The notes under the pieces are model-generated. The model did no database searches and had not been told where the DNA came from. It saw only the letters and a program-made list of their open reading frames with translations. Shown here piece after piece: positions 1 through 64,000 of a stretch of DNA of 64,000 nucleotides (position 1 is its first letter; each line of letters starts with the position of its first letter). This stretch comes from Candidatus Saccharimonadota bacterium (GTDB lineage: Bacteria > Patescibacteriota > Saccharimonadia > Saccharimonadales > UBA4665): assembly GCA_028289125.1 (NCBI GenBank), contig JAQGGZ010000010.1, positions 62,001-126,000 of the forward strand, read 5' to 3'. A program made the position numbers and the translations under genes.

Positions 1-261
1 GGCAGCGGCAAGATTATCAATACCGCTTCGGGCAATTTCACGACGACAGCCGCATTCATGAACGCAATGGCCGGAGCCCCGGTAGGCATCGGTGGCATCG
101 AATCTGCCGGTTTGTCTGGCAATACGTATGTCGCGGCTGACGGCAAGCCGACGGCAGCGCTCACAGCTGTTCATAGCAAGGCGGTTGCCATTCCGGGCAA
201 TGCGACTATCAACCAGTATGTGGCGGCCGGTACCCGCCATTACGGCGTCACTTACAAGTAA
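1..261 (+). CDS. C-terminal fragment of an unknown protein
   Basis: Frame 1 is open from the first base of the window to a TAA at 259-261, so this is the 3' end of a gene that begins upstream. The 86 visible residues are rich in Ala, Gly, Thr and Ser and end in HYGVTYK. The composition resembles the secreted or surface proteins that follow at 1.6-11.9 kb, but the tail does not carry the IYTxTPxY ending seen there. I do not recognise a domain and assign no function. The convergent rhomboid gene ends seven bases downstream. Confidence 0.6.
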   Translation, partial: GSGKIINTASGNFTTTAAFMNAMAGAPVGIGGIESAGLSGNTYVAADGKPTAALTAVHSKAVAIPGNATINQYVAAGTRHYGVTYK

Positions 262-267
262 CCGAAT

Positions 268-966
268 CTATCGGGTAGCAGGCTGGCTGTTTCGCTTCGC
301 GAGTATCGGAGCTAGTACTAAACCGACTACGAAGCCCCCGACGTGGGCCAGGAAAGCGACGCCTCCACTGGCGACCGTATTGGCGGCTCCAAGTGTCGCG
401 ACGGTATTGAACAGCTGCATGATGAACCAATACCCAATGAATAATATTGCCGGCAGGCGTAATCGGAAGAAAAAAATGACGATCCAGACGATGCCTTTCA
501 CCGATGAGTGCGTCGGATGTAAAGCGAGGTAACCGCCCAGCACTCCGGCGATCGCACCGCTGGCACCGATCAAGGGGACATTCGAATGCCGGTTGAAGAG
601 GGCGAAAATGAGGTTGGCCGCGACCCCGCAGATGAGGTAAAACAACAGATAACGGATAGGCCCGAGTCGATCTTCGACATTATCACCGAACGGCAGCAGG
701 TACAGCATGTTCCCGATGATGTGCACGATACCGGCATGCAGGAACAGCGAGGTCAGCAAGCCGACTTGGAGGAAATTACCCTCCAGTGAGTTGGGTATGA
801 AGGAGTAATGCGCAACCAACCTCTCAAAGGCTGCTTCGCCCTGAGTGGCAAGAACCGAATATTCTACGAAGAAGGCGATGAGATTCGCGACGACGATGAA
901 GACATTGATGTACGGAAACGCTCTCCGAGGTGATGCTTCATCGGTGCCATATGGAATAAATAGCAT
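268..966 (-). CDS. Rhomboid family intramembrane serine protease
   Basis: Rhomboids cleave transmembrane substrates within the bilayer using a Ser-His dyad. The 232-residue product has about six hydrophobic segments. It carries the GASGAIAG box (nucleophile near Ser136) and a late AHVGGF segment supplying the likely catalytic His near residue 208, plus the HIIGNM segment typical of the family's oxyanion region. I start it at the ATG at 966, giving MLFIPYGTDEA, because rhomboids commonly begin this way. A TTG at 993 would add nine residues. The gene is convergent with the partial gene before it. Its substrates are unknown, though the neighbouring surface proteins are possible. Confidence 0.88.
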   Translation of the reverse strand: MLFIPYGTDEASPRRAFPYINVFIVVANLIAFFVEYSVLATQGEAAFERLVAHYSFIPNSLEGNFLQVGLLTSLFLHAGIVHIIGNMLYLLPFGDNVEDRLGPIRYLLFYLICGVAANLIFALFNRHSNVPLIGASGAIAGVLGGYLALHPTHSSVKGIVWIVIFFFRLRLPAILFIGYWFIMQLFNTVATLGAANTVASGGVAFLAHVGGFVVGLVLAPILAKRNSQPATR

Positions 967-1019
967 GGCGTCATTTTGGCATGAAAAACGCAATAGCTAT
1001 GTTATTTATTTCGCATAGC

Positions 1020-1043
1020 AGCGTTTTTAAGAATCAAAACGCT
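1020..1043 (-). terminator. Hairpin over the stop of the frameshifted gene
   Basis: AGCGTTTT (1020-1027) and AAAACGCT (1036-1043) form a perfect 8 bp stem with an 8 nt loop. It contains the restored stop codon of the gene at 1027-1399. The A/T-rich arms resemble an intrinsic terminator, but no separate T-run follows the stem on the minus strand. Confidence 0.45.
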
Positions 1044-1399
1044 CGGCGATGATGGCCTGTAAATGCAAATGCAATGCAGGACTGGCGACGCAGAACGTAA
1101 CATTCTGTCCGGCTTTACTGACAGGGTCGGTATAGTCGATCGGCTGACCCTAAATGGGCGATAGCGACCGCGAAGTCGGGAAAATCACGTGTCAGGCGAA
1201 GTACATCGTCGGTACTTTCCACGATCATTTTAGGGGTGTTATGTTGTTTGGGATGAAACATGCCTTGCACCTTACGCGATTCATCGATGACATCGGCCGG
1301 CAGCCAATCGGAAAAATCGGGTATAAGTGCCTGCTCGGTGTCGGTGATGTCAAGCGCGTCCTTGAGGTAGGTTTCCCGAGCGTCGTAAAGTTTATGCAT
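1027..1399 (-). pseudogene. Frameshifted hypothetical gene
   Basis: From the ATG at 1399 the frame reads about 84 residues (MHKLYDARETYLKDAL onward) and then gives a short unnatural tail ending at 1115. If one base is removed in the GGG near 1149-1151, reading continues naturally (QPIDYTDPVSKAGQ and on) to a TAA at 1027-1029, yielding a protein of about 123 residues. The upstream part of that second frame is closed by a TAG just before the GGG, which pins the shift to those few bases. The intact product would be soluble, with no family I recognise. This could be a true mutation, a sequencing error or programmed frameshifting. No slippery heptamer is obvious. Confidence 0.6.
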
Positions 1400-1446
1400 C
1401 GTAGTGAGCCGGACCTCTATTAATGATTACTCCAGTATGATTATAA

Positions 1447-1471
1447 AATTACCTTTGTCATAAAGGAAATT
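1447..1471. promoter_or_regulatory. Inverted repeat in the divergent intergenic region before the surface operon
   Basis: AATTACCTTT (1447-1456) and AAAGGAAATT (1462-1471) are inverted with one mismatch around a 5 nt centre. The site lies between the minus-strand frameshifted gene (start 1399) and the giant surface gene (start 1599), so it could be an operator for either. A TATGAT at 1535-1540 is a possible -10 for the surface operon, with no convincing -35. Confidence 0.35.
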
Positions 1472-1598
1472 CATTGTGTCGTTTGTATCAACATATGTCA
1501 GGTATTTTACCTAGGTGGATTATATGTCCCATAGTATGATGTATGCATAAGGGTTTTATGGGGTACGGAGTCATCGTAGAAGTATCAGCGGCAACAAA

Positions 1599-4500
1599 AT
1601 GTTAAGTCCGGCCAGAAAATGGCTCGGCTTTTTATTCAGCACACTTCGAAGACAGTACGGACGTTTATCACTAACGGCGAAGCGTTTCCTGATATTCATG
1701 CTCTGCGTACTGAGCACCGGCATACTGAATCTGGACCTGGGCGGCCGTGCGACGGCAGCGCTCGATGCCGGTAAATCACAGTATTTAATTTCGATAGGCC
1801 CGGTCACAGGCTCTGCGACGGCCGCATATACCTATGCCAGTTTTTATAACCCCGTCAATAGCGGCAAGACGCTGGTGGCGAAACATATCCGCTTCGGGTC
1901 GGACGCAATCGCAGCCGCCACTTATCAGGACTTGGTATTAAGCCGGGTATCGACGGCCGCCGGCGGAACGCAGATCGCAGCCGCGAATATTCCGAAAAAA
2001 AATGCCGATTCGATCAACAGTGTCGCTGAAGTCCGCTATGCCGGTGTCAGTGCGACAGTCACCGGCACCGCCGACTCGCGTCTGATGGCTGAAGTCGCCG
2101 CCGGGGCGGCCGGAAGTACGAAAGATTCCCGTGACTATACGTTTACCGGTCAGCAACTGGTGCTTCAGCCGGGCGAGGGCATATCACTTAGTCAAACGGC
2201 CGCCGGCAGCACGAACCAACGGATCCGACTTTCGGTTGAATGGGAGGAGACCAATGTTACGCCAGCCGCCGGAAACGATTACATGTTGGCGTTTCCGCGC
2301 GTGTCGAACGCAGCGGCCACTAACTACGTCTATCAGTCACTGTATAATCCGGTGGGGTCCGGTAGGACGGCGACGATCTCCCGTCTGAGTATCGACGTCG
2401 ACTGTAACGCTGCCGCGGTCTATACCAATCAGGTTTACATTCGGCGGACTACCGCTGCCTCGGCCGGTACGCAGATCGCTTCGGCAAACATTCCAGAGCG
2501 CCATTCAGGGGCGGCCAATTCGGTCATGGAAACAAGGTACCAGGGAGTGACGGTTACCTTGGCGGGCACGACTAACTCCGCTATCGAACAGGTATCACCC
2601 TGTGGTGCCGCCAACGAACCGCAAGGTCATGTTGAAAACACCTATGGCGGTACCAGTGAATCCATCGTCTTGCAGCCGGGCGAGGGGATCGCCCTCATAT
2701 CATCGGCCGCCGGCAGCACGGGCCAGCTGGTACGTATGTCCGCCGTCTGGAGCGAACAGGCCAGCGCACCAACGGCACAGGGAGATTACAGCTTCTCGGC
2801 TGGTCCAATCACAGGTACGGCGACCTCCGGATACGGGTACGTCTCATTCTTCAATCCGGCCGCATCAGGCAAAACAGCTGTCATCCACCGTTTGAATATG
2901 TCGGCGGATACGATTGCCGCCGGTGTAGCAGTCGCCTTATCGATCGAGCGGACTACCGCTGCCTCGGCCGGTACGCAGGTGCCGGCTACGGACGTTCCTA
3001 AGAATCATTCTTCTACGGCCACCAGCATCATGGATATCAGGACAGCTAACCCGACGGTCACGAAAGTAGGGACCGCGGCGGCCCGTCTGGCTACGGTCGA
3101 TACTCCGGCTGCCGTGGGACAGCTGAACGGGCGTTATTTTCGGGATTTCGGTAGTGATGGACCGCTAGTATTACAACCTGGCGAAGGCATCGTGCTGTAT
3201 CAGGAAGCTGCCGGTAGTACCAACTTTAAAATCAAACTTAGCCTCGAATGGGCGGAGCAGGTAGCGGTCCCGGCAACCACGAACGAATACATGTTGAGCG
3301 CCGGCCCGATAGCCGGAACGGCGACGTCCGGCTATGCCTATGTGGCCCTGATGAATCCAACCGGTTCAGGTAAGACCATGGTATTCACCCGCTTCGGCGT
3401 GGACCAGAACTCCACGGCCGCCGGTGTATACGTACCGATGACCGCTCAAAGGATTTCTGCCGCTTCGGCCGGTACTTTGCTTGCGGCCACTGATATGCCC
3501 GAAAAACACTCGGGTACCGGCACAAGTGTCATAAACGTGCGAACCACCGGGGTGACCACGACTAAGACCGGCGGTGCGAACTCCCGCCTGTATTCGGTGA
3601 CTACCCCGGGAGCGGCCGGTACGGCCACCTCACCGCAGGTATCGGGGGACACATCGTATGATTTCGCGAGTTCGGAGCCTCTCGTTCTGCAGCCTGGTGA
3701 AGGTGTCGTCGTATATCAGGAGGCCGCTGGTAGCACCAGCCTGAAAGTGCGTGTCATGGCGGAATGGTATGAGCAGGCCGCGGTGCCGACCAGCCAAGGT
3801 GAGTATGCCTTTACGACGGCTCCTATTACCGGCTCGACGGCTGCGAATTATACGTATAGTTCGTTCTTTAATCCGGTCGCATCCGGCAAGAGTTACGTCG
3901 TCAAACGTATCGAACAACGTATTGACCGTGTCGGTGCCACGACGGCTCCGAATTACATCAGTGCTTCCGTACGGCGTATCACCGCGGCGTCGGCCGGAAC
4001 GGCCGTTACGACGACCGATATACCAGAAAAAAATTCCGCCTCGGCTACCAGCACGGCAGACATTAGGACGGCCAACCCGACGGTAACGCTGGCCGGCACG
4101 GCCGATTCACGCTACCTCGGGGCGACGGTGCCTGGTGCCGTCGGTCAGGATAGCGGACTGAACGAACAGGAAATCATCGCCGGCGAGGAAATCGTGCTGG
4201 CTCCAGGCGAAGGTATCGCACTGTATCAGGAAGCTGCTGCCGGCGATACCAACGTCAAGGTGATGCTTCGTCTTGTCTGGTCAGAAGTTGCCGCAACGAC
4301 GACCACTACCGCACAGGCCAGTTATCGGGTGAACCAGCAGACTTCAGCGTCTCCTAACAATACGCTGGTGAGTACGTGGGGAGGAACGGGCGAGGACAGC
4401 GCGGCGTCCACGGCGATGCTATCAGACGGTGGCTATATCACTGCCGGCACGACTACCAGTTACGGAGCGGGTCAAAGTGATATATTAGTCAATCGATTCG

Positions 4501-7331
4501 ATAACAGCGGAAACGTAGCATGGAGCCGCACCTGGGGAGGTACGCTTGACGACGTGGCTTGGGGCATAGCGGCTACCTCCGACGGAGGCATGGCCGTAAC
4601 CGGCTATACGTCTAGTTATGGCAGTGGCAGTCAGGATGCGGTGATAATCAAATACGACAGCGCCGGCACCCTGTTGTGGAGCCGCACCTGGGGAGGAACT
4701 GCGGCTGATAACGCCTATTCCATCGTACAGACACCGGATGGCGGACTGGCCATAACGGGCACTACCAGTTCATACGGTAGCGAAGTTTTTCTGGCGCGAT
4801 ACGACAGCGCCGGCACCCTGTTGTGGAGCCGCACCTGGGGAGGGACCTCGACGGATTACTCCAATAGCTTGGCTGTCACCACCGACGGTGGTTTCGTGAT
4901 AGGTGTCGGCACGAACAGTTTCGGTGCCGGTAGTGCTGATGCAGGCCTCGTCCGCTATGACGCTAATGGAAATCTGTTATGGAGCCGTGTGTGGGGCGGT
5001 ACGAGTTTTGATTTTGCAAATGACGTCGCCGTCACGCAGGACGGCGGTTACGTGCTTATTGGGACTACCAGTTCGTATGGTGTGGGCGGGGGGCTGGACG
5101 ATAGTTTTATAGCCCGCTATGACAGCAACGGCACCTTGCAGTGGAGCCGTTTGTGGGGAGGCACCGGGTCGGACGAAGCATATAGCGTAAGTATAACCGC
5201 GGACGGCGGTATCGCAGTCGGTGGCTATACGAACAGTTTTGGCGCGAGCAATGATAATTTCCTGTTACGTTATGATTCGGGTGGAACGTTCTTGTGGAAC
5301 CGCAGCTGGGGAGGTGCGGGCGCTGAAGCCGCTTACACAGTTGAAGCAACTCCTGATGGCGGCGTAGCAATAGGCGGCCAAACGGCCAGTATAGGCAACG
5401 GAAGCAATGACATTTTGATGACGCGTTATGACAGTGCCGGCACCATCGCCAACTGTAGCGCGTCTTGTGCGACGCCGACCGCCACGACTTCGACGCCGGT
5501 TCCGACTAACTCTTCACCGGCCGGCACAAACACGACTGTCGCGGCGGGTACGACTACCCCTACGCCTACGACTACCGCCCCCGTAACCGCGGCTACGATC
5601 GTGACCGCTGCCGTTCCCCTCACAGTGACAGCCGGAACGGCACTGGCGGCCACGAATACCGCCGCTACGTTACCAGGTACGATGTTCGATATCCGCATGC
5701 GTATTTCTGTCGGTATGATGCATGCCAACGCCAACGCCCTGACGCTGAAACTTCAGTATGCGGCCAGAGGAGCCGACAACGTCTGTGACACCAGTTTTAC
5801 CAACGAGACATATGCCGATGTCACCACCACGACGACTCAGCCGATAAGCTACTATGACAACCCGACGTTCACCAGCGGCCTGCCGGTGAATACGGATTCC
5901 AAGGACCCGACGAACAACTCGGCGACCGCGGTCGTTCAGACCTATAACGAAAGCAATAACTTCAGTAATTCCAAATCAGCTATCCCGGCAGGGCAGGACG
6001 GCCTGTTTGATTTTTCATTACAGAGCAGTGCTGCCCCCGGCGCGACACACTATTGCTTCAGGGTAGTCAAATCAGATAACTCATTGCTCAATACGTACAG
6101 TGCCATTCCTGACATAACGACCGCGGCGGTAGTCCCGCCAAACTCGCCCACATCATTGGCACAGACCAAAACTACCGCTGTCGATATTACGTCGGGGGGC
6201 TGGACCAATGAGATGAGCGTACGTTTTGCCGCCTCGGCGACCGATCCGAGCAGCAGCACCAATCTGCGACTCTGCGTAGAGAAGCAACCTCTTGGTACGG
6301 GTTTCGCAGGTGTCGAAGACCTGTGTGGGACACCGGTTGCTTACACGGGGGCGGCCGTAACGCCGACGGTGACGGTGACAGGCCTGTCCAATGGTAGTCA
6401 GTACCACTGGCAAGCCCGACTGAAGAACACGAATAACTGGGCTTCGGCCTGGGTCTCGTATGACGTGAATGCTGAGACGGCCCGCGATTTCGGTGTCGAT
6501 ACGACGGCGCCGACCGGCGGAACGGTCTATGACGGTACAGCTGCCGGCATAGATGGCTCATTAAACGATGCTTCACTGACGACCCTGTCTGCGAACTGGA
6601 GCGGCATCGATAGTACTACTTCCGGCCTCGCGGGATATGAATATGCCGTAGGTACCGCCGCCGGTGGCAGCAATGTCAAAAGCTGGACCAGCGTAGCGAC
6701 CGCGACGACGATGACTGACTCTACGTTAACGCTCCATACGTCGCAGATGTATTACGTGTCGGTTCGTACGACTGATGCTGCCGGTAATGTCAGCCCGCCG
6801 ATATCTTCGAACGGCCAGCTGGTAGCACCGACCGTCAGTTTTGGGGTCAGTCCGGCCAGCCTTACCTTCGGGCGGCTCAATGCGGCTAATGCCTTTACCA
6901 ATTCACAGACTACGACGCTTACGACCAGCACCAACGCCTACGGCGGGTATGTGATTCGTGCTTATAATACCGATCTGCTACGGGCGTCGAACAATGCGAC
7001 GGTCGGTATGTTCAACGGTGCGACGTACACAGTACCTAATACCTGGCAGGCTGGTAATACCGGCCTCGGCTACACATCAAGTGCGCTGACAGTCCAAGGG
7101 GTCAATAAGTTCAGCCCAACGACCTGCGCCGGCGGTGGAGCGCCACCGTGCTATGTGCCGTTCACGCTGACAGCACCGGGCGACATCGTGGCTGACCACA
7201 CCGGAAACGTGTCAGGTCTACCGATTCAAAACGAAGTATTTACGCTGACCTACCAGGTCACCACGCCTGCAACCCAGGCTGCCAGTACCTATAGAACGGC
7301 TACGATTTATACCATAACCCCGATATATTGA
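1599..7331 (+). CDS. Giant secreted repeat protein (1910 aa), putative adhesin with a WxL-like C-terminal domain
   Basis: Residues about 30-45 form the hydrophobic core of a signal peptide. Five tandem repeats of about 168 residues follow (roughly 60-900), each with Y-FNP-SGK, a TTAASAGTQ segment and LQPGEGI. Next come seven repeats of about 52 residues (926-1282), each opening with a WGGT-like motif followed by DGG and a YDS turn, as expected for a seven-bladed beta-propeller. A Thr/Pro linker (1283-1350), two or three beta-sandwich, fibronectin-like modules (to about 1740) and a C-terminal domain (1745-1910) ending in IYTITPIY complete it. That last domain is shared with the protein at 8413-9510. 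The protein probably sits on the outer surface and binds a partner or host. It has no Cys-rich region and no LPXTG. It is the first gene of the five-gene surface cluster. Confidence 0.85.
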   Translation: MLSPARKWLGFLFSTLRRQYGRLSLTAKRFLIFMLCVLSTGILNLDLGGRATAALDAGKSQYLISIGPVTGSATAAYTYASFYNPVNSGKTLVAKHIRFGSDAIAAATYQDLVLSRVSTAAGGTQIAAANIPKKNADSINSVAEVRYAGVSATVTGTADSRLMAEVAAGAAGSTKDSRDYTFTGQQLVLQPGEGISLSQTAAGSTNQRIRLSVEWEETNVTPAAGNDYMLAFPRVSNAAATNYVYQSLYNPVGSGRTATISRLSIDVDCNAAAVYTNQVYIRRTTAASAGTQIASANIPERHSGAANSVMETRYQGVTVTLAGTTNSAIEQVSPCGAANEPQGHVENTYGGTSESIVLQPGEGIALISSAAGSTGQLVRMSAVWSEQASAPTAQGDYSFSAGPITGTATSGYGYVSFFNPAASGKTAVIHRLNMSADTIAAGVAVALSIERTTAASAGTQVPATDVPKNHSSTATSIMDIRTANPTVTKVGTAAARLATVDTPAAVGQLNGRYFRDFGSDGPLVLQPGEGIVLYQEAAGSTNFKIKLSLEWAEQVAVPATTNEYMLSAGPIAGTATSGYAYVALMNPTGSGKTMVFTRFGVDQNSTAAGVYVPMTAQRISAASAGTLLAATDMPEKHSGTGTSVINVRTTGVTTTKTGGANSRLYSVTTPGAAGTATSPQVSGDTSYDFASSEPLVLQPGEGVVVYQEAAGSTSLKVRVMAEWYEQAAVPTSQGEYAFTTAPITGSTAANYTYSSFFNPVASGKSYVVKRIEQRIDRVGATTAPNYISASVRRITAASAGTAVTTTDIPEKNSASATSTADIRTANPTVTLAGTADSRYLGATVPGAVGQDSGLNEQEIIAGEEIVLAPGEGIALYQEAAAGDTNVKVMLRLVWSEVAATTTTTAQASYRVNQQTSASPNNTLVSTWGGTGEDSAASTAMLSDGGYITAGTTTSYGAGQSDILVNRFDNSGNVAWSRTWGGTLDDVAWGIAATSDGGMAVTGYTSSYGSGSQDAVIIKYDSAGTLLWSRTWGGTAADNAYSIVQTPDGGLAITGTTSSYGSEVFLARYDSAGTLLWSRTWGGTSTDYSNSLAVTTDGGFVIGVGTNSFGAGSADAGLVRYDANGNLLWSRVWGGTSFDFANDVAVTQDGGYVLIGTTSSYGVGGGLDDSFIARYDSNGTLQWSRLWGGTGSDEAYSVSITADGGIAVGGYTNSFGASNDNFLLRYDSGGTFLWNRSWGGAGAEAAYTVEATPDGGVAIGGQTASIGNGSNDILMTRYDSAGTIANCSASCATPTATTSTPVPTNSSPAGTNTTVAAGTTTPTPTTTAPVTAATIVTAAVPLTVTAGTALAATNTAATLPGTMFDIRMRISVGMMHANANALTLKLQYAARGADNVCDTSFTNETYADVTTTTTQPISYYDNPTFTSGLPVNTDSKDPTNNSATAVVQTYNESNNFSNSKSAIPAGQDGLFDFSLQSSAAPGATHYCFRVVKSDNSLLNTYSAIPDITTAAVVPPNSPTSLAQTKTTAVDITSGGWTNEMSVRFAASATDPSSSTNLRLCVEKQPLGTGFAGVEDLCGTPVAYTGAAVTPTVTVTGLSNGSQYHWQARLKNTNNWASAWVSYDVNAETARDFGVDTTAPTGGTVYDGTAAGIDGSLNDASLTTLSANWSGIDSTTSGLAGYEYAVGTAAGGSNVKSWTSVATATTMTDSTLTLHTSQMYYVSVRTTDAAGNVSPPISSNGQLVAPTVSFGVSPASLTFGRLNAANAFTNSQTTTLTTSTNAYGGYVIRAYNTDLLRASNNATVGMFNGATYTVPNTWQAGNTGLGYTSSALTVQGVNKFSPTTCAGGGAPPCYVPFTLTAPGDIVADHTGNVSGLPIQNEVFTLTYQVTTPATQAASTYRTATIYTITPIY

Positions 7332-7341
7332 GTACCAAACT

Positions 7342-8331
7342 ATGAGCAGTCACCGATTTATAAGATATGGCAACGGCGCAAGACGACGGGCGTTTCTTAT
7401 ATGTTCCATCATGCTACTTGTCATTTCCGGCTCAGCGCATGCAGCGGCCCCGACCTCACAAGCTCCCGTGCAACGCCAATCGGCATTGGCGGTCGGGCCG
7501 GCCATCACAGAGCAGGTGCTGACGCCGGGCATGAAGACCACGGCTGTCGTCAGGGTGACCAATACGACCAGTTTTCCGTTGCCGATCAAAGGCAGCGTCA
7601 AAAATCTGACGCCGTTGGAAGATCTTTTGCCGACGGCTGATAAAGCCACCTACGACGCTTCCAGTTGGTTTGACCTGTCACCGGCAGATTTCATATTACA
7701 ACCGAACCAGACCAAAGATGTCGCAATCAGTATATCGCCGCCCAAAAAGGCTGCGCCGGGTGGCCATTACGCGACGGTATACTTTCAGCCGCTGATTCCC
7801 GACGAAGCATTATCGCCAAGCACAGCTTACCTGAATGCCCGGGTGGGCGTACTGGCGTTTCTGATCGTCAGAGGGAAGATTACCGAACAGGCTCGCATCG
7901 GACAGGTGTCAGTGAATAGGCTATCGCAACATGGACCGATCTCGCTCGGTATAGGGATTACCAATGCCGGCAACGTCCACATGCTTCCGGAGGGTCAGCT
8001 GACCATTCGTGATATGCATGGCACGGTCATGTCGACGCAAAAAATTCCCTATGGGCTCGTATTGCCGCAGACGGTCAGAAAATATCAATGGAACTGGGAC
8101 AACAAGGGAAAAATCGGATATTACACCGCGCAGGTCCGGTTCACGTATGGCGCCGATAAGACGTCACTGCAGACAACCACCGTCGGCTTCTGGATCATAC
8201 CGTGGTTATCGCTCGGCATCACGCTTACGGCAGGTGCATTGATAACGTGGTTCGTCGTCAAAACCCGTCACCGCTGGAAAGCTGTCTGGCAGGTCCTTCG
8301 CGGCCATGATGAGCCTAAAGAACAAGATTGA
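7342..8331 (+). CDS. Membrane-anchored DUF916/WxL-interacting-like protein (first copy)
   Basis: The 329-residue product has a signal peptide (about 15-35), two beta-sandwich domains, a transmembrane helix near 284-306 and a short basic cytoplasmic tail. The first domain contains the conserved pattern of an Ig-like fold with LTPGMKTTAVVRVTN and LQPNQTKDVAISI. The GGHYATVYF segment and the later NAGNVHMLPEG segment match the layout of DUF916/WxLIP proteins, which in Firmicutes hold WxL proteins at the wall. It starts ten bases after the giant gene, so the two are probably co-transcribed. A paralogue lies at 9551-10546. Family assignment rests on architecture and motif pattern, not on a search. 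Confidence 0.72.
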   Translation: MSSHRFIRYGNGARRRAFLICSIMLLVISGSAHAAAPTSQAPVQRQSALAVGPAITEQVLTPGMKTTAVVRVTNTTSFPLPIKGSVKNLTPLEDLLPTADKATYDASSWFDLSPADFILQPNQTKDVAISISPPKKAAPGGHYATVYFQPLIPDEALSPSTAYLNARVGVLAFLIVRGKITEQARIGQVSVNRLSQHGPISLGIGITNAGNVHMLPEGQLTIRDMHGTVMSTQKIPYGLVLPQTVRKYQWNWDNKGKIGYYTAQVRFTYGADKTSLQTTTVGFWIIPWLSLGITLTAGALITWFVVKTRHRWKAVWQVLRGHDEPKEQD

Positions 8332-8357
8332 CGTAGGCATAACCACTATGGTAGAAT
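8328..8357 (+). promoter_or_regulatory. Promoter for the WxL-like protein gene
   Basis: TTGACG (8328-8333), an 18 bp spacer and TAGAAT (8352-8357) preceded by TG one base upstream (extended -10). The -35 overlaps the TGA stop of the preceding gene. Transcription would start near 8364, leaving a leader of about 50 nt with an AAGAGGA Shine-Dalgarno before the ATG at 8413. This gives the abundant-looking surface protein its own promoter inside the cluster. Confidence 0.65.
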
Positions 8358-8412
8358 TCTCGCGAGGATACTTACACTTATATATCAGGTGAGTCTAAAG
8401 AGGAACAAACAA

Positions 8413-9510
8413 ATGAAAAAAAATATGCTGCCCCGACCATTATATCGAGGTATTGTTTCTGTCTTGGCGGTAGCGGTTTCGCTCGTACTGCTTGCGAACG
8501 CCGTGCAGGCAGCGACGCTGACGACAGCTTCAGTCAGCCTGTCCGACCCGCGACCGAGCACAACCACTGTCACATACGATTTCTTGGCAAGTAACATCTC
8601 GACAGGTACTTCCATCAAGTGCGTGAAACTGTTATTTTCTGCTAATGCCGACGGTACCGGCGGTGTGCCGACCGGTATGGACACGAGCGTCGCGGCCGTA
8701 GCCGTCAACGCTGCAGCTTCAACCCTGTTCTCCAGCCATGCCGGCTGGACACTGAACAAGACTACGAACGGCTCATTGCTTTACACAAACTCGACAGGCG
8801 CCGCGCCATCACTCGGCACCGCTGCCCACTTCGTCGTCAACGGCATCACCAACGGTTCGCAGGTCAACGTCAGCAAGTTCCTTGCGTTTTCCACCTACAC
8901 GAACACCGACTGTGTTACCGGCCCGACCGACAGCGTAACCACCGGGTTCATCTTTACCGATGGCCAGCAGGTCTCGATGAGTGTCGATGCGGCACTGACT
9001 TTCGCAGTAGCCGGTATCGCTGGTGACGGCGTTGCCACCGTCAACGGTTCGACGATCACGAACGGCCTGACCACTACTTCCAGTACCATCCCATTCACGA
9101 AACTGAGCTCATCAGCAAACCGTGTCGCAGCCCAGGACCTGACTGTATCAACCAACTCCGGCTTAGGATACACCGTTTCCACGCGATACACCGGCGTACC
9201 GACGTCAGGCAGCTATACGATTCCTGACCTGGCTACGGCAACTAACGCCAGCCCACTGGCTTTCTCTGCTGCAGGCACGGCTGCTTTTGGTTACACGACA
9301 AGTTCAACGACGCTCGGTACCGGCACGGCTAACCGGTTCAGTGGTGGTAAGTGGGCACCGTTCACGACAACAAATGCGGAAGTTGCTTACAACAATGCTG
9401 CCACAGCGGGCCAGACCACACGTATCGGCTTGCAGGCCGGAATCTCAGGCTCCACCGCGCCTGGTTCCTACACGACGACGGTAATCTACACGGCGACGCC
9501 GTTATACTAA
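8413..9510 (+). CDS. Secreted WxL-like surface protein (365 aa)
   Basis: A classical signal peptide (MKKNMLPRP start, hydrophobic about 14-28, cleavage after VQA) leads a Thr/Ser/Ala-rich all-beta protein. The C-terminal 165 residues, beginning around MSVDAALTF, align by eye with the last domain of the giant protein. They end in VIYTATPLY, against IYTITPIY there. I chose the ATG at 8413 over the GTG at 8389 because an AAGAGGA element lies 8 nt upstream. It has its own extended -10 promoter and sits between two DUF916-like genes. The layout parallels WxL proteins, but no WxL triplet pair is present. It is possibly a surface-layer or coat component. Confidence 0.75.
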   Translation: MKKNMLPRPLYRGIVSVLAVAVSLVLLANAVQAATLTTASVSLSDPRPSTTTVTYDFLASNISTGTSIKCVKLLFSANADGTGGVPTGMDTSVAAVAVNAAASTLFSSHAGWTLNKTTNGSLLYTNSTGAAPSLGTAAHFVVNGITNGSQVNVSKFLAFSTYTNTDCVTGPTDSVTTGFIFTDGQQVSMSVDAALTFAVAGIAGDGVATVNGSTITNGLTTTSSTIPFTKLSSSANRVAAQDLTVSTNSGLGYTVSTRYTGVPTSGSYTIPDLATATNASPLAFSAAGTAAFGYTTSSTTLGTGTANRFSGGKWAPFTTTNAEVAYNNAATAGQTTRIGLQAGISGSTAPGSYTTTVIYTATPLY

Positions 9511-9550
9511 AGGCCTTAGGCGCTATCGGCGCAGGGCATAATAGGGTAAA

Positions 9551-10546
9551 GTGAGTGGAATGCTTCACGAAATGAACCGCCGTTTAGGGTATCTCGGACG
9601 AGCCGGCAGGATTATCGTTGCTTGCGTGCTGACGATGGCGATCGCAGCCACGACGTTTACGCCGGCCTTTGCTGCCGAGGCCGTTCCAGCTCAACAGCCT
9701 GTCGGACTGACAGTATCTCCACCGACCTTTGAATTTTCGGCGAATCCGGGCGAGACCGTCAGCAACAGTATCCGCGTCGAAAACATCACCGACCAGCCGT
9801 TGGACGTATCCGTCGATGTGCGTAACTTCAGTGCACTTGGAGAAGAAGGTCAGGTCAACCTGACCAGTGAAGATAATCCATATGCGATGGCGGCGTGGGT
9901 CAAAGTCGCGCCAACGAAGGATACGATCGCCGCCAAGGACTCCAAGACGTTCGAATATACCATCACGGTCCCATCGAACGCCCAACCAGGCGGCCGATTC
10001 GGCTCGATCGTATTTAAGACGACACCGCAAGCCGTTTCAGAAGGCAGTGGTGTGGCAGTCGGTCAAGAAGTGGGCGCACTGATATTCATGAAAATCGCCG
10101 GTGATGTCCATGAGAATGCCAGCATCGTCGGTTTTAAGACGACTCAAAAATTATACGAATATGGCCCGGTGTCATTCGAGACACGGGTCAAGAACGACGG
10201 CAACGTCCAATTCAAACCGCAAGGTACCATCACTATTGCGAACATGTTCGGCAAGGTCGTTCAGACCATTCCTGTCGACTCGCGTAATGTATTACCGGGG
10301 GCGGTCCGAAAGATGGATGCTGAGTGGAAGAACAAATGGCTTTTCGGTCCGCACTCGGCGACCGTCTCGCTGGTGTACGGCAGTAAGGGCCAGATCATTA
10401 CCGCTACGACTACCTTCTGGGCGTTTCCGTACAAAATCGCACTTGTCGTGCTCGCCGGCATTTGTCTCTTAGCTTTCTTCGTCCGACGCAATCGCCGCCG
10501 GCTCTGGAAGGCACTCAAGGTACTGTTTTCCAAAGATCAGGCGTAG
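9551..10546 (+). CDS. Membrane-anchored DUF916/WxL-interacting-like protein (second copy)
   Basis: The 331-residue paralogue of the protein at 7342-8331 has a signal peptide, an N-terminal sandwich opening VGLTVSPPTFEFSANPGE, a second sandwich with VKNDGNVQFKPQG, a transmembrane helix near 296-315 and an Arg/Lys-rich tail. SPPTFEF and NPGET-SNSIRVEN are typical of DUF916-like N-terminal domains. The GTG at 9551 follows a CATAAT box (9537-9542) by 8 nt, so the transcript may be nearly leaderless. An ATG at 9560 is an alternative. Two paralogues flanking one substrate-like protein suggest specialised partners for the two IYTxTPxY proteins. Confidence 0.75.
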   Translation: MSGMLHEMNRRLGYLGRAGRIIVACVLTMAIAATTFTPAFAAEAVPAQQPVGLTVSPPTFEFSANPGETVSNSIRVENITDQPLDVSVDVRNFSALGEEGQVNLTSEDNPYAMAAWVKVAPTKDTIAAKDSKTFEYTITVPSNAQPGGRFGSIVFKTTPQAVSEGSGVAVGQEVGALIFMKIAGDVHENASIVGFKTTQKLYEYGPVSFETRVKNDGNVQFKPQGTITIANMFGKVVQTIPVDSRNVLPGAVRKMDAEWKNKWLFGPHSATVSLVYGSKGQIITATTTFWAFPYKIALVVLAGICLLAFFVRRNRRRLWKALKVLFSKDQA

Positions 10547-10553
10547 GTCTGGT

Positions 10554-11933
10554 ATGCGAAAAATACTTTTGGTGGCAGCGACCGTCCTCAGCTTGGCCAC
10601 ACTATCCGTACTCGCAGTAAGTGGCACTACACAAGCCGACGTCGCAGTCTCGCTACCTGTGGGCGACACGTTCATGAACGTGTCAGGCAAGACGTCGCCA
10701 CGAGCTTTCGTCACGATAAAAGATGACGATAACGTGATCGGCACTCTGACGGCCGAGGCAGACGGTACTTTTAGTAAGACCCTCGTGGCTCAGAGGCCAG
10801 GCATCCACACGCTGAGCATATATGCGCGTGATACCGATGACGAAATCAGCGATAGCGCTGTAGTCTCGGTGAGCCTGGCCGAACATGGCCAGACTAACAT
10901 CTCGGTCTTTTTGCCACCGACCATCGTGGTCTCGAGCCTGGTAACGAAGCCTGATGCCCAACTCAGCCTGAGCGGTATGACCGTGCCTGGCAGCACGGTA
11001 TTCCTCCGTATCGATGACATGACGTCAATGCAGGCTCAAGCCGACGCAGCAGGCAGATGGCAGATTATCATCAACCCAGGGCAGGTGAAGGGCGGCAACC
11101 ATAGTGTCTATGCCTTTGCGGCCGATAGCGATGGTACGCAGGGGTATCCTTCAGGCCCCCGCTTCTTTATGATACTGGCCGCTGAGGCATCATCCCCGGT
11201 TGGCGACCCTACGCGAAGCGTTTATCCCGCTCCAAGGATAACCGTTCCGACTGACAGGAGCGTCGTCCGCAGCCCGGTCATTGGCGTTGCCGGTCTGAGC
11301 GAACCCGGCGCGCAGATCGAGATATGGCGTAACCATCATCCGGTCGGGGCGGTATTTGCCGATACGATCGGTGGCTGGCTGATGAACGTCGCTCTTGAAA
11401 ATGGCGCGAATGAATTACAATCACGCGCTTGCAACAGTAAGGGTTGTAGCGAATTTTCAAAGTCTGTCATTGTGACGTACGCGGCGGATAAAGCGGTACG
11501 CGTACGTATGCAGGCGTCGCTTAATAACTATCGTTTCGAGCGGCCGGTCGGTAAGGCCTTGACGGTGGCAGTCAGGACGATCAACGGCACGGCACCCCTG
11601 ACCTACACATTTAATTGGGGGGACGGTGAGCACCAATCAGTTATCAGCAATGACCTCACAAGTGCCGCATCGCATGCCTATACCAAATCCGGCAATTACA
11701 CGGGTCATGTCCGAATCATAGATGCCGCTGGTCAACTGGTCGATATACCGTTCACGGTCGTGGTTACGAAGCCTTCGGCTTTCGGTAGCACCGTCGTACA
11801 ATCGGGCATCATCGGTATAAATGCCGTGCTGTTATATGCATTGTGTTGGACCATTGCGAATCATTCGCCGCTCGCGCCGCTGTTAGTCGGGAAGAAACAT
11901 AAGAAAAAGGTACCGAAGCGGCGTAAGGCCTGA
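10554..11933 (+). CDS. Ig-like and PKD-domain membrane protein of the surface cluster
   Basis: The 459-residue protein has a signal peptide, then about three beta-sandwich repeats of 80-90 residues with the GKTSPRAFVTIKDDD / GMTVPGSTVFLRIDD / GLSEPGAQIEIWRN signature of bacterial Ig-like domains. A PKD-type domain follows (NWGDGE, HAYTKSGNYT, near 340-395), then a transmembrane helix around 415-435 and a Lys/Arg-rich tail. It starts 7 nt after the second DUF916-like gene and closes the cluster. It is likely anchored in the membrane with its domains outside, perhaps as a scaffold or receptor. It lacks the IYTxTPxY tail. Confidence 0.72.
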   Translation: MRKILLVAATVLSLATLSVLAVSGTTQADVAVSLPVGDTFMNVSGKTSPRAFVTIKDDDNVIGTLTAEADGTFSKTLVAQRPGIHTLSIYARDTDDEISDSAVVSVSLAEHGQTNISVFLPPTIVVSSLVTKPDAQLSLSGMTVPGSTVFLRIDDMTSMQAQADAAGRWQIIINPGQVKGGNHSVYAFAADSDGTQGYPSGPRFFMILAAEASSPVGDPTRSVYPAPRITVPTDRSVVRSPVIGVAGLSEPGAQIEIWRNHHPVGAVFADTIGGWLMNVALENGANELQSRACNSKGCSEFSKSVIVTYAADKAVRVRMQASLNNYRFERPVGKALTVAVRTINGTAPLTYTFNWGDGEHQSVISNDLTSAASHAYTKSGNYTGHVRIIDAAGQLVDIPFTVVVTKPSAFGSTVVQSGIIGINAVLLYALCWTIANHSPLAPLLVGKKHKKKVPKRRKA

Positions 11934-11944
11934 CCGACTGAGGT

Positions 11945-12265
11945 TCAGAGGCTCAACATCGGATAAATGTCGATGACGACTTCCTCGTACGGATGTACGT
12001 CCTTAATGACCTGGATGATATCGGCAGCCTGGTGCTTTTCGCAAGCGACCTCAATACGTTCTTCACTGACGGCTTCCAGCTGATTGGCGGTACCGATGTG
12101 GGGATTCGCATTATCACTCGGTTTAAAGCGACCGACACCTTTCAGCGAAAAGCTACAGAATGAATACTCGCCGATCCTGCCTGCACCAGCCTTACCGAGG
12201 GCTTCACGGACTTCATCGGCATCTTTTTCAGGAACGAATACGACCAGTTTGACCAGTTCTTTCAT
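11945..12265 (-). CDS. Stand-alone YqfO/NIF3-insert-like protein
   Basis: This 106-residue protein matches by pattern the CutA-like domain inserted in YqfO/NIF3 proteins: KLVVFVPEKDADEVREAL, GAGRIGEYSFCSFS, GVGRFKPSDNANPHIG and a C-terminal HPYEEVVIDIYP. Such stand-alone forms are widespread and functionally unclear; metal or nucleotide binding is suggested for the family. I start at the ATG at 12265 because TATACT lies just 6 nt upstream (12272-12277, minus strand), predicting a leaderless mRNA. The upstream in-frame extension would contain that promoter. It converges on the surface cluster with an 11 bp gap. Confidence 0.8.
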   Translation of the reverse strand: MKELVKLVVFVPEKDADEVREALGKAGAGRIGEYSFCSFSLKGVGRFKPSDNANPHIGTANQLEAVSEERIEVACEKHQAADIIQVIKDVHPYEEVVIDIYPMLSL

Positions 12266-12391
12266 ATAGGCAGTATACCAAAACGCAGATTCATAAAAGT
12301 TCATATTGCATTGCTTATATGCAGGTATAAACTGAATGATATAAAGCCCAATCAAAAATAAGTTACACGAAGATCAGTAAGGAGGACGATT

Positions 12392-12874
12392 ATGTCAGTC
12401 ATCAAGTTTGCCACCCATATATGGTTTGATAAGCGGGCCGAGGAAGCTGCCAACTTTTATACGGGGTTGTTCGATGATGCGAGCGTCGATGGTGTCACCT
12501 ATGCTCCCGAAGGTGTGCCAGATGTCGAAGCCGGCAGCGTCCTGACAGTGGAGCTGACCATCATGGGCCAGAAGTACATTTTCCTCAACGGCGGGCCGCT
12601 GTTTCCTTTAGACTCGCAGGTGTCCTTATATGTACTTTGTGATGATCAGGCTGATATCGATAAATACTGGGACGCTCTTGTGGCGGATGGCGGAAAACCG
12701 GTGCGATGCGGCTGGTTGACTGACAAATTCGGATTGTCGTGGCAGATTATCCCCAAGCAGCTCGAGATGCTGATGGGTAGTGATGACATGGCGGTCGCGA
12801 ACCGTGTTACCGCTGCCATGCTCAAGATGGTCAAACTGGACATCGCTGAGCTGATGCGTGCCGCCAATGGCTAA
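12392..12874 (+). CDS. VOC-family protein (PhnB/glyoxalase-like)
   Basis: The 160-residue product has the PhnB-like form of the vicinal-oxygen-chelate fold: IWFDKRAEEAANFYTGLF at the start, the KYIFLNGGPLFPL strand, VSLYVLCDD and DKFGLSWQIIPK. Members are often annotated as 3-demethylubiquinone methyltransferase-like, but that activity is not established and no quinone pathway is visible here. A strong AAGGAGG lies 6 nt upstream of the ATG, and TATAAA near 12340 may be the -10. It is convergent with the next gene, with only two bases between the stops. Confidence 0.82.
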   Translation: MSVIKFATHIWFDKRAEEAANFYTGLFDDASVDGVTYAPEGVPDVEAGSVLTVELTIMGQKYIFLNGGPLFPLDSQVSLYVLCDDQADIDKYWDALVADGGKPVRCGWLTDKFGLSWQIIPKQLEMLMGSDDMAVANRVTAAMLKMVKLDIAELMRAANG

Positions 12875-12876
12875 TA

Positions 12877-13359
12877 TCATTCGACGCGCTGCGCGAACAG
12901 TTCTTCGGTCTCGCGCATAAATATTTCGGCTGTTTTCGGACCAACGCCGTGTAATTCCTGCAGGCGTTTCGAAAACTCGTCCTCATCAAGACTGTTCTCG
13001 AGCATATACATCAGCGAACCATCATAATTACGGACCAGTTGCTCCATGCATGTATGCAGGGCGCGGGCAGTCGTTTCGTCATACCGGGTGTAACGGCCTT
13101 CGTCGAGTAACCGGACAAGTGCCCGATGGGATGAGTCGAGGATGGCCCACGGCGTATCCAACTTACGGGCGACAAACAGTCGCCACGTCTGAGCCGCCAC
13201 ACTTGACTGGATAGGCTTGCCGAAAAGATAGGACAAGAGAAACCAGCGGAACATGTCATCGTCGCCAGTGCTTACGTCCAGACCGAAATCTGAGGCGTGA
13301 TGGACCGGCTTCGGCCGGGATGAGCGGGTGTGCTTTGAACCTTTTTCAGGGATTGGCAT
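12877..13359 (-). CDS. Helix-hairpin-helix (HhH-GPD-like) protein, function unknown
   Basis: The 160-residue protein has a basic N-terminus and a helical body, with an LHGVGPKTAEIFMRE segment near 138-152. That is the helix-hairpin-helix element used for DNA contact in endonuclease III-type glycosylases. The catalytic Lys/Asp pair and the iron-sulfur Cys cluster of that superfamily are not apparent, so an active glycosylase is doubtful. TACCAT (13366-13371) lies 6 nt before the ATG, predicting a leaderless transcript. It is convergent with the VOC gene. Confidence 0.6.
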   Translation of the reverse strand: MPIPEKGSKHTRSSRPKPVHHASDFGLDVSTGDDDMFRWFLLSYLFGKPIQSSVAAQTWRLFVARKLDTPWAILDSSHRALVRLLDEGRYTRYDETTARALHTCMEQLVRNYDGSLMYMLENSLDEDEFSKRLQELHGVGPKTAEIFMRETEELFAQRVE

Positions 13360-13482
13360 ACACCTATGGTATCAAAAACAGGGCTCCAAGTGATCCTTAA
13401 GGCCCGATATATACATTGGAGTATGACCTGTCCGCCAAGCGCGCCGGGTTACAAAAAAGTAATACCATAGGAGACATCAATC

Positions 13483-13986
13483 ATGAAGATAAAACGATCA
13501 TTACTCGTCGGAGCCACGCTGGCTAGCGTAGCTGTCGGCGGCATCGGCAGCGTCGGGCTCGTGTCGGCAGCGACTACCGATTCTGCTAGCGGAACTTCGA
13601 TTGTCGATACGATCGCGGCGAAGTTCAACCTTAATAAGGCTGACGTCCAGGCCGTGTTTGACGAGGATCGTGCCGCCCGAGAGGCTGAGCGTGAAGCCGA
13701 TCAGAAGCAGGCGTTGGCCGACGCGGTAAAGGCCGGTAAACTGACACAAGCGCAGTCCGATCACATCACGTCGGTCTTGAATGAGATCAAGGCACTGCGA
13801 GGTGACACTGATCCGCACGACCTCAGTGGCACCGTGAAGGACCAGATCAAAACCAAGATGGATGATTTACGGACTTGGGCTGACGATAACAATGTCGACG
13901 AGCAGTACATCAGGTTCGGGAGAGGCGGTCACGGCGGACCGAGAGATGGCTCCTCCAGTATGAGCAGTACGTCGACGACTAACTAG
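13483..13986 (+). CDS. Small secreted helical protein
   Basis: The 167-residue product has a signal peptide (cleavage after VSA near residue 29). A helical, charged middle follows (IAAKFNLNKADVQAVFDEDR, then REAEREADQKQALADAV, LTQAQSDHI) and a Gly/Ser/Thr-rich tail with the GRGGHGGPRDG segment. The AKFN-NKADVQ pattern resembles small exported proteins common in Saccharibacteria and Gram-positives whose role is unknown. An AGGAGA element precedes the ATG. The gene ends at a bidirectional hairpin shared with the next gene. Confidence 0.7.
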   Translation: MKIKRSLLVGATLASVAVGGIGSVGLVSAATTDSASGTSIVDTIAAKFNLNKADVQAVFDEDRAAREAEREADQKQALADAVKAGKLTQAQSDHITSVLNEIKALRGDTDPHDLSGTVKDQIKTKMDDLRTWADDNNVDEQYIRFGRGGHGGPRDGSSSMSSTSTTN

Positions 13987-14007
13987 ACGCTGCCCCTATT
14001 CCATAAA

Positions 14008-14033
14008 GAATGGCCTATATCCATAGGTCATTC
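14008..14033. terminator. Bidirectional terminator hairpin
   Basis: GAATGGCCTAT (14008-14018) pairs with ATAGGTCATTC (14023-14033) around a 4 nt loop, with one G-T wobble. It sits exactly between the convergent ends of the secreted helical protein and the G1 peptidase. It is flanked by AAA on the left and TAG on the right, so the poly-U is weak in both directions. Confidence 0.6.
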
Positions 14034-14045
14034 TAGCTATTTACA

Positions 14046-15134
14046 TCAGTTATGAACTGCCCAGAACCCAGTACCGGAACCGAGTAGTACAGTAGGGGTG
14101 ACTAATGGGCGGTTTGAGCTGTCTACAAGTGTTATGGGATCGGCATTGCTGCCGGCGATAGTGGAAACGACACCGTTCCTGGTAGTGCTACCGTTCGTGA
14201 ATTTAACGTGATCAAAGTCGTTGAACGGTACTAAGGAGCCGTCGAGATAACTAGGATCTTCCTCGATCCATTCAGCCGAAGAGTAGCTTGAGGCATAATC
14301 CACGACCGTGGCATACGTCTGGCCGCTGGTGGTATTCGTGATGGTGATATTCCACTTATGACTGGGCAGCTCGCTGATCGATGCGGCCATCGTATCGCCG
14401 GCTTTGACATTGAATGACGTCAGGGCCATGGCTGGCGCGGGTAGCAATTCGTAAAAGGCTGAAACGGTCACGGTCCCATCCGGGTCGACCATGTTGAAGG
14501 TGCCTGTCTGTATAAGGTCATCAGTGCTTACACCGCCGATGCCAATCCAGGCGGCGTCTCCGGTCGTCTCCGAACCGTTGCCCGTCACCGTCGGTACGAT
14601 CCAAGACCCTGAGACGGCTGTGAACTTACCGGTCATGGCCGCATAGCCGGCCCAATTGGACGAGTAGTAGCCGCTGGTAACCAGGGCAGGTGTGCTGCTG
14701 GCGGTATTGGAATCATTTTGAGAAGCAGCACTCTGATCAGGCGTGGCGGGGGCGGGGGCGGGCGCAGCCGCTGGCGTCGGTACGAGCTTTTTGGCGCCTG
14801 ACCCGGGCGATGGCTGCGTTGGGGCTACCGGTGTCGGGCTGGGCTGAGGCGCCACCGGTTTTGGTGCCGGTGCCGTAACGGCCGGAGTAGCTACCGGTGC
14901 TGGTGCTGGAGGCGGTGTGGGCTTCTTGGCGGTAGGCTTTGTGGCCGGGGCCGGTGCGACACTCGTCGGAGATGCTACGACAGGTGTAGGGTTGTGACGA
15001 ATCGGCGTGACGGTTACCACGGTCGTAACCGCGCCGGTAACGATAAACACGCCAAGGCTTACTTCAGCGGCCAAGCGCAGTATATGATGTAACCGGTAAT
15101 TTGCCCACATGAGGAGCAACCGCTGTCTGAACAT
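14046..15134 (-). CDS. Membrane-anchored eqolisin-like (family G1) glutamic peptidase
   Basis: The 362-residue protein has an N-terminal transmembrane segment (about 20-45), a long Pro/Ala/Thr-rich linker to about 150, and a C-terminal beta-sandwich domain. That domain has the G1 landmarks: SSNWAGYAA near its start, WIGIGGV, a Gln in DDLIQTGTF and a Glu in SAEWIEEDPS. These match the positions of the catalytic Gln and Glu in fungal eqolisins. These enzymes cleave proteins at acid pH. I chose the ATG at 15134; a GTG two codons upstream is possible. The Pro-rich stalk would let the domain reach through a cell wall. This is a surface protease, perhaps for nutrition or host contact. Confidence 0.82.
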   Translation of the reverse strand: MFRQRLLLMWANYRLHHILRLAAEVSLGVFIVTGAVTTVVTVTPIRHNPTPVVASPTSVAPAPATKPTAKKPTPPPAPAPVATPAVTAPAPKPVAPQPSPTPVAPTQPSPGSGAKKLVPTPAAAPAPAPATPDQSAASQNDSNTASSTPALVTSGYYSSNWAGYAAMTGKFTAVSGSWIVPTVTGNGSETTGDAAWIGIGGVSTDDLIQTGTFNMVDPDGTVTVSAFYELLPAPAMALTSFNVKAGDTMAASISELPSHKWNITITNTTSGQTYATVVDYASSYSSAEWIEEDPSYLDGSLVPFNDFDHVKFTNGSTTRNGVVSTIAGSNADPITLVDSSNRPLVTPTVLLGSGTGFWAVHN

Positions 15135-15169
15135 TTCCACTTCTGTTTGTGTCTTTAAGGGTTAGAATT

Positions 15170-15175
15170 ATTATA
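15170..15175 (-). promoter_or_regulatory. -10 box for the G1 peptidase gene
   Basis: On the minus strand a perfect TATAAT lies about 36 nt upstream of the ATG at 15134, leaving a leader of roughly 30 nt. The upstream -35 is weak (a CTTTAA-like region about 16-17 bp away). Confidence 0.5.
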
Positions 15176-15236
15176 CTGTAAAAAGACGCTTAAAGATAGG
15201 TCGGGGCGGGCTCTATGATGGCTTATAAATGTTGAA

Positions 15237-15282
15237 CGGCCCACGGTACTTGATCTCCTAATGGAGTCTTTCCCGTGGGCCG
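15237..15282 (-). other. Two-tier stem-loop between the unknown gene and the G1 peptidase gene
   Basis: CGGCCCACGG (15237-15246) pairs with CCGTGGGCCG (15273-15282), and an inner CTCC/GGAG stem (15255-15266) is capped by TAAT. It lies 25 bp downstream of the stop of the minus-strand gene at 15307-16188. It lacks a T-run, so it may be a 3' stabilising structure or an attenuator rather than a classical terminator. Confidence 0.5.
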
Positions 15283-15306
15283 GTAGTGCTAGGTGGTGCA
15301 GCGGTG

Positions 15307-16188
15307 CTACTTGGTGAAGCAGCCTGCTTCGAGGAGTTCCACCCAGAGGCGAATCATCCCGTTCGGCAGGGTCATCGTGTCCTGAAGGCTGGGCCACCAG
15401 GAGTCGGGCATCTTGCGGACAAGACGGGCTCCTGCCTGGCTGAACCAGACGTTGTCGTGTCCGAGGACCCGACGGACGTGGAGTGGAACGTACAGCGAGT
15501 TCGGTGTCGACGGGACGTAGATGTCCGCGCCTCCGATGAGCTCGTCGTACTGCCCGCTTTCCTTCAGGTGGATGAGCTGCTGCTCGAGAGACAGCGGCTT
15601 ACCGGCGTCGTTCACGCTGGGCAGCGATGCGAAGCGGAACATGCTCGGGTCATGTGCGCCCGAATGGACCAGCTGGTATTGCAGCGCCTGCTCCGTCGGT
15701 TCTTGTCCGACCGGGATTCCCGTGATGAGGGGATGCCGCCGATCAGCCGGTGCGTTGCAGACTCGCGAGCTGCCCAAGCAGACGACATGCCTGAACCGTG
15801 CACCAGCATCCTGTGCCGTCCGGATTTGCTCCAGTCGAAGCTTCGTCCAGTTGGTGATACCGGTGGGCCAGATGGCGACGCCGTCGAACTCGGTCGGGAC
15901 CTCCAGCCCCCGGAGGGACATGAAGGGGATCGGTTCGGTTAGCCCGAGCTGATGCTCGATCGCCTCGACGCGTTCCTGCACCGACTTGTTGGTGTCGGTT
16001 GCGGCGTCGATGAACGACTGCACGTTGTCTGCGAAGACTTTCGCAGTAGCGACGCGCTTGAAGAGATCCTGCAGGTCCTCCGGAGCAATAGAGGGCTTGG
16101 TAAGCCCCAGCATCTCCGCCAGGAGACGGAACTGTGACAGCTTGCGATTCCAGCCGCCGTTGTTCCATCCATCGGAAGGGACGTGCAT
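15307..16188 (-). CDS. Unknown protein with foreign-looking composition
   Basis: The 293-residue soluble protein is not one I recognise. Visible features are a Trp/Gly/Asn-rich start (MHVPSDGWNNGGWNRK), a long N-terminal helical part, a central RHVVCLGSSRVCNAP strand-turn with ITGIPVGQEPTEQ, and a compact C-terminal part with LYVPLHVRRVLGHDNVWF. The ATG at 16188 is chosen because GGAGG lies 8 nt upstream; the GTG at 16197 would overlap that site. Codon choice (GAG, CTG, AAG, GGG) is visibly more GC-rich than its neighbours, and it has a near-consensus sigma70 promoter, so it may have been acquired. LGSSR and the following GIPVG hint at a nucleotide-binding or phosphatase-like fold, but this is a guess. 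Confidence 0.65.
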   Translation of the reverse strand: MHVPSDGWNNGGWNRKLSQFRLLAEMLGLTKPSIAPEDLQDLFKRVATAKVFADNVQSFIDAATDTNKSVQERVEAIEHQLGLTEPIPFMSLRGLEVPTEFDGVAIWPTGITNWTKLRLEQIRTAQDAGARFRHVVCLGSSRVCNAPADRRHPLITGIPVGQEPTEQALQYQLVHSGAHDPSMFRFASLPSVNDAGKPLSLEQQLIHLKESGQYDELIGGADIYVPSTPNSLYVPLHVRRVLGHDNVWFSQAGARLVRKMPDSWWPSLQDTMTLPNGMIRLWVELLEAGCFTK

Positions 16189-16244
16189 GTCTCTCACCTC
16201 CTAGAGATATGTGCAGAGAAGGCCCAGTGCCAACTCATAAGATT

Positions 16245-16273
16245 ACCATAACAGTTTAATATGAAATAGTCAA
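16245..16273 (-). promoter_or_regulatory. Strong sigma70-type promoter for the unknown gene
   Basis: On the minus strand TTGACT (16273-16268), a 17 bp spacer and TATGGT (16250-16245). Transcription would begin near 16238, giving a leader of about 50 nt with a GGAGG site. This long, Shine-Dalgarno-led leader contrasts with the leaderless style of many genes in the window. Confidence 0.7.
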
Positions 16274-16337
16274 ATGCTAGGCATTAAAAATGCCCGCGTG
16301 AATAGAGGCCTTGTGACGGGTGACCGAGAGCCGGCGC

Positions 16338-16919
16338 TTATAAATAGGTCGCCGCCATGGCCATTGCGGCCAGGGTTTGGGCTGAAGCGGGTTGGTTGCC
16401 ACGAATGATACTGTCGTATAACTCCCCAAATGGCGCGGCAACGATACGCATATCTTGTTCGGTGGCTTCCACGTCTACGGGTGCGTCAACGGTAGTGAGG
16501 TCAGTACCAAGGTATATGGAGTCAACCTCGTTTGACACGCCTGGTGAGGGATACAGTGAGCCGATAAGGGTTAGGGATCCGGCGCGTTTGCCGATTTCTT
16601 CGGACAGTTCTGCATTGGCGGCAGCCGCCATCTCAATGCCGGCTTTCTTAAAACCGCCGGGCAGCTCAAGTGTTTCGGGTACGGCAGTGCCACTGAGGGC
16701 CCGGGCGTTCGGGCGGCTCTGGCGCACAAGATACGTTGTCAGATCTTTTTCAACCGCTACGATGTGCAGACAGTCAGGAATCGTCACGCCATGATAAGTT
16801 GCCGGGCGTCCGTCGGGCAGGATTAAATCAGTACTGCGATATCCATAAAATCGGTTATCAAAAGGGTTGCTCCCGGCGGGATAGACGGTTTCAGATTTGA
16901 TTTGCCAGGGGGAGGACAT
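16338..16919 (-). CDS. Nudix hydrolase (ADP-ribose pyrophosphatase-like)
   Basis: The 193-residue protein has a Nudix-type core: ELPGGFKKAGIEMAAAANAELSEEIG, covering the Nudix box but with Ala in place of the usual Arg before the Glu pair and slightly shorter spacing. The SLYPSPGVSNEVDSIYL strand after the box is typical of ADP-ribose and GDP-sugar hydrolases. I start at the ATG at 16919, preceded by TTTAAT at 6 nt; the longer frame adds a hydrophobic stretch unlikely to be real. A second Nudix gene lies at 50323-50745. The substrate is probably a nucleoside diphosphate derivative. Confidence 0.8.
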   Translation of the reverse strand: MSSPWQIKSETVYPAGSNPFDNRFYGYRSTDLILPDGRPATYHGVTIPDCLHIVAVEKDLTTYLVRQSRPNARALSGTAVPETLELPGGFKKAGIEMAAAANAELSEEIGKRAGSLTLIGSLYPSPGVSNEVDSIYLGTDLTTVDAPVDVEATEQDMRIVAAPFGELYDSIIRGNQPASAQTLAAMAMAATYL

Positions 16920-17001
16920 TACTACATTAAAGCATAAAAAGAATAACACGTCAATATACCAGGCATGGTACTGCCATCTTGTGCAGCAGGCAACCTAGAG
17001 C

Positions 17002-17592
17002 CTAAGTCGGTTCATTCATTTCGTGCAGTTCTTTGCGGGCATCTTTCAGTTTGTCTGCCCAGAACCCGGTGTGGTCGAGTATCAGCTGGATTTGTTCAGC
17101 ATGAGAGTCTTCGAATTTGTGAAGCCCTTCTTCGTCCAGATGATGATAGTAGTCCGGCATAAGAAGTTGCTCGCGGAGGTCATACATACGCAGTTCGCCG
17201 CATATGCCCCGTAGATGCTCAACCGCCCGAGCCCCGCCCGCCAGGCTGCCGTAGCTTACGTATGACACGGGCTTGTAATTCCATTCTTCAAAAAGGTAAT
17301 CAATGGCATTTTTAAGGGCGGCCGGTACCGAGTGATTGTACTCACCGGTGACGAATATGAAGCCATCTGCTTCTTCGATCATCTGTGACCATGCTTTTGT
17401 ATGATCCTTGGTGTACTGGCGCATCATCGGCGGTGTAGGTTCGTCGAGCAGAGGCAGATCCACATCCTTAAGGTCTATCAGTTCGAACTGATGTTCGGTC
17501 ACTTGCTCGGCCTGTTTCATGACCCACTCGGCCGGCTGTATTCCGAATCGGTTTGGCCGTGTCGAGCCTAGAATAATTTTCACTAATGCCAT
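17002..17592 (-). CDS. NADPH-dependent FMN reductase family protein
   Basis: The 196-residue flavodoxin-like protein begins with the phosphate-binding loop ILGSTRPNRFG and carries GEYNHSVPAALKNAID, the hallmark of NADPH-dependent FMN/azo/chromate reductases, followed by SYGSLAGGARAVEHLR. Such enzymes transfer hydride from NAD(P)H to FMN or quinone-like acceptors in the cytoplasm. The start ATG has an AAGGGGG Shine-Dalgarno about 8 nt upstream. It stands alone in its transcription unit, near the stress genes that follow. Confidence 0.88.
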   Translation of the reverse strand: MALVKIILGSTRPNRFGIQPAEWVMKQAEQVTEHQFELIDLKDVDLPLLDEPTPPMMRQYTKDHTKAWSQMIEEADGFIFVTGEYNHSVPAALKNAIDYLFEEWNYKPVSYVSYGSLAGGARAVEHLRGICGELRMYDLREQLLMPDYYHHLDEEGLHKFEDSHAEQIQLILDHTGFWADKLKDARKELHEMNEPT

Positions 17593-17786
17593 AGTAAACC
17601 CCCTTATATACTTAGTTTAAAGAGTAGCAGGCCTATGCGAAGGACGGCTGTGAAGAATCGTACGTATGGGAGCCGATGGGGATAAGGATTGTGGCTTCAC
17701 GCCATGCTCCGGTCTTCACCGGTTCGCCCCTCTGTGATTTCTATCGTGATCATTATGGACGATTTACTTTTAACATCAGCATGCCG

Positions 17787-18296
17787 CTACACTGCGAACG
17801 AGGGCCGTTGGGTAGCCTGTCTGATCATGTCGGCGTAGTGCCAGGGCCGGGGTATGTTAGGGAGCTCGACCCGGTCATCGAGGCCGGGGGCTCTGAAAGA
17901 AAGGGTGCCATAGTCAAGAGATTTTCCGAGAGGAGACTGGTCTACTTCTATCTCTTCCAGGTCACGGGTATTGTATATCTTCGTCTTTTCCCCGGCCCTG
18001 CCGGTACGGACGATTATCTGATCGGGAGAGATGCTGAAAGTGGTGTTCTGCCATCGTATGAGCGTATAGACTAACGTCACTGCGCCAATGGCGTGCGCTA
18101 CGATAGTGATCAGTACGATGAGGACGGCTAGTAAATTTGTGTCCGCGACAGGTGAGATGAAATAAAAACATGTCAGAATCAGGACGACTGATCCCAGGGC
18201 AAGCATCAGTTGTAGCACAGCTATCTTCACGGCCAGCAGGACGTTGCTCTCATGAAATGTTGCTTGTCGGGCGTTGGTGTCAGCGTCAGCCATCAT
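17787..18296 (-). CDS. Bacterial PH-domain membrane protein
   Basis: The 169-residue product has two transmembrane helices (about 20-45 and 55-80), then a domain beginning WQNTTFSISPDQIIVRTG and RDLEEIEVDQSPLGKSLDYGTLSF. These are the markers of the bacterial PH (DUF304/bPH2) fold, in which GKSLDYGT is the conserved turn. The C-terminus ends with helices (HYADMIRQA). It starts 27 nt downstream of the ClpC-like gene with AAAGGA 6 nt before the ATG at 18296, so the two are probably co-transcribed. Function in the family is poorly defined. Confidence 0.8.
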   Translation of the reverse strand: MMADADTNARQATFHESNVLLAVKIAVLQLMLALGSVVLILTCFYFISPVADTNLLAVLIVLITIVAHAIGAVTLVYTLIRWQNTTFSISPDQIIVRTGRAGEKTKIYNTRDLEEIEVDQSPLGKSLDYGTLSFRAPGLDDRVELPNIPRPWHYADMIRQATQRPSFAV

Positions 18297-18322
18297 ATGG
18301 AATCCTTTAGCCGTAACCGGGC

Positions 18323-21136
18323 TTATTTTTTAGCCCGGGCTCGTGACTTTGATGATTTGCCGGATGAAGTGCTGAGTTGGATGCCTTTTTTGGAATCGTA
18401 CACGACGTTCACGGTCGTGCCCTCGGGAATCTCACCTTTCAACATTTCCTGCGCCAACCGGGTTTCAATTTCGGATTTGATCAGCCGCCGTAGTTCGCGG
18501 GCACCATATTCCGGTACAAAACCTTTGTCGGCTATATAGTCTATGGCAGCTTCGTCGATTTTCAGGGTGACCCCTTGGCCTCGGGCGAGCCGTTTGACAC
18601 GTTCGAGCTGCAACACTACTATCTGTCTGATTTGTTCACGGGCGAGGGACTCGAAGATGATGATTTCGTCCAAACGGTTCAAAAATTCGGGGCGGAACTG
18701 CATGCGTAGCCTTTCCATCAAATCAGATTTGAGGGAATCATAGTTTTTCTTTTCCTTGTCTTCTTTCTCCATGTTTTCCTGTATCAAATCGGAGCCGACA
18801 TTGGAAGTGGCGATGATGACAGTGTTCGTGAAATCGACAACCCGGCCTTTGCCGTCAGTCAGGCGCCCGTCGTCGAAGATCTGGAGTAGGACGTTATGTA
18901 CATCCGGATGGGCCTTCTCTATCTCATCGAGCAATATGACACTATAGGGCTTGCGGCGGACGCGTTCGGTGAGCTGACCGCCTTCCTCATATCCGACGTA
19001 CCCGGGAGGGGCGCCGATCAGTCGGGCGACCGAGTGTCGCTCCATGTACTCACTCATGTCTATGCGTACAACGGCATCCTCGTCGCCGAAGACCACTTCC
19101 GCTAGCGCCTTGGCGAGTTCGGTCTTACCGACGCCCGTAGGACCGAGAAACATCAAGGTGGCGATCGGGCGCGTTCCTTCTGAGAAGCCCGCCCGGCTCA
19201 GGCGGATAGCATCGGACACCGCGACGACGGCCTGGTCCTGCCCGACGACACGTTCATGCAGCCGTTCTTCCATCTTGAGTAGTTTGTCGCGTTCCTCTTC
19301 GGTCAGTTCAGTGACCGGAATGCCGGTGATACTTGAGACAACCTGGGCGATATGTTCGACGCGGACTTCTTGCGAGGTCACGCCTTTGTTGCTTTGCCAG
19401 GTCGCAGTCAGGGCGTCGCGTTGTTTTTCTGATTCCTCGAGCTGCTGCTCGTATTTTTTGGCATCGTCCATGTTCTTGTGGCCGACTGCGTAGTCACGTT
19501 CGCGGGTCTGCTTGGCAATCTCAGCGTTCAAGTCGTCAATATCCTGTGTCTGGGTATCGGCGCCGATCCGGACACGCGACGCGGCTTGGTCTACCAGGTC
19601 AATCGCTTTGTCCGGTAAAAAGCGGTTGGTGACGTAGCGGTCGGATAGTTCGGCCGCGGCTACCAGCGCTTCATCGGTAATCCGGACCTTATGATGGGCT
19701 TCGTACCTGTCGCGCAGCCCGCGCAGGATCTCGATGGTCTGCTCGACAGTCGGTTCAGGAATGAGTACCGGTTGGAAGCGGCGCTCCAAGGCGGCGTCTT
19801 TTTCGATGTATTTCTGGTACTCGTTAAGTGTGGTGGCGCCAATCAGGTGCAGCTCGCCACGCGCCAGAGCCGGTTTCATGACGTTTGCCGCGTCCATACC
19901 ACCCTCGCCGCCGATGCTGCCGGCACCGACGACGGAGTGTAGCTCGTCAATGAAAACTATGAGCTCATCCTGGTGGGCGGTAATCTCGTCGATCACGGCC
20001 TTGATACGATCCTCGAATTCGCCGCGGTATTTGCTGCCGGCGATCAACGATGTCAGGCTCAACTCGACGACGCGCTTGTCACGTAGGACCTGCGGTACTT
20101 TACCGTTCACTATGCGCTGGGCAAGTCCCTCCACAATAGCGGTTTTACCGACGCCCGGTTCCCCGATAAGTACAGGGTTGTTCTTGGCCCGCCGGGCCAG
20201 GATCTCGATGGTCGTCTCTATTTCTTTGGCCCGGCCGATGACGGGATCGAGCTTACCCTCCCGGGCCATTTCAGAGAGGTCGCGTGAGTATTTGTCGAGT
20301 TGGGGCGTGGTTGATACTCGATCGACGTGGCCTTCTTCAGCGCCACGCCCCACGACCTTTATGACCTTTTGCCGTAACGATTCCGGAGTCAGGCCGTAGC
20401 GCCGAAGTACTTCTCCTGCCATGCCCTCATCTTCCTGGAGCAGGCCGATGAGCAGATGTTCGGGGCCGATATAACTATGTCCGAGTTCACGTGAGGCCTG
20501 AAATGCAGTTTCCAGGACTTGTTTGACTCGTGGTGACACGGTGATCTCGACCTGTTCTTCTGAACCAGGTTTGGCATGCTCGCCCTTCGGCGAATCGGCC
20601 TCGATGTAGCTGCGGATATCATCGGCATTAAGTTTGAACTGCTTCAGGATTTCCTGAACGACGTCGCTACCCGTAAGTGCGTAGAGCAGGTGTTCGGTGT
20701 CGACTTCGCGGCGTCCGAATTCAACTGCGGCCTGGGCGGCTTGCTGTACGACTTCCTGGGTGTGGGCGGACAAGTACTGTTCGATATTGACCGCTTCACG
20801 GTTGCCGCCGATCGGGATGGTTCCGCGGTTATCGACGGGCAGGGCAGAGCGTGGCCGCTCCACTCTTGAGCCGCCGGCCCGTGGTCGGGCGGTACCGTCG
20901 GTGTCAAAAAGATCGGGGATCTGGTCGAACATCGAGCTTAGTGGATCAGCCCGGTCTGACGAACCAAGCCCGCCACGACCTGCAAAGAGTGACTCCAGGG
21001 GTGATACGCGTTGGCGCACCAGGGCCATATAATGCTCGTCGCATAGCTCCAACTCCGTTACCTGGCCATTCCGGCTCACCCGTACCCTGTGCGTTGCCGG
21101 CTCGGTCTTATCAATGTCGCATAATCCCTCCGCCAT
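18323..21136 (-). CDS. clpC: ClpC-like AAA+ unfoldase (Clp protease ATPase subunit)
   Basis: The 937-residue protein has an N-terminal treble-clef-like segment with CDIDK and LCDEH (Cys6, Cys32 and nearby His/Asp), a Clp_N double repeat (about 115-265), the first AAA+ module with GEPGVGKT at 325-332, a coiled middle region with charged heptads, and the second AAA+ module with GPTGVGKT. Sensor and arginine-finger segments such as [16 protein letters not shown] are present. It unfolds proteins for ClpP. A perfect AAAGGAGA lies 8 nt before the ATG. The Lys-rich tail is extended. No clpP is seen in this window. It probably acts in protein quality control with the Hsp20 gene 4 kb away. Confidence 0.93.
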
Positions 21137-21234
21137 GACGTAATCTCCTTTCGTTAGTTATGAATGTAACCCTATCTTTTCTTTAATCAGCGCGATATGC
21201 AGACGGCCCTCTGAGGGAGGGGTAGAGAAACTTT

Positions 21235-21933
21235 TCATACCGGTTGAGGCCCGGTTCTTTTAGGTGTGCGGGGAGCGCGCGATCCACTGGACTGGCCGGC
21301 CGCTGTTTGGTCGGCACGCCGGTCCGTAGTCTCCGCCTCAGATTGTGTCGTCGGACCGAATAAAGCCGCTCTCAGCTCAACGGCCAGTGCCATATTCAGC
21401 GTGCCGAAAATAAGGGCGTATATCCCCAGTATCCAGACGAAAGCGACGCCGCCCGCTACCGGCTGAACCAATACAAAAATACCGGCAATAATCGCCGCGA
21501 CGCCAAATATGGCCATCAGGATTCTGGGGATTCCGTCCGGAGTGGTTGCACGGTCCGAGAAGACCCTGACAATATCAAGCACTCCGCGCGCCACGAGTAG
21601 CAGGCCTACGAGCAACAGAAAGGTCTGCATTGATAAACCCGGGTGGCGCACCAGATAGACGCCCAGTCCGATACTGATGATACCGAGCAGCATCGTAACC
21701 CACCACGTGCCGCGAGAACGGATACTCATGATTGCAGAAATGACCTGCACGATGCCGAGCCCCAGAATAAATCCACTGAATAAATAGACGAGGGTTATGA
21801 GTGTAAGCCCCGGCCAGAATATGGCGCTGATTCCGAAAAAGAGCGCCAGTGCCGCCTCGATCATGTTGACCCACCATAGTCCATTGACGGCGTCCGCTTT
21901 AGCCGGTAATGCCGCGACTAACGTTCTGTTCAT
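21235..21933 (-). CDS. HdeD-like (DUF308) membrane protein
   Basis: The 232-residue protein has about six transmembrane segments in two similar halves (WWVNMIEAALALFFGISAIFWPG and a later RILMAIFGVAAIIAGIFVL), the pattern of HdeD/DUF308 proteins linked to acid resistance in enterobacteria. The C-terminal 35 residues are hydrophilic and Thr/Arg/Gly-rich. A GGTGGGGGG run precedes the ATG. The gene sits between clpC and the divergent DsbA-like gene, consistent with a stress role, but the molecular function is unknown. Confidence 0.82.
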   Translation of the reverse strand: MNRTLVAALPAKADAVNGLWWVNMIEAALALFFGISAIFWPGLTLITLVYLFSGFILGLGIVQVISAIMSIRSRGTWWVTMLLGIISIGLGVYLVRHPGLSMQTFLLLVGLLLVARGVLDIVRVFSDRATTPDGIPRILMAIFGVAAIIAGIFVLVQPVAGGVAFVWILGIYALIFGTLNMALAVELRAALFGPTTQSEAETTDRRADQTAAGQSSGSRAPRTPKRTGPQPV

Positions 21934-22095
21934 AGCCTACCCCCCCACCTATGTTCAATCCTCGCTACGTATGTGCCTAAGTTCCATTTAAGCAGCTGTG
22001 ACAGTGTGGGGTCGGTATAAAATCGTACCGATAAGATACATGCCGTAGTTGTAGTTTTAGAGTGAAGGAATAGTAGAGGCGAGGAGCGTGTAATT

Positions 22096-22662
22096 ATGAG
22101 TGAACTGACAGTGCCGGTCACTAAAAACGATCACTTTCAGGGTCCTGCCGACGCGCCGGTGACGATGGTGGAGTACGGCGACTACGAATGTCCGTACTGC
22201 GGGCAAGCCTACTACATCATCAAACAATTGCAGGCTGACCTGGGTGATATGCTCCGATTCGTCTTCCGTAATTTTCCACTGACACAGATTCACCCGGATG
22301 CCCTGCCGGCGGCGTATGCCGCCGAAGCGGCCGGGCTACAGGGGAAGTTCTGGGAGATGCACGATGTTATTTATGAGCACCAGGAAGAGCTGGAGGCTCA
22401 TAACCTGGCCAGCTTTGCCTATTTGCTGGAACTCGACGTCGACCGTTTCGTCAAGGATATGAATTCTGAGGCGGTCAACAAAAAAGTATACGATGATTTC
22501 TGGAGCGGCGTCCGCAGTGGTGTGAACGGCACGCCGACTTTCTTCATTAACGGCAAACGCCATGAAGGCTCCTATGCCTATCAGAGTCTGCGTGGGGCAA
22601 TCGAGGAGGCAGCCGGGCAAGCAGCCAAGGGGAATAAGAAAGCCGAAGGAGCAGGCATATGA
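22096..22662 (+). CDS. DsbA-family thioredoxin-fold protein without a signal peptide
   Basis: The 188-residue protein has the CPYC active site (Cys32, Cys35) in EYGDYECPYCGQAY, a helical insertion and the cis-Pro loop GTPTFFINGK near 145. It lacks an N-terminal signal peptide, so it should act in the cytoplasm, as many DSBA-like oxidoreductases and hydroperoxide-related proteins do. CGAGGAG precedes the ATG by 8-9 nt. It overlaps the following peroxiredoxin gene by four bases (ATGA), suggesting a shared function in thiol oxidation or peroxide defence. Confidence 0.88.
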   Translation: MSELTVPVTKNDHFQGPADAPVTMVEYGDYECPYCGQAYYIIKQLQADLGDMLRFVFRNFPLTQIHPDALPAAYAAEAAGLQGKFWEMHDVIYEHQEELEAHNLASFAYLLELDVDRFVKDMNSEAVNKKVYDDFWSGVRSGVNGTPTFFINGKRHEGSYAYQSLRGAIEEAAGQAAKGNKKAEGAGI

Positions 22663-23159
22663 GCCAGCAAAGCCCGCTGGAGCCCGGCACAGAAGCTCCC
22701 GACTTCAAACTTAAAGTCACTCCCGATCAACAGGTGACGTTAAAGGATTTCGATGGCCAGCCGGTCATACTGGTGTTTTATCCGGCTGATTTCAGCCCGG
22801 TGTGTGGCGACGAGTTGGCGCTCTACAACGAGGTGCTTCCTGAATTCCAGAAGCATGGCGCGCAGGTTATCGGCATATCAGTTGATAATGTCTGGTGCCA
22901 CCTGGCTTTCGGCGAGGAACGCAACCTGCACTTTCCCTTACTATCTGACTTTCACCCCAAAGGAGAAGTATCCCGAAGCTACAACGCTTACCTGGAAGAC
23001 GAGGGCGAATCAGCCCGGGCAATATATGTCATCGATAAAGGTGGCAATATCGCTTGGGGCTACATTGCCCCCATAGGCGTTAATCCGGGCGCGGACGGTG
23101 CGTTAAGAGCGCTGGAAGCACTGTCGGACGGGCACGACGCCCAGAGTAACAAGAGCTAA
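22659..23159 (+). CDS. Peroxiredoxin (AhpC/TSA, Bcp type)
   Basis: The 166-residue product matches the AhpC/TSA fold: FYPADFSPVCGDELALYN with peroxidatic Cys49, GISVDNVWCHLAF with a possible resolving Cys near 86, and FPLLSDFHPKGEVSR. Such enzymes reduce peroxides with electrons from thioredoxin or glutaredoxin. The gene starts inside the end of the DsbA-like gene (ATGA overlap) and is translated with it. The convergent glutaredoxin gene follows after 55 bp. Confidence 0.9.
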   Translation: MSQQSPLEPGTEAPDFKLKVTPDQQVTLKDFDGQPVILVFYPADFSPVCGDELALYNEVLPEFQKHGAQVIGISVDNVWCHLAFGEERNLHFPLLSDFHPKGEVSRSYNAYLEDEGESARAIYVIDKGGNIAWGYIAPIGVNPGADGALRALEALSDGHDAQSNKS

Positions 23160-23198
23160 CGCCGATTATCGCGAGGCTATTACTGAGGATGCAATACA

Positions 23199-23215
23199 GG
23201 AAGCGCAGGGCTTCC
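23199..23215. terminator. Short hairpin between convergent peroxiredoxin and glutaredoxin genes
   Basis: GGAAGC (23199-23204) and GCTTCC (23210-23215) form a 6 bp stem with a 5 nt loop that overlaps the stop of the glutaredoxin gene. No T-run follows in either direction, so termination here would be weak. Confidence 0.3.
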
Positions 23216-23466
23216 TAAGCGAGTCCGAGGGCGCTATCAATCCGCGTTTTGTCGAACCCTAGGATACGTTCTTCGGTACCGTCATCGCGGATGATATGCG
23301 TACAGGGGACTCCCATCGACCCGCATGTGTCGTAGAGGTTCTGTACCTGTTGAGGATTTTGGTCGACCAATATATCCTCGTACTCTACGCCTTTGTTTTT
23401 CAAATAATCTTTTTCCATCGTGCAATAGGGACAAGTCATCGTCGAGTACACTTTTACTGTAGCCAT
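23215..23466 (-). CDS. Glutaredoxin-family protein
   Basis: An 83-residue thioredoxin-fold protein with TMTCPYC (Cys12, Cys15), GVEYEDILVDQNPQQ, the cis-Pro GVPCTHI and the GFDKTRID C-terminal region, as in NrdH-like redoxins and glutaredoxins. An unusual extra pair of cysteines occurs in DTCGSMGVPCTH, next to the cis-Pro. GAGGAGG lies 7 nt before the ATG. It probably delivers electrons to peroxiredoxin or other thiol enzymes; a second glutaredoxin-like gene is next to trxB at 44810. Confidence 0.88.
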   Translation of the reverse strand: MATVKVYSTMTCPYCTMEKDYLKNKGVEYEDILVDQNPQQVQNLYDTCGSMGVPCTHIIRDDGTEERILGFDKTRIDSALGLA

Positions 23467-23565
23467 AGTAATCCTCCTCTCATAATTACCCTTTGTAGTC
23501 TGTGAGTAATGGGTGTCATTATCGGTAGTGTAACGCTGTACCTCTTTGACGCGCGGTGTGATTTT

Positions 23566-24234
23566 TCACGCGTACGCTTCGCATACCAATCGGTCGTAGT
23601 CGAGTATTAATATATGCCGGTTAGTCCGGATGAGGCTTTTGTCGCGGAGCTTTATGATGCTGGTCGTCACCGTCTCGCGTGTCGTTCCGATGATGTCGGC
23701 GATATCTTGGTGTATCAGCGGAACCTGAATCTCAATCCCCTCGGAAATATTCTTCCCGAACTGATAACCAAGATACGCCAGCTGATGTGCCGTCTTGTTG
23801 TAGGCCCCATGCAAGCGCAGATTTTCCATAAACTGCATGTTCGAACGTAACCTCATGGCGGAGCTTTGCAGCAACGAACGGTACAGGACAGGATGAGCCT
23901 CTACCCGCTGGCGTAGGTTTGAAGCGTCAATCGAACATAGGGTGAGGTCGGTCATGGCTTCGTAGTAATATACCTCGGGGCCGACGTTAACAACGATATT
24001 GAACAGTTGCTTATGAACGACCGTGATCGGAAGAATATCATCCGTCCCGTAAATAGCCTGCACCCCGATGCTGCCCTCATGGGCGATGAAGTATTGTTTC
24101 GCAAAGCCCGAAATCACCACCATCAGCCTGTCGGGTTCCTCGGACGTATAAAACACCTCGCCCTTACCGATGTTCTCTAATTTGCTGCCTTCGAATAGCA
24201 GTCGAACTTCACTTGTTGGTGGCGCCTGCTTCAT
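23566..24234 (-). CDS. Crp/Fnr-family transcription regulator
   Basis: The 222-residue protein has a cyclic-nucleotide-binding-like beta-barrel (RLLFEGSKLENIGKGEVFYTSEEPDR to about 120), a long linker helix and a C-terminal winged helix-turn-helix (HQDIADIIGTTRETVTTSIIKLRD). No Cys cluster for an Fe-S sensor is seen, and the cAMP-binding residues are not clearly kept. I start at the ATG at 24234, since TATCCT (24241-24246) lies 6 nt upstream, predicting a leaderless mRNA. Its position beside peroxiredoxin, glutaredoxin and Hsp20 suggests it may regulate stress genes. Confidence 0.85.
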   Translation of the reverse strand: MKQAPPTSEVRLLFEGSKLENIGKGEVFYTSEEPDRLMVVISGFAKQYFIAHEGSIGVQAIYGTDDILPITVVHKQLFNIVVNVGPEVYYYEAMTDLTLCSIDASNLRQRVEAHPVLYRSLLQSSAMRLRSNMQFMENLRLHGAYNKTAHQLAYLGYQFGKNISEGIEIQVPLIHQDIADIIGTTRETVTTSIIKLRDKSLIRTNRHILILDYDRLVCEAYA

Positions 24235-24360
24235 AAAAACAGGATAGCATAAACACGATAAGAGCATCGGTCGCCGGCTACTATGATGGTGTGATCGCAA
24301 CGATCATTTTAGCAGGGGCGTAGTGTTCAGATCCGTCGCCGCCGGCTTTAGTTGTCGCCA

Positions 24361-24852
24361 CTACTCATTCCGCGTGCCTTTTCTGGCACGACCGCTGTTG
24401 TTACCGCCACCCGTCCCTATGCTGATTTGCTTTGATTCGGGCTGACTTGCGAACGGTACTACGACCCGCAGCGTGCCATTATCAAAGTCGGCCTGCACAC
24501 GATCGGCGTCGGCATTATTGGGTAATACGATGCGACGGAAAAAGCTTTGGACGCTCTGCCGGACGACATAGTTGCGCTGCCGTCTGTTCTCGTCCTCGAT
24601 CCGTTCTTCGCGCTCGCCGCGTATCTCCAGGACGTTATCGCGCACTCGGAGTTCTATATCTTCGGGAGAGAAGCCAGGCAGGTGCACTTCGGCAACCAGC
24701 TGCTTGTCGTCTTCAGTGTAGACGTCCATGGTCGGTAGATTGTCCGCCGTCGGAGCCGCCGATTGGTTGAGAAAACTACTGAAGATATCGTCCAGTTCGC
24801 GATGAACCGTCGACAGACCTCTGAACGGATCGTTCCAACGCGTAATAGCCAT
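24361..24852 (-). CDS. Small heat-shock protein (Hsp20/alpha-crystallin)
   Basis: The 163-residue protein begins MAITRWNDPFRGL, then an alpha-crystallin domain (about 40-135) with VAEVHLPGFSPEDIELRV, LEIRGEREE, SFFRRIVLP and FDNGTLRVVVP, and a Gly-rich tail. These chaperones bind unfolding proteins without ATP. A GGGGG element precedes the ATG by 6-7 nt, and a TTAACA-N16-TATAAT promoter lies further up. No CIRCE inverted repeat is visible. It probably works with ClpC. Confidence 0.93.
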   Translation of the reverse strand: MAITRWNDPFRGLSTVHRELDDIFSSFLNQSAAPTADNLPTMDVYTEDDKQLVAEVHLPGFSPEDIELRVRDNVLEIRGEREERIEDENRRQRNYVVRQSVQSFFRRIVLPNNADADRVQADFDNGTLRVVVPFASQPESKQISIGTGGGNNSGRARKGTRNE

Positions 24853-24912
24853 AACACCCCCTGTTCTTACCCTAGTAATTAATCATACTTAGACGTCGGC
24901 GTTCGGTGTGAA

Positions 24913-24940
24913 ATTATACGAAAGTACCGTGTAATGTTAA
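24913..24940 (-). promoter_or_regulatory. Promoter for the Hsp20 gene
   Basis: On the minus strand TTAACA (24940-24935), a 16 bp spacer and TATAAT (24918-24913). The leader to the ATG at 24852 would be about 55 nt. A second, divergent TATAAT (24968-24973, + strand) probably serves the DUF2795-like gene at 25049. Confidence 0.6.
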
Positions 24941-25048
24941 ATATGTCTTTACTGACGTGTATTTTTGTATAATAACGCACCGCTTTATCGTCTTCGCCGT
25001 GATTAAGTGAGGCCATATAAACGTATTGTGAGAAGGGAGGGTAGAGTT

Positions 25049-25270
25049 ATGGCAGATAATGATCAGGACGACCAGAATCAGAGAAGCGATGGTCAGGCCG
25101 GGGTCGACGCGGTATTGGTCGAGGTGGATTTTCCAGCCACGCGTGACGACCTGGTAGAGGCGGCTCAGGACGCCGATGCCGATGAGACAGTCATCGTTCT
25201 TTTTCAAAGCTTGCCGGACGTGGAATACGCTGACAGAGGCGAAGTTAACACGGCGATTGAAAACCGATGA
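25049..25270 (+). CDS. DUF2795-like small acidic protein
   Basis: The 73-residue protein begins MADNDQDDQNQRSDG and contains VEVDFPATRDDLVEAAQDADADETVIVLFQSLPDVEYADRGEV. The order DFPA-(R/K)DDLVE then a short acidic helix and LPD-EY matches DUF2795. These small soluble proteins occur in many bacteria and have no assigned function. I start at 25049 because an AAGGGAGG site lies 8-9 nt upstream of that ATG; the longer frame (25007) would place the start before it. TATAAT at 24968-24973 is the likely -10. Confidence 0.75.
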   Translation: MADNDQDDQNQRSDGQAGVDAVLVEVDFPATRDDLVEAAQDADADETVIVLFQSLPDVEYADRGEVNTAIENR

Positions 25271-25581
25271 GCTCTGGAGCCCGTTTTAGGCCGGCATGAT
25301 TTGTGCGGGCATATTCCCGCAATCCTCAATAAATAGCACCGGCTGAAGCCGATGCTATCCCACTGACTGCCCTTAGTTAACGTATGTAGAATTTACAGGG
25401 CTTTAATAATACCCAACGATGCAGGTAATTTTGTTTAGCTGAGTATCATCCACAATTTTTGAACCGAACTAGTACTTCAATAGACTGGAGGATGAGTTGC
25501 AGGGGTGGCCTATCACAGTCTCGCATCTTATTGAACAGTTCTAAATGCTACGTTAGCATGATGGTTCAGGGGGCGTTATGT
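25271..25581. other. Intergenic stretch with two hairpins and a repeat copy
   Basis: No coding region is evident. A short TGCGGG/CCCGCA hairpin occurs near 25294-25311. ATAGCACCGGCT (25333-25344) pairs with AGCCGATGCTAT (25347-25358) with one mismatch, a likely terminator of the preceding gene. Copy A of the intergenic repeat follows at 25365. The remainder to 25581 is AT-rich and shows nothing I can name apart from the AGGGGG Shine-Dalgarno of the next gene. Confidence 0.55.
25365..25405 (+). repeat. Intergenic repeat copy A
   Basis: About 41 bp beginning GACTGCCCTTAGTTAACG. It matches copy B (26448-26489) at about 80% and the first 22 bp of copy C (27076). It lies directly after a hairpin, as copy B does. 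Confidence 0.6.
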
Positions 25582-26328
25582 ATGAAAACAAGTCCGAACG
25601 ATGATAGTGCGAAAGACGTGACCGTTGAAGAAGATTACATTGTACTTCATCGTAATACAGGTATCACTCCGCGCCGCCTTGAGGGCCTGAGCGATGCGAT
25701 ATACGCGGTCGCTATGACACTGCTGGTTCTGGATTTACGATTGCCGCCCAACCCCGCTGGCACTCAACTGTCCGGCGTACTGCATCATTTGTACCCTAAT
25801 TTCATTACATATGCCCTTAGTTTTGTGACGCTCGGCGTACTCTGGACGGCGCACTTAATTGAATCGCATTGGGTTGAACGCATCAGCCGTACGTATGTCT
25901 GGTTGAAAATAATCTATCTGATGGTTATTGTACTTGTTCCATTTTCGACACAAATTTTGTCAGCGTACGAATATGAGAGGTTGGGCGTGTTATTTTATGG
26001 GCTGAATTTCCTGGCAAGCATGCTGCTGCTACTCGTGTTATGGACGTATGCGACGGATGAACATCGTTTGGTACGCAAAAATCTAAGCGACCACGTGATC
26101 ACCTGGGTGAAAGCGCGCCTCATCGTTGGGAATGTTTTCGTTGCCATAGCCCTTATCATCGCTGTCTTTTTCTCGACGCGAGTAGGGGCCGTGCTCTTTA
26201 TCATTACTCAGTTCCTGGTTATTATACCTACCGTCAGTATCGATCGGCTGATTATTTGGCTGGCGCCTCACCTGGAGCACGGCGGCGGGACGCTCACTCA
26301 CACCAAGAGGTCAGGCAAAAGGCGGTAG
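25582..26328 (+). CDS. TMEM175/DUF1211-family membrane protein
   Basis: The 248-residue protein has a hydrophilic N-terminus and then six or so transmembrane helices. The first carries RRLEGLSDAIYAVAMTLLVLDL, which matches the RxxxFSD signature of TMEM175/DUF1211 potassium channels, with LSD instead of FSD. A second core segment begins FITYALSFVTLGVLWTAH. I start at 25582 (AGGGGG 8 nt upstream); longer in-frame starts lack such a site and add an unlikely Cys/Ser-rich leader. It probably conducts K+ or protons. It is flanked on both sides by the intergenic repeat. Confidence 0.82.
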   Translation: MKTSPNDDSAKDVTVEEDYIVLHRNTGITPRRLEGLSDAIYAVAMTLLVLDLRLPPNPAGTQLSGVLHHLYPNFITYALSFVTLGVLWTAHLIESHWVERISRTYVWLKIIYLMVIVLVPFSTQILSAYEYERLGVLFYGLNFLASMLLLLVLWTYATDEHRLVRKNLSDHVITWVKARLIVGNVFVAIALIIAVFFSTRVGAVLFIITQFLVIIPTVSIDRLIIWLAPHLEHGGGTLTHTKRSGKRR

Positions 26329-26413
26329 GCGTGCAGGGAGAGTAGTCAAATATCTTTCTAACATTTGGACTCGATACTTTAGTGCCGGCAGCTCAAATTA
26401 TTCAATGGGATAT

Positions 26414-26443
26414 AAAAATCTCCTGCTTTTGCAAGAGATTTTT
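26414..26443. terminator. Bidirectional intrinsic terminator
   Basis: AAAAATCTC (26414-26422) pairs perfectly with GAGATTTTT (26435-26443), so the stem is bordered by A-run and T-run and works in both directions: for the TMEM175-like gene (+) and for the small gene at 26491-26670 (-). Confidence 0.75.
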
Positions 26444-26447
26444 AATT

Positions 26448-26489
26448 GGCTGCCCGTAGTTGACGTATGCAAGAACTTACAAGGCTTTA
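26448..26489 (+). repeat. Intergenic repeat copy B
   Basis: About 42 bp beginning GGCTGCCCGTAGTTGACG, immediately after the 26414-26443 terminator and abutting the stop codon of the 59-residue gene. It is similar to copies A and C. Confidence 0.6.
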
Positions 26490-26490
26490 T

Positions 26491-26670
26491 TTAATTACGT
26501 TGTTGCCTGCTTATATGATCCAAGATCCACGTAATTAAGATGACAGTAAGCAGTGTAGTAGCGCCGTTCCAATATGAAATTCCGGCCATTTGAAGCAAAG
26601 CTAAACCGCTCAGCCATATGTTCAACTCAACTGTATCGGCTCGAGAGTGTGTATTTTTGATTTTATTCAC
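26491..26670 (-). CDS. Small hydrophobic protein (59 aa), probably membrane
   Basis: A GTG at 26670 opens a clean frame of 59 codons to a TAA at 26491-26493. The product has a polar N-terminus (VNKIKNTHSRADTVE), a hydrophobic segment LNIWLSGLALLQMAG, a second one around TTLLTVILITWIL and a basic end (HISRQQRN), so two membrane helices are likely. TATACT (26677-26682) lies exactly 6 nt before the GTG, the same arrangement as the leaderless genes elsewhere here, which argues that it is real. I know no family. Confidence 0.6.
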   Translation of the reverse strand: MNKIKNTHSRADTVELNIWLSGLALLQMAGISYWNGATTLLTVILITWILDHISRQQRN

Positions 26671-26687
26671 ATCTGAAGTATAGCAAT

Positions 26688-26711
26688 AGACTTCTTATAA
26701 AAAAGACGTCT
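26688..26711 (-). terminator. Hairpin downstream of the SemiSWEET-like gene
   Basis: AGACTTCTT (26688-26696) and AAGACGTCT (26703-26711) pair with one mismatch around an A/T loop. On the minus strand it follows the gene at 26761-27018 and precedes the promoter of the 59-residue gene. Confidence 0.5.
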
Positions 26712-26760
26712 AATAATCGCAAACTCTTTGCCTGGCCAGCGTGGACGTAGTTCGAACATA

Positions 26761-27018
26761 TCAGATCAATAATAAGCCGATAACAACCAATGCTTGTGAG
26801 AACACCCATAGAAAACCGGAAACGATCAAAGGCCTATCCTTTCTATATATTCCATAATAAAGCCATATACAAGAGGAAAGTGTGTACAATGACCACGTTA
26901 CAAGTGAAACGCCGCCGGTATTTTCATTTTTATATATCTCTATGATTTGAGGGATTGTTGCGATAGGTTCAATGGTCGCAAAGATTAACATGAAACGTTC
27001 GAAATATTTCCGGTGCAT
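26761..27018 (-). CDS. SemiSWEET/PQ-loop family membrane protein
   Basis: The 85-residue protein has three transmembrane helices and the PQ-loop signature: ATIEPIATIPQIIEIYKNENTGGVSLVTW, then SSCIWLYYGIYRKDRPLI. This is the size of a half-SWEET unit, which dimerises to move sugars or related small solutes. The start at the ATG at 27018 is supported by TATAGT (27025-27030) 6 nt upstream with a TGC extension, predicting a leaderless mRNA; an in-frame start 13 codons further up would include the promoter. Confidence 0.8.
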   Translation of the reverse strand: MHRKYFERFMLIFATIEPIATIPQIIEIYKNENTGGVSLVTWSLYTLSSCIWLYYGIYRKDRPLIVSGFLWVFSQALVVIGLLLI

Positions 27019-27075
27019 AGAGTAACTATAGCAAACACTAGCGATTAAAGGCGGCACGCTGAACGCGAGCCTTAC

Positions 27076-27104
27076 GACTGCCTATCGTTGACGTATATCG
27101 CAAC
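27076..27104 (+). repeat. Intergenic repeat copy C (partial)
   Basis: GACTGCCTATCGTTGACG followed by TAT matches the start of copies A and B at most positions and then diverges. It lies between the stop of the 27107-27385 gene and the promoter of the SemiSWEET-like gene. Confidence 0.5.
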
Positions 27105-27106
27105 TA

Positions 27107-27385
27107 CTAATGCTGATCGCGGCCGGGTGCGTCATAGAACTCCCGTTTACGCCATTTCTTTTCGCCGCGTTCCCATATTACAGTATCTTCACTTATTTTT
27201 TTGAACGCTGACAGCACACTGCCTTTAATAGAGGGGCTGCCGCTGTTAGTTACAGTGGTAAAGCCGCTGCCAAACTGCTTGTTGATCATGTAATGTGCAT
27301 TATTCTGAGACAACTCACCATGCTCTTTGACGACCGATAGCATCCATTCTGCCACATCGCTTGTTGTTGTCGGATCTTTAGTCAT
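27107..27385 (-). CDS. Small unknown protein
   Basis: The 92-residue basic protein starts MTKDPTTTSDVAEWMLSVVKEHGELSQN and continues with YMINKQFGSGFTTVTNSGSPSIKGSVLSAFKKI and VIWERGEKKWRKREF. The pattern (short helix, winged turn, GEKKWRKR) suggests a winged-helix-like fold, as seen in small restriction- or nuclease-associated proteins, but I do not recognise the family. The ATG at 27385 follows a perfect TATAAT (27395-27400) by 9 nt, so its leader is 0-3 nt. Confidence 0.6.
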   Translation of the reverse strand: MTKDPTTTSDVAEWMLSVVKEHGELSQNNAHYMINKQFGSGFTTVTNSGSPSIKGSVLSAFKKISEDTVIWERGEKKWRKREFYDAPGRDQH

Positions 27386-27446
27386 TCTTAACAGATTATA
27401 GCAAAATAAAAAGACCTCCAAAGAAGTCTATTATAATGCTTGTGCA

Positions 27447-27464
27447 TGGCTGGGGATGAGGGAT
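27447..27464 (-). repeat. Duplicated 3' end of tRNA-Gln
   Basis: The 18 bases here are identical to 27615-27632, the 3' acceptor strand and CCA of the tRNA-Gln gene. They are preceded on the + side by a degenerate AGAC/GTCT hairpin (27409-27430 region) like the real terminator at 27578-27615. No tRNA body is attached. It looks like an integration or recombination scar. Confidence 0.65.
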
Positions 27465-27577
27465 AAACGCACGCCTGCAGCCATGCTCGCAGCCAGCTGC
27501 TGCGCACGGCTTTGGCGACCGTACCCCCGATCTGGCTCGCTTTGCTCGCTGATCGGGGGTTCGCGTCCGTCGTCGGC
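27465..27577. other. Intervening segment between the two tRNA 3' ends
   Basis: Contains no plausible gene. CCCCCGATC and GATCGGGGG (near 27523 and 27551) are inverted and flank a GCTCGC-rich core. GATCGGGGGTTCG at 27551-27563 copies 13 bases of the tRNA-Gln T-arm in inverted orientation. Confidence 0.5.
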
Positions 27578-27615
27578 AATTAAAAAAGACCTACTGAAGC
27601 AGGTCTTTTTTAATT
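27578..27615. terminator. Long perfect inverted-repeat terminator of tRNA-Gln
   Basis: AATTAAAAAAGACCT (27578-27592) and AGGTCTTTTTTAATT (27601-27615) form a perfect 15 bp stem with an 8 nt loop and a T-run on both strands. It immediately follows the CCA end of the tRNA (minus strand). Confidence 0.85.
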
Positions 27616-27688
27616 GGCTGGGGATGAGGGATTCGAACCCCCGATCTCGGGACCAGAACCCGGTGCCTTACCACTTGGCCAATCCCCA
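27615..27688 (-). tRNA. tRNA-Gln (anticodon CTG)
   Basis: On the minus strand a 74 nt cloverleaf: acceptor TGGGGAT/ATCCCCA, D-arm GCCAAGTGGTAAGGC, anticodon stem CCGGG/CCCGA with loop TTCTGGT (anticodon CTG), a 4 nt variable loop, T-arm GGGGG-TTCGAAT-CCCTC, discriminator G and encoded CCA. The outermost anticodon pair is C-A rather than a standard pair. It reads CAG codons. A GatCAB-type amidotransferase (GatC and GatA are at 62.4-64 kb) may be needed to make Gln-tRNA if the organism lacks GlnRS; that cannot be judged here. Confidence 0.93.
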
Positions 27689-27700
27689 ATACAAGAGACG

Positions 27701-27706
27701 ATTATA
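27701..27706 (-). promoter_or_regulatory. -10 box of the tRNA-Gln gene
   Basis: TATAAT on the minus strand with a TGC extension just upstream, about 12 nt before the mature tRNA 5' end at 27688. The -35 region (TAGGCA) is weak. A 7-1-7 palindrome, AATTCAG-C-CTGAATT, lies at 27731-27745, between this promoter and the divergent SGNH gene. Confidence 0.6.
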
Positions 27707-27784
27707 GCAAAGAACGTGTGGATTGCCTAGAATTCAGCCTGAATTTTAACAGCCACGCAAAAGAAATGAGCTTACCTTAAAGAT

Positions 27785-28750
27785 ATGAGAGTAAGAGCAT
27801 ACCTGACAAGAATAACAGCAGCGACCCTGATCATTACGACGCTGGCTCTGATGGCCATGCCGCTGGTGGCTCGGGCCGAATCATGTAATCTGATTCAAAC
27901 CGGTCTATGGCAGGGCGCCAGTTATGCGTTTGGGGTAAGTATGAGCTGTACTCAATCCGTCAATTCCAGTAAGCCTTACTCGCCTCAGGAGCCCCCGACC
28001 CGTAACTCTGGATTATATGTAGCACTTGGTGACTCGGTAGCGGCCGGGCTCGGCCTGCCTGTGGCCTCGCCGGCCGATCAGACCTGCGGCGTGTCGGCTC
28101 AAGCATACCCGTCGGCCGTGGCAGCCGCCTTTCAGTATCCATATATCAATGCCGCTTGCAGCGGTGCCACGGCCGGGGACCTGGTGTCCGAACAGCATCT
28201 GCCCAACACCAGCCGGGACATCGAACCGCAACTGGACACAGCTTTTGCTAACGGGACGCCGGCCCTCATCACGATTACGGCCGGCGCGAACGACGTGTAC
28301 TGGCAGTACTTCGCGCGTAATTGTTATACCGGGGGAACCTGTGGTGACCGAGGGGATGAAATAGCCTATCGGAGTTTTTTGACCGGCCTCCGCATAAAGT
28401 ATGAGTACGTGCTCAGTGACATCTATAGCCGCAGTAACGGTCAGCCGCCGAAGGTGGTTCTGACGGGCTACTATCACTTGGCGTCTGGTAACTGCAGCGG
28501 CCAGTTGTCCAACGTCACACCGGCCGAAGAGTCGTGGCTAGACGCCCGGACGGACGATTTGAACCGGGCGATCCAGCGTACGGCAAACGACTACTCATTC
28601 GCGGCTTTCGCACCGGTCAGTTTCAGCGGTCATGAATTATGTAGTGCTGACTCGTGGATCCAGGGCCTGAACAGCCCGGCGCCACTGCACCCGACCGCCC
28701 GTGGCCAGCAGGTTATTGCCCAATCGGTGATTTCCGCTGTCAATAACTAG
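27785..28750 (+). CDS. Secreted SGNH/GDSL-family hydrolase
   Basis: The 321-residue protein has a signal peptide (cleaved after ARA near 31). The domain carries the four SGNH blocks: YVALGDSVAAGLG (Ser84), ACSGATAGD (Gly), ITAGANDVY (Asn169) and a late LHPTARGQQ (His near 303). Secreted members hydrolyse esters of lipids or polysaccharides. Several paired cysteines (about 34 and 55, 101 and 125) could form disulfides. TACCTT (27773-27778) lies 6 nt before the ATG, so a leaderless transcript is possible. The closest likely role is lipase or deacetylase at the surface. Confidence 0.9.
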   Translation: MRVRAYLTRITAATLIITTLALMAMPLVARAESCNLIQTGLWQGASYAFGVSMSCTQSVNSSKPYSPQEPPTRNSGLYVALGDSVAAGLGLPVASPADQTCGVSAQAYPSAVAAAFQYPYINAACSGATAGDLVSEQHLPNTSRDIEPQLDTAFANGTPALITITAGANDVYWQYFARNCYTGGTCGDRGDEIAYRSFLTGLRIKYEYVLSDIYSRSNGQPPKVVLTGYYHLASGNCSGQLSNVTPAEESWLDARTDDLNRAIQRTANDYSFAAFAPVSFSGHELCSADSWIQGLNSPAPLHPTARGQQVIAQSVISAVNN

Positions 28751-28771
28751 CTGTCAATAACTATTAGTCGG

Positions 28772-29077
28772 CTAGCGTCGGTTTGATACGCCACTGATAA
28801 GCGCACCAATAAGTCCGTACACGGCAACAGCGGTCAGGGCGGCGATATCGAAGAACCGTTGACCGGCTATGATCGACTGGTTGAAAATGCCACGAAATGG
28901 AGCCACCAAGGGCTCGCTGGCGTTGTAGACGAACATCACGAAGCCGTTAAGGCTGTTGGCGTTGAGCAGTTCGAGTAAGAATCTTAAGAGGCATAGGGCG
29001 GTCATTACACCGAATACCACGTATATCAGCGAAGCGATGACTGATCCGTTCTGGTTGTGACGTAGGGTGTTGCTCAT
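28772..29077 (-). CDS. YggT-family membrane protein
   Basis: The 101-residue protein has two long hydrophobic regions with the YggT pattern: VIASLIYVVFGVMTALCLLRFLLELL and then NASEPLVAPFRGIFNQSI, followed by DIAALTAVAVYGLI. YggT proteins are small inner-membrane proteins linked to osmotic adaptation or septum organisation, mostly unproven. I start at 29077 (AATAAT lies 6 nt upstream), since the longer frame adds an improbable N-terminus. The gene is convergent with the SGNH hydrolase, 22 bp apart. Confidence 0.8.
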   Translation of the reverse strand: MSNTLRHNQNGSVIASLIYVVFGVMTALCLLRFLLELLNANSLNGFVMFVYNASEPLVAPFRGIFNQSIIAGQRFFDIAALTAVAVYGLIGALISGVSNRR

Positions 29078-29151
29078 AAACCTATTATTAATCTTAAAGT
29101 CGTAACAGTTTATTAAATACTTCACAGCCGTTTTAGTTCATAATAATGGTT

Positions 29152-29970
29152 ATGAGTTTTCAGACTGACTTTCAGCACTGGTGGCATGGGCGGCTGCGGC
29201 GGCCTTTCGGGCTCCATGTCAGCATCCGGACAGAGGAGGGCACGCCTCTGCTTCTATTACACGGCTTGGGCTCGGGTGGTTTGGCTTGGCAGGGGCTGGT
29301 CAGACAGACCGGTTCGCGCTGGCAGGTGGTGGCGCCTGATTTATTGGGATTCGGTCGGTCACCCCAGCCGGACTTCATCGATTACACCGTCGATGATCAT
29401 GCCAAGGCGGTAGCCAAGGTCATCCGCCAGACATATGGCCGCAAAAGGATCACAGTCATGGCCCACTCGATGGGGTGTCTGGTGGCAATCAGGCTCAGCC
29501 AGATGCGCGGCGTGAAAATTGATCGCCTGATACTCTATGAACCGCCGCTATTGTCGGTGGCGGAAGCGCGACGGTTGAAGCGGTTGCCACGTTACAAGGA
29601 TCTATACCGCCGGGCAGCTGAAAACCCTCAGGTCCTGATGACATTTTCAAAACTATTAGCCAGGGTGATTTCCGAAACGCCTTTCAATGTCTCGTCCGAC
29701 AACTGGCTACCGAACGAGCGGAGTCTGCGCAACACCATCCTTCGTCAGGACGCGATTGAAGTCCTGGAAAACATACGGATACGCACCGATATCGCTTACG
29801 GGCGGTTCGACTTCATCGTCGACAGCAAATCTGCCCGTCGCAAGCTAAAAAAGAACCCGTTCATTCATTTCCACCAGATAAATGATACGCATGGCGTCAG
29901 CCGGTTATCGAACGGCGCCTTGGTGAAGTTATTAGACAAGCCCCGGCTGACAGAGACGAAACCGGTGTAG
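29152..29970 (+). CDS. Alpha/beta hydrolase
   Basis: The 272-residue protein has the canonical fold: LLLLHGLGSGGLAW oxyanion segment, DLLGFGRSPQP, nucleophile elbow AHSMGC with Ser near 106, and a late INDTHGVSR carrying the probable catalytic His. Cap-region helices sit between. Substrate cannot be inferred. CATAAT (29139-29144) precedes the ATG at 29152 by 7 nt; an ATG at 29146 falls inside that gap. The polysaccharide deacetylase gene follows after 15 bp. Confidence 0.88.
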   Translation: MSFQTDFQHWWHGRLRRPFGLHVSIRTEEGTPLLLLHGLGSGGLAWQGLVRQTGSRWQVVAPDLLGFGRSPQPDFIDYTVDDHAKAVAKVIRQTYGRKRITVMAHSMGCLVAIRLSQMRGVKIDRLILYEPPLLSVAEARRLKRLPRYKDLYRRAAENPQVLMTFSKLLARVISETPFNVSSDNWLPNERSLRNTILRQDAIEVLENIRIRTDIAYGRFDFIVDSKSARRKLKKNPFIHFHQINDTHGVSRLSNGALVKLLDKPRLTETKPV

Positions 29971-29985
29971 TATACTGGCGCCTAC

Positions 29986-30744
29986 ATGCACGGTTTAGGG
30001 TTCTATCAGCGGACGATCAACGTCTTACTCGTAGTCGGCTTCTTGCTACTCGCGAGTTTTGGCTACCTGCGTTTGCAAGCCGGTTCGACTGGCATGATGC
30101 TGCGCGAGCAGATCGTCGCAGCCGACACGAGGATCATTCCGGATTACGAATTGCCACCCGTGCAAGACGGGCGTGTGCCGGTCATTCTGCGTATCCCGAC
30201 GGCCAAACCAGTCGTCTTTCTGACGTTGGATGACGGCATGACCCGCCGGCCGGAAATGATCGCCGAGCTCAGGCGGCATCACATCAAAGCCAGCTTGTTT
30301 CTCAATGATATCTACGCCCGAGAGGATCCGGCATTCTTCAGAACTCTCGTACGAAACGGCTCCGTCATCGAGAACCACACGCTTAGTCACGCCGATTTGG
30401 CCTCGCTCTCGTACGAGGACCAGGCTACAGAAATCTGCAATAACTCCACGAAGATGAATACGGCGTTCGGGCATCAACCGCGGTTACTGAGGGCACCTTA
30501 CGGCAGTTATAACGATGATACCCGCCGTGCTGCCGCCAGCTGCGGGATGCGGGCTCTCGTGCAATGGCATGCCAAAGTGAACGGTGGCAGTATCCAGTAC
30601 CAGGATGGTAAGGGGAAATTAGAAGCCGGTGATATCGTACTGATGCACTTCAGGCCGGAGTTCGAGGATGACTTGCGCGCGTTCGTGACCGCCACGCGTG
30701 AAGCCGGGCTCAAGCCACAGCTGCTTGAAGACTGGCTGCTTTAG
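29986..30744 (+). CDS. Membrane-anchored NodB-domain polysaccharide deacetylase
   Basis: The 252-residue protein has an N-terminal transmembrane segment (about 10-28) and a NodB homology domain: VVFLTLDDGMTRRPEMI (motif 1, the Asp base and metal ligand region), ENHTLSH (motif 2, metal His pair), RAPYGSYND (motif 3) and VLMHFRPE (late motif). Such enzymes remove acetyl groups from peptidoglycan or other glycans outside the cell. The TATACT at 29971-29976 ends 9 nt before the ATG. Its stop overlaps that of the convergent rarA by four bases. Confidence 0.9.
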   Translation: MHGLGFYQRTINVLLVVGFLLLASFGYLRLQAGSTGMMLREQIVAADTRIIPDYELPPVQDGRVPVILRIPTAKPVVFLTLDDGMTRRPEMIAELRRHHIKASLFLNDIYAREDPAFFRTLVRNGSVIENHTLSHADLASLSYEDQATEICNNSTKMNTAFGHQPRLLRAPYGSYNDDTRRAAASCGMRALVQWHAKVNGGSIQYQDGKGKLEAGDIVLMHFRPEFEDDLRAFVTATREAGLKPQLLEDWLL

Positions 30745-31919
30745 TCGGCGAAGAAATCAGTCCCTTGAAGGGCATCGGGTAGGAAGCCGCTGCCTGGTTT
30801 GAAGTCGGCCTGCCACTTGTAACCCTGGTTGTAGCCGAGGTCTTTCATAAGCTTCGTCGGGGCATTACGGAGGCTGAGCGGAACCGGCGCTTCAGGGTAT
30901 TGCTTGGCGGCAGCCTGCGCGGCGTACATGGCATCGCTGACTTCACGGGATTTCTTTGTCTTAGCGAGGATACTCGCACAATGGAACAGGTTGTACTGAC
31001 ATTCCGGCATGCCGATCCGCTCGACAGCCTGGAAGGTGGCGACCGCTAAGTTAAGTGCCGCCGGGGCGGCCAGGCCGATGTCTTCTGATGCGAAGATGAC
31101 CATCCGCCGGGCGATGAACTTAGGGTCCTCGCCGGCCTGAAGCATCCTGGCCAGCCAGTACAGCGTGGCTGTGGCATCCGAGCCGCGCATCGATTTGATG
31201 AACGCACTGATGACGTTGTAGTGAGTCTCGCCTTTTTTATCGTAGCCCGGCAGCTTAGTCTGGGCAGCTGTTTCGACCACTTTCGGTGTTATTGGATTCC
31301 CACCGGTAAGGCGGGCAGCCAGTTCGAGGTTACCGAGGGCCACCCGGGCATCGCCGGCAGATAATTCGGCAAGCAAGTCGATCGCTTTCGGGCTGATTTT
31401 GTACTTTTCTTGTTTGGCGGCCTGGCTGACGATCGTAACGATGTCATCCTTACCCAACGGTTCGAGTACCAGCACGCGGCTACGGCTGAGAAGGGGGTTG
31501 ATCACTTCAAAACTCGGGTTTTCGGTGGTCGCGCCGATAAGGATGATGGTGCCAGCTTCGACGTGCGGCAAAAACGCATCCTGCTGGGCTTTGTTAAAAC
31601 GGTGAATCTCGTCCACGAATAATATCGTGCGCATGCCAAGTCGTTGGTTCTGGCCGGCGTGTTCGATGACACGCGTGACATCGGCTTTGCCGGCAGTGAC
31701 GGCGGACAGCTCGATGAATTCAGCGCCGGTGCCCGCGGCGATGATACGTGCCAGCGTCGTCTTACCGCTGCCCGGCGGACCCCATAGAATCAGACTGGTC
31801 GGCTGTTGCTTTGCGATTATCTCGTGTATGATCTTGCCGGCGTCGACCAGATGATGCTGGCCCACGACGCCTTGAAGAGTTTCGGGTCGCATTCGTTCGG
31901 CTAATGGTCTCACATCCAT
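30741..31919 (-). CDS. rarA: Replication-associated recombination protein RarA (AAA+)
   Basis: The 392-residue protein has LILWGPPGSGKTTLARIIA (Walker A), TILFVDEIHRFNKAQQDAFLP (Walker B and sensor), IGATTENPSFEVINPLLSRS, and the C-terminal tetramerisation region with DPKFIARRMVIFASEDIGLA, all typical of RarA/MgsA. It acts on stalled replication forks. The ATG at 31919 follows TATAAT (31926-31931, minus) by 6 nt, so the mRNA is predicted leaderless, and this -10 overlaps that of the divergent DUF475 gene. Its end overlaps the convergent deacetylase by four bases. Confidence 0.94.
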   Translation of the reverse strand: MDVRPLAERMRPETLQGVVGQHHLVDAGKIIHEIIAKQQPTSLILWGPPGSGKTTLARIIAAGTGAEFIELSAVTAGKADVTRVIEHAGQNQRLGMRTILFVDEIHRFNKAQQDAFLPHVEAGTIILIGATTENPSFEVINPLLSRSRVLVLEPLGKDDIVTIVSQAAKQEKYKISPKAIDLLAELSAGDARVALGNLELAARLTGGNPITPKVVETAAQTKLPGYDKKGETHYNVISAFIKSMRGSDATATLYWLARMLQAGEDPKFIARRMVIFASEDIGLAAPAALNLAVATFQAVERIGMPECQYNLFHCASILAKTKKSREVSDAMYAAQAAAKQYPEAPVPLSLRNAPTKLMKDLGYNQGYKWQADFKPGSGFLPDALQGTDFFAD

Positions 31920-31925
31920 TTTTCT

Positions 31926-31933
31926 ATTATACT
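31926..31933. promoter_or_regulatory. Overlapping divergent -10 boxes for rarA and the DUF475 gene
   Basis: The same eight bases (ATTATACT) contain TATAAT for the minus strand and TATACT for the plus strand. Each lies 6 nt from its own start codon (31919 and 31940). The two promoters therefore cannot be melted independently. Confidence 0.7.
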
Positions 31934-31939
31934 AGTGAG

Positions 31940-32986
31940 ATGTCTCAAATATTTCATCCTCACTCACCGTTCCGTATATTCGCATTTTCAGTCGCAGCGA
32001 CAGTTGCCGCCGTAGTCGGGGTCATCCTCGGTCTCGGCTGGTCGGCCGTCGCCGTCACGGCCGTACTGATCGTAATCGAACTGGCTTTCAGTTTTGACAA
32101 CGCGATCATCAACGCCAAAGTACTCGCCAAGCTTTCCCCGCTGTGGCAGAAACTGTTCCTTAGTGTCGGTATCATCATCGCTATCTTCGGTATGCGGGTG
32201 GTATTCCCGATTCTCCTCGTGTCTATCACGGCCAGTCTCGGTTTCGGGCAGGTCATCGACATGGCGTTGCATGACTCAGAGCGGTACGCCCATTACCTTG
32301 AGTTGGCGCATCCCACATTGTCATCGTTCGGTGGTGCCTTCCTGCTGATGTTAGCGTTATCATTCTTCTTCGATGCCAAAAAGGAAGTTCACTGGCTTCG
32401 CTTTGAAAAGCATTTGCAGAAGACGGCCCACTGGACGCTGCCACCGGTCATAACCGCACTGGCCCTCGGTGGTCTTGCTCTCCTGCCGGCGAACGAACAT
32501 CCAGCCGAGACCATGAAGGCCGGACTGCTTGGAGCGGCCACCTATGCGGCGATTCAGCTCCTGCTTTACTTCGTCGGCAAGGTCGTCGACAAGGAGACTG
32601 CCGGTAAGGCCAAACATGTGACCGGCTGGGCTGCATTTATCTCCTTCATGTATCTTGAACTGCTTGATGCCAGCTTCTCATTTGACGGAGTCATCGGAGC
32701 ATTCGCCATCACGCAATCAGTCGTGCTTATCGCTGTCGGTCTGGGTGTCGGGGCAATCTGGGTCCGGTCACTGACGGTCTTCATGGTGCGCCGTAAGACA
32801 CTGGAAGCCTACGCTTTCCTGGAGCATGGTGCTCATTACGCCGTGTTGGTCCTGGCTATCATCATGTTACTCAGCCTGGTCAAGAGCGTACCGGAAGCGG
32901 TCACTGGCATCCTGACCATCGTCATTATCGGGTTATCGATCTGGGCCTCACGGCGCCGGAATGCATCGGATGTTGCCACGGCTTGA
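31940..32986 (+). CDS. DUF475/TerC-like integral membrane protein
   Basis: The 348-residue protein has eight to nine transmembrane segments. It contains IELAFSFDNAIINAKVL and later LELLDASFSFDGVIGAFAI, the paired acidic membrane motifs of the TerC/DUF475 group, which are linked to metal or tellurite resistance and metal export. The start at 31940 is supported by the -10 box 6 nt upstream; the longer frame begins inside rarA and is unlikely. Its 3' end overlaps the methyladenine glycosylase gene by 26 bp. Confidence 0.88.
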   Translation: MSQIFHPHSPFRIFAFSVAATVAAVVGVILGLGWSAVAVTAVLIVIELAFSFDNAIINAKVLAKLSPLWQKLFLSVGIIIAIFGMRVVFPILLVSITASLGFGQVIDMALHDSERYAHYLELAHPTLSSFGGAFLLMLALSFFFDAKKEVHWLRFEKHLQKTAHWTLPPVITALALGGLALLPANEHPAETMKAGLLGAATYAAIQLLLYFVGKVVDKETAGKAKHVTGWAAFISFMYLELLDASFSFDGVIGAFAITQSVVLIAVGLGVGAIWVRSLTVFMVRRKTLEAYAFLEHGAHYAVLVLAIIMLLSLVKSVPEAVTGILTIVIIGLSIWASRRRNASDVATA

Positions 32987-33548
32987 TGATCTGGCAGAAG
33001 TGGTCGCCCCACAACTGCTCGGCAGTCTGCTGATAAGGGAAGTCGATGGTCAACGGTTAGTCGGCCGGATCGTCGAAACGGAAGCGTATGGCGAAGGTGA
33101 CGCTGCCAGCCATAGCTATAAAGGTGAGACCCCTCGGACGAAAGTGATGTTCGGCCCGAGCGGCCATCTCTACGTGTATTTCACGTATGGGATGCATTAT
33201 TGCTGCAATGTAGTGTGCGGTCCGAGCGGTGTCGGGTCGGCCGTACTGATCCGTGCCATCGAGCCTGTCGAAGGCGAAGCGGTCATGGCAGAGCGGCGCA
33301 AACAATCAGGCGTACTCGTCACGAACGGACCGGCCAAACTTTGTCAGGCGCTGGCCATCGACCAAAAACTGAACGGTCATGACCTCAAGGAAGAGCCTCT
33401 CAAGTTGGAACTACGGCCTGCTTTACCGAAGAAACAGATCGGTGTATCACCGCGTATCGGTATTACCAAAGCCGTAGACGTACCATGGCGTTTTTATATC
33501 AAGGACAACCCGTACCTCTCTGTCAGGAATGTGACAAATAGCACTTGA
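32961..33548 (+). CDS. 3-methyladenine DNA glycosylase (MPG/AAG family)
   Basis: The 195-residue protein carries LGSLLIREVDGQRLVGRIVETEAY, DAASHSYKGETPRTKVMFG, LYVYFTYGMHYCCNVV and IRAIEPVEG, the ordered signatures of the eukaryotic-type MPG family in bacteria. The catalytic Glu lies in VETEAY and the intercalating Tyr in the YFTYGMHY segment. It removes alkylated purines. It overlaps the DUF475 gene by 26 bp and probably shares its transcript, then ends at a strong terminator. A GTG or later ATG start is possible (MLPRLDDL). Confidence 0.9.
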   Translation: MHRMLPRLDDLAEVVAPQLLGSLLIREVDGQRLVGRIVETEAYGEGDAASHSYKGETPRTKVMFGPSGHLYVYFTYGMHYCCNVVCGPSGVGSAVLIRAIEPVEGEAVMAERRKQSGVLVTNGPAKLCQALAIDQKLNGHDLKEEPLKLELRPALPKKQIGVSPRIGITKAVDVPWRFYIKDNPYLSVRNVTNST

Positions 33549-33599
33549 AATCATAGGTTGCAAAGCATAAGCTAGTAATAGGAAGTGTGAGGCTTCCAC

Positions 33600-33632
33600 G
33601 AACCAGGCAATTGTTGGCCTGGTTCTTTTTTT
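33600..33632 (+). terminator. Intrinsic terminator after the glycosylase gene
   Basis: GAACCAGGC (33600-33608) pairs perfectly with GCCTGGTTC (33617-33625), followed by seven T. A smaller GGAAG/CTTCC hairpin precedes it. The nominal longer frame of the ZIP gene runs through this terminator, which argues for the later ZIP start. Confidence 0.9.
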
Positions 33633-33676
33633 ATGGAGTGTTGCTATCCGGCGGTCCGCACGCCATACTGATTGCT

Positions 33677-34423
33677 ATGCTTGCACTCACCTGGGCCGTT
33701 ACCGCTACCATCGCCGCATTCATCGGCGGCTTGTTCGTCTTCCGGAATCGTCGGCACCTCCATAACATCCTCGGCCTGACCGCCGGTGTACTGATCGGTG
33801 CCGTCGCCTTTGATCTGCTGCCGGAAATCTTCGACACTCTGAGTGACCTCAACCAGCAACCAACCTTCGCCATGATCGGCTTGGTCGCCGGGTTCCTTCT
33901 GTTCCATATCATCGAAAAAGGGCTGGCCTTGCACCGGACCCATAGCAGTCCCGAGACGCCGACCGAGCAGGAGCAGCACGGTCACCACAGCGTATTGGCC
34001 ACCGGACTTGCACTCTGTTTCCATAGCTTGCTCGATGGTATAGCTATCGGCGTATCATTCCAGGCAGACAGCCGGATCGGGCTGGCTGTCGCTATCGCCG
34101 TCGTCGCACACCGGTTCTCGGACGGTATCAATATCGTCAGCCTTGTGCTGGCGCGTCACAAGAGCGATCTTCGTCTGGCGCGTATATTCTTGGTTGCCGT
34201 CGCGCTGGCACCGATCGTCGGCGTATTATTGACTCTCATGCTCACTATTTCGCCCGCCGTACTAGTGATTTACCTCGCCTTCATTGCCGGATTCCTGCTC
34301 CACATCGTCGCCAGCGAGGTCCTGCCGGAAGCCCACGGTCATCACTCGACGTATCTGTCTATCGCACTGACGGTGGTCGGCGTGGTCTTCATGTTCGTCG
34401 TCAGCCATTACGCATCGATCTGA
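33677..34423 (+). CDS. ZIP-family metal transporter
   Basis: The 248-residue protein has seven or eight transmembrane segments, a cytoplasmic His-rich loop (SPETPTEQEQHGHH), and the ZIP motifs LCFHSLLDGIAIGVSF and VVAHRFSDGINIVSL, whose His, Asp and Glu residues bind metal. A HGHH near the end also fits. Likely cargo is Zn2+ or Fe2+. I set the start at the ATG at 33677: CATACT (33664-33669) is 7 nt upstream and the terminator of the previous gene lies in the longer frame. Confidence 0.85.
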   Translation: MLALTWAVTATIAAFIGGLFVFRNRRHLHNILGLTAGVLIGAVAFDLLPEIFDTLSDLNQQPTFAMIGLVAGFLLFHIIEKGLALHRTHSSPETPTEQEQHGHHSVLATGLALCFHSLLDGIAIGVSFQADSRIGLAVAIAVVAHRFSDGINIVSLVLARHKSDLRLARIFLVAVALAPIVGVLLTLMLTISPAVLVIYLAFIAGFLLHIVASEVLPEAHGHHSTYLSIALTVVGVVFMFVVSHYASI

Positions 34424-34441
34424 AGTGCTACAATTAGTGTA

Positions 34442-35635
34442 ATGCTTATAGTCGTTATTATCTTGGGGGTTATCAATCTGATCGGGCTGCTGTATGTCGT
34501 GAGCCGGTTGGGGCAGAAGCCGGACCTTGACCGACCACTGCGCGAGGAATTTGCCCTCAGCCGTAAGGAGCTCGGTGAAGCGGTCCGTCAGTTGCGCCAA
34601 GAACTGACCGGTTCGATGACGACGACGCGGGAGTCAATCGATAAGCGTGTTGAAGATCTCCGTGACAAGAACGATGCCAAACTTGAACTGATCCGTAAAA
34701 CCGTCGAGACACGGCTTGAAAGCCTGCAGAAGGATAACGCCGACAAACTTGAAAAGATGCGCGAGACTGTCGACGAGAAACTGCAGAGTACGCTTGAAAA
34801 ACGACTGGGTCAGAGCTTCAAACTGGTCAGCGAGCGCCTGGAACACGTACAGCGTGGTTTAGGCGAGATGCAGGGACTGGCGACTGACGTCAGTGACTTT
34901 AAGCGGGTACTGACCAACGTCAAGACGCGTGGGACGTGGGGTGAAGTGCAGCTTGAGAGTTTGCTGGAACAAGTGTTCATTAAGGATCATTACGTGAAGC
35001 AGGTCATGTTGACCGAGGGAAGCCGTGACGCGGTCGACTTTGCCATTAAGTTGCCAGATAAGAGTAGCAAAGATAATTTTATATACCTGCCAATCGACGC
35101 CAAGTTTCCGCTTGAGGATTATCAGCGCCTCGTCAGTGCACAAGAAAAGGGCGAAGCCGCCGAAGCCGAACTTGCAGCCAAAGCCCTGATGACGCGAATC
35201 AAACTTGAAGCCAAAAGCATAAAGGAAAAATATATCGTGCCGCCACGGACGACCGATTTCGCTGTTCTGTATGTACCGACAGAAGGACTGTACGGTGAGA
35301 TATTACGGACACCGGGCCTCTTTGAAACCCTGCAGAGCACATACCGCGTAACCGTGGCTGGCCCGACCACGATCGCTGCCATTCTAAGTAGCTACCAACT
35401 TGGCTTCCGCACGCTCGCGATTGCCGAACGAACCTCCGAAGTCTGGGAGACATTAACGGTAGTAAAGGGAGAATTCGGTAAGTTCGGCGACTTATTGGAT
35501 AAGACCAAAGAGAAACTGGTCCAGGCAACGAACACGATCGATCTGGCGTCGCGCAAGTCACGAACACTGGAAGGCAAGCTTAACAAAGCACAGCGCTTGG
35601 CCGATAAAGCTGAGCAAACATTACTAGAAGATTAA
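34442..35635 (+). CDS. rmuC: DNA recombination protein RmuC
   Basis: The 397-residue protein has an N-terminal transmembrane helix (2-20), a long coiled coil (about 35-130, with TRESIDKRVEDLRDKND and similar heptads) and the RmuC nuclease-like core: VKTRGTWGEVQLESLLEQV, DAVDFAIKLP, IDAKFPLEDYQRL and GEILRTPGLFETLQSTYRV. RmuC limits inversions at inverted repeats. TACAAT (34429-34434) lies 7 nt before the ATG, predicting a leaderless transcript. It overlaps the next convergent gene by four bases. Confidence 0.93.
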   Translation: MLIVVIILGVINLIGLLYVVSRLGQKPDLDRPLREEFALSRKELGEAVRQLRQELTGSMTTTRESIDKRVEDLRDKNDAKLELIRKTVETRLESLQKDNADKLEKMRETVDEKLQSTLEKRLGQSFKLVSERLEHVQRGLGEMQGLATDVSDFKRVLTNVKTRGTWGEVQLESLLEQVFIKDHYVKQVMLTEGSRDAVDFAIKLPDKSSKDNFIYLPIDAKFPLEDYQRLVSAQEKGEAAEAELAAKALMTRIKLEAKSIKEKYIVPPRTTDFAVLYVPTEGLYGEILRTPGLFETLQSTYRVTVAGPTTIAAILSSYQLGFRTLAIAERTSEVWETLTVVKGEFGKFGDLLDKTKEKLVQATNTIDLASRKSRTLEGKLNKAQRLADKAEQTLLED

Positions 35636-36390
35636 CCGAGCATGCGCGCGGCGTACTGACGGCGGCGCTGGGCGACGGCTGGGATGTGGTCGTAGCGCAT
35701 CGTCGCGACCAACGGCAGGTTGGCCAGGTGGCTGATGGCCTGTTTACCGACGAACTTAAGATGCTTCGGGCTGAACCGGCTCGGAGCGGCTTCGGGAGTG
35801 TTGGCGTTTTCGGGTCGGCTGGCCAGGGCGGCTTTAAGGCCGCTGAGAGCTAACTTGCGCACACGCTTTGGCGGCATGATACCAGCGACGGATTCATGAG
35901 TGACACGGTGACGAGTCAGCATGACACCGTACGGGTCGTTCTCGGTGTGACCCTCGGCCTCAAGCTTACGCAGCAGGACGGCTCCGGTTGCAAAGGCGAT
36001 CGTGGCATCGCGAACCAGCTGAGGCGCCTCTACTTCGTGCTTGCCGTTAAGGGCAAGCCACCCGAATGTGCGGCCTTGCAATAAATATGTGGCGACCCGT
36101 TCGCGTTCATGGGCCGGCTGGGTGCTATCCAGCAGCTCATGGGAATCGGTAAAAACATCACGTACGACCTCGACCGGGTAACCGGCGCGGGCGGTGCGGT
36201 GTCCCATCTTGGCGGTTATTTCAGCCGGCAGAGTAGGATCGGCTTCTTGCAGCTCTTGCGGTTGTTCTTCCCAGAGATGCCGGGCAACAATCCCATAATA
36301 AATAGCCTCAACGTCACTCGGCGTGACATCGGTTTGGGTAAATCTGGCCACGGCACGTGCTTCGTGCGGAACGGTTTCAATGTCGATCAT
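35632..36390 (-). CDS. Unknown helical protein
   Basis: The 252-residue soluble protein starts MIDIETVPHEARAVARF and is largely helical. Its middle contains RERVATYLLQGRTFGWLALNG and the tail has a basic AVAQRRRQYAARMLG. I do not recognise a family. The N-terminal part with TPSDVEAIYYGIVARHLWEE and AEITAKMGHRTARAGYPVEVVRDV suggests a conserved patescibacterial protein of unknown role. The ATG at 36390 follows TATAGT (36398-36403) by 7 nt, predicting a leaderless start. It overlaps rmuC tail-to-tail by four bases. Confidence 0.6.
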   Translation of the reverse strand: MIDIETVPHEARAVARFTQTDVTPSDVEAIYYGIVARHLWEEQPQELQEADPTLPAEITAKMGHRTARAGYPVEVVRDVFTDSHELLDSTQPAHERERVATYLLQGRTFGWLALNGKHEVEAPQLVRDATIAFATGAVLLRKLEAEGHTENDPYGVMLTRHRVTHESVAGIMPPKRVRKLALSGLKAALASRPENANTPEAAPSRFSPKHLKFVGKQAISHLANLPLVATMRYDHIPAVAQRRRQYAARMLG

Positions 36391-36405
36391 TAGCGTAACT
36401 ATAAA

Positions 36406-37725
36406 CTAATCAGAAGCTAAGTCAATGGCGAGAGCGGCTGTCCAACTGAAGTCTTTTGCTCCCAGTGGTTCGCCGGTCAAAGGATTGAAGTATTCATTGC
36501 ACCCATACGTCCGCACCATCTCGAGCGAACTTTCAGTCAAGGCATGGGCATGATCGTGATAACCGTAACGTTTGAGGCCATCGATCACCATCCAGTTGAC
36601 GTTTAGCCAGCTCGGTCCTTGCCAGTACCGATCTGCGTCAAAATACGGGGAGTTGACGGGTGCGCTCGGCAGCGGGTAGGCCGGTCCGAAGAGGTGTTCG
36701 CTTTCAATCAGCTTCACTAACTCCGCCGCTCGCTCTTTACTGATATGTCCGGCATATAATGGCAATAATGTCGCGACCGATGACTGCTTTATCAAATTAT
36801 GCGAAACGAAATCACGCGGATAGTACTGCCCGGTATAAGGGTCCCACAAGTCATCGAAGGCAACCGCCGTCCGGTCCATGCTTTCAGTCAGTCCGGGCGA
36901 TAACGGCTGGCGCAGGGTGGTGGCGATAGCCTTAAGCTGTTCGTTGGCCCTGATCAGCATGCTGTTGAAGGCCAGGTCTTCTATGGCGAATAAGGAGTGA
37001 TCGAGGATGCGGTTGGTCTGGTAGGCTTTACGACGTAATCGTATCTGTGCGTCAAACAAAGCGAGCGATTCAGTCATCTGAAAGCGTTGGCCCGGGGCTA
37101 CGTGCCAGGTGTCACGACGGACAAAGCCGAGAAGCGGCGTCAGCTTCATCTTGTCGAGCGCTCTTACCCAGAAAGGCATGAGATGTTCATGGAGCTCATA
37201 CATCCATGGCGGGGTGTTATCGAGACCGCTTTCCCACGGGTGCAGCAATATAACCAATCCTTCATGGTGGGGATCGCGCTCGCGGTATAGCCACTCATGA
37301 TAAGCGACCAGGCCGGGCAGCATCTGCTTGTACCAGGTACGGCGCTCGGGCAGACTCAACTTGAGACCAACCTGGACGACGGCTTCGGCCAGCATCGGCG
37401 GTTGGGTTATGCCACTGGTCGCAACGTCGCTCGGAGCGTCCGGGTTGAGCCAGCTGCGCCAGACGTTGCGGTCACCGGCGTAAGCGGGAGCGTCGGACAT
37501 GATCATATTCGGGAGCATGCCATTGTTCCACTGGCCGCGTAGCAGGCTGCGAAGCTCAGCCTGCGCCCGGTCGACATCGAGATGGCGTAAGCCGATGGCT
37601 ATGAAACAGCTGTCCCATAACCATTGATGCGGATACAGGTGAGGGGCGGGCATGGTATAGCCACCCTGATCATTTTTGCGGAGTACATCGGTGGCTTCTG
37701 CGATGAGGTCGGTATTATCGGTCAC
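36406..37725 (-). CDS. GH63/MGH1-like glycoside hydrolase
   Basis: The 439-residue (alpha/alpha)6-barrel protein has YPHQWLWDSCFIAIGL, NGMLPNMI, LHPWESGLDNTPPW with the catalytic Glu region, and late DRYWQGPSWLNVNWMVIDGL and EYFNPLTGEPLGAKDFSWT. These match the mannosylglycerate/alpha-glucosidase-like GH63 group. It likely trims an alpha-linked oligosaccharide in the cytoplasm. The GTG at 37725 is chosen because TATAAT (37733-37738) lies 7 nt upstream; the longer frame overlaps yajQ and is not protein-like. Confidence 0.85.
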   Translation of the reverse strand: MTDNTDLIAEATDVLRKNDQGGYTMPAPHLYPHQWLWDSCFIAIGLRHLDVDRAQAELRSLLRGQWNNGMLPNMIMSDAPAYAGDRNVWRSWLNPDAPSDVATSGITQPPMLAEAVVQVGLKLSLPERRTWYKQMLPGLVAYHEWLYRERDPHHEGLVILLHPWESGLDNTPPWMYELHEHLMPFWVRALDKMKLTPLLGFVRRDTWHVAPGQRFQMTESLALFDAQIRLRRKAYQTNRILDHSLFAIEDLAFNSMLIRANEQLKAIATTLRQPLSPGLTESMDRTAVAFDDLWDPYTGQYYPRDFVSHNLIKQSSVATLLPLYAGHISKERAAELVKLIESEHLFGPAYPLPSAPVNSPYFDADRYWQGPSWLNVNWMVIDGLKRYGYHDHAHALTESSLEMVRTYGCNEYFNPLTGEPLGAKDFSWTAALAIDLASD

Positions 37726-37756
37726 GCTTATGATTATAGCAATCTTACGGTGATTG

Positions 37757-38254
37757 CTAGCGGTAGTTTGTGAACTGAAGGGGGAAATCGAAGTCCTGTT
37801 GCTTGAGTAGTTGGATGACCCCTTGCAAATCATCTTTACTACCGCTGGTGACTCGGACTTCATCGCCTTGTATCTGGGCTTTTACTTTGGGGTACTGTTC
37901 ACGCAGCAACTTCGTGATCTGTTTGGCCTTGTCCTGGTCGAGACCTTTCTTGAAAGGTACTTCCTGGGTGGATTTGAGGTTGCTCGTGGTGATTTCCTTG
38001 CTGGTGTCGAGCAGTTTCTGGCTTTGACCACGGGTCGCCAGCTTTTTTCGGACAATGTCGAGGATGGCTTCAATCTGCCAGTCACCGTTGCCGGTAATGA
38101 TCAGACCGGTCTTGTCGGTACTGAGCCAGTCAATCGCGGCAGGCGTGCCTTTGAAGTCATACCGGCTGGTAAGTTCGCGCTGAGATTGGTCAAAAACGTT
38201 ATTAAGTTCAGCTTTGTCGTAGTCAGAGACGATATCGAAAGAAAATGTAGGCAT
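37757..38254 (-). CDS. YajQ-family nucleotide-binding protein
   Basis: The 165-residue protein begins MPTFSFDIVSDYDKAELNNVFDQ and carries RYDFKGTPAAIDW, GNGDWQIEAILDIVRKKL, ISKE-like KEITTSNLKS and the closing VRVTSGSKDDLQGVIQLL, the hallmarks of the YajQ family, whose members bind nucleotides or cyclic di-GMP. TATACT lies 6 nt upstream of the ATG at 38254, so the transcript is predicted leaderless, sharing its -10 with the divergent pheS gene. Confidence 0.92.
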   Translation of the reverse strand: MPTFSFDIVSDYDKAELNNVFDQSQRELTSRYDFKGTPAAIDWLSTDKTGLIITGNGDWQIEAILDIVRKKLATRGQSQKLLDTSKEITTSNLKSTQEVPFKKGLDQDKAKQITKLLREQYPKVKAQIQGDEVRVTSGSKDDLQGVIQLLKQQDFDFPLQFTNYR

Positions 38255-38260
38255 ATATCT

Positions 38261-38268
38261 AGTATACT
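38261..38268. promoter_or_regulatory. Palindromic shared -10 for yajQ and pheS
   Basis: AGTATACT is its own reverse complement and supplies TATACT to both strands. The yajQ ATG lies 6 nt to its left (38254) and the pheS ATG 7 nt to its right (38276). Only one polymerase could occupy it at a time. Confidence 0.75.
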
Positions 38269-38275
38269 AAAGACG

Positions 38276-39331
38276 ATGAAATACACGTTCGATGAAATCA
38301 AAGTGGCAGCCGACAGGTTGCAGAAAGAGCTCGACGGGTTAGAGAACAAAGCTGACATCTTAAAATCGGTCGAACTGCGGGCGCTTTACGAGCAGATCAA
38401 ATTATTACCACCGGAGAAGCGCCGTGATTTTGGCCAGCAGGTCAACGCGCTCAAAGAGGATATAGCCAAGCAGGTAGCGGCGGCTGACTCCCAGGCTGCG
38501 GCCTTGCCGCCGCTGGACGTGACGGCGCCTTTCGACACAAACACGCCGCCGGCAGACCGTCCGCACGCGTTGCCGGTCAATGACGGCAGTGTCCATCCTC
38601 TCATGACCGAACTCACGACCGTCCTCGACATTTTCTACCGGATGGGTTTTACCGCGGTAGAATCACGGGAGATCGACGACGATTACCACATGTTCGGCGC
38701 ACTTAATTTCCCTGAAGGCCACCCGGCACGTGACGACTATGACACCTTCATGACTAAACAGACCGATGCGAATGGCAAACCGCTGATCGCGCCCGCCCAC
38801 ACCAGCACGATGCAGAACCGGGTACTGCAGGCCCATCGGGACAATCTTGAGAAAGGTGATCCGATCGCTGTGGTTATACCGGGTCGCGTTTTTCGTAATG
38901 AAGACCTGGATGCCCGTCACGAGCACACGTTTTACCAGCTTGAAGGCGTATACGTCGATAAGGGCGTTCATGCGGGCCATCTCATCGCTACGCTCAAGAC
39001 TTTTCTGCAGACTTATTACGGCAAGACGATCGAGGTCAAGACGCAGCCGTTTTATTTCCCGTTCACCGAACCTTCGTTTGAATTCGCTCTCAGCTGCCCA
39101 TTCTGCAACAAACAGGGTTGTAACATCTGCGGCCAGAGCGGCTGGATAGAACTGCTCGGCTGTGGCATGATCCACCCCAACGTGCTGCGCGAAGCCGGCA
39201 TCGACCCTGAAATCTACACAGGCTTTGCCTGGGGCGGCGGTATTGAGCGTCTGGTCATGATGAAGCACGACATCGAAGACATCCGTCACTTTGAAAGCGG
39301 TAAATTAGACTTTTTGAGGCAATTTTCATGA
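38276..39331 (+). CDS. pheS: Phenylalanine-tRNA ligase alpha subunit
   Basis: The 351-residue protein has an N-terminal coiled coil (about 1-90) and the class II core: VHPLMTELTTVLDIFYRMGF, the motif 2 region FRNEDLDARHEHTFYQLEG and motif 3 GFAWGGGIERLVMMK. A Cys-rich segment, CPFCNKQGCNICGQSGW, probably binds zinc as in some bacterial PheS. I start at 38276, seven bases after TATACT; a frame open further upstream overlaps yajQ antisense. It overlaps pheT by four bases. Confidence 0.94.
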   Translation: MKYTFDEIKVAADRLQKELDGLENKADILKSVELRALYEQIKLLPPEKRRDFGQQVNALKEDIAKQVAAADSQAAALPPLDVTAPFDTNTPPADRPHALPVNDGSVHPLMTELTTVLDIFYRMGFTAVESREIDDDYHMFGALNFPEGHPARDDYDTFMTKQTDANGKPLIAPAHTSTMQNRVLQAHRDNLEKGDPIAVVIPGRVFRNEDLDARHEHTFYQLEGVYVDKGVHAGHLIATLKTFLQTYYGKTIEVKTQPFYFPFTEPSFEFALSCPFCNKQGCNICGQSGWIELLGCGMIHPNVLREAGIDPEIYTGFAWGGGIERLVMMKHDIEDIRHFESGKLDFLRQFS

Positions 39332-41820
39332 ACGTAAGTAAGAACTGGTTACAGCAGTACCTATCATTTGAATTACCGGCGACAGTCGATCTGGTTGAAA
39401 AGATCGGTGCCCAACTGGGTGCGGTCGAAACAGTCACCGAACTGAGTGATCGCTATGCCGGCGCAATCGTCGTCAAGGTCGTAAGCTGCCAAAAGCACGA
39501 GAACTCCGATCACCTCAATGTCTGTCTGATCGATGACGGTGGAGTAGTGCAGGGCGTCGAACGTAATGAGGCAGGCTTGGTGCAGGTCGTCTGCGGCGCG
39601 CCGAATGTCCGCGCCGATATCATGGCCGTCTGGCTGCCACCCGGCGCGACAGTCCCTGAGACATACGACAAGGATCCCTTCGTCCTGACCGCCCGTGAAC
39701 TACGGGGCGTCGTCAGTAACGGTATGTTGGCCAGCCCTCGTGAGCTCGCCCTCGGTGATAGTCATGAGGGCATACTTGAGATACATCAGGACTTCCAGCC
39801 GGGCACCCCCTTCGGGCCGGCTTTCGGTATGGACGATGCGATCATCGAGATTGAGAACAAGATGTTCACGCACCGGCCTGATTGTTTCGGGCAGCTCGGC
39901 GTCGCGCGTGAAGTCGCGGGTATCATGGGCCGACCGTTCACCTCTCCCGATTGGTACCTGCAGGAGCCGGTCATTGCTAGTGGTGAGGGATTGTCGCCGA
40001 AGATAGAAAACGTAGCCGCCGATGTCGTACCGCGCTTTACCGCCCAGGCTTTGAAAGGTGTCGTGGTACGGCCCAGCCCCGTCTGGCTCCAGACCTTACT
40101 GGCCCGTGTCGGCGCACGGCCGATTAATAACGTCGTCGACGTCACCAATTACCTCATGCTACTGACGGGGCAGCCGTTGCACGCCTACGATTACGATAAG
40201 GTCAAGGCGCTGACGAAAGGCGATGATGCCGAAATCACGGTCCGATATCCGCGAGCTGGTGAAAAAGTCCATCTTTTGAACGGTAAGACGGTCGAACCTC
40301 GCCCCGAAGCCATCGTCATTGCCAGCGGCGACACTTTGATTGGCCTGGCCGGTGTCATGGGCGGCGCCAACACCGAGGTAGACGAGCACACCGAGAACAT
40401 CATTCTGGAATGCGCCAACTTTGATATGTACTCAATCCGTCGTACGTCGATGGCCCATGGTCTCTTCACGGATGCCGTGACCCGATTCAACAAAGGCCAG
40501 TCCCCTCATCAGACGACACGCGTCATCGCGGAAGCTATCCGTCTGTTATCAGAGGTGTCTGCAGCCACCCCGGCCAGCCAGTTGATCGACCTGCAAGCCG
40601 GTTTAAGTGAAATTACCGGCCTAAACATCAAGCTCGATTTCATCAATAGCCGCCTGGGTCTGCACCTGACCGATATGGAAGTCATCACGCTACTTAAGAA
40701 TGTCGAGTTCGAAACGTATGACATTACTAATTTAGGTGAGATATTCGTCAAGCCACCATTTTGGCGGACCGACATTCAGATTGCCGAGGACGTCGTCGAA
40801 GAAGTAGGCCGGTTAATAGGCTTCGATCGCCTGCCACAAGTATTACCAAGTCGTCACATCGTGCCGGCAGCCAAAGACAAGCTGCTTGAGCTCAAGAAAG
40901 CTATCCGGACGAGCTTGTCGCGGCAAGGGGCCAACGAATTGCTGACGTACAGCTTCGTTCACGGTAATCTGATTGAAAAGGCCGGCCAGAATGTCGATCA
41001 GGCGTTTCAGATTAATAACGCTCTCAGTCCCGATCTACAGTATTACCGTTTGTCACTCGTACCGAGCCTTCTCGATAAAGTTCGTCCGAACCTCAAGGCC
41101 GGCTATGACCGGGCCGCGTTGTTCGAGTTAGGGAAAGCGCACAATGTCGGCGCTATCGACGGCGAGGGATTACCGCAGGAATTCAACACCATCGCCCTGG
41201 TATACACAGCCGCCGATAAGCTGAAACCAGCCGGTGCCGCCTATTACCAGGCCCGTTACTTCGCCCAGCAGATGTTTGATGACCTTGGTTATGATATTGA
41301 ATTCCGCAGTATCGAAACACTGCCTGAAATTGCTATCATCAAACCGTTCGCGCCTGGTCGTACCAGCCTCGTGTACCTGGCCGGCAGCGATATTCCCCTC
41401 GGCGTCGTCGGTGAGTTGCAGGCTGGCGTCCGGCAGGCATTCAAACTGCCCGAGCATACTGCCGCTTTCGAGCTGACCATCGACGGGCTGTTGAATATTA
41501 GTCCTCGCTCGACACGGTACCGTCCGCTGCCTCGCTTCCCTAAGGTCGAACAGGATATCTGCCTGAAGGTGCCGGCCGACTGTACCTACGGTGAGCTCAG
41601 TGCTCTGGTTGAGGAGTTCATGCGACGGCAGGAGCGCCTTGATAGCCATGTCGAGCCGCTAGACATTTACCAGCGAGAAGATGATCCGAAGCATCGCCAG
41701 ATCACATTCCGTATCAGCCTGGCCAGCTACGACCGCACCCTAACCGATGCTGAGGTCAACCGCCTGCTTGAAGAATTGAGTGTCGCCGCCAAGGACGCTT
41801 TCAACGCGGAACGAATCTAA
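39328..41820 (+). CDS. pheT: Phenylalanine-tRNA ligase beta subunit
   Basis: The 830-residue protein has the tRNA-binding (EMAP-II-like) domain near 40-150 (VVKVVSCQKHENSDHLNVCLID), the B3/B4 core with RPINNVVDVTNYLML and VIASGDTLIGLAGVMGG, the B5 repeat region and the C-terminal ferredoxin-fold anticodon-binding FDX-ACB domain (FPKVEQDICLKVPADC). It pairs with PheS to charge tRNA-Phe. The ATG overlaps the pheS stop in ATGA. The length is normal. Confidence 0.95.
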   Translation: MNVSKNWLQQYLSFELPATVDLVEKIGAQLGAVETVTELSDRYAGAIVVKVVSCQKHENSDHLNVCLIDDGGVVQGVERNEAGLVQVVCGAPNVRADIMAVWLPPGATVPETYDKDPFVLTARELRGVVSNGMLASPRELALGDSHEGILEIHQDFQPGTPFGPAFGMDDAIIEIENKMFTHRPDCFGQLGVAREVAGIMGRPFTSPDWYLQEPVIASGEGLSPKIENVAADVVPRFTAQALKGVVVRPSPVWLQTLLARVGARPINNVVDVTNYLMLLTGQPLHAYDYDKVKALTKGDDAEITVRYPRAGEKVHLLNGKTVEPRPEAIVIASGDTLIGLAGVMGGANTEVDEHTENIILECANFDMYSIRRTSMAHGLFTDAVTRFNKGQSPHQTTRVIAEAIRLLSEVSAATPASQLIDLQAGLSEITGLNIKLDFINSRLGLHLTDMEVITLLKNVEFETYDITNLGEIFVKPPFWRTDIQIAEDVVEEVGRLIGFDRLPQVLPSRHIVPAAKDKLLELKKAIRTSLSRQGANELLTYSFVHGNLIEKAGQNVDQAFQINNALSPDLQYYRLSLVPSLLDKVRPNLKAGYDRAALFELGKAHNVGAIDGEGLPQEFNTIALVYTAADKLKPAGAAYYQARYFAQQMFDDLGYDIEFRSIETLPEIAIIKPFAPGRTSLVYLAGSDIPLGVVGELQAGVRQAFKLPEHTAAFELTIDGLLNISPRSTRYRPLPRFPKVEQDICLKVPADCTYGELSALVEEFMRRQERLDSHVEPLDIYQREDDPKHRQITFRISLASYDRTLTDAEVNRLLEELSVAAKDAFNAERI

Positions 41821-42329
41821 ATTCCCATCTTTTAGCACAGACTTGCAACAATTCAAAAACTCGGTTATATTTATAGAACTTTAGTCGAGCCAGTTCCCGA
41901 TAAAACGGCAGCGTTACAACGCTCCTGAAGTTTTAACATATAGATAGACGAATTTAGATTTTTCAAGTTGAGCTATTGAGGCAGGAGACCGTCTCCGTGA
42001 CCCAGAGATGCGCTCTTACCCGTGACCCACTTCCCCCGTGATGTGTCACGTGGTAATCCGATGTTCTGTTGCGAGCAACACGCACGCATCGGCTGCCGCC
42101 CCAAACTGCACCACAACGCACCAAAGAGGAGAGAGCCGCTGGCTTGCTACGGAGTTGTGTTCAAATCACAACCGGCTCACTGGCGACCAGGGTACACCCG
42201 TTCCCCCCGGGGTTACCCTGGTCGCCTTCATCCTCCAATCGCTCCTTAATCACCATCCGTCTATCTTTCTCCCAATGTCGATAACGCGTCTTGTCGGTTT
42301 TGGGAGGAAATCATGGTAGGCTGGAGGTT
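41821..42329. other. Gene-free, hairpin-rich region, possible structured RNA
   Basis: The part to about 41975 is AT-rich; the part to about 42245 is GC-rich and dense in inverted repeats. These are GGAGAC/GTCTCC (41984-41996), CGTGA/TCACG (42037-42050), TGTTGC/GCAACA (42067-42080), GAGCCG/CGGCTC (42133-42138, 42173-42178) enclosing GTTGTG/CACAAC with a TTCAAAT loop (42154-42172), and a perfect 13 bp stem (42182-42194 with 42214-42226). CCGTGACCCA occurs twice at 25 bp spacing (41995, 42020). Small frames here do not look like proteins. It is not convincingly tmRNA, RNase P RNA or SRP RNA. Confidence 0.45.
41933..41960 (+). promoter_or_regulatory. Possible promoter of the hairpin-rich region
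   Basis: TTAACA (41933-41938), a 16 bp spacer and TAGATT (41955-41960). If used, it would start an RNA near 41967 that runs into the GC-rich hairpins. An alternative is that the region is the 5' side of nothing in particular, since the downstream ABC gene appears to have its own adjacent -10. Confidence 0.35.
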
Positions 42330-44102
42330 ATGAAAGACCTCCTACGCATTCTTGCGTCCGCTCGACACCTGCGGTCCTATTACTGGTGGATCAGCGGCCT
42401 GACGATATTGCTGGCCCTGTCTAATGCTTTGGTACCGCTGCTGTCCGGTATGGCTATCGATCAGATACGCCAAGGCAGCTCGACCGATGTCGAACGGGTC
42501 GTCATAATCGCCTTCGCGATTTTTGCACTGGACGTGCTGGCCAATCTTTTCAGCAACGTCGGTGGCTATCTTGGCGACCAGCTCAGCGTCAAGTTGCAAC
42601 GATACCTGAGCCGCCGATATTACGAGCACCTGATGCGATTGCCGCAGCAATTCTATGACACCGAACTTACCGGCAAACTTATTAATCAGCTGAACCGGTC
42701 GATCTCCCAGATCACGCAGTTCGTCCATACGATGAGCAACAACTTCCTGCAGTTCATCTTTTCGACCGTGTTCACCCTCATCATCGTCGCCCATTACAGC
42801 TTGCTCGTGGCCGTACTGTTTCTGGCCATTTACCCGATCTATACCTTTTTGACGGTAAAAAGCAGCCCCAAGTGGCTGGCCTGGCAGAAACAGAAGAACC
42901 ATCATCAGGATGTCGCCAGCGGTCGCTTCGCCGAGGTCATCAACCAGATCAAAGTCGTCAAAAGCTTCATCCAGGAAAAACACGAACTCAACTTTTTCAA
43001 TCGGGAATACCGCAAAGTCGTCGAAGTTAATCGACCACAGTCGAAGCACTGGCACAGGCATGACGTCTTCCGGCGGCTGATCCTCGCACTTTTGTTCCTG
43101 GCGGTATACCTGATTATCTTCGTACAGGCCGCACATGGCACCATCTCTCCGGGTGTAGCCGTCGCGCTGGTACTCTATGGTTTGCAGATCAGGACACCCA
43201 TCTTTACGATCAGCTTCCTGGTCGACGCCGCTCAACGGGTAGTAGGGGACAGCCGGGAATATCTCAGCATTATGGATACTAAACCACAGATCGTCGACAA
43301 GCCAGGCGCAATCGATTTGCAGGTCGACACTGCCGCGGTCCGTTTCGAGAACGTGCATTTCCACTATAAGGATGGCAAGCCGGTACTGCGCGGACTGGAT
43401 TTCGAAGTCGCGCCTAACAGCAAGCTGGCCCTTGTCGGTGAAAGTGGCGAAGGCAAGACCACGCTTACGAATCTGTTGATGCGGCTATACGAACCGGATA
43501 CGGGCAGAATACTGATTGACGGCCAGGATATTGCTGGCGTTACTCAGCGTAGTCTCCGTTCGAAGATCGGTGTCGTCTTCCAGGAGCCAGCCCTTTTCAG
43601 TGGTACTATCCGCGAAAATATCGCCTACGCCAAACCCGGTGCTTCCGACGACGAAGTCATGGCGGCCGCTAAAGCAGCGAACGCTCACGACTTCATCAGT
43701 AAGTTTAAAAACGGCTATCACAGCGAAATCGGTGAGCGTGGTCTCAAACTGAGCGGCGGACAGAAACAACGTATAGCGATCGCCCGCGCCCTACTGAAAG
43801 ATGCGCCGATCCTGATCCTCGACGAAGCTACCAGCAGCCTTGATAGCCGGAGTGAACTGACCGTTCAGGCTGCATTAGCCAGATTGATGAAAGGACGCAC
43901 GACCATAATCATCGCTCACCGGTTGAGCACCATCGAGCACGTCGACCGGATTGTCACGCTTCAGAACGGCCAGGTCGACGAAATAGGGTCGCCGACCGAA
44001 CTGGCCGAATCAGGTGGCATCTATTCACAGTTGCTCAAGCTGCAGCAGCGCCACAATAAGTCGGCCGAGACCAAGCTCAAGCAATTCGGGATACGGGCCT
44101 AG
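42330..44102 (+). CDS. ABC exporter (fused permease and ATPase, multidrug/lipid type)
   Basis: The 590-residue protein has six transmembrane helices (about 20-310) and a C-terminal ATPase domain with LVGESGEGKTTLTNLL (Walker A; Glu-Gly in place of the common Ser/Gly), VFQEPALFSG (Q-loop), LSGGQKQRIAIARAL (signature) and ILILDEATSSLD (Walker B). This is a type IV half-exporter that forms a homo- or heterodimer. The ATG at 42330 has TAGGCT 7 nt upstream (42317-42322) and a GGAGG only 2 nt before the start, too close to be a useful Shine-Dalgarno. It is followed by the FKBP gene after 41 bp. Confidence 0.92.
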   Translation: MKDLLRILASARHLRSYYWWISGLTILLALSNALVPLLSGMAIDQIRQGSSTDVERVVIIAFAIFALDVLANLFSNVGGYLGDQLSVKLQRYLSRRYYEHLMRLPQQFYDTELTGKLINQLNRSISQITQFVHTMSNNFLQFIFSTVFTLIIVAHYSLLVAVLFLAIYPIYTFLTVKSSPKWLAWQKQKNHHQDVASGRFAEVINQIKVVKSFIQEKHELNFFNREYRKVVEVNRPQSKHWHRHDVFRRLILALLFLAVYLIIFVQAAHGTISPGVAVALVLYGLQIRTPIFTISFLVDAAQRVVGDSREYLSIMDTKPQIVDKPGAIDLQVDTAAVRFENVHFHYKDGKPVLRGLDFEVAPNSKLALVGESGEGKTTLTNLLMRLYEPDTGRILIDGQDIAGVTQRSLRSKIGVVFQEPALFSGTIRENIAYAKPGASDDEVMAAAKAANAHDFISKFKNGYHSEIGERGLKLSGGQKQRIAIARALLKDAPILILDEATSSLDSRSELTVQAALARLMKGRTTIIIAHRLSTIEHVDRIVTLQNGQVDEIGSPTELAESGGIYSQLLKLQQRHNKSAETKLKQFGIRA

Positions 44103-44143
44103 CTAAGGTATACTTGATATAAGATAAGTAAGGGAGTTCGCAC

Positions 44144-44716
44144 GTGCCAAAACCTGATAAATTGCCGACCCGGATATTTTCAATCCTGATCGTGCTGTTA
44201 TTTTTATTACCGATAGTCTTCAGTGCCGGGTTTATAGTATGGCAAGCGACGCAGGATGAAGATCAGTCGGCTTCAACGGCCGTCAATACGACCGCTGACC
44301 CAACCAAGCAAAGTAACACAGGAGATACATCCATGAATGAAACCAAATTAGCAGGCAATCCTCTTGCCAACTTTACCCCTATTAGCCAACCTGTCACGGA
44401 ACTGCAGTCCACAGATACGGTCGTCGGAACCGGCCAGGAAGCCCAAGCCGGCGCAAACGTAACGGTCGACTACACCGGAGCACTCGTAGCCAGCGGCGTC
44501 GTTTTCGAAAGTTCACTAGATTCGGGCCGCCCGGCAACCTTCGGCCTCAACCAGGTCATCGAAGGCTGGCAGAAAGGTGTCCCGGGCATGAAAGTCGGTG
44601 GTACCCGCCGCCTGGTCATCCCGGCTGCCCAGGCATACGGCAGCTCCAGCCCGAGCAGCTCTATCCCGGCTAATTCCGACTTGGTCTTCGACATCACGCT
44701 CAAAAGCGTCAACTAG
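44144..44716 (+). CDS. Membrane-anchored FKBP-type peptidyl-prolyl isomerase
   Basis: The 190-residue protein has an N-terminal transmembrane helix (about 12-35), a Ser/Thr-rich spacer and an FKBP domain: ANVTVDYTGALVASGVVFESS, ATFGLNQVIEGWQKGVPGMKVGGTRRLVIP and AYGSSSPSSSIPANSDLVFDI. It would assist folding of secreted proteins, such as those of the surface cluster. The GTG at 44144 follows AAGGGAG by 6-7 nt. An internal ATG at residue 64 could give a soluble form. Confidence 0.9.
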   Translation: MPKPDKLPTRIFSILIVLLFLLPIVFSAGFIVWQATQDEDQSASTAVNTTADPTKQSNTGDTSMNETKLAGNPLANFTPISQPVTELQSTDTVVGTGQEAQAGANVTVDYTGALVASGVVFESSLDSGRPATFGLNQVIEGWQKGVPGMKVGGTRRLVIPAAQAYGSSSPSSSIPANSDLVFDITLKSVN

Positions 44717-44739
44717 CGATTAAATTGTAAAAAACACAC

Positions 44740-44780
44740 TATATAGCGTCATTGCACTATGTGCTTACGCTATATATAAT
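44740..44780 (+). promoter_or_regulatory. Promoter with bracketing operator-like inverted repeat, glutaredoxin-trxB operon
   Basis: TTGCAC (44752-44757), a 17 bp spacer and TATAAT (44775-44780). TATATAGCGT (44740-44749) and ACGCTATATA (44767-44776) are perfectly inverted and lie either side of the -35, the right arm overlapping the -10. An inner GCAC-TAT-GTGC palindrome overlaps the -35. This is the arrangement expected of a repressor or redox-regulator site. The leader to the ATG at 44810 is about 23 nt. Confidence 0.75.
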
Positions 44781-44809
44781 TAGACGGTAAACAAACGAGG
44801 GTCTCTTCA

Positions 44810-45061
44810 ATGCCAAAAAACATCACTATCTTCACTACCAATACCTGCGCATACTGCGTCCAAGTCAAGAAATGGCTCGGCGCGAAAGGCATGACTTACG
44901 AAGAGGTCAACCTCGACCAACACCCGGAACGCCAAGCTGAAGCTTTGGAAATCAGCGGCGCCTACACAGTGCCCGTCACTGTCGTCACCCAGCAGGATGA
45001 CAGCAAGGAAGTCATCGTCGGCTTCAACCTGGCTAAGTTAGCCCCTGCGGTAGCTTCTTAA
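44810..45061 (+). CDS. Glutaredoxin-like protein
   Basis: The 83-residue protein has FTTNTCAYC (Cys13, Cys16), GMTYEEVNLDQHPE and GAYTVPVTVV with the cis-Pro, followed by IVGFNLAKLAP. It is similar in size to the protein at 23215-23466. An AGGG element precedes the ATG. Its last base is the first base of the trxB ATG (TAATG), so the two are translationally coupled and it may be reduced by the adjacent reductase, as NrdH-type redoxins are. Confidence 0.9.
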   Translation: MPKNITIFTTNTCAYCVQVKKWLGAKGMTYEEVNLDQHPERQAEALEISGAYTVPVTVVTQQDDSKEVIVGFNLAKLAPAVAS

Positions 45062-46014
45062 TGGACACAGACAAGCTATACGACGTCATCATGATCGGTG
45101 CCGGTCCAGCCGCTTTGAGTGCGGCTATTTACACGACGCGCGAAGACATCGACACCCTACTTTTTGAACGCGGCGTACCCGGTGGCCTGGCCGCCGTCAC
45201 GGATTGGGTAGACAACTATCCAGGCTTTCCTGATGGTTTATCCGGGCTTGACTTGGCTGAAGGCCTCCGTAAACAAGCTGAGCGCTTCGGTGCCGTCATC
45301 GAACTCGGCGAAGTACTGTCTATCCGCGACGAGGGGGACCACAAGCTTCTCGAGACTACGAGCGGTGAAGTCAAGGCCAAAGCGGTATTGCTGGCCATGG
45401 GTAGTGACTACAAGAAGATCGGCGTACCTGGAGAGGTCGAATATTATGCCCGTGGCGTGCATTACTGCGCTACCTGTGACGGCGCTTTTTACCGTGACAA
45501 ACGCCTGGTCGTGGTCGGTGGCGGCAACTCCGCGGTCCAGGAGGCTATCTTCCTGACCCGCTTCGCGACCCACATCGATCTGCTCGTGCGGTCGGACCAC
45601 TTCCGGGCCAGTGACGTCCTCGTCAAAGAATTGGCGAAACATGCTGATAAGATCACGGTCCATATGAATACGACCACCGACGAGATCGTCGCCGTAGACA
45701 ATAAGATCGTCAAAGTCGTCGGTACCGATAAGACAACCGGTAATAAGGTCGACTTTCCGACTGATGGCGTCTTCATCTTCGCCGGCCTCATACCGAATAC
45801 GCAGTTCTTAAAAGATACCTGCATTCTCCTTGATGAAATCGGCTTCGTGCTGACCGATGAACATTTGCAGACCCGCATGCCGGGCGTGTTCGCCGCCGGT
45901 GATGTCCGCTCGGGTGCGACCATGCAGATTGCCAGTGCCGCCGGCGAAGGTGCCACCGCCGCACTGAAACTACGTGAGTACCTCGAAGGCAAGCCCCACC
46001 CGATCGCTAACTAA
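45061..46014 (+). CDS. trxB: Thioredoxin reductase
   Basis: The 317-residue flavoprotein has the FAD motif MIGAGPAALSAAIY (13-18), the redox-active CATCDG (Cys136, Cys139), the NADPH motif VVGGGNSAVQEAIFL and the closing TRMPGVFAAGDVRSG FAD box. It passes electrons from NADPH to thioredoxin or to the coupled glutaredoxin-like protein. It lies in a two-gene operon behind an operator-like promoter. Its end overlaps the convergent FNR-type reductase gene by four bases. Confidence 0.95.
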   Translation: MDTDKLYDVIMIGAGPAALSAAIYTTREDIDTLLFERGVPGGLAAVTDWVDNYPGFPDGLSGLDLAEGLRKQAERFGAVIELGEVLSIRDEGDHKLLETTSGEVKAKAVLLAMGSDYKKIGVPGEVEYYARGVHYCATCDGAFYRDKRLVVVGGGNSAVQEAIFLTRFATHIDLLVRSDHFRASDVLVKELAKHADKITVHMNTTTDEIVAVDNKIVKVVGTDKTTGNKVDFPTDGVFIFAGLIPNTQFLKDTCILLDEIGFVLTDEHLQTRMPGVFAAGDVRSGATMQIASAAGEGATAALKLREYLEGKPHPIAN

Positions 46015-46712
46015 ATAGTCGGATAATTCGGGAAGTAATCGCTGACGACTTGTTGTTGGCCGAAGCCCCGTGCGATCAGCTGCTTAGTCAAACTTTCGAC
46101 CATCGGTTCCGGCCCGGATACATATATGAGACTGTCATCGGAGGGTTCTTCCAGGCCGATGATTTCGTCAACCGTGATCGTGCCGCGTTCACCGCCCCAT
46201 TCTGGTGAAGGGTTTTCAACCATCACGGTAACGTGTTGATTAGCGGCGTCAAACGTATCCTGGAATATGATTTCATTTTCTGTCGGCACGCCGTATAGCA
46301 TGCGAATCTGACGATGTTCCTTGTCAGCGGCTAACTGTTGCAGCATGCTGTGGAACGGCGTGACACCGATGCCACCGGCAATGAATACGAGGGGACGACT
46401 GGCATCGCGGGGCAATACGAAGTCACCCATAGGCTCAGCCATCTTCAATCGGGTGCCCGGCTCAAGGGCCGCCAGGGCTTGCTTGAACGTGCTCGAACGC
46501 TTAGCGTGCTTCGTGGTGATGCTCAGCAGTTTGTCGCTTGGGGCGGATGAGAGAGTAAACCAGCGCTTGATGCCGCGATCATCTGGGTTATCGTGAGGAA
46601 TGTAGAGTTCGATAAACTGGCCGGCTACATAATCGACCGGCTTTTCCGGTTCAAAAAAGTAGGTGGTGATATTGTCGGTTTCAGGGCGGGAATGGTCGAA
46701 GGTTACATGCAT
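46011..46712 (-). CDS. FNR-type FAD/NAD(P)-binding oxidoreductase
   Basis: The 233-residue protein has the ferredoxin-reductase fold: DYVAGQFIELYIPHDN and RWFTLSSAPSDKLLSIT for FAD, then RPLVFIAGGIGVTPFHSML (NAD(P)H-binding GGxG) and LIYVSGPEPMVESL. It probably transfers electrons from NAD(P)H to a partner not encoded here. The ATG at 46712 follows TACAAT (46720-46725) by 7 nt, predicting a leaderless transcript; the ATG at 46721 lies inside that box. Confidence 0.9.
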   Translation of the reverse strand: MHVTFDHSRPETDNITTYFFEPEKPVDYVAGQFIELYIPHDNPDDRGIKRWFTLSSAPSDKLLSITTKHAKRSSTFKQALAALEPGTRLKMAEPMGDFVLPRDASRPLVFIAGGIGVTPFHSMLQQLAADKEHRQIRMLYGVPTENEIIFQDTFDAANQHVTVMVENPSPEWGGERGTITVDEIIGLEEPSDDSLIYVSGPEPMVESLTKQLIARGFGQQQVVSDYFPNYPTI

Positions 46713-46795
46713 GGCTACCATTGTATGTAAGTTATGGCAAACAATACAAGGATTTTAGTCGTGTGGGTGCTATCATTTTAAAAAGGATACGCTTA

Positions 46796-48652
46796 ATGGT
46801 CGAACCAACTCCGCGCTCAAACCCAGATACCAAATTGCCGGATCTGCCGGAGCTTATCCCGCCGAAAAAGCAGCGGAAATTCAAGTTCTCTAAAAAGATG
46901 ATGTTGACCGGCGCCCTCTGCCTAGTACTGTTGCTTAGCGGCGGATTCCTGATATGGCATCGGTCTGAGAAATCATCCAACAGTATTGCGCAGACCGTCA
47001 ATCCCGTTACCAAGCTCAGCACGAACGTCAAGACGACGCCGAGCCTGGCTGAGCAGGCGGCGATAGAAATTTATGATGTTGCGCAGTTCCAGAGCAAGGA
47101 TATGGCCATGTTCAAGTCACCGATAACCGTGTTCGGTACTTCATGTGACAGTAGTGGCAAGAACTGCGATAAACCTGCTTACACCGCTGCCGATCTTGAT
47201 TATTATAAGATCGGACAGACCACGGCCAGCCAGGGAATCTTTGTCATGACCAATCGTGACAAGGGTGATGGTGGCCGCCAATACTTATTTATCGAAGATA
47301 CGCCGGGGCATTATGTTATACCGGTAAAGTCAGACGCGTCCTTATCGTCATCTCTCCAAAATAACACCAGCCAGTACTCATGGATCAATGACCTGGCCGC
47401 TGCCCTCAGCCCGAATTATCAGCTCGACACCAAGACCAGCCTGCCGGTACTCAGTTTTCCGACGTTCGTAAATCTTAACGGACTGCACCTCAACATACCT
47501 TTTCAATCCGGCATGCTGTTGCCGCATGGCTTGGCGTCACTCGGCATTTTCACGCCGTATGCTAATACGACCCTGCCAATCATGAAGAAAATCGGTAGTT
47601 CGGACGGCAAGGATTTCTATCAGGTGACTCATCGAGATGCGGCGAATTATAAGGTCGTCGAAATATACGGCACAGTCAAGAGCACCTGGCAGGCAGCTTA
47701 TAAAATTGATGACCCGATCGTGACAAATAGTGAACCGCTGCCCGTTGATTGGCAGTCGGGCGACGACACGAACGCCGGTTATTCCGCGCCCGTGACGGGC
47801 TGTGGTTCGCCGTACGGCTATGTCATTCCGAAAGGCGTAACGGCCACTAATGCGCCCGTCATAGGTACGACTAAAGACGGCCAGCCCCTGTACCAGTTGT
47901 CACCAAGCAGTGGCTTGTTCGACGAACTCTACCGGGATTACTACGATGCACAGAGCGAGTTCACGCCAGCTAGTCTCAGGGACCTTACTAAAGAGCAGTT
48001 CCAATCGGCTCATGCCGTAGTCCTTAGCAAGAACGCGCTTGGCGAGTATATGGTGCACGAGCGGAGCGATATGTTCATCGGAGGGGGCTGCGGCAAACCG
48101 GTGGTATATCTGTATCCGACCAAGAAGACCGATGTCTCCGTCAAAGTCGACGCCGACGTGAAAATATCTGTGCCGCATTATGACTCTCGTACGGGCTGGC
48201 AGCACGTCACGGCATACCCGAGCGGAGCACTGACCTATCAAGGAGCCGCGTATGACTCATTATTCTGGGAAGGTTTCGGCCATGGTCCGTACCCACCGAT
48301 CAGCAAAGGCACTGTCGTCGGTCAAAAAGACGTCGTCGCGACGATCAAGCGTCAGCTATATGCGCAGGGCTTCAATGCCAAGGAAACGGCTGACTTCCTC
48401 GCTTACTGGCAGCCGAAACTGCCAAAGACACCATATGTACGACTGTCCTGGTTGACGACCGGCCAGATGAATATCCTCGCGCCGCTGACGATTACTCCGC
48501 AGCCGACGACAGTCATACGTACATTTTTGGATTTCGAAGGTCTTCAGACGCCGGTGAGCCTACCGGCTCAATCGTTCACCCGGCCGGACCGTAACGGCTT
48601 CACGGTCGTCGAGTGGGGCGGATTACTGCACGATAGCTCACTGCAACGTTAG
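46796..48652 (+). CDS. Large membrane-anchored protein of unknown function
   Basis: The 618-residue protein has a basic N-terminus, a transmembrane helix (about 30-50) and a large extracellular part. A C-terminal region (about 440-618) begins CGKPVVYLYPTKKTDVSV and contains WQHVTAYPSGALTYQGAAYDSLFWEG and FLAYWQPKLPKTPYVRLSW. I recall a KPV-YLYP module from uncharacterised bacterial proteins but can name no function for it. The start at 46796 has AAAAGGA upstream; the longer frame overlaps the divergent reductase promoter. Its stop overlaps the convergent GDPD gene by four bases. Confidence 0.65.
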   Translation: MVEPTPRSNPDTKLPDLPELIPPKKQRKFKFSKKMMLTGALCLVLLLSGGFLIWHRSEKSSNSIAQTVNPVTKLSTNVKTTPSLAEQAAIEIYDVAQFQSKDMAMFKSPITVFGTSCDSSGKNCDKPAYTAADLDYYKIGQTTASQGIFVMTNRDKGDGGRQYLFIEDTPGHYVIPVKSDASLSSSLQNNTSQYSWINDLAAALSPNYQLDTKTSLPVLSFPTFVNLNGLHLNIPFQSGMLLPHGLASLGIFTPYANTTLPIMKKIGSSDGKDFYQVTHRDAANYKVVEIYGTVKSTWQAAYKIDDPIVTNSEPLPVDWQSGDDTNAGYSAPVTGCGSPYGYVIPKGVTATNAPVIGTTKDGQPLYQLSPSSGLFDELYRDYYDAQSEFTPASLRDLTKEQFQSAHAVVLSKNALGEYMVHERSDMFIGGGCGKPVVYLYPTKKTDVSVKVDADVKISVPHYDSRTGWQHVTAYPSGALTYQGAAYDSLFWEGFGHGPYPPISKGTVVGQKDVVATIKRQLYAQGFNAKETADFLAYWQPKLPKTPYVRLSWLTTGQMNILAPLTITPQPTTVIRTFLDFEGLQTPVSLPAQSFTRPDRNGFTVVEWGGLLHDSSLQR

Positions 48653-49317
48653 TCGCGAAAGCGGTCGGGAAAATCAGTAATCGCGGCATACAAGCCGGCT
48701 TTTTCCCAACGACGGGCTTTGCCAGGATTGTTGATCGTATACGTACCGACCTGGTACCCACGCCGAGACATTGCCCAGATGAAGAATGACCATAGCCACA
48801 ACTGGTTCATACTGCAACGGGTGCTACTGAGAGCTTTCATACGACGCCTGACACGCACGCTCGACCATCCTTCGTTCACGACGCATGTGATCTCGGGCAA
48901 TGCAGCATGGAGGCTTACAAGGGTACCAAAGCTGAATGACGCGAAGTTAATTTCCTTATGTGTCCACCCGGTTGACAAGTGCTTCTTCACTATGGCTACA
49001 ATGGGTTCAACTGATTCGTCAGGCTTTATTTCGATTAACAGGTGAGCCCGGTGATCGACGGCGCGGATAGCCTCATCAAGCGTAAAGATCTCTTTGAAGC
49101 CGGTCTTTATCTCATCGTATGTCAGTTCTCGCACGGGCTTATTAGGGCCATGTTCGGGATGTAATACATCATCATGATACAAAACGGGAATTCCGTCTTT
49201 TGTGACACGGATATCGAATTCAATCTCATCAACTTTGTGATTCAGAGCGGCTTTGAAAGCAGCCAGGGTATTTTCTTGAGCGAGTCCGCGGGCGCCGCGG
49301 TGGCCGGTGATAATCAT
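48649..49317 (-). CDS. Glycerophosphodiester phosphodiesterase family protein
   Basis: The 222-residue protein has ITGHRGARGLAQENTLAAFKAAL (catalytic His, ENT), DEIEFDIRVTKDGIPVLYHDD (Glu, Asp and His) and LLIEIKPDE, the ordered GDPD motifs. It releases an alcohol from glycerophosphodiesters, likely for lipid or host-derived substrates. The C-terminal third is unusually basic and Trp/Ser-rich (SSVRVRRRMKALSST) before the normal AITDFPDRF ending. TATACT (49325-49330) lies 7 nt before the ATG at 49317, predicting leaderless mRNA. It is convergent with the anchored protein. Confidence 0.88.
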   Translation of the reverse strand: MIITGHRGARGLAQENTLAAFKAALNHKVDEIEFDIRVTKDGIPVLYHDDVLHPEHGPNKPVRELTYDEIKTGFKEIFTLDEAIRAVDHRAHLLIEIKPDESVEPIVAIVKKHLSTGWTHKEINFASFSFGTLVSLHAALPEITCVVNEGWSSVRVRRRMKALSSTRCSMNQLWLWSFFIWAMSRRGYQVGTYTINNPGKARRWEKAGLYAAITDFPDRFRD

Positions 49318-49366
49318 CAGAAGTAGTATATAGTAAAATGTAATACATAACGAAAAGGAGACTGTC

Positions 49367-49900
49367 ATGGCTGACTTCAACCAAGTTCTTACCCCCGGCG
49401 ATTACCAGAGCGGCATCGTCAACACCGTCGTTGAAATATCTAAAGGATCGATGCTCAAGATTGAGTGGGACCGCGAAAAGGCGGCTTTCATGCTCGATCG
49501 CGTCGAACCATCGATCTTCGCTAAACCTTGCAACTATGGATTCATTCCACAGACCCTCGATGATGACGGCGACGAACTCGATACGCTAGTCGTAACCGAT
49601 GAGCCGATTCCGACCGGTGTCTTCTTTGAGGCCCGCATCGTCGGTGTCCTGGAATTTGAAGATGACGGCGAAATGGACCACAAGGTCGTCGTAGTCCCGG
49701 CTGATGACCGCAACACCGGCGACAGCATCACATCGTTGGATGACCTCGGCGAGCGCTGGAAGCAGCAGATCGAGCACCACTTCAGTCATTACAAAGACCT
49801 CAAAAAACCTGGTAGCACGAAAGTGTTAGGTTGGGGTGACGTCGAGAAGGCCAAAGAAATCATTACCGAATCAATTGAGCGGTGGAATAACAAAGGCTAA
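49367..49900 (+). CDS. ppa: Inorganic pyrophosphatase
   Basis: The 177-residue protein is a family I pyrophosphatase: VVEISKGSMLKIEWD, NYGFIPQTLDDDGDELDTLVVTDEPIPTG (active-site Asp cluster), DDRNTGDSITSLDDLG and HYKDLKKPGSTKVLGWGD. It pulls nucleotide-releasing reactions forward. AAAAGGAGA lies 7-8 nt before the ATG, and the promoter is divergent with the GDPD gene. The following unknown gene starts 4 bp after the stop. Confidence 0.95.
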   Translation: MADFNQVLTPGDYQSGIVNTVVEISKGSMLKIEWDREKAAFMLDRVEPSIFAKPCNYGFIPQTLDDDGDELDTLVVTDEPIPTGVFFEARIVGVLEFEDDGEMDHKVVVVPADDRNTGDSITSLDDLGERWKQQIEHHFSHYKDLKKPGSTKVLGWGDVEKAKEIITESIERWNNKG

Positions 49901-49904
49901 GACC

Positions 49905-50345
49905 ATGGCAGAGCGGCCCCCTTTTTCAGGCAGTCTTGAGCGGCTCGCGGGCACCCGGGCACATCGGGCAATCGTGGAGGCCATGCTTCAGGGTATTGAT
50001 GAAGAAGAATCCTTGGCCGTCGAACAGCTGCATGGTGAGCTGTCACAGCACATCGGCAGAATAGTGACCGTCGTGGGCAAACCTGTCCGGTTGTGGCGAA
50101 TGGATGAACGCCTGGGCCGTGAAGAATACCTTACTCCAAGTATGGTCAACGGGGCCGTAGCCCAGCCCGACCCGGACACGTTCGCCCGGCATTTGTTCGC
50201 CCGCTTAGAGTCTTATGATGAAGAGCCCGCCATGTGGCTGGGAACACCTGAACGCCAGATGTATCGGTCGGGCGTCATCGTGCCACTGACCGGTATCGTA
50301 TCGATTGAATTGGAGCCACCTCTTGAAGAACCTCGTTATAGCTAA
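49905..50345 (+). CDS. Unknown protein co-transcribed with ppa
   Basis: The 146-residue protein (MAERPPFSGSLERLAGTRAH) is acidic, soluble and likely alpha/beta, with SQHIGRIVTVVGKPVRLWRMDERLGREEY and ERQMYRSGVIVPLTGIVSIELEPP. I do not recognise the family. It starts four bases after ppa and overlaps the following Nudix gene by 23 bp, so it is probably translated with them. Its neighbours suggest a nucleotide-related role, but nothing in it proves this. Confidence 0.55.
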   Translation: MAERPPFSGSLERLAGTRAHRAIVEAMLQGIDEEESLAVEQLHGELSQHIGRIVTVVGKPVRLWRMDERLGREEYLTPSMVNGAVAQPDPDTFARHLFARLESYDEEPAMWLGTPERQMYRSGVIVPLTGIVSIELEPPLEEPRYS

Positions 50346-50745
50346 ATCGTTCATATTTGATGCCAACGGCAAGCTGCTGGTCCTGACACGGAGCACGACG
50401 CACTCGAGCCGCGGCGGTTGGCCTGATATTCCCGGTGGCCATGCCGAAAAGGGAGAAGCCAGTTATGAAGCGGTCGCCGCCCGTGAACTTTCTGAAGAAA
50501 CCGGACTCAGTATGAATCCATCACAGCTGCAATTATTTTTCACGAATACCCATTATGATACCGGTACGAACGCGATCCGATTCTTCTATGCCGGTACACT
50601 ATCCGAAGAAGAGCCGGCCGTCGTCTTGAGTGACGAACATGAAGCGTACCGCTGGGTCGCACCCGAGGACGTCGACGACGCGCTCGAACAGGACTCGCAC
50701 AAACTGATGGTATATCATTACGGCCTGCGTAACCACCTGTTTTAG
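50323..50745 (+). CDS. Nudix hydrolase
   Basis: The 140-residue protein has a textbook Nudix box, GGHAEKGEASYEAVAARELSEETG, preceded by WPDIPGG and followed by a YAGTLSEEEP strand. This family hydrolyses nucleoside diphosphates linked to other groups, often for nucleotide pool cleaning (8-oxo-dGTP or similar). I start at the TTG at 50323, since GGAG is 7 nt upstream, rather than at the TTG at 50305. It overlaps the preceding gene by 23 bp. Confidence 0.88.
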   Translation: MKNLVIAKSFIFDANGKLLVLTRSTTHSSRGGWPDIPGGHAEKGEASYEAVAARELSEETGLSMNPSQLQLFFTNTHYDTGTNAIRFFYAGTLSEEEPAVVLSDEHEAYRWVAPEDVDDALEQDSHKLMVYHYGLRNHLF

Positions 50746-50752
50746 CCTGTTT

Positions 50753-50785
50753 TTGCATCTGTCGCCACAGTGTTCTACAATGTGG
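50753..50785 (+). promoter_or_regulatory. gap promoter with flanking inverted CCACA/TGTGG
   Basis: TTGCAT (50753-50758), a 17 bp spacer and TACAAT (50776-50781). CCACA (50765-50769) and TGTGG (50781-50785) are inverted around the -10. The leader to the ATG at 50820 is about 32 nt, with a GGAAAC element. The inverted repeat is short and may be chance. Confidence 0.6.
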
Positions 50786-50819
50786 ACATAAGCGTAAGAA
50801 CTAAACAGGAAACAACAGT

Positions 50820-51836
50820 ATGAAAACCAGGGTGGCAATCAATGGATTCGGTCGCATCGGCCGCAACGCCTTCAAAGTAGCATTCGAACGTAGCGACATC
50901 GAAGTCGTCGCACTGAACGACCTGACCGACACGAAGACCTTAGCGCATCTTCTGAAACACGACTCCAGCTACGGTACGTACCAGCACGAAGTCGGATACG
51001 ACGAAAAGGGTATCATCGTCGATGGTCAGCACATCGTCGTCCTCGCACAGACCGACCCGGCCCAGCTGCCGTGGAAAGACCTCAACGTTGACGTCGTCAT
51101 CGAATCGACCGGTTTCTTCGTAGACCCGGCCAAAGCCCGGGCTCACATTGATGCCGGCGCCAAGAAAGTCGTCATCAGCGCTCCAGCCAAGGGCGAAGGC
51201 GCGACGACTATTGTCCTCGGTGTCAATGAGGACAAGCTCGAAACAGCTGAAGATATCATCAGCAATGCCAGCTGTACCACCAACTGCATTACGCCGGTCG
51301 CAGCGGTCATCGAGAGCGCATTCGGAATCGAAAAGGCCATGATGACCACCGTCCACAGCTATACCGCCAGCCAGAAGCTTCAGGATGCTCCTGCCAAGGA
51401 CCTTCGTGAAGCCCGTGCCGCCGCCCAGAACATCGTTCCGACAACCACCGGTGCCAGCATCGCTGCCGGTGAGGCTCTGCCAGCGCTGAAGGGAATCTTC
51501 GGTGGTCTCAGCGTCCGCGTACCTACCCCCGTTGTCTCGATGAGCGACTTTGTCATCATTACAAAACGACCTGTTACCGTCGAAGAAGTCAACGAGACGT
51601 TCAAGAAAGCCGCCGCTGAGCCGTTTTACCAGGGTATCCTTGATGTCACCGAAGAAGAGCTGGTCAGCAGCGACTTCATCGGCAACAGCCACTCCTGCAT
51701 CGTAGACGCGAAGCTGACGGCTGTCGTCGGTGGCAACATGCTCAAAGTCGTCGCCTGGTACGACAACGAATGGGGTTACTCGAACCGGTTAGTCGAAGTC
51801 GTGGCGGACACCGGCCGTCTCCTGAACGCCAAATGA
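50820..51836 (+). CDS. gap: Glyceraldehyde-3-phosphate dehydrogenase
   Basis: The 338-residue protein has the NAD-binding INGFGRIGRNAFKVAFERSD start, the catalytic SNASCTTNCITPV (Cys152), and TTVHSYTASQKLQDAP with the His near 179. It converts glyceraldehyde-3-phosphate to 1,3-bisphosphoglycerate. It heads a gap-rpiB-rpe operon in which each stop overlaps the next start as ATGA. GGAAACAACAGT precedes the ATG. Confidence 0.96.
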   Translation: MKTRVAINGFGRIGRNAFKVAFERSDIEVVALNDLTDTKTLAHLLKHDSSYGTYQHEVGYDEKGIIVDGQHIVVLAQTDPAQLPWKDLNVDVVIESTGFFVDPAKARAHIDAGAKKVVISAPAKGEGATTIVLGVNEDKLETAEDIISNASCTTNCITPVAAVIESAFGIEKAMMTTVHSYTASQKLQDAPAKDLREARAAAQNIVPTTTGASIAAGEALPALKGIFGGLSVRVPTPVVSMSDFVIITKRPVTVEEVNETFKKAAAEPFYQGILDVTEEELVSSDFIGNSHSCIVDAKLTAVVGGNMLKVVAWYDNEWGYSNRLVEVVADTGRLLNAK

Positions 51837-52279
51837 ACATCTACGTCGGAGCTGATCACAACGGCTTCGCTTACAAGCAAGCCATCGTCGCGTTCCTGAC
51901 CAAATCCGGATACTCCGTCGTGGATGTCGGCGATCTCAAGCGCGACCCTGAAGATGATTTTCCGGTCTTTGCAAAAGGGGCAGTCACGAAGCTATTAGGC
52001 GATCCTGACACTATGAGCCGAGCCATACTGATCTGTGGCAGCGGCCAGGGCATGGCTATGGCCGCCAACCGATTCAAAGGTATCCGCGCCGCTTTATGTT
52101 GGAACCTGAACGAAGCCCGGTCGTCACGGAATGATGATGATAGCAATGTCCTATGTTTGTCGGCGCAAAATGTCGATCAAAAAGAGGCGCAGACTATCAC
52201 GATGGCGTGGCTGAACACACCGTTCGCCGGTGCGCCGCGCTTCAGGCGTCGTCTAGAACAGATGGACACATTGGGATGA
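51833..52279 (+). CDS. rpiB: Ribose-5-phosphate isomerase B
   Basis: The 148-residue protein starts MNIYVGADHNGFAYKQAIV (Asp8, His9 region), carries LICGSGQGMAMAANRFKGIRAALCWN with the catalytic Cys, and SNVLCLSAQNV. It interconverts ribose-5-phosphate and ribulose-5-phosphate. The ATG overlaps the gap stop; the longer frame is inside gap and not used. Its stop overlaps the rpe start. Confidence 0.94.
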   Translation: MNIYVGADHNGFAYKQAIVAFLTKSGYSVVDVGDLKRDPEDDFPVFAKGAVTKLLGDPDTMSRAILICGSGQGMAMAANRFKGIRAALCWNLNEARSSRNDDDSNVLCLSAQNVDQKEAQTITMAWLNTPFAGAPRFRRRLEQMDTLG

Positions 52280-52911
52280 TCTCCGTCTGTCCGACAGTTA
52301 CGGCTGATGAGCCGGACAGCTTCCGGACACAAATGGAGCAAGCGGTCGCACTTAGTAACCGGATACATCTGGACGTCGCTGACGGGCGTCTGGCTCCGCG
52401 TGAATTACTACCGGTAGCCGACGTCTGGTGGTCGGGCTCGACGCGGGTAGACATCCACATGATGTACGAGTATCCGCTGGATCACGTCGAAGTCCTGTTG
52501 GCCTTAAAGCCACAGCTTGTCATCGTGCATGCCGAGGCTAAGGGCAGTTTCGTACAACTGTCTAATCAGTTGCGCGCTCATGGTATTGAAGCCGGCGTAG
52601 CATTATTACCTGAGACTCCGGTCGAAAAAATCGTCGGGGGCCTCGAATATATTGATCATGTCCTGATATTCTCCGGTAACCTGGGCTACCAAGGTGGCAG
52701 CGAAGCCCAGCTGAAACTACTGGAAAAAGCTAGTCAGCTGAAAAAGTTGAAGCCTCAAGTAGAAATCGGTTGGGATGGGGGTGTCAATGCTGACGTGGCC
52801 GGAAAACTGGTAGAAGGCGGGGTAGAAGTTTTAAACGTGGGTGGTTACTTCCAGTCGGCAACTGATAAGCGCGCCGCCTGGGAAGCGTTACAAAGAGCCA
52901 TCGGTAATTAA
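52276..52911 (+). CDS. rpe: Ribulose-phosphate 3-epimerase-like protein
   Basis: The 211-residue TIM-barrel protein carries RIHLDVADGRLAPRELLP (in Rpe usually HxDVMDG), VDIHMMYEYPLDHVE (usually DVHLMV), IEAGVALLPETPVE and a late VEIGWDGGVNAD (usually VDGGI). The ordered His/Asp metal ligands are kept, but several flanking residues differ, so it is a divergent epimerase. The operon with rpiB supports its place in the non-oxidative pentose phosphate pathway. It overlaps the next, convergent gene by four bases. Confidence 0.85.
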   Translation: MISVCPTVTADEPDSFRTQMEQAVALSNRIHLDVADGRLAPRELLPVADVWWSGSTRVDIHMMYEYPLDHVEVLLALKPQLVIVHAEAKGSFVQLSNQLRAHGIEAGVALLPETPVEKIVGGLEYIDHVLIFSGNLGYQGGSEAQLKLLEKASQLKKLKPQVEIGWDGGVNADVAGKLVEGGVEVLNVGGYFQSATDKRAAWEALQRAIGN

Positions 52912-53570
52912 AGCGCGACGGCGCTTTCAAAAGCCATCTGACTGTAAATGATCGGTGCGCCATCTTCCGCGGTCAGGACCCGAACGGCTTTTTCGGGTAG
53001 ATCCGGGGTCAGCAAGGCGCGTCGTTCCTCTAATGGAACAGCGAGCGTTGATAATCGTGAAGGGATCATGGCCCCTATGTCGCCTATGTCTACGGTCACT
53101 GCATGGTCGGCTATCACAGGCCTTTGGGGTAGCCGACAGTTTGCGGGCAGGTTGTGAAATGCGTTCGCAACCAGATTGAACTCTGGTAAATCACGTAAGC
53201 CGAAACAAGTCTGGTCGCCTTGCCACTTGATTACTCCGCACACCTCGTCCTCGTGTGTAACCAACAGAGGGGCAGCAGCATTCGGGTTTGTCACAATAGC
53301 CGGATTAAGTGCACTGAGCAGGCGCGGCTCAGCGTCGATACAGCACTGCGTTATGGTGGTACGGAAAGGTGGACCCTCTTTGCAGAGCGATAGGACCCGC
53401 TGGCCTAGTTCAGTGGTCGGCTCGTAATCGAGGTTAGGAGATGTTCGTCCGATTTTGCGGGTGGCGCCGATGAGATCATGCAGGTCGCCAAAATTCTTAA
53501 CGCGTTGCACGCGGGTGTCAAAGCCAATTTCAATCAAATCAGTCGCTAGCTGTTCCAGATACGGTGTCAT
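52908..53570 (-). CDS. Unknown protein
   Basis: The 220-residue soluble protein (MTPYLEQLATDLIEIGFDT) has no motif I recognise. Visible parts are an N-terminal helical segment, VCGVIKWQGDQTCFGLRDLPEF, a beta-rich middle and a tail with RVLTAEDGAPIIYSQMAFESAVAL. Three or four scattered Cys residues do not form a cluster. AAAGGT precedes the ATG by 7-8 nt. It is convergent with rpe, overlapping by four bases, and divergent from the transketolase genes. Confidence 0.55.
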   Translation of the reverse strand: MTPYLEQLATDLIEIGFDTRVQRVKNFGDLHDLIGATRKIGRTSPNLDYEPTTELGQRVLSLCKEGPPFRTTITQCCIDAEPRLLSALNPAIVTNPNAAAPLLVTHEDEVCGVIKWQGDQTCFGLRDLPEFNLVANAFHNLPANCRLPQRPVIADHAVTVDIGDIGAMIPSRLSTLAVPLEERRALLTPDLPEKAVRVLTAEDGAPIIYSQMAFESAVAL

Positions 53571-53650
53571 AATCTAACCTTTGCAATTAGCGTAGCATTT
53601 CGGACGGTAGGTGACAATGTTTGTCACTCGATGGATATCCAGCACTGGGC

Positions 53651-53659
53651 TGCTATAAT
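53651..53659 (+). promoter_or_regulatory. Extended -10 promoter of the transketolase operon
   Basis: TGC followed by TATAAT (53654-53659), with no good -35. The start codon is 10 nt further, so the leader is about 3-4 nt. It drives the tktN-tktC-fba genes. Confidence 0.6.
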
Positions 53660-53669
53660 CGTAAGCAGA

Positions 53670-54527
53670 ATGCAACAAACCCACTCTATCGAATGGCTCG
53701 AGAACAAAGCGACCGAGATTCGGCGCGATATCATCAGGATGCTGGAACACGCCGGCAGCGGCCACAGCGCCGGTCCGCTGGGCATGGCAGATATCATGAC
53801 CGCGTTATATTTCGACGTCATGAAACACGATCCGAAGAATCCAGATTGGGATGAACGTGACATCCTGCTCCTTAGTAATGGTCATACCGTGCCGGTCCGT
53901 TATGCGACGATGGCGCATGCCGGGTATTTTGACCGTAAGGAGCTGATGACCTTACGCCAGTTCGGTAGCCGCCTGCAAGGTCACCCGGAACGCCTGAAAT
54001 TGCCCGGCATGGAAACGACCAGCGGCCCCCTCGGCTGTGGTTTGAGCCAGGCCTGCGGCATGTCGCTCGCGATGCGCATGGACAAGTCATCTCATCGCTG
54101 GATATACGTCATGATGGGCGACGGTGAGCTTAATGAAGGCAATATCTGGGAAGCCGCCATGCTTGCCGGTAAGGAAAAGCTCAATAATATCATCGGTATT
54201 ATCGACCGCAACAATATCCAGATTGATGGCCCGACTGAAAACGTCATGCCGCTCGAGAACCTGCGTGAAAAGTGGGAAAGTTTCGGCTGGCATGTCATCG
54301 AAATCAACGGTAACGACATCGAGGCTGTCATTGACGCTTGCGCGATGGCCAGGGCTGTCACCGAAAAACCGATCATGTTGATCGCTTACACGATCCCGGG
54401 CAAAGGCGTCGATTTCATGGAGTATGACTTCCACTGGCATGGCACCTTCCCGAATCATGAGCAGGCTAAAGAAGCGCTGCATCAGTTACGAACGCTTAAT
54501 GGCAAGATTCGAGGTGAACATGAATAG
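53670..54527 (+). CDS. Transketolase, N-terminal (thiamine diphosphate) subunit
   Basis: The 285-residue protein has HAGSGHSAGPLGMADIMTALYF, LLLSNGHTVPVRYA, LPGMETTSGPLGCGLSQACG, MMGDGELNEGNIWEAAMLAG and IIDRNNIQIDGPTEN, the ThDP pyrophosphate and Mg2+-binding region of transketolase. It is only the first half; the pyrimidine domain is a separate gene (54520-55491). Split transketolases are known in archaea and some bacteria. It transfers two-carbon ketol units between sugar phosphates. Confidence 0.94.
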   Translation: MQQTHSIEWLENKATEIRRDIIRMLEHAGSGHSAGPLGMADIMTALYFDVMKHDPKNPDWDERDILLLSNGHTVPVRYATMAHAGYFDRKELMTLRQFGSRLQGHPERLKLPGMETTSGPLGCGLSQACGMSLAMRMDKSSHRWIYVMMGDGELNEGNIWEAAMLAGKEKLNNIIGIIDRNNIQIDGPTENVMPLENLREKWESFGWHVIEINGNDIEAVIDACAMARAVTEKPIMLIAYTIPGKGVDFMEYDFHWHGTFPNHEQAKEALHQLRTLNGKIRGEHE

Positions 54528-55491
54528 TCTGCACTTAGCTGATGGGACTGAGATGGAACCGACCCGCAAAGGCTTCGGCCGCGGCCTGAAACGTGCCGGC
54601 GAACTGAACGCTAACGTCGTGGCTGCCTGTGCCGACCTGACTGACTCTACCCAGATCAGCTTATTCAAGGAAGCTTTTCCTGGACGATTCGTTGAAATCG
54701 GCATTGCCGAGCAGAACCTGGTAACGGTCGGTGCCGGCTTGGCGGCCATGGGGAAGATTCCATTCGTCAGCAGTTACGCCGCCTTCAGCCCGGGGCGTAA
54801 CTGGGAGCAGATCAGGACAACTATTTGTCTGAACGATCGACCGGTCAAAATCGTCGGGGCGCACGCCGGACTATATACGGGGCCGGACGGTGCGACGCAC
54901 CAGGTGCTTGAAGACATAGCTCTGATGCGTGTCCTACCGAATATGGTCGTGATCGTGCCCGGTGACAGCATAGAGGCCGAAAAGGCTACGTTGGCTATGG
55001 CGGCCGACCCACGGCCTAACTATCTCCGCCTGGCGCGCGACCCGTCAGCCATCCTCACGACGGCCGACACGCCTTTTGAAATCGGCAAGGCCTATGTGTT
55101 CCACGAGGGCGCCGACGTGTCGATTATCGCGACCGGTACGATGACCGCGCATGCGATGGAAGCAGTCAAGCTCCTGGCCAAAGACGGCATCCAGGCGGAA
55201 GTCGTCCATGTGCCGACGATCAAGCCGCTTGATACCGATACGATTCTGAAAAGTGCCCGCAAGACCGGCGCCGTCCTTACGATTGAAGAAGCTCAGATAA
55301 TCGGTGGCCTCGGCGGAGCCGTCGCCGAAGTACTGGCCGAAAACGCTCCGACGATAATGAAACGGATGGGCGTCGATGATCAGTTTGGAGAATCTGGTAC
55401 GCCACAGCAGTTATTCGAGAAACACGGGCTCATGCCTAAAGATATCCGATTACAGGTCCACGCTTTATTAGACAAAAGGAGTCACAGATAA
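54520..55491 (+). CDS. Transketolase, C-terminal subunit
   Basis: The 323-residue protein has the pyrimidine-binding core VVAACADLTDSTQISLFKEAFPGRFVEIGIAEQNLVTVGAGLA, GLYTGPDGATHQVLEDIALMR and the C-terminal transketolase_C domain (GADVSIIATGTMTAHAMEAVKLL). GAGGTGA precedes the ATG at 54520. It overlaps the first half by 8 bp, and its stop overlaps the aldolase start. Together the halves form one active enzyme. Confidence 0.94.
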   Translation: MNSLHLADGTEMEPTRKGFGRGLKRAGELNANVVAACADLTDSTQISLFKEAFPGRFVEIGIAEQNLVTVGAGLAAMGKIPFVSSYAAFSPGRNWEQIRTTICLNDRPVKIVGAHAGLYTGPDGATHQVLEDIALMRVLPNMVVIVPGDSIEAEKATLAMAADPRPNYLRLARDPSAILTTADTPFEIGKAYVFHEGADVSIIATGTMTAHAMEAVKLLAKDGIQAEVVHVPTIKPLDTDTILKSARKTGAVLTIEEAQIIGGLGGAVAEVLAENAPTIMKRMGVDDQFGESGTPQQLFEKHGLMPKDIRLQVHALLDKRSHR

Positions 55492-56402
55492 TGCCACTAA
55501 CACTTAACGAAATGCGCGACAACTGCCAGAAGGCCCGCACGCGTATGCAACAAGCCAGACAGGAACATTGGGCTTTTGGCGCCTTTAATTTGGACGATCA
55601 GGCTACTTTGAAAGCGGTCGCCCAAGCGGCTGCCGAAAAGCAGGCGCCGGTCCTCGTCGAAGTCAGCCAGGGCGAAGTCGATGATATCGGTCTTGATAAC
55701 GTCCGCGACCTAGTTGATAACGTCAAACGTGAATTCGGTGTCGAGATGTATGTCAATCTCGACCACAGTCCGAGCGTCGAAGCCGCCAAGAAGGGGATCG
55801 AAGCAGGTTTCGAGTTCATTCACATCGATGTGTCACAGGCTAATCATGACGCTAGCGACCAGGAAATCATCGCGGCAACGAGCGAAGTCGTCGAATACGC
55901 CCGTCTGACAGGCGCACTGGTGGAAAGCGAACCGCACTACTTCGGCGGCTCTTCTAACCTGCATACCGAGACGATCGATTACGAAGCTATCAAGCAGACA
56001 TTCAGTACCCCTGAAGGCGCGGCCGCTTTCATCACGGCCACCGGCATCGACACCTTTGCGGCGGCTATCGGAAACCTGCATGGTAAATACCCGGTACCGA
56101 AGCAGCTGGACCTTGAACTATTACAGCGCATCCGCGATGCGATCGACTGTAACATCTCATTGCATGGTGGCAGTGGTACGCCGGGTCATTTCTTTGAAAG
56201 CGCCGTCAAGATCGGCGTGACGAAGGTCAACATCAATTCGGACATGCGCGTCGCATATCGTCAGACACTCGACAAGGTGCTGGCTGACAATCCTGACGAG
56301 TACTCCGTCTCCAAACTGATCAACAAACACGTCATACCAGCAGTCCAGGCCATTGTTGAGAGCAAACTGGACACCTTCAACTCGGTCGGCCGAGCAGTCT
56401 AA
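55491..56402 (+). CDS. fba: Class II fructose-bisphosphate aldolase family protein
   Basis: The 303-residue protein has a TIM-barrel with YVNLDHSPSVEAAKKGIEAGFEFIHIDVS (Zn-binding His), GNLHGKYP, LHGGSGTPGHFFESAVKIGVTKVNINSDM, typical of class II aldolases. It cleaves fructose-1,6-bisphosphate to trioses, feeding gap. It starts at the last base of the transketolase stop. The longer N-terminus (MPLTLNEMRDNCQKARTRMQQARQ) is helical. Some close relatives use tagatose- or ketose-bisphosphates. Confidence 0.92.
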   Translation: MPLTLNEMRDNCQKARTRMQQARQEHWAFGAFNLDDQATLKAVAQAAAEKQAPVLVEVSQGEVDDIGLDNVRDLVDNVKREFGVEMYVNLDHSPSVEAAKKGIEAGFEFIHIDVSQANHDASDQEIIAATSEVVEYARLTGALVESEPHYFGGSSNLHTETIDYEAIKQTFSTPEGAAAFITATGIDTFAAAIGNLHGKYPVPKQLDLELLQRIRDAIDCNISLHGGSGTPGHFFESAVKIGVTKVNINSDMRVAYRQTLDKVLADNPDEYSVSKLINKHVIPAVQAIVESKLDTFNSVGRAV

Positions 56403-56405
56403 GGC

Positions 56406-56434
56406 TTGCGTTTAGACCTAAGCATAGGCATAAT
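56406..56434 (+). promoter_or_regulatory. Promoter of the PfkB-family kinase gene
   Basis: TTGCGT (56406-56411), a 17 bp spacer and CATAAT (56429-56434), beginning 4 bp after the fba stop. The leader is about 30 nt, with GGTGGG just before the ATG at 56470. Confidence 0.55.
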
Positions 56435-56469
56435 GAAATCAGATAAAGTATAAAAGAAAGCATGGTGGG

Positions 56470-57468
56470 ATGAGTTCATTCGATGTTCTAAGTGTTGGCG
56501 ATATCGTAACCGACGCGTTTATAAAATTGTTTGACGATAAGGCTCATGCCTATAGCAACGACCATGGTAAGTGGTTGGCTATGAAGTTCGGCACCAAGAT
56601 CCCGTACGACCACGTTGAAATCCTCAGTGCTGTCGGGAACGCCGCCAATGCGGCGGTATCATTCGCCCGGCTCGGGCTCGATACCGGTTTCGTCACCAAC
56701 GTCGGTGGCGATGAGGCTGGTCGCCAGATGATTCATACGCTGCAAGGTGAAAAAGTCGATCATCGTTTCGTCCGGGTCAACCCTGACAAGGCCAGCAATT
56801 ACCACTACGTCCTTTGGTACAAAGAAGAGCGTACCATCCTGATCAAGCATGAAGAGTATGATTACCACTGGCCGAACCTGCGACCTGCTGAAATCCCGAA
56901 ATGGATTTATTTCAGCTCGATCAGTGAGAAGGCTATGCCGTATCACGACCAACTGGCAGACTTCCTCGAAGCCAACCCAGAGGTAAAGTTAGCTTTCCAG
57001 CCAGGTACTTTCCAAATGGAAGCCGGCATCGAACGGCTGTCCCGCCTTTATGCCCGCACCGAAGTCCTGGCACTGAACCGCGAAGAAGCCGTGTTTGTTA
57101 CCGGGGGTGACTACCACGACCTGCATGACTTGTTTGACCGTTTGCACAAGATCGGTCCGAAGATCGTCGTCATCAGTGACGGCCCATCAGGCGCCTACGC
57201 CAGCGATGGCAACACGCGGCTCAAAATGCCGATCTACCCAGATCCGGCCCCGCCTAAGGAGCGCACCGGAGCGGGCGACGCTTTCACTTCTACGTTCGTC
57301 GCTGCCATCATCAAAGGTCATAACATCGAGGGCGCGCTGCAGTGGGCGCCGATCAACTCGATGAGCGTCGTTCAGCAAACCGGAGCTCAGAACGGTCTTT
57401 TGTCAGAGAAGCAACTCGAAGATTTTCTGTCCAAGGCACCGGACTGGTACCACGCCGAAAAATTCTAG
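56470..57468 (+). CDS. PfkB-family carbohydrate kinase
   Basis: The 332-residue protein has VGDIVTDAFIKLFDDKAHAYS, GNAANAAVSFARLGLDTGFVTNVGGDEAGRQMI (first PfkB signature) and ERTGAGDAFTSTFVAAI (second signature with the catalytic Asp). The substrate is a sugar or sugar phosphate. Next to fba and split transketolase it might phosphorylate fructose-6-phosphate or a pentose, but the lid region does not decide. Confidence 0.85.
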   Translation: MSSFDVLSVGDIVTDAFIKLFDDKAHAYSNDHGKWLAMKFGTKIPYDHVEILSAVGNAANAAVSFARLGLDTGFVTNVGGDEAGRQMIHTLQGEKVDHRFVRVNPDKASNYHYVLWYKEERTILIKHEEYDYHWPNLRPAEIPKWIYFSSISEKAMPYHDQLADFLEANPEVKLAFQPGTFQMEAGIERLSRLYARTEVLALNREEAVFVTGGDYHDLHDLFDRLHKIGPKIVVISDGPSGAYASDGNTRLKMPIYPDPAPPKERTGAGDAFTSTFVAAIIKGHNIEGALQWAPINSMSVVQQTGAQNGLLSEKQLEDFLSKAPDWYHAEKF

Positions 57469-57507
57469 TCGTCTCCTGATAGCGCTTGTGGTAAACTGAA
57501 GGCAACT

Positions 57508-58722
57508 ATGTCACGCCTGTTAGCAGAACTTTTGGCGGCCCCTGAACTGGCTTTTCGAGCCCGTTTACACCAGCTTGAACAAGCCAGCGGGGCACCGGGT
57601 ATCGACGTCCGTCTGACGGCTCATTTGATTCAGGCTAATCAGCACAAGCTGAAATCGCTGGGGCTTGATGCGCACGATACGACCGGCCCTGAGTTGTATG
57701 CCGCCCTTAACGAACGCTACCTGCGTGACGATCGTCTGCTGAGCCAACAGCTGGCAGAGGGCAATCAATCTGACATCATGGCGAATGTCAGGACGGCGAT
57801 TTCGGAGCTGCCGTTGCCGGAACGCGCCCTGGCGATCAAGTCTTCGGCCGTCAAGAAGATACTCAAAAAAGTACCACCGAAGGCTACGATGAAACTTCTT
57901 GGGTATCGCTCACTCGAATCATTACTGAAGCATGAACCGGTGGCAGCGCTTCAGGCAGTTGCCGAGCAAGTCGAGTCGGCCACCTGGCAGAAGTCTTACC
58001 GCAAAGCGCTGGCCGGTTTGCAGGCTATCGATTTTGAGACCCGCCCGCTCGCGATCGTATACCTTGAGCATGATCGCTGGCAGAAAGTCGCCGTATCACC
58101 GGCTATCCATAAAAGGCATCATTTATTGGCGAATCCGGTAGCCGCCAGCCTGATCCTGTTGCCGTATGGATCAGAGAAGCCGGCCGGCGCGACCCTGACG
58201 ACGTTGGTACTGGCGGTGACGGCTATCAACCGGTTGGCGGCTGCCAGCTCCTATCTGAAAGTCCATCAGATGCGGGCTGACTTCGGCGAAGCCGTCCTTG
58301 ACTTACAAGCGGTCCAGACCACGCCGTTACTTACCTTGTTGAGCGAGCCGATTTCATGGCATCTGATACAGCGCTACTATCACCGCTTCAAAGATTATTA
58401 CCGGCCAGAACTATTCGAGCCATACCTCCAGCCGGAAGACTTCCGATGGTTGGCAGCCGAGTCGGTCCTGGCACATCTCGCTCCCCAAGTCGATTTCTGG
58501 CGGGGTAGCAGCCAGTTGGCACAGTTCAAGGATGGCGGTTCCGTCTCATACAATTTGCACGACGTCGCCCTCAATGCCTGCAACCATCTGTCCTACGAGC
58601 AGCGCGTCAGTCAACATTTTAAAGATTCGCTTTGGCACGAATTGCTACTGCATTACCTACGACCTGTTCACGTCGAAGAGGCGATCGCCAGCCGCATGCA
58701 ACCTGCTTTTGCCGAAGCCTAA
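57508..58722 (+). CDS. Unknown helical protein (404 aa)
   Basis: The product is Ala/Leu-rich, soluble and predicted mostly helical, with LLAELLAAPELAFRARLHQLE at the start and repeated 30-40 residue helical pairs; later segments include ISWHLIQRYYHRFKDYYRPELFEPYL and SYNLHDVALNACNHLS. I recognise no domain. It has a GAAGG element and a TAAACT extended -10 about 10 nt before the ATG. The LOG-like gene follows after 20 bp. Long helical repeats of this type are common in proteins specific to one lineage. Confidence 0.55.
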   Translation: MSRLLAELLAAPELAFRARLHQLEQASGAPGIDVRLTAHLIQANQHKLKSLGLDAHDTTGPELYAALNERYLRDDRLLSQQLAEGNQSDIMANVRTAISELPLPERALAIKSSAVKKILKKVPPKATMKLLGYRSLESLLKHEPVAALQAVAEQVESATWQKSYRKALAGLQAIDFETRPLAIVYLEHDRWQKVAVSPAIHKRHHLLANPVAASLILLPYGSEKPAGATLTTLVLAVTAINRLAAASSYLKVHQMRADFGEAVLDLQAVQTTPLLTLLSEPISWHLIQRYYHRFKDYYRPELFEPYLQPEDFRWLAAESVLAHLAPQVDFWRGSSQLAQFKDGGSVSYNLHDVALNACNHLSYEQRVSQHFKDSLWHELLLHYLRPVHVEEAIASRMQPAFAEA

Positions 58723-58742
58723 AACCACAAGGAGAAATAATC

Positions 58743-59306
58743 ATGTATCAGATTTGCGTATCAGGAGCTGCCAAAGGCGCTAGCGTCGAAGAAGGTAAGG
58801 TATTAGCCGCCCATCTGGGCCGGGCGATCGCCACTGCCGGCCATAGCCTCATGACTGGCGCGACCAGCGGTCTGCCAGACTACGCCGCCATCGCTTACAA
58901 GAAGGCGGGCGGTACGATGAGCGTCGGTATCAGCCCCGCATCGAGCAAGGCCGAACACGTCTTGAAATATCGTCTACCGACCGAGGCGTACGACACGATT
59001 CTCTATACCGGGCTGCACTATGTCGGTCGCGACGCACTGTTGATCAACTCCAGTGATGCCGTCGTCAGCTTGGGTGGCCGTCTCGGCACGCTTCATGAGT
59101 TTACGATCGCTATGGAAACCGATACGCCGATCGGGTTCCTACAGGGCGCCGGTGGCATCAGCACCCAGATCCAAACTATCCTTGAAGTCGCCCACCGTGC
59201 CCCGGAAGAAGGCGTATATTTCAGTGAAGATGCCGACGAACTGCTCACGGAGCTTACTGCCTATCTGAACCAGACACACAAGCGCTACGCTGCCATTTAT
59301 AGCTAA
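58743..59306 (+). CDS. LOG/SLOG-family Rossmann protein
   Basis: The 187-residue protein has CVSGAAKGASVEEGKVLAAHLGRAIATAGHSLMTGATSGLPDYAAIAY at its start, and LGGRLGTLHEFTIAMETDTPIGF, a variant of the GGxGTxxE motif of the LOG (lysine decarboxylase-like) and TIGR00725 families. Members are cytokinin-activating or nucleotide-binding enzymes. AAGGAGA precedes the ATG by 6-7 nt. It follows the 404-residue unknown gene by 20 bp and ends in a strong terminator that contains the uvrB start. Confidence 0.8.
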   Translation: MYQICVSGAAKGASVEEGKVLAAHLGRAIATAGHSLMTGATSGLPDYAAIAYKKAGGTMSVGISPASSKAEHVLKYRLPTEAYDTILYTGLHYVGRDALLINSSDAVVSLGGRLGTLHEFTIAMETDTPIGFLQGAGGISTQIQTILEVAHRAPEEGVYFSEDADELLTELTAYLNQTHKRYAAIYS

Positions 59307-59330
59307 GTTTGTAAGCTAACGTACAAGAAT

Positions 59331-59370
59331 CGCTCACCCGGCTTGCTACAATAGTCGGGTGAGCGTTTTT
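59331..59370 (+). terminator. Terminator that encloses the uvrB promoter and start codon
   Basis: CGCTCACCCG (59331-59340) pairs perfectly with CGGGTGAGCG (59356-59365), followed by five T (59366-59370). The 15 nt loop contains TACAAT (59347-59352), the -10 of uvrB, and the right arm contains the uvrB GTG (59359). A leaderless uvrB mRNA would lack the left arm and could not fold this hairpin. Confidence 0.85.
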
Positions 59371-61323
59371 AATCTCAACAGTAACTACCAGCCGATGGGC
59401 GACCAGCCGACGGCGATCGACCAACTGACCCGAGGGCTCAAAGACGGCCTCCAACACCAGGTCTTATTCGGTGCGACCGGTACCGGTAAGACCTTTTCAA
59501 TGGCGAATGTCATCCAGAATTATAACCGTCCGTCGCTCGTCCTCTGCCACAACAAGACGCTAGCGGCCCAGCTCTACAGCGAATTTAAAAACTTCTTTCC
59601 CGATAACGCCGTCCACTATTTCGTCAGCTATTTCGATTACTACCAGCCGGAAGCGTACATCGCGCGTTCAGATACTTTCATTGAAAAGGACAGTCAGATT
59701 AATGAAGAGATCGATCGTCTGCGTCACGCTGCGACCAGTGCCTTGCTTAGTCGCAAGGACGTCGTCATCGTTGCCAGCGTCAGCTGTATCTACGGCATCG
59801 GTTCGGTCGACGACTATGGCGGATTGTCCGTAGAGGTCAAAAAGGGGGTACGGCTCGTCAGAGACCGCTTCCTGAGGCTCCTGACCGATATCCAGTACAA
59901 GCGCAACGACGTTGACTTTCACCGGAGCACCTTCCGTGTACGTGGGGACGTCGTCGACGTATTCCCAGCCGGTGAAGAGCTGGCGTACCGCTTCGAATTC
60001 TTCGGTGATGAAGTCGACCGCATCACCCGGCTTGACCCGCTGACCGGCGAAATCCTTAAGGAACTTGATGAATATAAAATTTTCCCAGGCTCCCACTATG
60101 TGACCCCACAGGACAAACTTAAGGTTGCCATGGGCAAGATCGAGCGTGAACTTGAAGAACGCCTGTTTCAGTTCCGCCAGCAGGGCAAACTGGTGGAAGC
60201 CCAGCGCCTTGAGCAACGCACCCGGTTCGACCTGGAAATGCTTGAAGAAACTGGCTTCGTCAAAGGCATTGAGAACTACAGCCGCTATCTGACTGATCGT
60301 GAGCCCGGTGAGCAGCCAGCGACATTATTCGATTATTTCCCGGACGATTTCTTGCTGCTGATCGATGAATCCCATATGAGCGTGCCGCAGGTCCGCGGAA
60401 TGTATAACGGCGACCGGGCGCGCAAAGAGGTCTTGGTCGAGCATGGCTTCCGTTTGCCCAGCGCACTTGATAACCGCCCGCTGACATTCTCCGAATTCGA
60501 ACGCCACGTCAACCAGGTCGTTTATGTCAGTGCCACGCCGGCCGAGTACGAACTGAGCCGCAGTCCCGAACCGGCCCAACAGATCATCCGTCCGACCGGT
60601 CTGCTTGATCCGAAGATTGAAGTCCGTCCCGTCGAAGGCCAGATCGATGATCTACTCGGGGAAATCAGGCAAACGATCGCCAAGAAAGAACGCGTCCTGG
60701 TGACGACCCTGACCAAGCGCATGTCAGAAGACCTGACCGAATACCTGAAGGATCTCAACATCAAGGTGGCGTATCTGCACAGTGACGTCGATACGCTTGA
60801 CCGAACAGATATCCTGCGTGACCTGCGCCTCGGTGTCTACGATGTTTTGGTGGGGATCAATCTGCTCCGTGAAGGACTTGACCTTCCCGAGGTCAGTTTG
60901 GTGGCTATCCTCGATGCTGATAAGGAAGGTTTCCTGCGGAGTGAGCAGGCGCTGGTACAGACGATCGGCCGCGCCGCGCGGCACGTCGAAGGCCGGGTCG
61001 TCATGTACGCCGACCGTATCACCAACAGCATGCGCCGGGCCATCGATGAGACCGACCGCCGCCGCGCCCTCCAGGAAGCGTATAACGAGGAACACAATCA
61101 GTCACCGATCGGCATCTCCAAAGCGATTGAGAAAGGCATGCGGCCTGATCTGCCAGAAGAGGCTAAGCGGGCCAAGCTTGATTTGAAGAAAATTCCGAAG
61201 GATGAGTACAAGTCGCTGATCAAAGATCTGACGGCTCAGATGGAACTGGCCAGCCAGAACCTGCAGTTCGAGCAGGCGGCCGAAATACGGGATATCATCA
61301 ACGATATCAAAGCGAAGGCGTAA
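59359..61323 (+). CDS. uvrB: Excinuclease ABC subunit UvrB
   Basis: The 654-residue protein has [36 protein letters not shown] (Walker A), the beta-hairpin [21 protein letters not shown], helicase motifs [46 protein letters not shown] and a C-terminal UVR motif ([17 protein letters not shown]). It loads at DNA lesions with UvrA. The GTG at 59359 is chosen because it agrees with UvrB N-termini and because TACAAT lies 6 nt upstream. It overlaps the convergent hydrolase by 17 bp. Confidence 0.97.
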
Positions 61324-62347
61324 GCATACCGGAGATTTGCATCTCGCGGCTGAGCTTGTCGGCCGGCTTGTCAGCTTCAAAGGGTAAATCGTGGCCGCGC
61401 TTCGGAATGGCGACAAACCGCACGTTACTATGATTTCGAGCCAGGCGTCGCATACCTTTTTCTTCGCAGACGACATCTTTGAGCCCGTTAAGAATCAGAA
61501 TCGGAAAGCCCTGATCGGCGACAGAGTCTAACTGGGCTTCAGGAGTTCCTTCCAACAGATGTCCTATCTGGTGTGCCTCGGAGGGTACTTCGATCACGGC
61601 CTGCTTGAGCCAAGCGGCAAGCGCTGACGCCTGTTCCGGCCAGCGGTTGACCGGTTGTCTCAAAAGCATGCGGCCCAGGTCGTAGGTAAGCCGGGGCGTA
61701 AAACGGCTGCCCATGGTGCGCCAGGTCCGGCAGCTCTCAACGAGCGCCGAAGCGAAATATACCTGACCTTCGATGACCAGCGGCCGTCCTTCGTCATCAT
61801 TAAGTTGAGCAAGGTCATTGCTCTCCTGCGAGCCCATCGATGTACCGACAGTTGTCACAGCCTGACGGGCGGCGGTCGCCAGCAGCAAATCCAGACGTTG
61901 CTGGTTACGTTCATGCCGGGTCGAAGTGTCATGACCACGGACGCCTATGCCGTTCGAGCCGATCGTCGTGACGTCAGCCTCGGGAAAATGGCTGCTGAGT
62001 TGATCGTGAAATTTCCGGACGGTGCTATGAGTGATATGTTCACTGAGGCCGGGGAAGAAAACAAGGTTTTGGCGATGCGGACCGATCGGGGCACGGGTTC
62101 GTTCGATCAGCATGCGGGCGCCACCGATGGCTACGTCGTATAACGTCGCGTGGCGTACATAGTCGTCGCCGGGAGCGCTGACCTCACGGCACTCGAGCAT
62201 ATCGGCATCAGCGACGGTTCGCAAATCACGTGCGAATTGATCGTCATGGAGGTCATCACCGTCGGGGCAAAGGTCGGTGTATGGGAACGACTCTGTCAGT
62301 GCCCTCAGGGGCGCGGCAGTTTCGTAATCGAGTAGGGAAGCACTCAT
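61307..62347 (-). CDS. Alpha/beta hydrolase-like protein
   Basis: The 346-residue protein has a serine nucleophile elbow [11 protein letters not shown] (Ser within GxSxG), [15 protein letters not shown], a late [10 protein letters not shown] with an Asp and [10 protein letters not shown] with a His, so the Ser-Asp-His triad can be placed. An extra 90-residue N-terminal part and a long lid region are unusual. The substrate is unknown. The ATG at 62347 is preceded by a TTTACA-N17-TAGCAT promoter and no clear Shine-Dalgarno. Confidence 0.75.
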
Positions 62348-62367
62348 CGTTTTTTGACTTTGACCTA

Positions 62368-62396
62368 ATGCTATTCCTCAATTCTAAAATTGTAAA
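62368..62396 (-). promoter_or_regulatory. Promoter for the alpha/beta hydrolase gene
   Basis: On the minus strand TTTACA (62396-62391), a 17 bp spacer and TAGCAT (62373-62368). The start codon is about 20 nt downstream, so the leader is roughly 15 nt. Confidence 0.5.
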
Positions 62397-62435
62397 GGCT
62401 TATTTTTCCTCTGTTATTTGATATACTGGGTGGAA

Positions 62436-62729
62436 ATGGCAACACTATCACGTGACGAAATCTTCAAGTTGGCCGCGCTTGCCCGACTGGCAATCAGCGA
62501 CGATGAAGCCACCGAATTCGAGGGGGAGATCAACGAGATCCTACAGTTCGTCGAACAATTGCAGTCCGTCGATGTAAGTGAGTTCGAACCGACCTCGCAG
62601 GTTACCGGGCTGACTAACGTTTCGCGAGATGACGCCGTCATCGATTATGGCTATACGGCGGATGATCTTTTGAAAAATGTTCCAGCTGTCGAAAATCATC
62701 AGATAAAAGTCCAGAGGATGGTCGGATGA
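62436..62729 (+). CDS. gatC: Asp/Glu-tRNA amidotransferase subunit C
   Basis: The 97-residue protein has LSRDEIFKLAALARLAISDDEATEFEGEINEILQFVEQL, then the ordered loop SEFEPTSQVTGLTNVSRDDAV and a C-terminal VENHQIKVQRMV, the length and pattern of GatC. It stabilises the GatA-GatB complex that converts misacylated tRNA. TATACT (62422-62427) precedes the ATG by 8 nt. Its stop overlaps the gatA start (ATGA). Confidence 0.93.
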   Translation: MATLSRDEIFKLAALARLAISDDEATEFEGEINEILQFVEQLQSVDVSEFEPTSQVTGLTNVSRDDAVIDYGYTADDLLKNVPAVENHQIKVQRMVG

Positions 62730-64000
62730 GCCAGTGGCTACCCATCGATGATATCGTCGAGCAGGTGCAGGCCGGTAAACTACGGGCTGTCGATTTGGTC
62801 GAGCAGGCTCTTCAGACCATCGAAGCCACAGCCGAGTTCGATGCCGTCATCGCGACGACAGCCGATCGGGCAAGACAGCGGGCAGCTGAGATTGATGCCC
62901 GGGTAGACCGTGGTGAGACCGTCGGCAGCCTGGCCGGGGTGCCTTTCATCGCCAAAGATAATTTTTTGACGTTCGGCAGCGAAACGACCGCTGCCAGCAA
63001 TATCCTGAAGGGATTCGAGGCGCCGTATCAGGCTACCGCTATCGAACGCCTCGAAGAGGCCGGTGCCATCTGTGTGGCCAAGGCTAACCTCGACGCCTTC
63101 GCGCATGGCTCGAGTACTGAAAACAGTGATTTCATGACTACGAAGAACCCGCACGACCCGACGAAAGTCCCGGGCGGATCATCCGGTGGTTCTGCCGCTG
63201 CAGTCGTGCTGGATATGGCGCCATTCGCGTTAGGTACGGATACGGGCGGCTCGATCCGTCTGCCGGCCAGCTTCTGTGGGGCTGTCGGATACAAACCTAC
63301 CTATGGGCTCGTATCTCGTTCGGGCGTTGTTGCCATGGCAAGCAGTACCGATGTCGTCGGACCGCTGACTCGTACTGTGGCAGACAGCGCGATCGTGCTT
63401 GACGTGCTAGCCGGAGTCGACCCGCTGGATAGTACCACTATCGAACGCGACGACGATTGCTACCAGGTGTCCACCGCCAGTCTCAAGGGCATGCGGATCG
63501 GCATTATCAAAGAGTATATGGACGAAAGTCTGTCGGATGAGATTCGTCAACCGATTACGGCCGCCATTGAGAAGATGCGTCAGGCCGGCGCTATTATCGA
63601 AGAGGTCAGTCTGCCGTCGCTGCCGCTTGCCCTGGCTTGTTATTACATCATCTGTCCGGCAGAGGTCAGCAGCAACCTTAGCCGTTATGACGGTCAGCGC
63701 TATGGCTTCAGTGACACTGAGGCTAACGATCTGTTCAGCAGTTATGCCGGCAGCCGCTCCAAAGGGTTTGGCAAAGAAGCCAAGCGTCGCATCATGATCG
63801 GCACGTATGTATTATCGAGCGGCTACTACGACGCTTATTATAAAAAGGCCCAGACGGTACGTACTAAGCTCATTAAAGAGTACGAAGCCGCTTTCAAAGA
63901 TTTTGACCTGCTTGTCGGCCCAACCGCACCGACGCCCGCTTTCGCGATCGGCAGTCATACTGCCGACCCGTTGCAGATGTATCTGACCGATATCATGACT
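62726..64000 (+). CDS. gatA: Asp/Glu-tRNA amidotransferase subunit A, 3' truncated by the window
   Basis: The ATG at 62726 overlaps the gatC stop. The frame stays open to the last base (425 codons, no stop). The amidase core has PFIAKDNF with Lys77, KVPGGSSGGSAAA with Ser152, and GTDTGGSIRLPASFCGAVG with the nucleophile Ser176. This is the Lys-cisSer-Ser triad of GatA. It releases ammonia from glutamine for GatB. Only about 50-60 C-terminal residues should be missing. A gatB gene, if linked, lies beyond the window. Confidence 0.96.
   Translation, partial: MSQWLPIDDIVEQVQAGKLRAVDLVEQALQTIEATAEFDAVIATTADRARQRAAEIDARVDRGETVGSLAGVPFIAKDNFLTFGSETTAASNILKGFEAPYQATAIERLEEAGAICVAKANLDAFAHGSSTENSDFMTTKNPHDPTKVPGGSSGGSAAAVVLDMAPFALGTDTGGSIRLPASFCGAVGYKPTYGLVSRSGVVAMASSTDVVGPLTRTVADSAIVLDVLAGVDPLDSTTIERDDDCYQVSTASLKGMRIGIIKEYMDESLSDEIRQPITAAIEKMRQAGAIIEEVSLPSLPLALACYYIICPAEVSSNLSRYDGQRYGFSDTEANDLFSSYAGSRSKGFGKEAKRRIMIGTYVLSSGYYDAYYKKAQTVRTKLIKEYEAAFKDFDLLVGPTAPTPAFAIGSHTADPLQMYLTDIMT

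Follow-up and report, generated by a model that had tools for sequence, protein, structure and literature searches.

A divergent relative of the Pam pilus operon with a giant candidate tip adhesin in a Patescibacterial genome

The gene cluster described here is a paralogue of the Pam pilus system, so far diverged that the curated models do not call it, and it probably encodes a second Pam-type pilus or fibre, which would be built by donor-strand assembly and would carry an exchangeable tip adhesin (g1) on a base (g5). It lies in a 64,000-nucleotide stretch (contig C8, positions 62001-126000; hereafter the window) of the 874-kb genome, assembled in 11 contigs, of an ultrasmall epibiotic Patescibacterium. 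The label "pilus" comes, for the Pam system, from the names of NCBIfam models. The cluster is best filed as a Pam-pilus-related variant, neither an unknown kind of system nor a WxL system.

Five co-directional plus-strand genes, g1 to g5, fill positions 1599-11933 of the window, as the initial annotation had read them, with all reading frames open and intergenic gaps of 7-81 bases. The features are as follows:

1599..7331, + strand: g1, giant secreted protein of 1910 residues; predicted tip adhesin
6579..7331, + strand: pilin-like C-terminal domain of g1, with the terminus YRTATIYTITPIY
7342..8331, + strand: g2, WxLIP-like membrane protein of 329 residues; predicted chaperone/assembly factor
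8413..9510, + strand: g3, secreted two-domain pilin-like subunit of 365 residues (373 residues from an alternative upstream GTG start at 8389); predicted fibre subunit
9551..10546, + strand: g4, WxLIP-like membrane protein of 331 residues; predicted chaperone/assembly factor
10554..11933, + strand: g5, PamR-like protein of 459 residues with Ig, PKD and C-terminal TM segments; predicted base/anchor subunit

Hydropathy analyses divide the products in the way first proposed, into two exported proteins with a similar C-terminal strand and three membrane-anchored ones. While g1 and g3 have an N-terminal signal segment alone, without a membrane anchor, g2, g4 and g5 combine such a segment with one C-terminal TM segment and a basic tail. 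Among the cluster genes, neither an usher nor any other component for secretion was recognised, which counts against the pilus reading. A sortase-assembled pilus is extremely improbable and was rejected: the genome does encode at least six sortase-domain proteins, but LPxTG is absent from all five proteins of the cluster, the nearest sortase gene, on contig C8, is about 40 kb away rather than adjacent, and the conserved clusters of other genomes showed no recognisable sortase gene either.

The Pam models used here were those of NCBIfam (June 2026), namely NF058578 for PamR (cut-off 300), NF058579 for PamT and NF058581 for the pilin C-terminal domain (cut-off 55). The Pam-pilin family includes both g3 and the C-terminal domain of g1. 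Against NF058581 (CPR_Pam_pilin_C), g3 scored 27-30 bits, far below the cut-off. In profile-profile comparisons, whose E-values stem from single pairwise comparisons of shallow profiles and are to be read as ranks, g3 matched the canonical Pam pilins over its full length (E 1.5e-31, 321 columns). The C-terminal domain of g1 matched g3 (E 2.4e-22, 217 columns), bearing out the resemblance between the two termini in the initial annotation, and also matched the canonical pilins (E 4e-11). In the tree, the g3-type pilins and the canonical ones fall into separate clades (100/100 each).

The pilin domains share a C-terminal code composed of G at -15, Y at -13, a hydrophobic residue at -9, an aromatic residue at -7 and a terminal Y or F. 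Each of the 77 non-redundant proteins collected with a pilin domain has Y or F as its last residue; 76 have Y at -13, and 67 have G at -15. As the background frequency of a terminal F, Y or W is 8.5% over 422 other ORFs, this ending is a family trait and not a product of chance. The pilins of chaperone-usher systems carry a comparable code, with a Gly 14 residues from the end and a penultimate Tyr, which docks to the chaperone. The predicted model of g3 comprises two beta domains (pLDDT 86.6, pTM 0.51), and its best structural matches in Foldseek were diffuse, being MSCRAMM adhesins and cohesins rather than pilins. In view of their low TM-scores we set these matches aside as assignments, although the lack of pilins among them makes a non-polymerising adhesin platform possible. 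No relative emerged when PDB sequences were searched with the profiles of g3, g4 and the canonical pilins.

Searching the same genome with the pilin and PamR models located a second cluster, a typical Pam operon on contig C5. Its parts are PamT, a long pilin (under the cut-off), a pilin, a WxLIP-like protein and PamR; PamT, two pilins (pilin domains of 158 and 142 bits) and PamR (395 bits) are above the curated cut-offs, and the operon also holds the second match to PF06030 in the genome. The order of pilin, WxLIP-like protein and PamR in this operon is that of g3, g4 and g5 in the window. The two systems have in common pilin-family subunits with the same C-terminal code, together with a WxLIP-like membrane protein and a PamR-like protein in the same order. 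On the other hand, the window cluster has two WxLIP-like genes instead of one and a giant adhesin that ends in a pilin domain, it stays below every curated Pam cut-off, and none of the window proteins matches PamT (NF058579). Taken together, the relation of g3 to CPR_Pam_pilin_C, that of g5 to CPR_pilus_PamR and the presence of the C5 cluster establish the window cluster as a divergent relative of the Pam system, and the trees place its operon phylogenetically apart from the typical one in the same genome. The initial annotation had called the system undescribed; this is too strong, because its parent is the CPR "Pam pilus" of NCBIfam, with a typical operon encoded elsewhere in the genome.

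The two membrane proteins g2 and g4 are members of the WxLIP family (DUF916-DUF3324-TM), as had been suspected from their DUF916-like pattern. Against PF06030 (WxLIP_PGBD/DUF916), g4 scored 26-28 bits, around the cut-off of 27.3, and g2 remained under it (E 0.045). Profile-profile comparisons with Firmicutes WxLIPs gave E 6.5e-8 for g4, over 220 columns that cover both Ig domains, and E 1.8e-6 for g2, and the two proteins matched each other with E 2e-52. The predicted model of g4 (pLDDT 88.6, pTM 0.70) has as its best PDB match in Foldseek the solved Enterococcus WxLIP 9i1y (E 4e-11), followed by 9i25, a complex of WxLIP with a long WxL protein, and then by the pilus chaperones CfaA (CFA/I), CsuC, FimC and Caf1M. 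The structural likeness to DUF916, whose absence would have counted against the first reading, is thus present, and the predicted fold suggests a PapD-like chaperone of two Ig domains. The tree resolves supported clades for g2 (99/95), g4 (99/96) and the canonical WxLIP-like proteins (100/99), with the Firmicutes proteins separate. Another deep WxLIP-like clade (L022 5193-6068, L023 8732-9670 and L024 8366-9274) adjoins other large secreted proteins and canonical pilins, which suggests further subtypes. Tandem WxLIP-like pairs or triplets also occur in other Saccharimonadales (G062:C4:310979-312890, G054:C10:43043-44936 and G071:C3:73831-76803).

The parallel with the WxL clusters of Firmicutes, drawn from the gene layout, proved apt as an analogy. 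As in the WxL/Csc clusters, a large and a small secreted protein with a common C-terminal domain accompany a membrane-anchored DUF916-DUF3324-TM protein, the homologous WxLIP, so that the gene repertoire is matched (PMC10599100, PMC9772566). Differences from these clusters are the lack of a detectable WxL domain and of an LPxTG protein, the PamR-like gene and the presence of two WxLIPs. PF13731 (WxL) had no match in the whole genome or in 26 members of the g3 family, in line with the absence of WxL motifs reported initially. An LPxTG partner is usual, and not universal, in WxL systems. When the pilin domain was compared with a profile of 16 WxL proteins from plasmids, the probability was at most 2.2%, no better than the PKD control, and restricting the comparison to the YxV-bearing WxL subset brought no improvement. 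With the PF13731 scans empty and the profile comparison no better than the best of the unrelated beta-sandwich controls, these several lines of testing failed to establish direct WxL homology of g3 and g1.

These comparisons bear on a second reading of the cluster, a WxL-type wall-display platform in which g2 and g4 would hold g3 and g1 at the wall through the common C-terminal domain, unpolymerised, the WxL tryptophans having become tyrosines. Beyond the shared repertoire and the WxLIP homology of g2 and g4, the C-terminal register would agree with it: WxL tails ending in ..AP have G-15, Y-13, [LIV]-9, W-7 and L-5, and the pilins have G-15, Y-13, [LIV]-9, Y-7 and A-5. The spacing from the GY motif to Y-7 is mostly 99-110 residues in pilins, compared with about 106 reported for the motifs of small WxL proteins (PMC9772566). 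However, given the WxL results above and the strong, full-length homology of g3 to Pam pilins, we consider wall display unlikely. The kinship of the exported proteins with Pam pilins favours a pilus or fibre over the parallel WxL-like surface display that was originally proposed. In WxL proteins of Companilactobacillus and Pediococcus (L053 3241-3831 and L054 5473-6072), GYTV replaces the first WxL motif, and these are the same residues as in Pam pilins.

The last gene, g5, had been described as a generic Ig/PKD membrane protein. Pfam confirms the Ig (Big_6/Big_13), PKD and C-terminal TM segments, but the protein is more than generic, as it belongs to the PamR family: it matches NF058578 (CPR_pilus_PamR) with 82 bits over residues 226-395, far below the cut-off, and the low scores of g3 and g5 count against a Pam-type pilus. 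While the Saccharibacterial g5 proteins have fused PKD and TM segments, those of WWE3 and Woesebacteria are shorter, with a terminal dockerin or EF-hand-like repeat, and a cohesin gene comes directly after them. The g5 of L040 carries a dockerin (PF00404) above the cut-off and that of L036 a weak EF-hand; the cohesin gene that follows g5 is above the cut-off in L036, L038 and L040. These g5-cohesin regions are:

L036 12105-14101, L038 12493-15095, L040 12093-14748: WWE3/Woesebacteria g5 with the cohesin gene

This natural exchange of anchors, a TM segment in one lineage and a dockerin-cohesin pair in the other, suggests that g5 is the anchoring base.

The giant protein g1 consists of about five N-terminal beta repeats, a delta-60/SBBP-type beta-propeller (about residues 925-1285), an Ig-like region and the C-terminal pilin-like domain. 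In its relatives the heads vary, being laminin-G lectin, PA14, glycine-rich, FG-GAP, DUF7483 or Ig, while the C-terminal pilin domain is conserved. Two-domain tip adhesins are laid out in this way, with a variable N-terminal head joined to a conserved pilin domain, and from this we infer a tip position for g1.

Based on these assignments, a donor-strand mechanism may be envisaged. Once exported, g3 and g1 would be captured on the outer side of the membrane by the tethered two-Ig-domain proteins g2 and g4, which may act in the manner of PapD or FimC by completing the beta sandwich of the subunit. Donor-strand exchange would then put the N-terminal strand of the following g3 in place of g2 or g4, g1 would cap the fibre as a tip adhesin with its pilin domain at the C-terminus and its variable head at the N-terminus, as in the FimH arrangement, and g5 would tie the base to the membrane. 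The system would probably serve to recognise and attach to the host cell of the epibiont. We infer the exchange, the assembly mechanism and the host-recognition role. Common to this scheme and the chaperone-usher pili (FimC/PapD, CsuC, CfaA) are the two-Ig-domain chaperone fold of the g4 model, a C-terminal strand with a conserved Gly and a terminal aromatic residue, and an adhesin with a C-terminal pilin domain. The window cluster differs from them in its membrane-tethered chaperone, in having no usher in the cluster and in the lack of a sequence match to their pilins. AlphaFold work on WxL systems predicts that a hairpin strand of WxLIP completes the WxL sandwich (PMC10599100), and the TasA/TapA fibre of Bacillus is a donor-strand fibre of a monoderm that has a helper protein (PMC10151520). 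The Bacillus fibre, however, has a different gene set, and the Pfam scans gave no TasA sequence match.

Among 119 relatives, PamR above the cut-off was present in 68, and the window type in nine (G000, G025, G075, G083, G094, G102, G105, G109 and G117), all nine of which also have an above-cut-off PamR elsewhere. A scan of 84,980 species yielded 20 loci, among them loci of WWE3, Woesebacteria and other Patescibacteria. Fifteen complete clusters, which come from Saccharibacteria, WWE3, Woesebacteria and further Patescibacteria, keep the order of giant, WxLIP, pilin(s), WxLIP and PamR-like protein; another five are cut short where a contig ends, have no called g2 or show a rearrangement. The conserved linkage that a neighbourhood survey had been proposed to look for is therefore found in at least 15 complete clusters. 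Strong relatives of g3 (>300 bits) occur in 7 of 380 genomes spread over the phylum, which indicates a scattered accessory system. Presence in only about 2% of the sampled genomes of the phylum, together with scores under the curated cut-offs, would also suit a copy of the typical Pam operon that has diverged or is decaying and plays no role of its own. Nevertheless, the five frames are intact, gene order and motifs are conserved across phyla and each component tested forms a supported clade of its own, and we regard this reading as very unlikely.

Horizontal transfer between WWE3/Woesebacteria and the window lineage, suggested by the g2 tree, was set aside after the g3 test left a single Saccharibacterial clade unrejected (p 0.17). 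A third arrangement, with a PamR-like gene first and then three g3-type pilins, was observed at L034 7925-14591 and L039 7667-13421; L034 also has a g4-type WxLIP, and the giant and g2 were not seen on the stretches of these contigs that were examined.

Type IV pili have so far been the leading candidates for how epibiotic Patescibacteria choose and hold their hosts. The cluster adds a second, separate candidate for host attachment, a conserved putative fibre system whose predicted tip protein differs between lineages, and the present curated models would miss a cluster of this type. It also connects the WxL-interacting proteins of Firmicutes, the role of which is debated, with the pilus-chaperone-like proteins of CPR. 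More speculatively, and with considerable doubt, WxL clusters of Firmicutes, CPR Pam pili and the giant-adhesin type might form a single superfamily of donor-strand fibres that single-membrane bacteria build with membrane-bound chaperones and no usher, and in which the exchangeable giant tip of the Patescibacterial members would decide the host.

Two further observations concern the surroundings of the cluster. At 14046-15140 on the minus strand, the window encodes a secreted protein with a Peptidase_A4 (glutamic peptidase) domain (E 1.5e-36), which is odd in a genome this reduced. About 3.8-7.6 kb ahead of the window, on the minus strand (L012 2437-6238), a gene for a GlxA/galactose-oxidase-like protein overlaps one for a family-2 glycosyltransferase. 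This overlap recalls the cslA-glxA pair of Streptomyces, and a transfer of the two genes from an actinobacterial host is possible.
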